Part shown: positions 1 through 32,352 of the stretch, one piece after another
Numbering within the stretch: the stretch's first letter is position 1
How the letters are laid out: every line of letters begins with the position of its first letter
Source: Myxococcales bacterium
GTDB taxonomy: Bacteria; Myxococcota_A; Polyangia; Haliangiales; Haliangiaceae
Direction of reading: 5' to 3'
NCBI GenBank assembly: GCA_016794525.1
Contig: JAEUJY010000053.1
Span: 1 to 32,352, forward strand
DNA: 32,352 bases
Program-made: the position numbers and the translations under genes
The notes under the pieces: generated by a model
The model's input: only the letters and a program-made list of their open reading frames with translations
Database searches by the model: none
What the model was told of the DNA's origin: nothing

Positions 1-60
1 ACGGTCCAGGAGTACCAGCCGGGCGTCGCCGTGAGCGCGTCGCTCGAGTGGTCGCCGTAA
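1..60 (+). CDS. C-terminal end of a probable outer-membrane receptor (partial)
   Basis: An open frame enters from the left edge and ends at TAA (58-60), giving 19 residues that finish in VSASLEWSP. The alternating polar/hydrophobic pattern ending near an aromatic residue resembles the last beta-strand of an outer-membrane barrel. The lipoprotein that follows 15 bases downstream belongs to a beta-helix family often found next to TonB-dependent receptors, so a receptor is the best guess. With so few residues the family cannot be confirmed. Confidence 0.45.
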   Translation, partial: TVQEYQPGVAVSASLEWSP

Positions 61-75
61 CCGAAAGGATCTCGT

Positions 76-1428
76 ATGTCGAAGCAGCTCTGGTTCTCCG
101 TCGCGGCCGCCCTCGGCCTCGCCGCCTGTGGCGGTGATGACTCGTCCACGACCCCGGTCGACGCGCCGCCCGCGATCGACGCGCCGACGGCCACCGACGG
201 CACACCGCAGCCGACGGCGGTGAACGTCACCGCCGACATCACCGCGGCGACCACCTGGACCGCCGATCACATCTACGTGCTGAAGACCCACATCTTCGTG
301 CGCTCGGGCACGCTGACCATCGAGGCCGGCACCCGCATCCTCGGCGACAACGGCTCGTCGATCGTCGTCACCACCGGCGGCAAGATCGACGTCCAGGGCA
401 CCGCCGCGAAGCCGGTCGTCATGACCAGCTCGCAGCCCGAGGGCTCGCGCCTGCCCGGCGACTGGGGCGGGCTGGTGCTGCTCGGCACCGCGCCGATCAA
501 CGTCACCGGCGGCACCTCGCAGATCGAGGGCTTCCCGGCCGGCACCACCGGCACCCAGTACGGCGGCACCGACGCCGCCCACGACTGCGGCAAGGTCAAC
601 TACCTGCGCGTCGAGTTCGCCGGCTTCGAGCTGGCGCCCAACAACGAGCTCAACGCGTTCACCGTCGGCGCCTGCGGCTCGGCGACGGTCATCGACCACG
701 TCCAGACCCACCTCGGCTCCGACGACGGCGTCGAGGTGTTCGGCGGCACCGCCAACCTCAAGCACGTCCTGGTGTCGCAGGTGCAGGACGACGGGCTCGA
801 CTGGGACTTCGGCTGGGTCGGCAAGGCGCAGTTCGTGATCGTCCAGCAGAGCGCGTTCTCGAACGAGGGCTTCGAGGCCGACAACAACGGCAACGCCAAC
901 GACGCGCTGCCGCGCTCGGCGCCGACCATCTACAACGCGACGCTGGTCGGCTCGGATCGTCAGCCGGGCGGCGCCAACCAGAAGCAGATGGGCATGCACC
1001 TGCGCCGCGGCACCGCCGGTCAGATCTACAACAGCATCATCACGTCGTTCGCCGACTTCCCGATCGACGTCGACGGCGCGGCCACCGTGGCCCAGACCCC
1101 GGCCAGCCTGTTCATCAAGAACTCGATCTTCTTCGACAACGGCAACCAGACCACCTGGGCCGACCCGACCGACAACGACGGCGGCTTCGACGAGGGCGCG
1201 TACTTCAAGACCGAGGCGACCAACAAGCTGGTCGACCCGCGCATCACCAGCGCGCTCAACCTGGCGAGCCCGAACTTCCACCCCGGCGCCAACTCGCCGG
1301 CGATGACCGCGAGCAACGCCGCGACCCCGCCCAGCGACGGCTTCTTCGACGCGACCGCGACCTACCTGGGCGCGATCGGCGGCGCCGACGACTGGACGCT
1401 GGGCTGGACCGCCTACCCCGCGAACTGA
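76..1428 (+). CDS. Beta-helix surface lipoprotein
   Basis: This 450-residue protein starts at an ATG with a GAAAGGA ribosome site about 7 bases upstream. It opens with a lipoprotein signal (hydrophobic run, lipobox LAAC, Cys near residue 18), then a Pro/Asp/Ala/Thr-rich linker to about residue 45. The rest is a Gly/Asn/Asp-rich repetitive fold. Segments such as [30 protein letters not shown] and [15 protein letters not shown] match a right-handed beta-helix lipoprotein family known from Bacteroidota and some proteobacteria (established knowledge), where it commonly lies beside a TonB-dependent receptor. It is probably anchored in the outer membrane and may work with the receptor ending just upstream. 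The ligand is unknown; names such as 'multidrug transporter' sometimes attached to this family have no support here. No catalytic residues are recognisable. Confidence 0.85.
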
Positions 1429-1444
1429 GGCGACGCCCCTCCCC

Positions 1445-2191
1445 ATGTCCTTGGCTTCCGCAGAGCCCGTGATGGCGGCGCGCCCGGCGCGGGTGACGGT
1501 GGTGATCGCGGTCGGCGCCGACGAGCGCGACGCGATCGTGCCGACGCTGGCGGTGCTCGGGCGCGAGGCGATCGACGCGACGGTGGCGTCGCTGGCGGTG
1601 GTGCTCGCGGGACCGGCCCGGGCCGGCGTGGTGGCGGTCACCTGGGGCGCGATCGCCGAGCCCGGCTTCGACGCGGTCGTGGCCTGGGCCCACGGGGCGG
1701 TGCCGCCGGTCGGGCTGATCGCGATCGTCGACGACGCCGACCCGGCCGCCGGCGAGCAGGCGCTGCGGGCCGGGTACGACGACGCGGCGGCGGCGAGCTG
1801 TTCGCCGCGCGAGCTGGCGGCGCGGATCCGCGCGGTGCATCGCCGGATGGTGCGCGCGCCGGCGGCGGCCAGCGGCCGCGGTGGGCGCCGGCTGGTGCAC
1901 CGCAACCTCGTGCTCGATCCCGACAGCTGCGAGCTGTGGCTCGACGGTCGGCCGGTGGCGCTGACGGTCACCGAGTTCACGATGGTGGTCGCGCTGGTGC
2001 GCGCGCGCGGCGGCGTGCTCACCCGCGCCGAGCTGCTCGATCAGGCGTGGGGCAACGACAGCCTCGAGGTCGGCGCGCGCGCGGTCGACAACGTGGTCTT
2101 GCGGCTGCGCAAGAAGGTCGGTCGGCCCGAGCTGATCGAGACCGTGCGCGGCATCGGCTTCCGGCTGGGCCGGCTCGGCGACGACGGCTGA
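1445..2191 (+). CDS. OmpR/PhoB-type winged-helix regulator with degenerate receiver
   Basis: The 248-residue protein has a C-terminal OmpR-type winged helix from about residue 150 to 243. LVLDPDSCELWLDGRPVALT forms the N-terminal sheet, LTVTEFTMVVALVRARGG and LTRAELLDQAW form the recognition region, and the tail RAVDNVVLRLRKKVG and ETVRGIGFRLG is canonical. The N-terminal 120 residues have receiver-like alternating strands and helices, but the phosphoacceptor position falls in VVAVTWG, with no Asp. The acidic N-terminal pocket and the conserved Lys are also not recognisable. It probably binds DNA without normal phosphorylation, or senses through another route. It starts 17 bases after the lipoprotein gene with no good ribosome site, so it may share that transcript. 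No kinase gene is adjacent. Confidence 0.85.
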   Translation: MSLASAEPVMAARPARVTVVIAVGADERDAIVPTLAVLGREAIDATVASLAVVLAGPARAGVVAVTWGAIAEPGFDAVVAWAHGAVPPVGLIAIVDDADPAAGEQALRAGYDDAAAASCSPRELAARIRAVHRRMVRAPAAASGRGGRRLVHRNLVLDPDSCELWLDGRPVALTVTEFTMVVALVRARGGVLTRAELLDQAWGNDSLEVGARAVDNVVLRLRKKVGRPELIETVRGIGFRLGRLGDDG

Positions 2192-2200
2192 CGCGCGCGA

Positions 2201-3451
2201 TCAGCGCTCGCGCAGCGGCGCGCACGCGTACAGCGCGTGGCAAAGCGCCAGCGCGCGCGGCGAGCGGATCCGCCAGTCGAGGCGGTTCATCACGTAGCCG
2301 ATCGTCAGCTCGGCGACCGGATCGCACCAGCCGAGCGCGCCGCCCATGCCGGGGTGGCCGAACGACGCGAGGTTGGGCGAGAACATCGACGGCTCCTCCT
2401 TGACGAAGCCGTGGGTCCAGCCGATCGGCTTCTGCAGGACCAGGTCGCGCTCGGCCCAGCCCTGGCGCTGGTGCAGCGGCGCCAGCGCGGCGGCGCCGAC
2501 GTAGCGGCGATCGTCGACCACGCCGCCCGACGCGAACGGCAGGTAGGCCCGGGCCAGGCCGTGGGCGCTCGCGGTGGCCGAGGCCCACGCCAGCGCGGCG
2601 CGCCGCACCGGGATCGTGTCGTAGACCGCGAGGCCCGCGGGGCCGGTGCGCGGGTTGAGGAAGGCGGCGCGCGGCCACGCGCCGGGGCGCAGCACGGCGC
2701 GCGCGAGCTTGCCCTCGGTCGAGCTGCCCAGCGCCGCGCGCAGCATGTGGCCGAGGCGCGCGCGGTTGCTCGGCGGATACAACGTCGCGATCTGCGCGTC
2801 GACCTCGGCCGGCGTGCCCAGGTCGACGTCGGCGGCGAGCGGCGCGAACAGCTCGCGGCGCAAGAACCCGCCGAGGTCGTCGCCGGTGAGCCGCTCGAAC
2901 AGCTCGCGCACGTACATGCCGAAGGTGATCGCGTGGTAGCCCTGGCGCGTGCCCGGCGCCCACGCCGGCGCCTGCTGCTCGAGCGCGCGGCGCAGGTGGT
3001 CCTGGCGATCGGCGCGCACGCAGTCGTCCATCGTCAGCGGCGCGTCGAGGCCGAGCAGGCCGGCCTGGTGGTTGACCAGCGTGCGCACGGTGATCGCGCC
3101 CTTGCCGGCGGCGGCGAACCCCGGCCACGCCGCGGCCACCGGCGCGTCCCAGTCGAGCGCGCCGCGATCGGCGAGCAGCGTCAGCGCCATCGCCGCCAGG
3201 CCCTTGGTCACCGAGAACACCACGGTGCGGGTGTCGCGGGTCCACGGCCGGTCGGTCGCGACGTCGGCGCGCCCGCCCCACAGATCGACGACGCAGCGGC
3301 CGCGGTGGTAGACCGCGAAGCCGGCGCCGATCTCGTCGCCCGCGGCGAGCTGAGCCGCGAAGCGCTCGGCCACCGGGGCGAAGCCGTCGGCGTAGCCGCC
3401 GCCGCACGGCGCGGGGGCCGGGTTGGTGAGCTGGTCGGCGAGCGGCGCCAT
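2201..3451 (-). CDS. Serine hydrolase of the beta-lactamase/esterase EstB family
   Basis: The protein has 416 residues from the ATG at 3451. The catalytic SxxK motif is FSVTKG (Ser80, Lys83), the second motif is GYHAITFG with Tyr171, and the C-terminal FGHPGMGGALGWCDP matches the HxGxGG-like third motif. These mark the class C beta-lactamase/EstB/LACTB-like fold (PF00144), normally about 380-420 residues. Most members are esterases or peptidases rather than antibiotic-degrading enzymes. No signal peptide is visible, so it is probably cytoplasmic. An in-frame GTG at 3487 overlaps the stop of the upstream oxygenase gene as GTGA and would add 12 residues; translational coupling from there is a real alternative. 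It converges on the regulator gene at 2191 with only 9 bases between. Confidence 0.88.
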   Translation of the reverse strand: MAPLADQLTNPAPAPCGGGYADGFAPVAERFAAQLAAGDEIGAGFAVYHRGRCVVDLWGGRADVATDRPWTRDTRTVVFSVTKGLAAMALTLLADRGALDWDAPVAAAWPGFAAAGKGAITVRTLVNHQAGLLGLDAPLTMDDCVRADRQDHLRRALEQQAPAWAPGTRQGYHAITFGMYVRELFERLTGDDLGGFLRRELFAPLAADVDLGTPAEVDAQIATLYPPSNRARLGHMLRAALGSSTEGKLARAVLRPGAWPRAAFLNPRTGPAGLAVYDTIPVRRAALAWASATASAHGLARAYLPFASGGVVDDRRYVGAAALAPLHQRQGWAERDLVLQKPIGWTHGFVKEEPSMFSPNLASFGHPGMGGALGWCDPVAELTIGYVMNRLDWRIRSPRALALCHALYACAPLRER

Positions 3452-3483
3452 CGCGCCACGATACGGCGCCGCGGGCGTCGCCG

Positions 3484-4089
3484 TCACGCGGCCGCGCGGT
3501 ACATCACGTCGGAGCGCAGCACGTACTTGGTGCCGGCCGTGACCTCGGCGCCCTCGTGCAGGAGCATGTGCTGGAACCACAGCGCGCGACCCCGGCGTGG
3601 GCTGATCGCGACGCCGTGATCGAGGAACGCGGTGGCGCCGCCGGCGCAGCCGTCGTCGAGGTAGACCAGCAGCGTCAACAGGCTCGCCTCGTCGGCGTCG
3701 CGGGCGAACGCGCCGTCGTAGTGCGGCGCGAACCGCTGGCCGGGCGTGTAGCGGTAGCCGCGGAAGCGCTCGTTCAGGCCGACGGCCCGGCGTCCGCACA
3801 GCCGCGCGGGGACGTGAGCCGCCAGCCGCGCGAACAGCCGCGCGGCGAGGTCGGTGTCGTCGAACATCACCCGCGCGTTGTTGCGGACGTCGGGGCGCAT
3901 GACCGCGCCGCGCACGGTCGACACTGGCGCGGCCGCGGGGCCGAGCGCCTCGATCCGCGCGATCAGCGCGGCGCACTCGTCGGCGGTCGCGAAGGCGTCG
4001 ACCACCGCGGCCAGCGGGGCGCTGCCGTCGAGGCGGTCGCCGTCGACGTAGGGACGCGCGAACCCGGGGATGAGGATCTCGGCCTGCAT
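3484..4089 (-). CDS. 2-oxoglutarate/Fe(II)-dependent oxygenase, prolyl-hydroxylase type
   Basis: A 201-residue protein with the complete iron-binding facial triad of the P4H-like 2OG oxygenases: His123 and Asp125 in APHYDG and His178 in LLHEG. Lys188 lies ten residues later, where the residue binding the 2OG C5 carboxylate is expected. RVMFDDTDLAARLFARL and LNERFRGYRYTPGQRF are typical of the family. It would hydroxylate a protein or small-molecule substrate with O2 and 2-oxoglutarate; the substrate cannot be told. The last codons overlap a possible GTG start of the downstream hydrolase gene, so the two are probably cotranscribed. A good promoter match sits right against the start codon and no ribosome site is seen, suggesting a leaderless message. 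Confidence 0.9.
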   Translation of the reverse strand: MQAEILIPGFARPYVDGDRLDGSAPLAAVVDAFATADECAALIARIEALGPAAAPVSTVRGAVMRPDVRNNARVMFDDTDLAARLFARLAAHVPARLCGRRAVGLNERFRGYRYTPGQRFAPHYDGAFARDADEASLLTLLVYLDDGCAGGATAFLDHGVAISPRRGRALWFQHMLLHEGAEVTAGTKYVLRSDVMYRAAA

Positions 4090-4123
4090 CGATAAAGTGT
4101 AACATGGACACGAACGAGCGCAA
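4090..4123 (-). promoter_or_regulatory. Probable sigma-70-type promoter giving a leaderless mRNA
   Basis: On the minus strand TTGCGC (4123-4118) is followed after 16 bases by TACACT (4101-4096), then six bases and the ATG at 4089. Transcription would begin at or within a base of the start codon. The sequence is markedly richer in A/T than its surroundings and no Shine-Dalgarno is visible. This is inference from consensus matching. Confidence 0.5.
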
Positions 4124-4155
4124 GACGCCTGACGCTCGGCCGGGCGCGGCGCGCG

Positions 4156-4746
4156 CTACGGCCGTGGGATCGGGTTGGCGCAGTGCTCGACGACCCGCTC
4201 GACGCGCACCGGCTCCTCGACGATCTCGATCATGGCGGGATCGGCGACGCCGAGTCCGGCGATCACCGTGGGTGGCTCGGGCGATGGCTGACCGCAGCCG
4301 TAGCCGCACGCGTCGACCTCGCGGACGTAGGTCTTGAGCTTGGGCGCGAGGCGCACGACCGCGACGTGGCCGTCGTCGCGGCGCAGGTAGACGTAGCCGA
4401 TGCCGAGGTCGCAGCCGCACGAGTCGCCCGACGCGCACGTCGGGCCGGCGAGCCCGAGCGTGCCGTCGGCCATGCGGTAGAGCTGGTCGCCCTGGCCCTG
4501 GCCGCGCACCGTCGCCGCGAACGCGACCGGCGCCGTCGGGTCGGGCTCGGGTGGCGCACCGTAGCGATCGTTCCACACCGTGACGCTCGCCGGCTCGAAC
4601 CGCGCGCCGCCGAAGCGGGCCTGGGCGCGAGCGATCGCGGCGTCGCTGGCGCGCTGGTTGTGGCGATCGATGGTCGCCTGCGACGGCACCGCGGCGCAGC
4701 CGGCGAGGGCGAGGAGCGAGAGGACGGCGATCGCGTGGGCGCGCAT
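4156..4746 (-). CDS. Cys-containing hypothetical lipoprotein
   Basis: The 196-residue product starts with MRAHAIAVLSLLALAGC, a clear lipoprotein signal with lipobox LAGC and Cys17. The mature part carries two cysteine groups, one at CASGDSCGCDLGIGYVYLRRDDGH and one at CGYGCGQ, that could form disulphides in the periplasm. I do not recognise the family. An alternative GTG start at 4764 overlaps the stop of the dehydrogenase gene as GTGA and would add six residues (MRRCGP). Either way the gene is tightly linked behind the dehydrogenase and probably cotranscribed with it. It ends 66 bases before the oxygenase start codon, in a gap that also holds the oxygenase promoter. Confidence 0.75.
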   Translation of the reverse strand: MRAHAIAVLSLLALAGCAAVPSQATIDRHNQRASDAAIARAQARFGGARFEPASVTVWNDRYGAPPEPDPTAPVAFAATVRGQGQGDQLYRMADGTLGLAGPTCASGDSCGCDLGIGYVYLRRDDGHVAVVRLAPKLKTYVREVDACGYGCGQPSPEPPTVIAGLGVADPAMIEIVEEPVRVERVVEHCANPIPRP

Positions 4747-4760
4747 GGGCCCACAACGTC

Positions 4761-5600
4761 TCACGAGTCGCGAGGCTTACGCGGCGGCAGCGGCGCGGCG
4801 CGCGGTCGTCCCATGACCCGGGTGGCGCTGCGCGACGCCAGGCCGCGCGGCAGCACGCCGGTCAGCCAGCACGACAGCCGGTTGAGCGCGCCCGGCACCA
4901 CCGTCTTGGTGCCGGCCAGCATCGCGCGCACGCCGCGCTCGGCGACCGGATCGGCGTCCAGCATCGCGGCGCGCGCGAGCCGCCCGTAGTCGCCGGCGCC
5001 GGCCAGCGCGTGGAACTCGGTGCGGGTGCCGCCGGGGCACAGACAGGTGACGCCGATGCCGCGCGGCGCGAGCTCGTAGTGCAGCGACTCGGAGAAGTTG
5101 CGGACGAACACCTTCGACGCGCCGTAGGTGGCGAAGTTGGGGATGGCCTGCCACGCGACCATCGACGCGACGTTGAGCAGGTAGTGGCGCGGCGTCGCGG
5201 TGGCGGCGGCGACGAACGCGTGGGCCAGCGCCACCGGCGCGGCGACGTTGAGCGCGATCAGCTCGGCGTCGCGGGCGGCGTCGACGTCGGCGAACGCGCG
5301 GAACTGCCCGAAGCCGGCGTTGTTGATCAGGATCGTGACCGGGCGCGCCGCGGTGGCCTGCTGCCACAGCGCCGCCGGGCCGTCGGCGGTGGCCAGATCG
5401 AGCGCGATCACGTCGACGGTGGCGCCGTGGGCGGCGGTCAGCTCCGCGGCCAGCGTGGCCAGCGCGTCGGCGCGGCGCGCGGTCAGCACCAGGTCCGCGC
5501 CGCGGCGGGCCAGCGCCCGGGCCAGCGCGGCGCCGATGCCGCTCGACGCGCCGGTGACGAGCGCGCGATGTCCGGACAGCGCGGCGGTGGGCTCGGCCAT
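4761..5600 (-). CDS. Short-chain dehydrogenase/reductase
   Basis: A 279-residue classical SDR. The cofactor-binding TGASSGIG is at residues 16-23, the NNAG strand at 93-96, the catalytic Ser at 146 (NVASM) and the YxxxK pair at Tyr159 and Lys163. The arrangement and the PGGTRTEF segment after the active site resemble the DltE/YqjQ-like group of NAD(P)-dependent oxidoreductases. The Arg-rich tail is longer than usual. The substrate is unknown. It is first in a minus-strand pair with the lipoprotein gene and is divergent from the zinc-ribbon gene at 5647, with 46 bases between that must hold both promoters. Confidence 0.9.
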   Translation of the reverse strand: MAEPTAALSGHRALVTGASSGIGAALARALARRGADLVLTARRADALATLAAELTAAHGATVDVIALDLATADGPAALWQQATAARPVTILINNAGFGQFRAFADVDAARDAELIALNVAAPVALAHAFVAAATATPRHYLLNVASMVAWQAIPNFATYGASKVFVRNFSESLHYELAPRGIGVTCLCPGGTRTEFHALAGAGDYGRLARAAMLDADPVAERGVRAMLAGTKTVVPGALNRLSCWLTGVLPRGLASRSATRVMGRPRAAPLPPRKPRDS

Positions 5601-5646
5601 GGCGCGACCCTACTCGATCGCCCGCGCGGTGCGATACGCTCGGCGG

Positions 5647-6060
5647 ATGTCGACCTCGTTCTTCGAGCAGCTCATGGCCGAGCACGCCGAGTGGGAGGAG
5701 GACCGGCGCATCGACGCCGCGCGGGCGCGCGCCGATCACGCGCTGGCGGTGGCCGACGCGCACGCGCTCGATGCGACGCTGGCGATGCAACGCCTCGAGC
5801 AGCGGCTGGCGGCCCAGGCCCGGCAGCTGAAGACGCTGCGCGCGGTGATCGGCGTGCTGACGACGATGCTGAAGGACAGCGGCGCGGTCGACGGCGACAT
5901 GCTCGACATCCGGCTCGAGGCGGCGATCGCCAACAGCGAGGAGGAGGTCGAGCGCGTGATCACGGTGGCGTGCCAGCGCTGCGGCGCGCAGGTCGACCGG
6001 CGACGGACCGTGGTGACCGCGAGCGGCACGGTGTGCGATCGCTGCGACGCCGGGCGCTGA
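5647..6060 (+). CDS. Coiled-coil protein with C-terminal zinc ribbon
   Basis: A 137-residue protein of unknown function. Residues about 15-70 are rich in Ala, Arg, Glu and Leu with heptad-like spacing (LAMQRLEQRLAAQARQLKTL) and should form a coiled coil. The C-terminus has CQRCGAQVDRR and VCDRCDAG, two CxxC pairs 20-25 residues apart, which look like a treble-clef or ribbon zinc site. The layout, helix then CxxC-CxxC, recalls DksA-like or DUF-type zinc proteins, but the acidic DksA tip motif is not seen and I assign no function. The start is chosen at the ATG after which the acidic, amphipathic N-terminus begins. Confidence 0.7.
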   Translation: MSTSFFEQLMAEHAEWEEDRRIDAARARADHALAVADAHALDATLAMQRLEQRLAAQARQLKTLRAVIGVLTTMLKDSGAVDGDMLDIRLEAAIANSEEEVERVITVACQRCGAQVDRRRTVVTASGTVCDRCDAGR

Positions 6061-6176
6061 CCGCCCGGCCGGTGGCGCAACCGGCGCGCCGCGCTGGGGG
6101 CTGGGGCATCGGCGAGCGCGAGGCTTGCGCGAATGTCGCGGCCGAGGCTGGCACGGCGGATGCTGCGCTTCGGGGC

Positions 6177-6959
6177 ATGCGGTCCCTTGCGCTCGCGGCC
6201 TCGCTGATCGCCTGTTTCGCGGCTGGGTGCGGTTCGCGCTCCGACGCTCGCGCGACGGTGTCCACCGGCGGCGATGGCGGGGCCGCGGGGCGGTCGCCGG
6301 TCGTCGCCGACGCCGGTAGCCCCGACGCCTCGACCGAGCTGGCCCGGCACATGGCCGACCACCTGACCCGGGTGAGCCGGATGCAGGAGGCCCTGGTGCG
6401 CGGGCAGCTCGAGATCGCGCGCGACGAGGCGCGCTGGTTGGTCGCGCACCCCGAGCACGTGGGGCTGACCGACGTCGACGCCGCGGTGGCGCGGATGCGC
6501 GGCGCGGCCGAGGCGGTGGTCGCGGCGCCCGATCTGCCGGCGATGGCGGGCGCGACGGCTCGCCTGGGCGCGGCGTGCGCGGCGTGCCACGAGGAGCGGG
6601 GCGTGATGGTGGCCTACGCGTGGGCGGCGTTGCCGGACGACGAGCCGGCGCTCGCGCGGCAGATGCAGCGGCACCAGTGGGCGGCGGCGCGGCTGTGGGA
6701 GGGCGTGGTGGGCCCGGCCGACGAGCTGTGGCGCACCGGCGCGTCGACGCTGGCGACCTTGCGCTTCGACGTGGGCAGCCTCGCCGCGGGCGCCGACGGC
6801 GAGGCGGTCAAGGCCGCGCTGGCGCGGGTGCGCTCGCTGTCGGCCCAGGCGGGCGCCGTGAAGGATCAGCCGAGCCGGGTCGCGCTGTACGGCGAGCTGC
6901 TGTCGACCTGCGTCGCCTGCCACGCCGCGGTGCGCCCGGTCGCGCGGCCGATGCCGTGA
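6177..6959 (+). CDS. Diheme c-type cytochrome lipoprotein
   Basis: The 260-residue protein has a lipoprotein signal ending in FAAGC (Cys18) and a Ser/Gly/Ala/Asp linker to about residue 52. Two haem-attachment motifs follow, CAACH at 134-138 and CVACH at 245-249. Each lies at the C-terminal end of a helical, Ala-rich segment of about 100 residues, so the protein looks like two copies of one four-helix cytochrome module (cytochrome c'-like in outline). It should carry two covalent haems in the periplasm. The redox partner is unknown and no oxidase or reductase gene is adjacent. The upstream gap (6061-6176) shows no clear promoter. Confidence 0.8.
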   Translation: MRSLALAASLIACFAAGCGSRSDARATVSTGGDGGAAGRSPVVADAGSPDASTELARHMADHLTRVSRMQEALVRGQLEIARDEARWLVAHPEHVGLTDVDAAVARMRGAAEAVVAAPDLPAMAGATARLGAACAACHEERGVMVAYAWAALPDDEPALARQMQRHQWAAARLWEGVVGPADELWRTGASTLATLRFDVGSLAAGADGEAVKAALARVRSLSAQAGAVKDQPSRVALYGELLSTCVACHAAVRPVARPMP

Positions 6960-6963
6960 GCGG

Positions 6964-7590
6964 TCACGGGCCGGGCGGATCGACGGGGACGTCGCTGCTG
7001 CTGCCAGGACCGGTGGCCGGCGCGATGTCGGCCCACCACGCCGCCAGCTCGAGTTCGATCGCCGCGAACGGCTCGAGCCCGACCACCGCGTCGTCGGCCC
7101 AGACGCCGACGATCAGCCACAGCGCCTCGGGCGTGCGGCGCAGCACCTCGACGGTGTGCGCGCGCGGGTCGACCAGCCACGCGTGCTCGACGCCCGCGCG
7201 GGCGTAGACCGCGAGCTTGCGGCGGCGATCGAGCCGCTCCGTCGAGGGCGACAGCACCTCGCACACCCAGTCCGGCGGTGTCGCGATGCCGGCGTCGTCG
7301 GCCAGCGACGGCGTGCGCGCGCGGCGCCAGCCGGCGAGGTCCGGTACCAGCACGTCCTCGCCCAGGTGCAGCTCGGGCTCGTAGAGGATGATCCAGCCGC
7401 CGGGGCCCCCGCGCCCGCGGTCGAACGGGCCGAGCAAGTCGGCGCCCAGCACCGACGCGGCGCGGGCATGGCGCGGTCGCGGTCGCGGGCTCACATAGAG
7501 CGTCCCGTCGATCAGCTCGGCGACCTTGCCCTCGGGCGCTGCCACCAGGTCGGCGTAGGTCGCCCGGCGCGGGCGCGGCGACTGGCTCAT
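6964..7590 (-). CDS. Uma2-family PD-(D/E)XK nuclease-like protein
   Basis: A 208-residue protein matching the Uma2 (DUF820) family: ATYADLVAAPEGKVAELIDGTLYV at the N-terminus, then DVLVPDLAGW carrying the core Asp, and WVCEVLSPSTERLDRRRKLAVYARAGVEHAWLVDP. The last segment holds the conserved Glu and the Lys/Arg-rich helix that follow the PD-(D/E)XK pattern. The family has a restriction-endonuclease fold and is greatly expanded in cyanobacteria and myxobacteria, mostly without known substrates. The C-terminal Ser/Pro tail is variable. The ATG at 7590 sits at the start of conserved sequence. It follows the 99-residue unknown on the same strand after 53 bases. Confidence 0.85.
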   Translation of the reverse strand: MSQSPRPRRATYADLVAAPEGKVAELIDGTLYVSPRPRPRHARAASVLGADLLGPFDRGRGGPGGWIILYEPELHLGEDVLVPDLAGWRRARTPSLADDAGIATPPDWVCEVLSPSTERLDRRRKLAVYARAGVEHAWLVDPRAHTVEVLRRTPEALWLIVGVWADDAVVGLEPFAAIELELAAWWADIAPATGPGSSSDVPVDPPGP

Positions 7591-7643
7591 GCGACCAGCG
7601 TAACGCGAAACGATCGGCTCGCCCACGACCATCCTCCTCGGGC

Positions 7644-7929
7644 CTACCGCGCCCACCAGCTCGGCGGCGGGTTGCGGCCGTCGTCGCCGAACAGCCCCTC
7701 GCGCCGCAGTTCGTGGAAGTCGGCGATGCCGAGCACGCCGCGCGGCTCGAGCAGCGCGCCCAGCGGCACGCCGCGGGGCCGCGACAGGGGCACCCGCCGC
7801 CGGGGGCGCCGCCACAGCGTCAGGCGCGCATCGTCGCCACCGTGCCCGACCGGATCCCCGGGGGCCAGCGGCGGCGCCGGCGCGGCGGGCGCCGCCGCGG
7901 CCTCGATCGCGCACTCGCCGGTGACGGGC

Positions 7930-7943
<14 letters not shown>
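7644..7943 (-). CDS. Unknown 99-residue protein overlapping the recA 3' end
   Basis: The start codon lies 14 bases inside the recA coding region, in another frame, so translation is probably coupled to recA. The reading has almost exclusively G/C in third positions, supporting real coding. Residues 15-35 are Ala/Pro-rich. Residues 40-60 are Arg-rich ([15 protein letters not shown]), and the C-terminus ([16 protein letters not shown], then PPPSWWAR) looks globular. I do not recognise a family. RecX often follows recA in other bacteria, but nothing RecX-like is visible here. Confidence 0.6.
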
Positions 7944-8958
<1,015 letters not shown>

Positions 8959-9027
8959 TCCTACCTCCGCCGCCGGCCCAATACACGCCGCGTGCCACCG
9001 CTAACCCCGCGAGATGTCGTCGCGAGC

Positions 9028-9108
9028 GTCCGGGATCCGGACGTCTTGTCCGGGCCCCCGCCCACTCCCGGCCGGACACCGGACAGCCGCGCGTGTCCGG
9101 GCCCGGAC
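9028..9108. promoter_or_regulatory. GTCCGG/CCGGAC half-site cluster upstream of recA
   Basis: Seven copies of GTCCGG or its complement CCGGAC lie in 81 bases, starting at 9028, 9037, 9048, 9072, 9079, 9095 and 9103. They include two palindromes, GTCCGGGATCCGGAC (9028-9042) and the perfect GTCCGGGCCCGGAC (9095-9108). An eighth copy (9308-9313) lies just upstream of the 58-residue gene. The array begins about 70 bases before the recA start codon, as an operator might. The palindrome at 9095-9108 starts only 8 bases past the stop of the 58-residue gene and could also act as its terminator. It does not match the SOS boxes I know from Myxococcus, Geobacter or Bdellovibrio. Confidence 0.5.
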
Positions 9109-9116
9109 GCGCCGGG

Positions 9117-9293
9117 CTACGCGTGCGTGTCGACCAGCGCGCCCTTGCCGTCGGGATCGGCGGCCTTGCCCGCGCCCTCGATCAGCTCGACCGCGCCTTC
9201 GCCATCGCGCCGCTGCTGTTCCAGCGCCTTCCGCGCCACGCGCACCGCGTACTCGGGCCCCACGGACGCGCTCGGGCCGATGGTGTTGTCCAT
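9117..9293 (-). CDS. Small 58-residue protein, possibly YjfB-like
   Basis: The short frame starts at ATG (9293) with GAGG about 8 bases upstream and a TATATA element (9327-9322) further up. Third positions are almost all G/C. The sequence is a Gly/Pro/Ser N-terminus, one amphipathic helix (EYAVRVARKALEQQRRDGE, then GAVELIEGAG) and a short tail ending ALVDTHA. This layout of a helix with KALxxQ followed by a small, hydrophobic C-terminus resembles the YjfB 'putative motility protein' family, but the match is by eye only. It lies directly upstream of recA on the same strand and downstream of the receiver gene. Confidence 0.65.
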   Translation of the reverse strand: MDNTIGPSASVGPEYAVRVARKALEQQRRDGEGAVELIEGAGKAADPDGKGALVDTHA

Positions 9294-9321
9294 GCCCGGT
9301 ACCTCGGCCGGACGCGCGATC

Positions 9322-9327
9322 TATATA
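9322..9327 (-). promoter_or_regulatory. Candidate -10 element for the 58-residue gene
   Basis: TATATA within an 8-bp A/T island in otherwise very GC-rich sequence, about 29 bases before the start codon on the minus strand. No -35 match is evident at 16-18 bases. A CCGGAC half-site (9308-9313) falls at about the expected start of transcription. Confidence 0.4.
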
Positions 9328-9344
9328 GAGGTGCGCGCGGCCGC

Positions 9345-9485
9345 GACGATCGGATGGGGAGCGTCGGGGCCGCGGGCGTGACGGTCGGGTGGGGATCGTC
9401 GGGCGTGACGGTCGGGTGGGGATCGTCGGGCCGCGCTGACGGTCGGGTGGGGATCGTCGGGCGTGACGATCGGGTGGGGATCGTC
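9345..9485 (+). repeat. Hairpin repeat cluster A (five 21-bp units)
   Basis: Five units in the same orientation start at 9345, 9380, 9407, 9438 and 9465. The idealised unit is a stem GACGATC, loop GGGTGGG and stem GATCGTC. The unit at 9465 is perfect; those at 9380, 9407 and 9438 have GACGGTC in the left arm (a G-U pair in top-strand RNA); the one at 9345 has two changes. Spacing of 27-35 bases is irregular and breaks reading frame, so the block is not coding. It lies downstream of the receiver gene's stop codon. Confidence 0.9.
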
Positions 9486-9496
9486 GGGCGCGGCGG

Positions 9497-9934
9497 CTAC
9501 GGCCAGCGCGGGCGCGACGGGGCGACGGCGATGGCGAGCGCGCGGCGGGTGATGCGCTCGGAGACGGATGAGACGACCGCGTGCGCGACCGCGGCCTCGA
9601 GGTCGACGCGGTTGATCGGCTTGGCGAGCACGTCGCTGACGTTGCGCAAGAGCAGGTCGTCGGCCATCTGGCGCACCCGTGCCGCGTCGCCGCCAGTCAC
9701 CAGCAGCACCGGCACGGTGAGCCCGCGGCGCTGCATGTCGGCGGCGAGCTCGAGGCCGTCGATCGGCCACATGCGCACGTCGATGATCGCGAGGTCGTAG
9801 CCGCCGCCAGGCAGCATCGCCAGCGCCGCGGTGGCCGTCGTCGCTTCGACGACGTGGGGCGCCAGGAGGCGGCGGATCGCGTCAGCGAACGGCCGATCGT
9901 CATCGACCAGGAGGATGCGATGTACTGCTTGCAT
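9497..9934 (-). CDS. Solitary CheY-like receiver protein
   Basis: The 145-residue protein is essentially one receiver domain. LLVDDDRP has the acidic pocket, YDLAIIDVRMWPIDG carries the phosphoacceptor Asp, LLVTGG has the switch Thr, and VLAKPIN has the conserved Lys. All key residues are present, unlike the regulator at 1445. A 25-residue basic extension (SSVSERITRRALAIAVAPSRPRW) follows where an output domain would be. The ATG at 9934 is preferred over GTG 9943 because AAGGTGG sits about 6 bases upstream. No kinase is adjacent. The gene is bracketed by ten copies of a hairpin repeat. It probably relays phosphate to or from a distant kinase or controls a partner by contact. Confidence 0.88.
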   Translation of the reverse strand: MQAVHRILLVDDDRPFADAIRRLLAPHVVEATTATAALAMLPGGGYDLAIIDVRMWPIDGLELAADMQRRGLTVPVLLVTGGDAARVRQMADDLLLRNVSDVLAKPINRVDLEAAVAHAVVSSVSERITRRALAIAVAPSRPRWP

Positions 9935-10019
9935 CGCGGCCACCTTAGCCGCCCGCGCCCCCGCGCCTCGGTCCGCCCCGGGTGCGCGACGGTGAGCCCC
10001 CGGGTACGCCTCCGGGCGT

Positions 10020-10178
10020 GACGGTCGGCTGGGGATCGTCGGGCGCGGCGGTGTGACGATCGGGTGGGGATCGTCGGGCGCGGCGGAGTGACGATCGGGT
10101 GGGGATCGACCGGCGGGGTGGCTGTGAGGATCGGGTGGGGATCGTTGGGCTGCGCGTGACGATCGGGTGGGGAGCGTC
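10020..10178 (+). repeat. Hairpin repeat cluster B (five 21-bp units)
   Basis: Five more units of the same repeat, in the same orientation, start at 10020, 10055, 10090, 10126 and 10158, spaced 32-36 bases. The unit at 10055 is a perfect hairpin (stem GACGATC, loop GGGTGGG, stem GATCGTC); the other four carry one to three changes. The core TCGGGTGGGGA is unchanged in four of the five. The block fills the gap between the receiver gene and the SRAP gene and may include regulatory sites of both. Confidence 0.9.
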
Positions 10179-10210
10179 CGGAGGCTGACCGATCGGCTAG
10201 GCTAGGCGGC

Positions 10211-10915
10211 ATGTGCGGCCGGTATCCATCGACGCGGGCGGCGCCGCTGATCGAGGCGATCGAGGCGGCGCAGGTGGGGGAGGCGGCGGTGGCGGGGGTG
10301 CTGGCGAAGGCGCCGGGCATGCCGAAGGGGCTGACGTCGTGGTGGGCGCCGCGGTGGAACGTGGCGCCGACGCAGCCGGTGCGCGCGGTGGTGCTGGTGG
10401 ACGGCGCGCCGCGGCTGACGCTGGCGCGCTGGGGCCTGGTGGCGCCGCCGCGCGGGCCGTCGCTGGCGCCGATCATCAACGCGCGCGCGGAGAGCGTCGC
10501 GACCAGCCGGCTGTTCCGCGGCGCGCTGGCCACCGGGCGCTGTCTGGTGGTGGCCGACGGCTTCTACGAGTGGCGCGAGCAGGACGGCGCGCGCGTGCCG
10601 GTGCGCATCGCGCCGGCCGATGACGATCGCGCGATCACGTTCGCGGCGGTGGCGCGCGACAGCACGCGCGATGGCCTGACGATTACCGAGCTGGCGATCA
10701 TCACGACCGCGGCGGCCGGCCTGGTCGCGGCGATCCACGAGCGCCAGCCGGCGGTGATCGCGCCCGGCGATCGCGCGCGCTGGCTGGACCCGGGCGTGCC
10801 GCCGGCGGGCGTCGCCGATCTGCTGGCGCCCAGCGCGCTGGCCGGCTGGGCGGCGCTCGACGCGCCGCGCTGGCTCAACAACGCGCGCGTCGAGCACGAC
10901 GCGGCGCCGTCCTGA
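10211..10915 (+). CDS. SRAP-domain protein (YedK/HMCES family)
   Basis: A 234-residue SOS-response-associated peptidase-like protein. It has the invariant N-terminal MCGR with the nucleophilic Cys2, WNVAPTQ (Asn50), NARAE (90-94), the active-site Glu120 in GFYEW, and His176 in IHERQP. The family forms a covalent thiazolidine link through Cys2 with abasic sites in single-stranded DNA and so shields them. The usual HxRMP motif reads HERQP here, a Met-to-Gln change beside the catalytic His. A 30-residue Ala/Glu-rich stretch before WNVAPTQ is longer than in E. coli YedK. The next gene follows after 8 bases, so they form an operon. Confidence 0.93.
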   Translation: MCGRYPSTRAAPLIEAIEAAQVGEAAVAGVLAKAPGMPKGLTSWWAPRWNVAPTQPVRAVVLVDGAPRLTLARWGLVAPPRGPSLAPIINARAESVATSRLFRGALATGRCLVVADGFYEWREQDGARVPVRIAPADDDRAITFAAVARDSTRDGLTITELAIITTAAAGLVAAIHERQPAVIAPGDRARWLDPGVPPAGVADLLAPSALAGWAALDAPRWLNNARVEHDAAPS

Positions 10916-10923
10916 AGGAGCCC

Positions 10924-11268
10924 ATGTCCACCGAGCCACCCGCCGACGCGCCGTCCACCGGTTCCCGCCTGACCGTCACCTCGGGCAACGTCGAGGGCGC
11001 GACCTTGCGCGTGCGGGTCCACGGCGGCCAGCACGACATCACCGGCAAGCGCGGCCAGCTGGCGCACGGGCAGATCGTCAGCTGGACCGCGGTCGAGATC
11101 ATCGCGACCGCGCGGCGTGGCGGCGCCGCCACGGTGCGCTACTGGCGCGTCGTGCCGGGTCCGACGCCCAACCGGATCGCCGAGGGGCCGCTGGAGGTCG
11201 TCGGCGCGTTCACCGTCGACGTGCAGCGCAGCGGCAAGGCCGCGCACGAAGCCTGGGACGCGCGCTAG
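10924..11268 (+). CDS. Unknown 114-residue protein in operon with SRAP gene
   Basis: It starts 8 bases after the SRAP gene, with AAGGAG overlapping the upstream gene's end region, so it is probably cotranslated. The first 15 residues are Pro/Ser/Thr-rich and look unstructured. The rest alternates hydrophobic and polar residues with many Val, Gly and Thr (LTVTSGNVEGATLRVRVHG, ATVRYWRVVPG), suggesting a small all-beta domain. There is no signal peptide, metal motif or recognisable family. The basic tail ends EAWDAR. The gene converges on the small membrane protein gene after 9 bases. Confidence 0.65.
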   Translation: MSTEPPADAPSTGSRLTVTSGNVEGATLRVRVHGGQHDITGKRGQLAHGQIVSWTAVEIIATARRGGAATVRYWRVVPGPTPNRIAEGPLEVVGAFTVDVQRSGKAAHEAWDAR

Positions 11269-11277
11269 CTACCGGCG

Positions 11278-11520
11278 TCAGCGCGGACGCTCGAGGCAGC
11301 GCTGCTTGCACGGGAGCTCGGCGCACGACGACGAGCGGCCGGTCGACGTGCACCACCGCCGCGGCTCCGGGCAATCGGTCTCGACCATCCGGCCGCCGCG
11401 CGAGAGACAGTCGCGGACGTCGTTGCGGTGGACGAACCGGTCGACCACGGCGATGACGATCAGCACGCCGAGGATGGTGAAGACCACCCACCAGCCCAGC
11501 CGCGAGCTCCGCGAGCGCAT
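11278..11520 (-). CDS. Small Cys-rich single-pass membrane protein
   Basis: From the ATG at 11520 the product has 80 residues: a basic N-terminus (MRSRSSRLG), one strong membrane segment (WWVVFTILGVLIVIAVVDRFV, about residues 10-30), and a polar C-terminal part with six cysteines (DCL, DCP, WCT, SCAELPCKQRC). The positive N-terminus suggests the Cys-rich part faces the periplasm, where disulphides could form. The family is not recognised. An upstream extension of 23 residues to 11589 is open but lacks membrane-protein character, so the inner start is preferred. Confidence 0.6.
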   Translation of the reverse strand: MRSRSSRLGWWVVFTILGVLIVIAVVDRFVHRNDVRDCLSRGGRMVETDCPEPRRWCTSTGRSSSCAELPCKQRCLERPR

Positions 11521-11620
11521 GGGCGCCAAACGTAGGGACGCGCTTGGCGCGTCGCAACTGGGATCGGCCGAGCCCGTCGCGCGGGTCACACCCGTGGGGC
11601 CATCGGGGGACGTCGCGGAG

Positions 11621-12364
11621 CTACCGGCCCCAGGCGTCGAGCGCGGCGGTGATCGCGCGCTGACAGGCGGGCTCGGGGCCGGGCGTGCCGCGGGTGGCGA
11701 GGGCGCGGTAGGCGTCGGCGACGCGGGCGGCCAGCGCGCGGCCGCGATCGTCGCGCCGCACGAGCTGATCGCCTGCGCGGACGTAGACCACCGGCACCAG
11801 CGCGTTCTCGAACTCCGAGCCGCCCCACGGCAGGCGGTGCCAGGTGATCAGCTCGGCGTCGCCGTCGCCGTCGAGATCGTCGAGCCACGGTAGCGGCGCG
11901 AGGCGATCGGCGACCTCGACCAGATGGCGCCACGCGACGGTCGACGCCATCGCGCATGCGTACAGCGGGCGCGCGCCGCCGACCACCAGGCCGAGGTTGT
12001 AGAAGCGCCCCGAGCCGGCGGGCCCGTCGACGAGCAGCGCGGCGGGGGCGCCGCCCATGCGCCCGGTGACGCAGTCGGGGCACGCAGCGCCGGGCGCGAA
12101 CTCGAGCGGGCACTCCTCCGGCAAGGCGCCATCGGCCGGCGGCGGCGTCAGCGCGATCGTCGGCGGGGCGATCTCGGCGAGCTCGTCCCACGCCAGCGCG
12201 CAGTCCGGATCGGGCGCCGGCCGGGTGACGACCGGCTGCGTGGTCGGCGCGGCGGGCGCGGTCGGCGTCGCGCGGTTGCCGACCGCCGGCGCGTCGCTGG
12301 CGGGCGCGCGCGGGGTGCACGCACCCACCGCGGTCAGCAGCCCGATCGTGATGGCGGACCTCAC
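11621..12364 (-). CDS. Hypothetical lipoprotein with an FG-GAP-like acidic motif
   Basis: The 247-residue protein begins at a GTG with GGAGG 6 bases upstream. The signal MRSAITIGLLTAVGAC has a lipobox ending in Cys16, followed by an Ala/Pro/Thr linker to about residue 52. The mature domain contains paired cysteines (ACPDC) and the motif LDDLDGDGDAELITW. That motif is the Ca-binding DxDxDG pattern of FG-GAP/VCBS-type repeats and is found in many secreted proteins that report physical quantities of unknown kind. No catalytic motif is seen. It is probably periplasmic or surface anchored and is separated from the DUF3105 gene upstream by 37 bases on the same strand. Confidence 0.75.
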   Translation of the reverse strand: MRSAITIGLLTAVGACTPRAPASDAPAVGNRATPTAPAAPTTQPVVTRPAPDPDCALAWDELAEIAPPTIALTPPPADGALPEECPLEFAPGAACPDCVTGRMGGAPAALLVDGPAGSGRFYNLGLVVGGARPLYACAMASTVAWRHLVEVADRLAPLPWLDDLDGDGDAELITWHRLPWGGSEFENALVPVVYVRAGDQLVRRDDRGRALAARVADAYRALATRGTPGPEPACQRAITAALDAWGR

Positions 12365-12401
12365 GTCGCCTCCAACGCGCGAGCCCCCGCGGCGATTCCG
12401 G

Positions 12402-13136
12402 TCACGGACAATCTCCCGGCACGCCGCTGCCCGGCGCGGTGGGATCGAAGCCGTCGCTGCAGAAGTTCTCGGGCGCCTGCGCGTAGTGGGCGTCGATGAA
12501 CGCGCCGAGCGCCGCCAGGTCGAAGCAGTCGGCGCGCAGCGACCAGCCCCAGGCGCTGGCGGCGAAGGTGGTGTCGAGCAGCGGGTCGGGCGTGACGATG
12601 AAGCGGTTCCGGACCGGCGCGGTGCACAGCGGATCGGCCGGGCGCGCGTCGAGGTACGCGATCAGCGCGGCGACGTCGGCGGCGCAACCGCCCGGGCAGT
12701 TGTAGGTGACGACCACCGCGCCGTGCTCCATCGCGTGGACCCAGAAGCCGCGCGGCACGCGATCGGCGTAGGCCTTGAAGCGCGCCCACAGCGGGTAGTG
12801 CGGCCCCGACGTCGGCGGGTTGGTGGCGTAGGTGATCGGCGTGCACTGCGCGACGTGGGCGCCGGGCTCGAGCGGGAAGCTCGCGACGGTGGCCGCGCAG
12901 GCGCGGGCGTCGTCGCCGGCGTCGAGCGCGGGCGCGCCGTCGTCAGTGGAGCCGTCGATCTGGGGTGCGTCGAGCGTCGGCGCGTCGTCGGGCGCGCCAT
13001 CCACGCGGGCGTCGCTGGCCGCCGCGTCGACCGTCGCCGCGTCGCCGTCATCGACCGCCGGCCGCAGGTTGTCGCCGCACGCGCCCAGCGCGAGCGCGAG
13101 CGCGCCTGCGGACACGATGCCGACCGGGCGGAGCAT
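12402..13136 (-). CDS. DUF3105-domain lipoprotein
   Basis: Starting at ATG 13136, the 244-residue product has a lipoprotein signal ending in LALGAC and a long Asp/Ala-rich linker (about residues 25-75). The domain that follows matches DUF3105: PITYATNPPTSGPHYPLWARFKAY, then VPRGFWVHAMEHGAVVVTYNCPGGC. The conserved histidines (GPHY, WVHAMEHG) and the cysteine pair are present, so a metal site is likely, although no function is established for the family. It lies upstream of the 247-residue lipoprotein gene on the same strand and is divergent from the YhhQ gene, with 58 bases between. Confidence 0.85.
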   Translation of the reverse strand: MLRPVGIVSAGALALALGACGDNLRPAVDDGDAATVDAAASDARVDGAPDDAPTLDAPQIDGSTDDGAPALDAGDDARACAATVASFPLEPGAHVAQCTPITYATNPPTSGPHYPLWARFKAYADRVPRGFWVHAMEHGAVVVTYNCPGGCAADVAALIAYLDARPADPLCTAPVRNRFIVTPDPLLDTTFAASAWGWSLRADCFDLAALGAFIDAHYAQAPENFCSDGFDPTAPGSGVPGDCP

Positions 13137-13194
13137 CGGGCGAGCCTGCGGCCAGCGCGGCCGGCGGTCAAGCCTGTGCCATAGTGACCGCCGC

Positions 13195-13914
13195 ATGAAG
13201 CTCGACGCCCGCATGACCATGTTCATGACGCTGGTCGGGGTGTTCCTGACCTGCCTCATCGTCGGCAACCTGATCGGCGGCAAGCTCACCGAGGTCCACC
13301 TGTTCGGGCGGCCGTGGATCATCTCGGTCGGCGAGATCCCGTTCCCGCTGACGTTCATCCTCACCGACCTGATCAACGAGTTCTACGGCCGCAAGACGGC
13401 GCGCCGGGTCACGCTGCTCGGCTTCGCGATGATCGGCCTGACCGTGCTGATCATCCAGCTCGCCGACCGCGCGCCGTTCTCGCCGGCCTCGGCGGTCACG
13501 CCGGCGTCGTTCGCCAACGTGTTCTCGAGCGCGCTCACCATCCAGATCGCGTCGATGGTCGCGTTCGTCACCGCGCAGTACGTCGACATCGGCGTGTTCT
13601 TCCTGATCAAGAAGGCCACCGGTGATCGGCTGCTGTGGTTGCGCGCCACGGGGTCGACCGCGGTGTCGCAGCTCATCGACACGATCGTGATCATCTCGAT
13701 CGCGTTCGGCTGCAGCTTCGGCGGCGCGTTCCCGTTCATCCACCGGAGCGCGATGCCGATCGACGTGATCACGACGATCATCCTCACGTCGTACCTGGTG
13801 AAGGTGACGGTGGCGGTGCTGGTGACGCCGGTGATCTACGGGCTGCACGAGCTGATCGAGCGGGTCTGGCACCTGCGCCCGCTGCCGGCCGACGTGGCGG
13901 CGGGTGATCTATGA
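13195..13914 (+). CDS. yhhQ: Queuosine-precursor transporter (YhhQ/VUT family)
   Basis: A 239-residue integral membrane protein with about six hydrophobic segments. The family signature is the first-loop segment IPFPLTFILTDLINEFYGRKTARR (residues about 46-70), then Ser/Thr- and Gln-containing helices such as QIASMVAFVTAQYVDIGVFF and the C-terminal TSYLVKVTVAVLVTPVIY. Members import the queuosine precursors preQ0 or preQ1 across the inner membrane for modification of tRNA position 34. No preQ1 riboswitch-like leader is visible in the 58-base divergent gap. The stop overlaps the next start as ATGA, so the methyltransferase downstream is translationally coupled. Confidence 0.9.
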   Translation: MKLDARMTMFMTLVGVFLTCLIVGNLIGGKLTEVHLFGRPWIISVGEIPFPLTFILTDLINEFYGRKTARRVTLLGFAMIGLTVLIIQLADRAPFSPASAVTPASFANVFSSALTIQIASMVAFVTAQYVDIGVFFLIKKATGDRLLWLRATGSTAVSQLIDTIVIISIAFGCSFGGAFPFIHRSAMPIDVITTIILTSYLVKVTVAVLVTPVIYGLHELIERVWHLRPLPADVAAGDL

Positions 13915-14543
13915 GCGCCATCGGCCGCGCCTGGGATCGCCGCGTGCTGCCGTGGCTGGTCGAGAAGGCCTGCCGCTCGACGACGATCCTCGCCGAGCGC
14001 AAGCGCTGGGTCCCGCAGGCCGCCGGCGAGGTGCTCGAGATCGGCGTCGGCTCGGGCCTCAACCTGGCGTTCTACGATCCGGACCGGGCGCGCGCGGTGG
14101 TCGGCATCGATCCGTCGGCCGAGCTGCTGGTCCAGGCCCGGGCGCGCGCCGACGCGGCGGCGGTGCCGGTGGCGCTGGTCGAGGCGCCGGCCGAGCGGCT
14201 GCCGTTCGACGCGGCGCGCTTCGATAGCGCGCTGGTCTCGTACACGCTGTGCAGCGTGGTCGACCCGGCGGCGGCGCTGGCCGAGGTGCGCCGGGTGCTG
14301 CGGCCGGGCGCGCCGCTGTACTTCATCGAGCACGGCCGCTCGGATCGACCGCGGATCCAGGCGTGGCAGCGCCGCGTCACGCCGGTGTGGCGCCGGCTCG
14401 GCGGCAACTGTCACCTCGATCGCGACATCGCTCAGCTCCTGCGCGACGCAGGCTTCACGCTCGACCCGCTCGAGGTCGGCCACGTCGAGGGCGGCGGCCG
14501 GCTGACCTCGTACACGTACCAGGGCGTGGCGCGCAACGGCTGA
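13911..14543 (+). CDS. Class I SAM methyltransferase, METTL7/TMT1-like
   Basis: A 210-residue methyltransferase beginning inside the stop of the transporter gene (ATGA). The SAM-binding motif I is VLEIGVGSGL (41-50), and motif II is VGIDPS. The characteristic segments SYTLCSVVDPAAALAEVRRVLRPG and YFIEHGRSDRP, then the C-terminal VTPVWRRLGGNCHLDRDI, match the METTL7 (TMT1) group, which in animals methylates alkyl thiols at membranes. Bacterial members are abundant but largely uncharacterised, and the substrate here is unknown. Coupling to a queuosine transporter gives no obvious pathway link. No membrane anchor is seen at the N-terminus. Confidence 0.85.
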   Translation: MSAIGRAWDRRVLPWLVEKACRSTTILAERKRWVPQAAGEVLEIGVGSGLNLAFYDPDRARAVVGIDPSAELLVQARARADAAAVPVALVEAPAERLPFDAARFDSALVSYTLCSVVDPAAALAEVRRVLRPGAPLYFIEHGRSDRPRIQAWQRRVTPVWRRLGGNCHLDRDIAQLLRDAGFTLDPLEVGHVEGGGRLTSYTYQGVARNG

Positions 14544-14629
14544 CGCGACGCGCTGCGGCGTCCCGCAGGACGGTGCGACCGTCGCTGGGACTGTCTTGGA
14601 TGTCGCACGCCGTCGAGCGCGATCGGTCG

Positions 14630-14658
14630 TTGTCAACGCGGCGCTGGCGCGGTACCGC
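14630..14658 (+). promoter_or_regulatory. Weak promoter candidate upstream of M13 peptidase
   Basis: TTGTCA (14630-14635) is followed after 17 bases by TACCGC (14653-14658), about 40 bases before the GTG start. The -35 is close to consensus; the -10 is poor. Confidence 0.3.
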
Positions 14659-14699
14659 CTTGGCTCCGAACGCCACCGCGCCCTTCCCTGGAGTGACCC

Positions 14700-16823
14700 G
14701 TGACGAAGCATCTCCTCGCCGCGACCCTGTTCCTGGCTGCCTGCGGATCCAAGTCCGATTCGTCGAAGACCAAGCCGCCGGCCACCGGCTCCGGGCCGAC
14801 CGCCCAGGGCTCCGGGACGGCCACGCCGACGCCGACGCCCACGCCGGCGCCGACCAAGCCCGAGATCGGGACCTGGGGCTTTGACGCCGCCGGCATGAAG
14901 CCGACGGTCGCCCCGGGCGCCTCGTTCTTCCAGTACGCCAACGGCACCTGGCTCGAGCAGACCCAGATCCCCGCCGACAAGTCGAACTACGGCATGTTCA
15001 CGGCGCTGGCCGATCGCAGCGAGGCGCGCACCAAGGAGATCATCCTCGGCGCGGCGACCGCGGCGGGCCCCGACGCGAAGAAGATCGCCGACTACTACCA
15101 GAGCTTCATGGACGAGGCGGCGATCGAGGCGGCGGGCATCGCGCCGATCCAGCCGGACCTCGATCGGATCGCGGCGATCAAGGACGGCGCCGGCCTCATC
15201 GCCGAGTTCGGCGACGCCGCCCGCCACTTCCGCCGCGCGCCGTTCGGCACGCTGGTCGCGCAGGACGACAAGGACCCCGAGCACTACATCGCGGTGATCG
15301 GCCAGGGCGGCCTCGGCCTCCCGGATCGCGACTTCTACGAGCCCAAGGCGGCGCAGTTCGCCAAGGTGCGCGACGGCTACAAGCAGTACCTCGAGCAACT
15401 GCTCACGATGGCCGGGGTCAAGGACGCCGCGCCGCGCGCCGCCGCGGTCTACGCGCTCGAGGAGAAGATCGCCGCGACCCACTGGACCAAGGTCCAGAAC
15501 CGCGACCCGCAGAAGACCTACAACAAGATGACGCTGGCCGAGCTGCAGAAGGCGGCGCCGGGCGTCGACTGGGCGGCCTGGGCCGCCAGCGTGGGGCTGG
15601 CCGCGGCGCCGGCGTTCAACGTCAACCAGCCGCCGGCGATCGCCGGCATCGCCAAGCTGGTCGCCAGCCAGCCGGTCGACGTGTGGAAGGACTACCTGAC
15701 GGTCCACACCATCAGCGCCGCCGCGCCGTACCTGTCCAAGGCGTTCGTCGACGCGCAGTTCACCATGTACGGCAAGGTGCTGTCGGGCACGCCGGAGAAC
15801 AAGGAGCGCTGGAAGCGCGGCGTCGACGGCGTGACCGGCGCGATGGGCGAGGCGGTCGGCAAGCTCTACGTCGAGAAGTACTTTACGCCGGCCACCAAGG
15901 CCGCCGCCGATCAGCTGGTCAAGAACCTGCTGGTGGCGATGGGCCAGCGGCTCGACGGGCTCACCTGGATGAGCGCCGAGACCAAGGCCAAGGCCAAGGC
16001 CAAGCTCGCCACCTACAACCCGAAGATCGGGTACCCGAAGGTCTGGCGCGACTACGGCAAGCTCGAGGTCAAGGCCGGCGACCCGGTCGGCAACGCCGCG
16101 CGCGCGGCGGCGTTCGAGTACGACCGCAACCTGGCGCACCTGGGCCAGCCGATCGATCGCGACGAGTGGGGCATGACCCCGATGACGGTCAACGCCTACT
16201 ACAACCCGGGCCTGAACGAGATCGTCTTCCCGGCGGCGATCCTGCAGCCGCCGTTCTTCGACGCCAACGCCGACGCGGCGGTCAACTACGGCGGCATCGG
16301 CGCCGTGATCGGCCACGAGATCAGCCACGGCTTCGACGACCAGGGCGCGCAGTACGACGCCAAGGGCGCGCTCAACAACTGGTGGACCCCCGACGACTCC
16401 GCCAAGTTCAAGACCGCGACCAACATGCTGGTCGCGCAGTACAGCGCCTACTGCCCGGTGCCCGCGGCCGACGGCAAGCCGGCGCTGTGCGTGAAGGGCG
16501 AGCTGACGCTCGGCGAGAACATCGCCGACCTGGCCGGCCTGACCGTCGCCTACAGCGCGTACCAGCTGTCGCTCGGCGGCAAGCCGGCGCCGATGATCGA
16601 CGGCATGTCGGGCGATCAGCGCTTCTTCCTGGGCTGGGCCCAGGTGTGGCGCCGGCTGTACCGCGACCAGGAGTTCGCGAATCGCCTGGTGACCGACCCG
16701 CACAGCCCGTCGGAGTTCCGGGTGTCGGTGGTGCGCAACCTCGACGCCTGGTACGAGGCGTTCAAGCCGGCCGCGACCGACGCGCTGTTCCTGGCGCCCG
16801 ACGCGCGCATCAAGATCTGGTAG
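14700..16823 (+). CDS. pepO: M13-family (neprilysin/PepO-type) metallopeptidase lipoprotein
   Basis: The 707-residue protein starts at a GTG with GGAG about 6 bases upstream. The signal MTKHLLAATLFLAAC gives a lipobox LAAC, then a Ser/Thr/Pro linker with a TPTPTP run to about residue 60. The zinc site is VIGHEISHGFDD (His539, His543) with the third ligand Glu606 in GENIADLAG. NAYYNP, typical of the family's substrate-binding strand, and the C-terminal catalytic His/Asp region (DPHSPSEFRV) are present, and the length is normal for the family. It should cleave oligopeptides or folded protein regions on the periplasmic side of a membrane. A strong hairpin directly follows its stop. Confidence 0.95.
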   Translation: MTKHLLAATLFLAACGSKSDSSKTKPPATGSGPTAQGSGTATPTPTPTPAPTKPEIGTWGFDAAGMKPTVAPGASFFQYANGTWLEQTQIPADKSNYGMFTALADRSEARTKEIILGAATAAGPDAKKIADYYQSFMDEAAIEAAGIAPIQPDLDRIAAIKDGAGLIAEFGDAARHFRRAPFGTLVAQDDKDPEHYIAVIGQGGLGLPDRDFYEPKAAQFAKVRDGYKQYLEQLLTMAGVKDAAPRAAAVYALEEKIAATHWTKVQNRDPQKTYNKMTLAELQKAAPGVDWAAWAASVGLAAAPAFNVNQPPAIAGIAKLVASQPVDVWKDYLTVHTISAAAPYLSKAFVDAQFTMYGKVLSGTPENKERWKRGVDGVTGAMGEAVGKLYVEKYFTPATKAAADQLVKNLLVAMGQRLDGLTWMSAETKAKAKAKLATYNPKIGYPKVWRDYGKLEVKAGDPVGNAARAAAFEYDRNLAHLGQPIDRDEWGMTPMTVNAYYNPGLNEIVFPAAILQPPFFDANADAAVNYGGIGAVIGHEISHGFDDQGAQYDAKGALNNWWTPDDSAKFKTATNMLVAQYSAYCPVPAADGKPALCVKGELTLGENIADLAGLTVAYSAYQLSLGGKPAPMIDGMSGDQRFFLGWAQVWRRLYRDQEFANRLVTDPHSPSEFRVSVVRNLDAWYEAFKPAATDALFLAPDARIKIW

Positions 16824-16861
16824 AGGTCGCCGCGAACGCCTCCGCGTTCGCAGGCGACCTC
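16823..16861. terminator. Long hairpin, probable bidirectional terminator
   Basis: The arms are GAGGTCGCCGCGAACGC (16823-16839) and GCGTTCGCAGGCGACCTC (16844-16861), fully complementary except for one bulged base, with a CTCC loop. It starts at the last base of the M13 stop codon and lies between convergent genes. There is no U-tract on either side, so it would act as a hairpin-only terminator or mRNA end stabiliser. Confidence 0.8.
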
Positions 16862-16897
16862 CCCGTGCCCGTGCCCGTGCCCGTGCCCGTGCCCGTG
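16862..16897. repeat. Hexanucleotide tandem repeat, six CCCGTG units
   Basis: Six perfect consecutive CCCGTG units, immediately after the hairpin and before the CvfB-like gene's stop. The tract is prone to slippage but noncoding. Its length would be expected to differ among strains. Confidence 0.95.
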
Positions 16898-16907
16898 GTG
16901 CCCGGCG

Positions 16908-17750
16908 CTACCGCTTCACGACGCAGCCGTCGGCGTCGATCCGCACCGCGCCGTCCTTGAGCAGGCGGCCGACCGCGCGCTTGAACGCCTTCTTCGACAG
17001 GCCGAAGCGATCGCGGATCTCGTCGGGCGACGAGCGATCGCCGACCCGCGGCGGGTTGGGGCCGCCGAGCGCGGCGAGGATGGCCTCGGCGTCGTGGGCC
17101 AGCTCGTGGTACGCGTGGCCGCGCAGCGACAGCACCAGCTTGCCGTCGGGCAAGATGTGGGCGACGCGGAAGGTGCCGGCGTCGCCGCGCTGCAGCCGGT
17201 GCGGCTCGTCGGCCGGCACCACGCCGACGAACGCGCGCTCGAGGATCGCGAACAGCCCGACGCCGGGCTCGTCGCGCCAGGCCACGCCCTCGACCCACTC
17301 GTCGAGCTCGAAGTCGCCGCCCTCGGTGAGCAGGTGGTGGACGCGCATCGTCGCGGCCAGCCGCTCGGACTTGTCGAGGTACAGGCCGAACGGGTGCCAG
17401 GCCCCGACCTCGAGCTCGCGGGTCTGCTCGGCGTACGGCACGAACAGCTCCTTGCCCAGGCCCCAGTCGACGTAGGCGCCGTGATCGGCGCGCGCGGTGA
17501 CCTGCAGGAACGCCACCTCGCCGATCGTCAGCCTGGGCGTCGCGGTGGTCGCGACGATCTGCTCCTCGGAGTCGCGGTAGACGAAGACCTCGAGGGCCTG
17601 GCCGACCGCGGCGTCGGCCGGCAGCTCGCGGGCCGGCAGGAACACGGTGGCGGCGCCGGGGCGCGGCTCGACCGCGAGGAACCCGCCGGCGGTGCCGATG
17701 CGGTCGAGGGTCAGCGTGACGCGCTGGCCGAGCAGGCCTTCGGGAGTCAT
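16908..17750 (-). CDS. CvfB-like S1 RNA-binding protein
   Basis: The 280-residue protein fits the CvfB/YitL architecture of successive S1-like OB domains followed by a winged helix. The start LLGQRVTLTLDRIGTAGGFLAVEP is an S1-like barrel, and VTARADHGAYVDWGLGKELFVPYAEQ is the canonical S1 motif at about residues 82-110. A further barrel includes GDAGTFRVAHILPDGKLVLSLRG, and the C-terminal RDRFGLSKKAFKRAVGRLLKDGAVRI is the winged-helix tail. Members bind RNA and affect virulence-factor expression in Staphylococcus. The ATG at 17750 precedes conserved sequence. The IS element has inserted about 50 bases upstream of the start and may have replaced its promoter. Confidence 0.88.
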   Translation of the reverse strand: MTPEGLLGQRVTLTLDRIGTAGGFLAVEPRPGAATVFLPARELPADAAVGQALEVFVYRDSEEQIVATTATPRLTIGEVAFLQVTARADHGAYVDWGLGKELFVPYAEQTRELEVGAWHPFGLYLDKSERLAATMRVHHLLTEGGDFELDEWVEGVAWRDEPGVGLFAILERAFVGVVPADEPHRLQRGDAGTFRVAHILPDGKLVLSLRGHAYHELAHDAEAILAALGGPNPPRVGDRSSPDEIRDRFGLSKKAFKRAVGRLLKDGAVRIDADGCVVKR

Positions 17751-17801
17751 GCGCCCATCTACTCTCGAAGCGGCGCGGACGCCAGTCGCGACAGGAATCA
17801 A

Positions 17802-17813
17802 GGTAGTTGTCGC
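17802..17813. repeat. Left inverted repeat of the IS
   Basis: GGTAGTTGTCGC, identical over 12 bases to the reverse complement of the other end at 19435-19446. It lies just outside the OrfB stop codon at 17822. Confidence 0.85.
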
Positions 17814-17821
17814 GTGAATCG

Positions 17822-18847
17822 TCATGCTGCGAGTCGGTCGGTGTTCGCTACGGCGTGATCGGCCTCCGGGTTGAGGGTGACGGTGTCGGGGCGGCTCCAG
17901 AGGCGGGTGTGCCTCGACCAGCGCGACGGATTGCGGCGCCGCGCTTGCTCGTAGACGTCGCGGCGTGCGGCGAGGATCTCGACGTCGCGGCCAGCGTGAC
18001 GGTCGGCGGGCGCAACAAAGCCGATGCCGCTGTGCTTGTGCTCGTGGTTGTACCAGGCGACGAACGCGGCCACCCAGACGCGCGCCGCCTCGACGGCGAC
18101 GAAGCCGTCACGCGGGTACGCGGGGACGTACTTCATCGTCCGGAACAGCGACTCGGAGAACGGGTTGTCGTTGGAGACGCTGGGCCGGCTGAACGACGGC
18201 ACCACACCGAGCCGTTGCATCGTCGCGAGCATGGTCGCGCCCTTCATCGGCCCGCCGTTGTCAGAGTGGAGCACCCAGCCGTGAAGGTCGACGCCGGGGT
18301 TCTCGCGACGAATGCGCTCGACGAGTGCGGCGGCGAGTTCGTTGCACTCGACGTCGTGGACCTCCCAGCCGAGGATCTTCCGGCTCCACACGTCCTCGAC
18401 CAGGTACAGGTAGAAGAACGCGCCGCGCACGTGGCTCTTGAGGTACGTGATGTCCCACGACGCCACCTGCCACGGCCCGTCGGCGACGTGCTCGCGCGGC
18501 CGGTGCGTCGGCGCCCGCGCGACGCCGCGGCGATGCTGCATGTCCTCGGCGTGCAGCACCCGGTAGATCGTCGACTCCGACCCGATGTACTCGCCGCGGT
18601 CGGCGAGCGTCGGCACCATCTGCTTGGGCGACTCGTCGCGGAACTCGGCGCTGGTCGCGACGGCGATGATGCGCCGCCGCTCCGTCGCCGATAGCTTGTT
18701 CGCCGGCTCCGACTTCGGTCCGTGACGTCCGTCCTCGCGGTCGTCGCCCCAGCGCTCGAGCGTGCGCACCGCGATGCCGAGCATCTCGCACGCCTTCCAG
18801 CGACGGGCGCCGGCGGTGACCGCCTCCGCGACGAGCGTCCGGATCAC
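17822..18847 (-). CDS. IS3-family transposase OrfB (DDE integrase domain)
   Basis: The 341-residue frame from the GTG at 18847 carries a helix-turn-helix (AGARRWKACEMLGIAVRTLERW, about residues 10-31) and a helical HTH_21-like segment (SPKQMVPTLADRGEYIGSESTIYRVL). An integrase core follows, with the DDE triad in WDITYLKS, HSDNGGPMKG and DNPFSESLFRTMKY. GPWQVASWDITYL and FYLYLVEDVWSRKILGWEV are typical. The GTG overlaps the OrfA stop as GTGA, but as in other IS3 elements the active protein is more likely an OrfAB fusion made by -1 frameshifting, about 515-520 residues. All catalytic residues are intact, so the element may be active. Confidence 0.92.
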   Translation of the reverse strand: MIRTLVAEAVTAGARRWKACEMLGIAVRTLERWGDDREDGRHGPKSEPANKLSATERRRIIAVATSAEFRDESPKQMVPTLADRGEYIGSESTIYRVLHAEDMQHRRGVARAPTHRPREHVADGPWQVASWDITYLKSHVRGAFFYLYLVEDVWSRKILGWEVHDVECNELAAALVERIRRENPGVDLHGWVLHSDNGGPMKGATMLATMQRLGVVPSFSRPSVSNDNPFSESLFRTMKYVPAYPRDGFVAVEAARVWVAAFVAWYNHEHKHSGIGFVAPADRHAGRDVEILAARRDVYEQARRRNPSRWSRHTRLWSRPDTVTLNPEADHAVANTDRLAA

Positions 18848-19377
18848 TCCTCGTTCTCCGGGTCCGTGTTGTCGTCCTCGTCCCCCCAGATCGCCTGGGC
18901 TTTTTTTTTCAGGACGAGCAGCGCCGCCGCCTCGGCCAGCGCCTTGTCCTTGCGCCGGAGCTCGCGCTCGAGATCGCGGACCCGACGCGCCTCCATCGAG
19001 GCAGCCTTCCGGTCGGCCTTGCTGGGCCGGCCGTCGAGTGCCGCGAGCATCTGCTTCCGCCACTCGGCGAGTTGCGCGGCGTGCAGCCCCTTGCGCCGGA
19101 GGAACGCACCGAGCTCGGCCTCGGGAACGGCAGCGGCCTCGAGCACAACGGCGAGCTTCTCCTCGCTGCTCCATTGCTGCGACGGCTTCGTCGGCGAGGG
19201 CGTCTTGTCGTCGGGCTGGTGGGCGGACATCCCGCCGAGAGTAGTCTCCTTCTTCCAGCGGAACAGCGTCCCCTCGGGGACTCCCGCCTCGCGCGCCAGT
19301 ACCGACACCGGCCTGGCGTTCGGCTGCAGCATCTTCTGGACGAGCTTCGTCCTGAACGTCTCGCTGTACACGGTCAC
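18844..19377 (-). CDS. IS3-family transposase OrfA
   Basis: A 177-residue protein starting at a GTG with AGAGAGA about 8 bases upstream. Residues 6-45 (SETFRTKLVQKMLQ, then PVSVLAREAGVPEGTLFRWKKE) form the HTH_Tnp_1-type DNA-binding domain. A second helical unit follows at about 68-110 (SSEEKLAVVLEAAAVPEAELGAFLRRKGL), and then a leucine-zipper-like coil (ARRVRDLERELRRKDKALAEAAALL) that would mediate oligomerisation. The acidic tail past the A9 run (GDEDDNTDPENEE) is made only when no frameshift occurs. OrfA alone usually represses transposition. Confidence 0.9.
   Translation of the reverse strand: MTVYSETFRTKLVQKMLQPNARPVSVLAREAGVPEGTLFRWKKETTLGGMSAHQPDDKTPSPTKPSQQWSSEEKLAVVLEAAAVPEAELGAFLRRKGLHAAQLAEWRKQMLAALDGRPSKADRKAASMEARRVRDLERELRRKDKALAEAAALLVLKKKAQAIWGDEDDNTDPENEE
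18901..18909 (-). other. A9 slippery site for -1 frameshifting
   Basis: On the minus strand nine consecutive A bases are read as three Lys codons in OrfA (LVLKKKAQA). Slipping back one base continues in the OrfB frame (KKSPGD). This matches the A-rich slippery sites that generate OrfAB in IS3 elements. I did not identify a clear downstream stimulator stem-loop. Confidence 0.85.
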
Positions 19378-19434
19378 GATGGTCTCTCTGCCCCCGGGCC
19401 TCGGTCGCGGCGGCGCTCAGGCCGCCAGCGGGAT

Positions 19435-19446
19435 GCGACAACTACC
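19435..19446. repeat. Right inverted repeat of the IS
   Basis: GCGACAACTACC, the exact complement of the left end. It is 58 bases upstream of the OrfA start codon on the minus strand, and OrfA transcription probably begins between them. Confidence 0.85.
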
Positions 19447-19484
19447 CTGGCACAGGGGGGTCGTTCCGTGGTACCCACGCGGCG

Positions 19485-19745
19485 ATGCGCAACACCCGAC
19501 ACCTCGGCTCCACCGTCCCGGCCCCGGCCATGCCGGGCTTCGTCCGCGGCGCGCTGATGGCGCGGTCGCTGATGGACGCCTACCAGGCGCGGCCCAAGTT
19601 CCAGCAGACCGAGTACCTGACCTGGATCCACGCCGGCAAGCTCAACGACGAGAAGCGCAAGCGGCTGGCGCTGATGCTCGACGAGCTGGCCGCCGGGTCG
19701 GGCTTCCAGGGCAAGCCGTGGACGCCGCCGCCCGCCGACAAGTAG
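19485..19745 (+). CDS. OmdA/YdeI-family small protein
   Basis: An 86-residue protein whose central part (SLMDAYQARPKFQQTEYLTWIHAGKLNDEKRKRLALMLDEL) matches the bacteriocin-protection OmdA domain (PF13376) at the C-terminal end of YdeI proteins. Full YdeI proteins are about 190 residues, with another domain in front. Here the frame is open back into the IS end, 39 bases before the ATG, so the gene may be a truncated remnant or one of the short stand-alone versions. The first 20 residues are Pro/Thr-rich and unlike the missing domain. Function in this organism is unknown. A pair of hairpins follows. Confidence 0.75.
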   Translation: MRNTRHLGSTVPAPAMPGFVRGALMARSLMDAYQARPKFQQTEYLTWIHAGKLNDEKRKRLALMLDELAAGSGFQGKPWTPPPADK

Positions 19746-19792
19746 CGCACGCGCCCCGTCACGGTCAGGGGATCTCGCGTTTCGGGTTGGGG

Positions 19793-19841
19793 CCCCGTCG
19801 GGGCATGACCCGACGGGGAAGGGGCTTTGCGAAAGCCCCTT
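19793..19841. terminator. Tandem hairpins between convergent genes
   Basis: The first hairpin has arms CCCCGTCGGG (19793-19802) and CCCGACGGGG (19809-19818) with a 6-base loop. The second has arms AAGGGGCTTT (19819-19828) and AAAGCCCCTT (19832-19841) with a GCG loop. Both are perfect. They lie between the stop codons of the OmdA-type and metallophosphoesterase genes and abut the latter's stop at 19842, so they probably end transcription in both directions. Confidence 0.8.
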
Positions 19842-20504
19842 CTAAGGAAAGTCGATCGCCAGCGACACCGCGCGCTCGCGCGTGACCCCGCGCTCGTCGA
19901 CGGCGTACCACTGGCCGCGGCCGGCGGCGAGGTCGACCTCGAGAAAGCCGGGGCGATCGCGGCGGCACAGCGTGCCGGGGTTGAGCACGGTCAGCGGTCC
20001 GAAGCGGCGGATCATCGGCTCGTGGGTGTGGCCGCCGACCATCCAGCGGTAGGCGCCGTCGGCGAGCAGCTCCTCGAGCGCGAAGTTCGAGGACAGCGCG
20101 TAGCCCTCGTCGTCGGGGCGCAGCCGCTGCATGTCGTCGGCGCCGACGCCGTGGCACAGGAGCAGCGGGCCGGCGACGGTCGCGAGGTCGCGGGTGGCGG
20201 GCAGCGCGGCGAGCCAGGCTAGCGCCGCCGGGCCGGCGTCGAACCGCTCGAGCGGGTGGCCGTCGATGAGCCAGCGCTCGTGGTTGCCGCGCACCGCGAT
20301 CACGCCGTGCTGCTGGAGCAGCGCGACGCAGGCGCCGACGTCGTCGGGGCCATCGACGATGTCGCCGACCGCGAGGATCGCGTCGGGCCGCGCCGCGGCG
20401 GCGTGGGCCAGCACGTGGCCGAGCCGGGTGGCCTCGCCGTGGATATCGCCGATCAGCACCAGCCGCGCGAGCACCGTGACACTGTGCCACGGGGGCGGGC
20501 CCAC
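19842..20504 (-). CDS. Calcineurin-like metallophosphoesterase
   Basis: The 220-residue protein has the five metallophosphoesterase blocks: LIGDIHGE, VGDIVDGPDD, VRGNHERW, LLLCHGVG and MVGGHTHEPM. They supply the His/Asp/Asn ligands of a dinuclear metal centre. The short length and the order resemble the YfcE/serine-threonine-phosphatase-like group that acts on phosphodiesters or small phosphates. The GTG at 20504 is the outermost start; the GTG at 20474, just before LARLVLIGDIHG, would give 210 residues and fits the family better. Neither has a good ribosome site. It is divergent from the exported-protein gene at 20550. Confidence 0.87.
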   Translation of the reverse strand: MGPPPWHSVTVLARLVLIGDIHGEATRLGHVLAHAAAARPDAILAVGDIVDGPDDVGACVALLQQHGVIAVRGNHERWLIDGHPLERFDAGPAALAWLAALPATRDLATVAGPLLLCHGVGADDMQRLRPDDEGYALSSNFALEELLADGAYRWMVGGHTHEPMIRRFGPLTVLNPGTLCRRDRPGFLEVDLAAGRGQWYAVDERGVTRERAVSLAIDFP

Positions 20505-20549
20505 GGCGTGGTGGCGAGGTGCGGGCGGCGGGCGCTACCATCGTGGATC

Positions 20550-21278
20550 GTGGGGCGAACCTCGATGGTGTGCGCGCTCGCGGTCGCGGCCTCGGCTTGC
20601 TACGCCGAGGTCGGCGCCGGCTACTTCCCGGCGGTGCACACCCACACGGTGACCAGCACCACCGTCGACGCCGACACCAGCGGCCTGGGGTTGTCGATCA
20701 AGGTCGGCTTCTACCTCGACGTGCCGCTGCGGTGGATCCGCTCGGCGATCGGCGTGGGGCTGGTGCCGGCCGGCACCGGGCCGCGCGCGGTGCTGCCAGC
20801 CGACGGCGAGAACCTCGGCGATCACGCCGACGAGCTGCGGGTCGACGTCGGCGTGCCGTGGTTCTGGCGGCAGTTCCAGGTCCGCGGCACCTTCGCTACG
20901 TCGACGGTGACCTACACCAAGGTCAAGCGCGGCGCGGCGGACGAGTACATCGACATGGACGCCGACGGCGGCGGCTGGTTCCTCGGCGGCTCGCTGTCGT
21001 ACATCCACAAGGGCTCGACGTTGATCGGCTCGCTGGGCCTCGAGCGGCGCCACATGGAGATGGCGCCGACCGGCGACCCCAACCTGCGCGAGGTCGACTA
21101 CCGCGCGACTGGCGTGGGCGTGCGGTTCATGATCGCGTGGACGCCGAGCGGGCGCTTCATGCAGTACTACACGCCGTCGGACATCCGGCCGTCGGCGATC
21201 GGCGCCAACGCCGGCTGCTACTACCGCGAGTCGTGCGACGTCGACGGCCACTGCACGTCGCGCTACGTCTGCCCGTGA
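20550..21278 (+). CDS. Exported protein of unknown function, beta-rich
   Basis: With the GTG start at 20550 the product has 242 residues; an ATG at 20565 gives 237. The longer start is preferred because it supplies a positive charge (GRTSM) before the hydrophobic run VCALAVAASAC, a lipobox-like end. The mature part alternates aromatic and polar residues (GAGYFPAVHTHTVTSTTV, GGWFLGGSLSYIHKGST, ATGVGVRFMIAWTP) as in a small outer-membrane barrel. The C-terminus is Cys-rich (GCYYRESCDVDGHCTSRYVC), which is unusual for a barrel and could carry disulphides. Family not recognised. Confidence 0.7.
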   Translation: MGRTSMVCALAVAASACYAEVGAGYFPAVHTHTVTSTTVDADTSGLGLSIKVGFYLDVPLRWIRSAIGVGLVPAGTGPRAVLPADGENLGDHADELRVDVGVPWFWRQFQVRGTFATSTVTYTKVKRGAADEYIDMDADGGGWFLGGSLSYIHKGSTLIGSLGLERRHMEMAPTGDPNLREVDYRATGVGVRFMIAWTPSGRFMQYYTPSDIRPSAIGANAGCYYRESCDVDGHCTSRYVCP

Positions 21279-21426
21279 GCGTGCCGCGCAATCCGCGCGA
21301 CGCGTCTTGCCTGCACCCCGCGCTGCCCGCAAGATCTCCGCCAGGTCGTCCAGCCCAGCCTGACGTGGACGCGCAGGGGCGCGAGTTGGGCACATTCAGC
21401 CACCGCAACGAGAGAGGGTTCCGCAC

Positions 21427-22575
21427 ATGAAGTCTGTGAGGGCCTCGCGCGGCAAGAAGGCGGTCGGGAAGCAGGGGCGCCGCGCGACATTAGATGTTTG
21501 CGCCGGCGGGCTATGCCGATTGGATTCGCGACGTGAAGGCGAGCGTCCACGAGGCACGGCAGCGGGCGGCTCGTGCGGTCAACGGCGAGCTTGTCGGCCT
21601 CTACTGGCGCATCGGTCGTGACATCCGCGCGCGGCAAGCGACGCAAGGGTGGGGCGCGAAGATCGTCGACCGCATCTCGGCGGACCTGAAGACGGAGTTC
21701 CCCGACACAGAGGGCTTCTCGCCGCGCAACCTCAAGTACATGCGGGCCTTCGCCGTCGCATGGCCCGACGCGGACTTCGTGCAAGGGGTGCTTGCACAAC
21801 TGCCCGGTACACGCATCTCGCGCTCCTGGAGAAGCTCGCAACTGCCGAGGCACGGCGGTGGTACGCCCAGCAGGCCATCGTGCACGGCTGGTCGCGCAAC
21901 ATGCTGGTCCACCAGATCGAAGCCCAGGCGATGAAGCGAGCCGGCGCGGCGCTCACGAACTTCCAGACGCGCCTGCCCAAGCCGCACTCGGACCTTGCGC
22001 GCGAGAGCCTCAAGGATCCGTACCGTCTCGATTTTCTCGGGCTGGGCGAGGACGCGCAGGAGCGTGTCGTCGAGGCGGCGCTCGTGCGGCACATCACGAC
22101 GTTCTTGCTGGAGCTCGGCGCCGGGTTCGCGTTCGTCGGGCGTCAACGCGTGCTCGATGTCAGCGGCGACGAGTTCTTCATCGACCTACTCTTCTACCAC
22201 CTGCGGTTGCGCCGGTACGTGGTGGTCGAGCTCAAGGCGGGCAAGTTCAAGCCGGAGCATCTCGGGCAGCTAGGGTTCTACTGCACCGCCATCGACGCGC
22301 AGGTGAAAGACCCCGACGATGAGGCGACCATCGGCTTGCTCCTGTGCAAGACCAAGAACGAGCTGGTTGCCGAATACGCGCTGCGCACGACCGCCGTGCC
22401 GCTCGGCATCGCTGACTACCAGTTGGTCGAGTCCTTGCCGAAGGACCTCGATGCGAGCCTGCCGAGCATCGAGCGGATCGAGGCAGAACTCGCAACAAAG
22501 GCCACGCTGAAGCAGGCGACGACTCGCGCGACGAGGGCTTCCTCCAAGCCCAAGATCCGAGTGCGAACTCGTTGA
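21427..22575 (+). pseudogene. YhcG-type PD-(D/E)XK nuclease (DUF1016), two apparent frameshifts
   Basis: The protein sequence is YhcG-like over its whole length but lies in two frames. The start MKSVRASRGKKAVGKQ (21427, with GAGAGGG upstream) shares a frame with the C-terminal part from 21808. The middle, FAPAGYADWIRDVK to VLAQLP (about 21497-21805), is one frame away. An extra T in TTT near 21496 and a lost T in the expected CCC-TGG (LPW) near 21805 would join all three. The nuclease core is intact: GDEFFIDLLFYHL and VVVELKAGKFKPEHLGQL. The family often occurs near restriction or defence genes. A/T-ending codons are commoner than in the neighbours, suggesting transfer. Sequencing errors are an alternative, as is a shorter start at 21494. 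Confidence 0.8.
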
Positions 22576-22728
22576 TCGAGCGCAGCTGATCCGGCATCGA
22601 CCGCGCTGAGCTTGGCGTAGCGGGTTCACGCGAACGCGGGTCATGAGGGCGAATCGTCCTCGACGGCGACAATCGTCGTCGACGGGACGCGAACGAACCT
22701 CAAGCGCTTGTGGCGTCGCCGCGCGGGT

Positions 22729-22785
22729 CCGCACCCTGGAGGCGCCGGGGAAAGGTGGGGCCAGGGTGCGGCCCACGGCTCGTGG
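22729..22785 (+). promoter_or_regulatory. Structured 5' leader of the porin gene
   Basis: CCGCACCCTGG (22729-22739) and CCAGGGTGCGG (22761-22771) form a perfect 11-bp stem with a 21-base purine-rich loop. A second small hairpin, CCACG and CGTGG (22773-22785), follows just before the ribosome site GGAGG. A perfect palindrome CAAGCGCTTG (22701-22710) lies upstream. The leader could be a riboswitch-like or attenuator element, but it matches none I know. Confidence 0.45.
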
Positions 22786-22800
22786 CTCCGGAGGTTCGAC

Positions 22801-23943
22801 ATGGCTCGCAGCGCGCTCGCGTTCGTCGTGGTCCCCGTGCTCGTCGGAGGTGGCGCGGTGGCGCAGCCGATCGCGGCGGAGCCCGCACCCGCCGCGGCCG
22901 TTGCGCCGCCCGTCGAGGATGACCCGGCGCCCGCGGCGCCGCCGCGCTGGTTCGAGCGGGTCACGATCGGCGCGCTGGTCGACGGCTACGTCGCGGCGCC
23001 GCTGACCGGTGAGGTCGACGCGCCCAGCCGGCTGCGGGTGTTCGACGCGGCCAACGCGACGTTCGCGCTGGCGTACGCCGAGCTGGCGCTGGCGCTGCCG
23101 GCCGAGCCGGCGGGGCTGCGCGTCGATCTGGGCTTCGGCCCGGTGGCCGACCTGGCCAGCCTCGAGACCACGACGACCGGCGCGCCGCCGATGACGGTGA
23201 CTGGCACGTCCGAGATCACCAAGCACGTGCAGCAGGCGTACGCGAGCTGGAAGCTGCCGACCGCGACGGCGATCGTCGTCGACGCCGGCAAGTTCGTGAC
23301 CAGCGCCGGCGCCGAGGTGATCGAGGCCAAGGACGACTGGCTGTACACGCGCTCGCTTTTGTTCGGCTACGCGATCCCGTTCACGCACACCGGCGTGCGC
23401 GCGACGGCCACCGTGACGGACACGTTCGCGGTGCAGGGCCTGGTGGCCAACGGCTGGGACGTCGGCCTCGACAACAACCGCGCCAAGACGTTCGGCGCGT
23501 CGGCGCTGTACGCCGATGCGGCGGCGGGGCGCAGCGCGGCGGCGACGGTGATCGTCGGCAAGGAGGCCGAGCGTGTGCGGGTGCTGGCCGACGCTGTCGT
23601 CGGCGTCACCGCCGGGCCGATCGCACTCAACCTCAACGTCGACGTCGGCAAGGAGGGCGACGCGGCGTGGTACGGCGCGTCGCTGATGGCGCGCTACGCG
23701 GTGTCGCCGCGCCTGCGCGTCAGCGGGCGCGTCGAGCACTTCCGCGACCCCGACGGCGCGCGCACCGCGATCGTCGACGGCGTCGCGGTCACCGAGGCGA
23801 CGCTGGGCGCCGCGGTGCCGGTCGGCGGCAACGGTGAGCTCCGCCTCGAGGGGCGGGTCGATCACGCCGACGCCGACATCTACGACGCCGACACCGCGTC
23901 GACCCACGCCACCGTCACCGCCGCCGCGCTGGCCTGGTTCTGA
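22801..23943 (+). CDS. Outer-membrane porin-like protein (beta-barrel porin-2 type)
   Basis: A 380-residue protein starting at an ATG with GGAGG about 8 bases upstream. It has a cleavable signal peptide (MARSALAFVVVPVLVGGGAVAQ, type I AQ site), an Ala/Pro-rich linker to about residue 48, then repeated amphipathic strands and a terminal aromatic (AALAWF). The order GALVDGYVAAPL, FALAYAELALALP, VDLGFGPVADL, VQQAYASWKLP, VDAGKFVTSAGAEVIE and LLFGYAIPFTHTGVRA matches the putative porin-2/OmpL-like family (PF07642). It should form a channel for small solutes. The leader upstream contains a strong hairpin. It converges on the Bax-inhibitor gene after 15 bases. Confidence 0.85.
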   Translation: MARSALAFVVVPVLVGGGAVAQPIAAEPAPAAAVAPPVEDDPAPAAPPRWFERVTIGALVDGYVAAPLTGEVDAPSRLRVFDAANATFALAYAELALALPAEPAGLRVDLGFGPVADLASLETTTTGAPPMTVTGTSEITKHVQQAYASWKLPTATAIVVDAGKFVTSAGAEVIEAKDDWLYTRSLLFGYAIPFTHTGVRATATVTDTFAVQGLVANGWDVGLDNNRAKTFGASALYADAAAGRSAAATVIVGKEAERVRVLADAVVGVTAGPIALNLNVDVGKEGDAAWYGASLMARYAVSPRLRVSGRVEHFRDPDGARTAIVDGVAVTEATLGAAVPVGGNGELRLEGRVDHADADIYDADTASTHATVTAAALAWF

Positions 23944-23958
23944 GCGAGGCCGCGCCGC

Positions 23959-24687
23959 TCAGCGCCGGTTGAGTTCCATCAGCAGGCGCAGCACGTACCA
24001 GAACAAGGTCGCGATCGTCGAGAACAGCATCAGCGCCGCGGCGACGTGGGCCTGGGGCGGGAACGTCGACATCACCTGCGAGGTCTGGAACAGGATGTAG
24101 CCGGCCATCAGCAGGATGATCGCGCCCGAGAACAGCGCGCCGAGCTGGAAGCCGAACAGCATCGACACCAGGATCACGCCGAGCGCCGCGAAGCTGGCGA
24201 TCATCAGCGCGCCCCGCAGGAACGAGAAGTCCTTCTTGGTGACGAACACCGTCAGCGTCAGGCCGACGAAGATCGTGCCGGTGATCAGCGCCGCGGTGAA
24301 CACCAGGTGGTGGAAGTCGGCGGTCGAGCGGCTGGTGTAATAGGCGAGCCACAGCATCGGCTGCAGCATCAGCGCCTCGCCGATGACGCCGAGCGCGAGG
24401 CCGGCGTACTGCAGCGCCACCGAGGTCGGCGAGCGGGCGAGCCGCTCGGCGCCCCAGCCGATCGCCATGAACAGCAGCATGACGAGCAGCCACGAGCCGT
24501 TGCCCTGCAGCAGCGACAGCGAGATGCGCTCGCTGGCCTCGGTCTGGAGCAGGCCGGCGGTGAGCGCGACGAACGCCAGGAGCGCGACGCCGAGGTGCGC
24601 GTAGGTGCGGCGGAGGAACGAGACGCGCTGGCTCACCCCGAGGGTGGCGACCGCGCCGCGGATGACGCGAGCTTGTGCGAGGGCCAT
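23959..24687 (-). CDS. Bax inhibitor-1/YccA-family membrane protein
   Basis: A 242-residue protein with about seven hydrophobic segments. [24 protein letters not shown] begins the fold, and the family's C-terminal signature region [20 protein letters not shown] is present, followed by [18 protein letters not shown]. Bacterial members (YbhL, YccA, YetJ) sit in the inner membrane; YetJ is a pH-sensitive calcium leak channel and E. coli YccA inhibits FtsH. The function here is not known. The ATG at 24687 lacks a ribosome site and has a TATACT element about 10 bases upstream. It is divergent from the histidine kinase gene. Confidence 0.9.
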
Positions 24688-24697
24688 GGTGGAGAGG

Positions 24698-24703
24698 AGT
24701 ATA
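24698..24703 (-). promoter_or_regulatory. Candidate -10 element, near-leaderless start of the BI-1 gene
   Basis: TATACT on the minus strand, 10 bases before the ATG at 24687. Transcription would start only about three or four bases before the start codon. There is no Shine-Dalgarno (CTCCTCTCCACC precedes the ATG) and no clear -35. Confidence 0.4.
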
Positions 24704-24747
24704 GGGCAGGCGCGGCGAGACGCGACCGCCGCGCGGCGCCGTCCGGC

Positions 24748-24762
24748 GTGCGGAATCCGCAC
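24748..24762. promoter_or_regulatory. 15-bp palindrome in the BI-1/histidine-kinase divergent gap
   Basis: GTGCGGAATCCGCAC is a perfect inverted repeat of seven bases around a central A. It lies 60 bases upstream of the BI-1 start and 78 before the kinase start, a typical place for an operator. Its GTGCG arms resemble the enhancer-like repeat found at 27593-27640. Confidence 0.5.
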
Positions 24763-24839
24763 CGGCCGGCGGAAGCTGCACCGCGCGCCGTCCGTGGACG
24801 GGGCCAACTGGTTGATCCGCCGATGGTACGATCCGTGCT

Positions 24840-26171
24840 GTGAGCCGCGCGGTGGGCAGCGACGCGACCTCGACCTCGGCCGCGACCGAGCCGGGCGCGC
24901 GGCGCACCGGGCTGTACGCGCTGCTCGCGCTGATCGTCGGCGTCGCGGCCGCGCTGGTGGTGACCAGCGCGCTGGCGTACCGGCGGGCCCGCGAGGTCGA
25001 GGGCATGCTGGGCCGGGCCCAGGCCGAGGCGCTCCTGCGGTCGCTGGCGCCCAGCCTGCGGCGCGGCGTCGACGACGGCGCGCTGGCCCGGCTGCTCGAC
25101 GAGCGGCGTGGCGACGGCCTGCGCTACGTCGGCGTGATCGGCCCCGGCGGCGAGATCGTCGCCGAGGCCGGCGCGTCGCTCGAGCCGGCGAGCCTGCGGC
25201 CACCGCCGCCGGGTGGGCCGGTGGCCGCGGGGCGGCGCCTGGGCGCGCGCTGGCGTGTCTATACGCCGCTGCCGCCGCGACCGCCGGGTGGGCCGCTCGG
25301 TCCCGACGGCGGTCCGCCCGGCGCGGGGCCGCCGGGTGGGCGCCCGCTGCCGGCGGTGATCGAGGTCGAGGTCAGCGTCGGGCCGGCGTTGCGCCGCGAC
25401 GCGACCCGCACGCTCGCGGTCGGCCTGGCGTCGGCGCTGGTGCTCTTGGGCGTCGCGGTGGTGCTGGCCCGCTGGGTGCGGCACCGCGAGCGGCTCGAGG
25501 CGCGCGTCGCGCACGCGCGGCGGCTGGCGGCGCTCGGCGAGATGTCGGCGGTGCTGGCCCACGAGATCCGCAACCCGCTGGCGTCGCTCAAGGGCCACGC
25601 GCAGCTCCTGGTCGAGAGCCTGGCCGACGCGCCCGGCGCTGCGTCCACCGTCGCGCGCGATCGCGCCAAGGCCGAGCGGGTGGTCGACGAGGCGATCCGC
25701 CTGGAGCGCCTCACCAACGATCTGCTCGAGTTCGCGCGCACCGGCCGCATCGAGCGCGTGGCGTGCGATCCTCGGGCGGTGCTGACTGCCGCCGCCGCCC
25801 GCGCGCCCGAGCGCGTGACGATCATCGCAGACGGCGCGCCCGCGACCTGGTCGCTCGACGCCGGTCGCATGACCCAGGCGCTGGCCAACCTGATCGGCAA
25901 CGCGCTCGAGGCCGCGCCCGACCAGCCGGTCACCGCCACGGTCGCCGTCGAGCGCGGCGCGCTGGTGTACCGGATCCGCGATCGCGGGCCGGGGCTGCCC
26001 GACGGCGTCGGCCGCTTGCTCGAGCCGTTCCACACCACGCGGGCCAAAGGCGTCGGCCTCGGGCTCACGGTGGCGCGGCGGCTGGTCGAGCTGCACGGCG
26101 GCGCGCTCGACGGGCGCAGCCACCCCGATGGCGGCGCCGAGTTCACGGTCACGATCCCGGGCGGTGGCTGA
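24840..26171 (+). CDS. Membrane sensor histidine kinase (NtrB-like class)
   Basis: The 443-residue protein starts at a GTG and has two membrane helices (about residues 24-46 and 194-211) flanking a periplasmic domain. The kinase part has the H-box [15 protein letters not shown] with His241, then NLIGNALEA (N), RDRGPGLP (G1) and [12 protein letters not shown] (G2). The loop at about residues 119-178 is very Pro/Gly-rich with repeated PPGGP. It has no PAS or HAMP domain that I can see. Its stop overlaps the regulator start (TGATG), so the two proteins are coupled, and it should phosphorylate Asp52 of that regulator. Confidence 0.92.
25206..25341 (+). repeat. Three 13-bp direct repeats in the kinase sensor loop
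   Basis: CCGCCGGGTGGGC occurs at 25206-25218, 25281-25293 and 25329-25341. The spacings, 75 and 48 bases, keep reading frame, so each gives a PPGGP-like segment in the periplasmic loop. Confidence 0.85.
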
Positions 26172-27511
26172 TGGGGCGGGTGCTGGTCGTCGACGACGAG
26201 GACGGGCTGCGCGCGTTCCTGGCCGAGGCGTTGACGACCGCCGGCCACGACGTGACGACCGCGGCGTCGGGGGACGAGGCGCTGCGGCGGCTGGCCGGCC
26301 AGGCGTTCGAGCTGGTGATCACCGATCTGCGCATGCCCGGCACCGACGGCATGGCGGTGGTGCGGCGGGTGCGCGCCGAGCAGCCCGAGACCGAGGTGAT
26401 CGTGCTGACCGCCCACGGCACCGTCGAGACCGCGGTCGAGGCGATGAAGCTGGGCGCGTTCGACTACCTGCAGAAGCCGCTGGGCAGCCCGGCCGAGCTG
26501 CGGCTGGTGGTGGCGCGCGCGCTCGAGCGGCGGCAGCTGGTGGCGGCGCGCGATCGGGCCAAGCTCGACGACGCGGCGCCGATCTTGACCTGGGGCGACC
26601 CGACGATGGCGGCGGTGGTCGACGCGATCCGCAAGGTGGCGCCGACCCACGCGACGGTGTTGCTCTCGGGGGAGAGCGGCACCGGCAAGGAGGTCGCGGC
26701 GCGCGCGGTGCACCAGGCCTCGGCGCGGGCGGCCGGGCCGTTCGTCGCGGTCAACTGCGCGGCGCTGTCGGAGGCGCTGCTCGAGAGCGAGCTGTTCGGC
26801 CACGAGAAGGGCGCGTTCACCGGCGCCACCGAGCGGCGGCGCGGGCGCATCGAGCTGGCCGACGGCGGCACGTTCTTCCTCGACGAGGTCGGCGAGCTGC
26901 GGCCCGAGCTGCAGGCCAAGCTGCTGCGCGCGATCCAGGAGCGGCAGATCGAGCGGGTCGGCTCGAGCCGGACCATCGACGTCGACGTGCGCTGGGTGGC
27001 GGCGACCAACCGCGACCTGCCGGCGATGATGCGCGCCGGGACGTTCCGCGAGGACCTGTACCACCGCCTCGCGGTGTTCCCGATCGCGCTGCCGCCGCTG
27101 CGCGCGCGGCGCCGCGACATCGGCCCGCTGGCCGACGCGCTCTTGGCGCGGGTGTGCCGCGAGCTCAAGCGGCCGGCGCTGGCGCTCGACCCCGCCGCGC
27201 GGGCGGCGCTGATCGCGGCCGACTGGCCGGGCAACGTGCGCGAGCTGGCCAACGTGCTCGAGCGCGCGGCGATCCTGTGCGACGGCGCGGCGCTGGGCGT
27301 CGGCGACCTGTGGCTCGACACCGCGGCGGCGCCGCCGGCGCCCGCGGCGGGCGCGGCGCCGGTCGGCGGCACGCTCGACGAGCTCGAGCGCCACGCGATC
27401 GAGCAGGCGCTGGCGGCCAGCGGCGGCAACCGGCGGCGCGCGGCGGCGCAGCTGGGCATCGGGCTGCGCACGCTCTACGACAAGCTCAAGCGCTACGGCC
27501 TGTCGGCGTAG
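26171..27511 (+). CDS. Sigma-54-dependent response regulator, NtrC family
   Basis: The 446-residue activator starts in TGATG overlapping the kinase stop. The receiver has Asp9/Glu10, phosphoacceptor Asp52 (VITDLRMPG) and LQKPL. The AAA+ domain (about 140-375) has Walker A GESGTGKE, the sigma-54 contact loop GAFTGA, Walker [11 protein letters not shown] and arginine-finger region [14 protein letters not shown] Fis-type helix-turn-helix ends the protein ([26 protein letters not shown]). It should bind upstream sites as an oligomer and use ATP to open sigma-54 promoters. A plausible promoter and site lie just downstream, before the diheme peroxidase gene. All catalytic motifs are intact. Confidence 0.95.
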
Positions 27512-27592
27512 CCGCGGCGTGCGCGCGAACGTCGCGATCGCGATCTGTGATCCGTGCGCGCGCGTGAACGCCCTGGCGGTCGCCGACCACGA

Positions 27593-27640
27593 GTGCGAGA
27601 TCGGCAGCGGCGCGGCGCACCGACCGAGCGAATCTCGCAC
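27593..27640. promoter_or_regulatory. Candidate enhancer: 9-bp inverted repeat
   Basis: GTGCGAGAT (27593-27601) and ATCTCGCAC (27632-27640) are exact complements separated by 30 bases, centred about 90 bases upstream of the predicted transcription start. That is the usual distance for an NtrC-family activator site. They share GTGCG with the palindrome at 24748 upstream of the regulator operon. Confidence 0.5.
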
Positions 27641-27680
27641 CGCCGCGGCGCGCGATGACGGCGGTCCGCGGGGTTCGCGG

Positions 27681-27696
27681 TGGCGTGGGGCTTGCT
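27681..27696 (+). promoter_or_regulatory. Sigma-54 promoter candidate (-24/-12)
   Basis: TGGCGTGGGGCTTGCT fits TGGCACG-N4-TTGCW, with GG (27682-27683) and GC (27694-27695) ten bases apart as required. The predicted start is near 27707, only three bases before the peroxidase ATG, which is unusually short and lowers confidence. It is preceded by a candidate activator site and a sigma-54 activator gene. Confidence 0.55.
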
Positions 27697-27709
27697 GTGG
27701 TGTGCGTCC

Positions 27710-28915
27710 ATGCCGATCCCCACCCGCATCCCGATCCTCTTCGCGCTCACCGCCGGCCTCGCGGCGTGCACCGACGTCGACCCCGGCGGCGCCGACGCCA
27801 ACGTCGATCCGCTGCCGCCCGAGGTGACAGCGGTGCTCGACCTGCCGGCGACGCCGTACCCGTACGCGGCGGTCGAGCTGCCGGCGCACTTCCAGACGCC
27901 GATGGTCGCCGGCATGGACAACACCCCGGCCGACAACCCGATCACCGACGCCGGCGCGACGCTGGGCCGGGTGCTGTTCTACGACGTCGCGCTGTCCGCG
28001 AACCGGACGATCTCGTGCGCGTCGTGCCACGCCCAGACCCACGCGTTCGCCGACCCGGCCAAGCTGTCGGTCGGGTTCGCCGGCGGCCACACCAGCCGCA
28101 ACGCGATGGCGGTGACCGACGCGCGGTTCTACCGACCCGGGCGGTTCTTCTGGGACGAGCGCGCCGCGACGCTCGAGGATCAGGTGCTGATGCCGATCCA
28201 GAACGCCACCGAGATGGGGCTCACGCTCGACGAGCTGGTGACCCGCGTTGGCGCCGCCGCGTACTACCCGCCGCTGTTCGAGCGCGCGTTCGGCGACCGC
28301 ACGATCAGCGCCGACCGCATCGCCAAGGCGCTGGCGCAGTTCAGCCGCACGCTGGTGTCGTATCGCTCGCGCTACGACGTCGCGGTCGCCGCCACCGGCG
28401 ACGTGCGCATGCCGCTGCCCGGGTTCACGCCCGCGGAGGAGCTGGGCAAGCAGCTGTTCCTGGGCCGCGCCGGCTGTGGCGGCTGCCACCTGTTCAACGG
28501 CCCGCCGCAGCCCGGGCCGCTGCGCAACCAGGCCATCTTCTTCATCGACATCCCGACCAACAACGGCCTCGACGCCACCACCGACGTCGCCGACAACGGC
28601 GTCGGCGGCCAGACCGCGGTCGCCCGCGACCTGGGCCGCTTCAAGTCGCCGTCGTTGCGCAACGTCGCGCTGACCGCGCCGTACATGCATGACGGCCGCC
28701 TGGCGACGCTGGCCGATGTCGTCGAGCACTACCGCCACGGCGTCGTCGCGCACCCCAACCTCGACCCGCGGCTGCGGATCCCCGGCGGCGCGCCGCGCAA
28801 CGTCGACCTCACCGACGCCGAGGCCGCCGCGCTGGTCGCGTTCATGGGCACGCTCACCGACGAGCCGCTGACCGTCGACCCGTGGTTCACCGATCCGTTC
28901 CGCGCGACGCGGTAG
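27710..28915 (+). CDS. Diheme cytochrome c peroxidase/MauG-family lipoprotein
   Basis: The 401-residue product has the signal MPIPTRIPILFALTAGLAAC (lipobox, Cys20) and two haem motifs, CASCH (103-107) and CGGCH (256-260), each in a c-type domain of the CcpA/MauG family. LGRVLFYDVALSANRTISCASCHAQ is the classic first-domain sequence; FKSPSLRNVALTAPYMHDGR and a VDLTDAEAAALVAFMGTLTDE tail mark the second. The family reduces hydrogen peroxide or oxidises protein residues in the periplasm. An ATG at 27680 would extend the signal by ten residues but lies upstream of the predicted transcription start. It is the likely target of the upstream sigma-54 system. Confidence 0.92.
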   Translation: MPIPTRIPILFALTAGLAACTDVDPGGADANVDPLPPEVTAVLDLPATPYPYAAVELPAHFQTPMVAGMDNTPADNPITDAGATLGRVLFYDVALSANRTISCASCHAQTHAFADPAKLSVGFAGGHTSRNAMAVTDARFYRPGRFFWDERAATLEDQVLMPIQNATEMGLTLDELVTRVGAAAYYPPLFERAFGDRTISADRIAKALAQFSRTLVSYRSRYDVAVAATGDVRMPLPGFTPAEELGKQLFLGRAGCGGCHLFNGPPQPGPLRNQAIFFIDIPTNNGLDATTDVADNGVGGQTAVARDLGRFKSPSLRNVALTAPYMHDGRLATLADVVEHYRHGVVAHPNLDPRLRIPGGAPRNVDLTDAEAAALVAFMGTLTDEPLTVDPWFTDPFRATR

Positions 28916-28959
28916 CGGCCCGCTGGCGTCGCGGCGCGGGCTGGCGTATCTCCTCTCGG

Positions 28960-31110
28960 GTGCGCACCTCGCTCGTGAGCCTCGCCCTGGTGATCGCGGC
29001 GTGCGGTGGCGGCCGACGCTCGGCGTCACCGACCCCGCCGCCGTCGCCCGACGCGGCTCCGACCTCGAACCCGGAGCCGACCGTGACCGCGACCGATGAT
29101 CCGTACCTGTGGCTGGAGGACGTCACCGGCGACAAGCCGCTGGCGTGGGTGAAGGAGCACAACGCCAAGAGCCAGGCCGAGCTCGAGGCGGCGCCCGGCT
29201 TCGGCGCGCTGCGCGATCGCCTGCGCGCGATCTACGACTCGAAGGATCGCATCCCGTACGTCGGGGCCCGCGGGAAGTGGCTGTACAACCTGTGGCAGGA
29301 CGAGGCCAACCCGCGCGGCCTGTGGCGGCGCACGACGCTGGCCGAGTTCGGCAAGGCCCGGCCGGCGTGGGAGACGGTGCTCGACCTCGACGCGCTGGCC
29401 AAGGCGGAGGGCGAGAACTGGGTGTGGAAGGGGCCGACCTGCCTGCCGCCCGACTACGCGCGCTGCCTGATCAGCCTGTCGCGCGGCGGCGCCGACGCGG
29501 TGGTGATCCGCGAGTTCGACACCACGACCAAGCAGTTCGTCGCCGGCGGCTTCACCGTGCCCGAGGCCAAGACCGACGTCGCGTGGGTCGATCGCGACAC
29601 CATCACGATCGGCACCGACTTCGGCCCGGGGTCGATGACCGACAGCGGCTACCCGCGGGTCATCAAGGCGTGGAAGCGCGGCACGCCGCTGGCCGAGGCC
29701 AAGACGATCTTCGAGGGCCAGCAGAGCGACGTCGCGGTGTTCGCGTACCGCGAGTGGGATCACGGCAAGGTCCGCGACTGGATCGGCCGCACGCCGACGT
29801 TCTTCACGACGATCGCCTCGCTGCGCGCCGGCGACGCGCTGACCGCGATCGCCAAGCCCGACGACGCGTCGGTCGACGCCTGGGATGATCAGCTGCTGCT
29901 CACGTTGCGCAGCCCGTGGACGATCGGCGATCGCACCTGGCCGGCCGGCGCGCTCCTGGCGATCCCGCTGGCCGACTTCCTCGCCGGCAAGCGCGACTTC
30001 GCGATGCTGTACGAGCCGCGGCCCAACACGTCGCTCGACAGCGTCGCCACGACCAAGACCGCGATCATCGTCACCGAGCTCGAGGACGTGAAGAGCCGGA
30101 TCTACGTGCACCGCCGCGGCGCGCAGGGCTGGAGCCGCACCGCCATGGCGGTGCCCGACGTCGGCGCGCTCGGCGTCAGCGCCTACGACGAGGACACCTC
30201 CGACGACTTCTGGTTCACCGAGACCGGCTTCACGACGCCGACGACCTTGTCGCTCGGGACCGTCGGCACGGCGGCGCGCACCAAGCTCAAGGCCAGCCCC
30301 GCCTACTTCGACGCCAAGGACGTCGTCGCGACCCAGCACTTCGCGACGTCGGCCGACGGCACCAAGGTGCCCTACTTCCAGGTGGCGCGGCGCGACCTGC
30401 CGCTCGACGGCTCGACGCCGACGGTGCTGACCGGCTACGGCGGCTTCGAGATCTCGCTGACGCCGGGCTACGACGCCACCGGCGGCGCAGCCTGGCTCGA
30501 GCGCGGCGGCGCGCTGGTCACCGCCAACATCCGCGGCGGCGGCGAGTACGGCCCGGCGTGGCACCAGGCCGCGCTCACCCACCATCGCCAGCGCGCCTAC
30601 GACGACTTCGCGGCGGTCGCCGAGGATCTGATCGCGCGCAAGGTCACCTCGACGCCGCACCTCGGCATCGTCGGTGGCTCCAACGGCGGCCTCTTGATGG
30701 GCGTGATGCTGACCCAGCGCCCCGAGCTGTTCGGCGCGATCGTCTGCCAGGTGCCGCTGCTCGACATGCGCCGCTACCACAAGCTCCTGGCCGGGGCGTC
30801 GTGGATGGGCGAGTACGGCGACCCCGACGATCCGGCCGACTGGTCGGCGCTGGCGACGTTCTCGCCGTACCAGCAGGTCAAGGCCGGCGTGCGCTACCCG
30901 CGGACGCTGTTCACCACGTCGACGCGCGACGATCGCGTGCACCCCGGCCACGCCCGCAAGATGGTGGCGAAGCTCGACGCGCTCGGCGTCGACTTGCTCT
31001 ACTACGAGAACATCGAAGGCGGGCACGGCGGCGCCGCCGACAACGCCCAGGCCGCGTACATGGAGGCGCTGGCGTACACGTTCTTCGCGCGCCAGCTCGG
31101 CCTGAAGTAG
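28960..31110 (+). CDS. Prolyl oligopeptidase family (S9A) lipoprotein
   Basis: From a GTG at 28960 the product has 716 residues: a lipoprotein signal (VRTSLVSLALVIAAC, Cys15), a Pro/Ser linker, a seven-blade beta-propeller (starting DDPYLWLEDVTGDKPLAWV) and a C-terminal alpha/beta hydrolase. The catalytic Ser574 is in GGSNGG, the Asp is in TRDDRVHPGHA and His689 is in EGGHGG. GYGGFEISLTPGYD and VTANIRGGGEYG support S9A membership. It should cut short peptides after proline, on the outside of a membrane. It follows the peroxidase gene after 44 bases and may share its transcript. No terminator is seen between them. Confidence 0.92.
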   Translation: MRTSLVSLALVIAACGGGRRSASPTPPPSPDAAPTSNPEPTVTATDDPYLWLEDVTGDKPLAWVKEHNAKSQAELEAAPGFGALRDRLRAIYDSKDRIPYVGARGKWLYNLWQDEANPRGLWRRTTLAEFGKARPAWETVLDLDALAKAEGENWVWKGPTCLPPDYARCLISLSRGGADAVVIREFDTTTKQFVAGGFTVPEAKTDVAWVDRDTITIGTDFGPGSMTDSGYPRVIKAWKRGTPLAEAKTIFEGQQSDVAVFAYREWDHGKVRDWIGRTPTFFTTIASLRAGDALTAIAKPDDASVDAWDDQLLLTLRSPWTIGDRTWPAGALLAIPLADFLAGKRDFAMLYEPRPNTSLDSVATTKTAIIVTELEDVKSRIYVHRRGAQGWSRTAMAVPDVGALGVSAYDEDTSDDFWFTETGFTTPTTLSLGTVGTAARTKLKASPAYFDAKDVVATQHFATSADGTKVPYFQVARRDLPLDGSTPTVLTGYGGFEISLTPGYDATGGAAWLERGGALVTANIRGGGEYGPAWHQAALTHHRQRAYDDFAAVAEDLIARKVTSTPHLGIVGGSNGGLLMGVMLTQRPELFGAIVCQVPLLDMRRYHKLLAGASWMGEYGDPDDPADWSALATFSPYQQVKAGVRYPRTLFTTSTRDDRVHPGHARKMVAKLDALGVDLLYYENIEGGHGGAADNAQAAYMEALAYTFFARQLGLK

Positions 31111-31117
31111 CGCCGGC

Positions 31118-31861
31118 TCACGGGCAGGTGCGGCCGCGGGTCGTGCCCTCGATCTGCCAGCCCAGGCAGGTGCCGCTCGAGTGGATCGTCAGGCGATCCA
31201 CGCCCTGGAGCGTCAGGTCGATCTGCTGGCCGCCGCCGGTGGTGCTGGCCTTGACGGTGCCCGACACCCGCGCGCCGCCGACGCCGGGCAGCTCGATGCC
31301 GCTGTTGGTGAAGGCGCACGACGGGTGCTGCGGATCGGTGCAGTGGATGTACAGGTCCGAGCGCACCGTGAGCCCGAGGAAGCTCGCGGTCAGGTCGGCG
31401 TCCCAGGTGGCGAGGCCGTCGCTGCGGCGCAGCCACCCGTCGAAGGTCTGGGTGGTCTGGTCCTGCGTCAGGCCGAAGCCGGTGAAGGTGTAGAGCGTGT
31501 CGTTCTGGAACTCGTAGTCGAGCTGGTCCCAGCCGATCGGGTTGTCGACCGCGCCGGTGCCCTCGAGGCGGCTGCCGTCGGCGCGGGCGCAGCCGCCGGT
31601 GACCGTCGCGACCGAGCCGGCGATGGTGATCGTCGGGCACGGCTCGATTTCGAAGGTGTCGCCGAACTGATCGATCATGCCGGTGGCGCGGAACAGATCG
31701 GTGCCGCCGGCGGCGTCGATCAAGCGCAGCAGCTCGGTGTCGGTGCGATCGGCGAAGCGCAGCGTGGGCTCGACGTCGGTCGAGCCGCCATCGCCGCCGC
31801 ACGCGGCGAGCGCGACGAGCCACGAACATCCCAGGAACGCGCAGGCGCGAGTCAGCGACAT
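31118..31861 (-). CDS. Hypothetical lipoprotein
   Basis: This 247-residue protein starts at ATG with GGGAGG 6 bases upstream. The signal ends in VALAAC (Cys21), followed by GGDGGSTDVEP. The mature part is rich in Thr, Gly and Asp with regular hydrophobic positions (ATGMIDQFGDTFEIEPCPTITIAGSVATVTGGCARADGS), which suggests a beta-sheet structure, and has eight or so cysteines in pairs. No enzyme motif or known family is recognised. It converges on the prolyl oligopeptidase gene with seven bases between. Confidence 0.75.
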   Translation of the reverse strand: MSLTRACAFLGCSWLVALAACGGDGGSTDVEPTLRFADRTDTELLRLIDAAGGTDLFRATGMIDQFGDTFEIEPCPTITIAGSVATVTGGCARADGSRLEGTGAVDNPIGWDQLDYEFQNDTLYTFTGFGLTQDQTTQTFDGWLRRSDGLATWDADLTASFLGLTVRSDLYIHCTDPQHPSCAFTNSGIELPGVGGARVSGTVKASTTGGGQQIDLTLQGVDRLTIHSSGTCLGWQIEGTTRGRTCP

Positions 31862-32107
31862 GAAGCCTCCCGCCCACCGAGGTTAGCAGGGGGCGTGCCG
31901 CAGCCGGGCGCTCGGCGCGACGCGGGGTTGGCCTGCGCCGGCGGGCGTCGGCGTGTCCGGGCGTTCACAGCCGGTGGCGCGGTCGCGACGGCGGGCAGCG
32001 GGCGGCGCGCACGGCCAGGGCCACTGTCGCAGCGCTGCGCGGCGGTCGGTGGCGGTCAACACGAGTCAGCGAAGCGGGCCGCGGGGCGGGGGCGGCGTGC
32101 GTTGAGA

Positions 32108-32352
32108 ATGATCGCGATGCGGCGATCGAGCGCCTGGCTGGTGTCCGCGGCGGTGCACGCCGGGCTGGCGGTGGCGCTGATCGCGCTCGGGCGCGACGCG
32201 CGCCCGGCGTCCGATTCAGCCCCGGTGGCGGTGACGCTCACGGCGATCGCGCCGTCGCCCCCGCCGGTTGCGGCGAGCGCGCCAGCGCCGCAGCCGGACG
32301 AGCGCGCTGGCGGAGGTGACGGTCGGCCCGCGGTGCGCGCGACGCGGCCGCG
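32108..32352 (+). CDS. TonB-like protein (N-terminal part, runs off the window)
   Basis: The open frame from the ATG at 32108 continues to the window edge, about 81 codons. A basic start (MIAMRRSS) is followed by one hydrophobic segment, AWLVSAAVHAGLAVALIALG. Its internal His in the AAVHAGLA pattern is typical of TonB N-terminal anchors, which keep one His in the helix. A Pro/Ala-rich, Asp/Arg-containing stretch follows, as in the TonB periplasmic spacer. The C-terminal domain is outside the window. An ATG at 32117 in the same frame is an alternative start. The gap of 246 bases upstream shows no clear promoter. Confidence 0.55.
   Translation, partial: MIAMRRSSAWLVSAAVHAGLAVALIALGRDARPASDSAPVAVTLTAIAPSPPPVAASAPAPQPDERAGGGDGRPAVRATRP

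Follow-up and report, generated by a model that had tools for sequence, protein, structure and literature searches.

The ten 21-bp palindromic units that surround a solitary receiver gene in the window (the whole 32,352-nt stretch of DNA analysed here) belong to a sizeable family that is confined to its own genome, is arranged solely as head-to-tail arrays, lies mostly just behind gene 3′ ends, and retains its unit where the spacers have diverged. We propose, with a probability of roughly 0.55, that they represent two loci of a genome-specific, REP-like, array-only DNA repeat, which would have spread as a selfish or neutral element with the help of a putative enzyme in trans.

Re-examination of the sequence agrees with the first-pass annotation in its description of the locus: two arrays of five units each, all in a single (+) orientation, lie either side of the receiver gene, with W1 (9345..9485) comprising units at 9345, 9380, 9407, 9438 and 9465 (spacers of 14, 6, 10 and 6 bp), and W2 (10020..10178) units at 10020, 10055, 10090, 10126 and 10158 (spacers of 14, 14, 15 and 11 bp). 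The unit spacing of 27-36 within these arrays holds, as does the lack of compensatory pair changes; two units (9465 and 10055) match GACGATCGGGTGGGGATCGTC exactly, the remainder being 1-3 bases off. The idealised loop, GGGTGGG, stands as a local variant but not as the loop of the family, where the genome consensus is GACGATC-GGATGGG-GATCGTC (75 units), with A at position 10 in 63 of them. A search of the window with 3 mismatches allowed returned only 15 matches against 8.7 expected, such that significance depends on the exact and near-exact copies.

Several details connect the two arrays. The last W1 unit (9465..9485, +), identical to the local consensus GACGATC-GGGTGGG-GATCGTC, is followed by GGGCGCGGCGG, a spacer start also seen after two units of W2 (10020 and 10055). 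A GACGGTC arm and a GGGCGT lead, both typical of W1, are found in the first unit of W2, and GAGCGTC is present in both outer units of the window arrays. Given the common orientation, the unit variants and these spacer starts, W1 and W2 could derive from one ancestral array, either interrupted by the receiver segment or duplicated on either side of it. The outermost W1 unit (GACGATCGGATGGGGAGCGTC; 9345..9365, +) is identical in sequence to those of C37c, an array at another place in the genome.

The receiver gene itself (9497..9943, with 9934 as the other call for that end; minus strand) is real, with a Response_reg match at E=2.9e-17, and its stop codon lies 12 bp from W1. The upstream neighbour of W1 is recA (7930..8958, minus strand), and a gene of the SRAP (SOS response associated peptidase/HMCES) family (10211..10915, plus strand) starts 33 bp past W2. 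Could array, receiver and array together form a cassette that moves or recombines with the receiver gene as its cargo? We think this very improbable. The arrays do bracket, in direct orientation, a gene for which no syntenic orthologue was found in congeners, and accessory genes such as that for a CdiI-type immunity protein are likewise flanked by arrays on contig C37; however, 8 of the 13 arrays in the genome have no second array nearby, some sit between ordinary core genes (recF/gyrB), and the receiver segment is single-copy, with the next receiver matches in the genome only 36-39% identical. Deletion or duplication of the receiver by recombination between the direct repeats, as proposed at first pass, would be possible; an association of arrays with receivers is not supported, this being the one receiver among diverse array-neighbouring genes. 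The SRAP gene is also without synteny in congeners, and comparison with a defence library gave only weak, uninformative matches. Separately, the region bracketed by C37 arrays that contains the CdiI-type immunity gene maps to L031:7349-7903.

Within its own genome (9.8 Mb) the family comprises 13 arrays (at least 13 clusters) of 2-15 units and 75 units in all, 39 of which have the exact sequence GACGATCGGATGGGGATCGTC; they are found on contigs C162 (the window, 2 arrays), C37 (3), C39, C48, C79 (3), C86, C89 and C113. The 14-mer core at no more than 1 mismatch gives 76 genome matches, against 0 for a reversed-pattern control. All 75 units run head-to-tail, in one orientation per array, and arrays less than 5 kb apart (W1 and W2; the three on C37) share their orientation. 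Arrays also cluster, with three neighbour gaps below 3.2 kb, a figure reached in 0 of 5000 random placements. There are no convincing solitary copies: 21-mer copies at 0-1 mismatch all fall inside arrays, and matches at 2-3 mismatches are scattered, resembling the background of relatives. Unit-to-unit distances range from 26 to 75 and spacers from 5 to 54 genome-wide, with no common period. Thirteen arrays in one genome bear out the dispersed repeat that had been listed as one option, and the genome-wide core search suggested at the time revealed neither an even spread nor linkage to receivers, but clusters beside gene ends.

Units are 0.89-1.00 identical within arrays and 0.94 between them, whereas spacers compared between arrays sit at background identity (0.39-0.53). 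Within arrays, spacers are at or near the shuffled level in C37a, C37b and C39, and much more alike in C37c (0.93), C79_113 (1.00) and C113 (0.79). Some arrays thus arose recently, by tandem amplification of unit plus spacer; others are sufficiently old, or were built differently enough, for only the unit still to be recognised. Persistence of the 21-mer over decayed spacers may be read in two ways, and equally so: as copying of the unit alone, or as its retention by selection. Two unlinked arrays, on C48 and C79 (L033, L036), have the motif TCCGGATTGG in common in their spacers; it may be what is left of a half unit, or a sign that one array was copied to another.

The second of these readings leads to the main, and a serious, rival to a REP-like repeat: that the unit is the putative site of a DNA-binding protein, bound as a dimer on GACGATC-N7-GATCGTC, with the arrays providing multiple sites in the manner of operators, iterons or chromosome-organising proteins. 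We hold this as a tentative possibility. It would account for a 21-mer that is 89-100% identical inside arrays with decayed spacers, for units that are always clustered and never single, and for tolerated positions that are partly dyad-symmetric, with variation in the arms highest at positions 5 and 17 (7 and 11 of 75 units); the symmetry of the arms reaches a Pearson coefficient of 0.81 (p=0.03), but a Spearman coefficient of just 0.44 (p=0.33). A further point in its favour is that the core CCACGTGG of a second array family (see below) also occurs in parS-like sites near dnaA. Against it, the neighbouring genes have no common function, the unit is absent from all congeners, the arrays lack a common period, and the 7-bp centre is no less conserved than the arms (7 variant events over its 7 positions, versus 25 over the 14 of the arms), contrary to what one would expect of a dimer whose spacer is free; this last objection concerns a plain dimer operator, and would not apply to a protein that recognises the entire 21-mer. 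Across the 75 units, positions 1, 4, 6, 8, 9, 11, 13, 18 and 19 are invariant, and 5, 10 and 17 the most variable. The 5′ flank is mostly C, C/G, T/C and the 3′ flank RGG; truncated half units number just 2 and 1, with no polarity.

With regard to placement, of the 12 arrays for which both neighbouring genes were called, 8 begin no more than 35 bp from a gene 3′ end, against a mean of 2.4 for random positions inside the same gaps (p=0.0001), and 1 of the 12 lies within 35 bp of a gene start; gene ends were taken from a simple, purpose-written codon-score caller, rather than a published gene finder, so these distances carry some error. The neighbours (recF/gyrB, a gamma-glutamyl cyclotransferase, a metallo-beta-lactamase-fold protein, the CdiI-type immunity protein, a pilin-like protein, a metalloprotease and others) are functionally diverse. 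The edge of the C113 array overlaps with the stop codon of the gene next to it (L039:4832-4833). With a view to a strand bias linked to replication, array strand was compared with third-position skew; the two concur in 7 of 10 regions, although the skew is very weak in some.

A position behind gene ends would also suit transcribed arrays that act as RNA hairpins, be it as 3′-end stabilisers, as terminators, or as protein-sequestering RNA of the CsrA/RsmA-like kind, with a GGA in the loop. We consider this improbable. Folded as RNA, the perfect unit is predicted at -9.3 kcal/mol and the flank-extended CCT...AGG unit at -16.8, and the majority variant does present GGA in its loop (63 of 75 units; a CsrB/RsmZ-like RNA would be a transcript with GGA in every hairpin loop); yet GGA is replaced in most window units, there is no Rfam match, and the arrays abutting a gene are of mixed orientation relative to it (5 opposite, 3 same). 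Moreover, pairing beyond the 7-bp stem is not above the expectation from base composition, compensatory changes are lacking, and all six units of C37c carry a stem mismatch that halves predicted stability (-4.6). The first-pass idea of G-quadruplexes formed from G runs across units fares worse still, and we regard it as extremely improbable: GG/GGG and GGGG runs are present at the loop, and W1 fits a relaxed rule with loops up to 12, but the G3+N1-7 rule is satisfied by 0 of 13 arrays and the relaxed N1-12 rule by 1 of 13, and the spacer G runs of W1 are not kept in other arrays.

Outside its own genome, the family could not be found. Six congeners and 49 further relatives lack it, with 0-4 degenerate, scattered matches in each; a scan of 84,980 species genomes, which possibly did not include records of the own genome, gave 5 scattered single matches in unrelated taxa; and viral contigs gave no unit matches. 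The gap between recF and gyrB illustrates the point: in the own genome it spans 390 bp and contains a three-unit array, and in four congeners the syntenic gap has no unit and is shorter (about 70-240 bp, with the same gene caller). The insert is not a clean one: sequence other than the array is also present in the gap, and a target duplication was not observed. Absence from relatives, this gap included, argues against the old conserved role that had been put forward for examination through related genomes. We found no paper on such arrays in myxobacteria.

Among the closest of the repeat systems described elsewhere are REPs. These are short (20-40 bp) extragenic, multi-copy palindromes, some of them clustered, that fall into GTAG and CGTC super-families, are found chiefly downstream of coding regions, are in some cases species-specific, and occur predominantly as inverted (head-to-head or tail-to-tail) pairs (Di Nocera et al. 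2013, PMC3733652). At 21 bp and 75 intergenic copies, with two thirds of placeable arrays (8/12) close behind a 3′ end, the present family resembles them in size, dyad symmetry, placement and species restriction. It differs in having no unpaired GTAG or CGTC tag (CGTC lies inside the paired stem), in being exclusively head-to-tail, in its lack of singletons, its 7-nt loop and its total of fewer than 100 copies, and in having no unit beside any of the 17 Y1_Tnp genes of its genome, where REPs of the GTAG type have a RAYT flanked by the repeat. Lacking tag, inverted pairs and a linked transposase, it is filed here as REP-like and not as a member of a REP family. The SMAG elements of S. maltophilia, REP units amplified in tandem with flanking DNA (PMC2613905), offer a parallel for a palindromic unit reiterated at several loci with variable flanking DNA; SMAG, however, has GTAG and also occurs genome-wide as single units and pairs, as opposed to arrays only. 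Prokaryotic satellites, too, are tandem, intergenic, species-specific families scattered over the genome (Subirana and Messeguer 2019, PMC6749651), but require a near-constant repeat length, whereas here spacers vary in length and conservation is limited to the palindrome; individual arrays, C79_113 (33, 33) for example, do have a near-constant period. CRISPR arrays share direct repeats with dyad symmetry that are separated by spacers; in our case the repeat is just 21 bp, the spacers are short, variable in length (5-54 bp), often similar and in several instances identical within an array, the loci are many and lie beside ordinary genes, and no Cas proteins were found near the arrays in a Pfam scan of most flanking genes.

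We envisage that a REP-like or satellite-like repeat of this kind might have arisen by copying of a conserved 21-bp palindrome to about 12 intergenic sites, followed by local expansion through slippage, unequal recombination between direct repeats, or unit-level insertion, with arrays then persisting mainly where they would be harmless: right behind gene ends and away from start codons. As to the enzyme, our leading guess would be a Y1/HUH transposase that acts in trans on the single-stranded hairpin. The 17 Y1_Tnp genes of the genome are not found in array loci, no transposase adjoins the arrays examined, and a search of all 17 loci returned no unit within 4 mismatches. Fifteen of these loci form one multicopy family (L102-L116; about 80-95% DNA identity), the ends of which carry no unit; some of its copies adjoin hexanucleotide repeat tracts. 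A hairpin beside some Y1_Tnp loci, GGCGATCGGTCTGCGATCGCC, was considered as a related unit, but is 6 mismatches away and was judged a chance GATC palindrome. Further points weigh against REP-like spread: unit-wise transposition should leave solitary copies, and none were found; the units are all head-to-tail and without the tag; and a 21-mer kept whilst spacers decay could equally reflect selection for a bound site. As a rule, short palindromic repeats are put down to REPs that bear a tag, form inverted pairs and have a transposase of their own. The GACGATC-N7-GATCGTC family has none of the three, is without solitary copies, is known from a single genome and retains its 21-mer over decayed spacers; it offers a clean case in which to ask whether such repeats spread selfishly or are retained as protein-binding arrays. 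It also serves as a warning that an array beside one gene need not be that gene's regulatory element.

The genome contains a second genome-specific family of palindrome arrays, with the core TCCCACGTGGGA and 89 exact 14-mer matches, which emerged from a spaced-repeat search covering 0.76 Mb of the genome, a good part of which was selected for lying around known arrays; the same search recovered the known larger arrays. Its arrays hold 2-25 units with periods mostly near 25, many lie between convergent genes, and they map to L209:10512-11177, L211:19013-19224, L212-L222 and L224 (contigs C113, C24, C63, C99, C166, C70, C48, C50, C117, C140, C37, C91 and C167); several contigs have their start within or near an array of this family, and more arrays may therefore lie concealed in assembly gaps. 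None were found in the congener G006, and the family is absent from nearly all relatives. Its existence favours the view that this lineage tends in general to build palindrome arrays, over a locus-specific function. We also entertain, as a rather unlikely alternative, that the unrelated, genome-restricted families, of which there are at least two (GACGATC-N7-GATCGTC and the parS-like TCCCACGTGGGA), head-to-tail beside gene ends, are multi-site platforms for dedicated DNA-binding proteins; if so, these might be chromosome-organising or transcription-insulating factors that turn over between species.

Four copies of a parS-like palindrome, TGTTCCACGTGGAACA, lie at C79:125890-126156 (L130:12890-13156), about 10 kb from dnaA-dnaN-recF-gyrB, and have CCACGTGG in common with the second array family. 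Finally, a dispersed hairpin, GGGTCTTTCGMAAAGACCC, is mostly single, unlike the arrays; tallied strand-wise at up to 3 mismatches, it has 204 matches in its own genome and 96 in that of G006, many places being counted on both strands.
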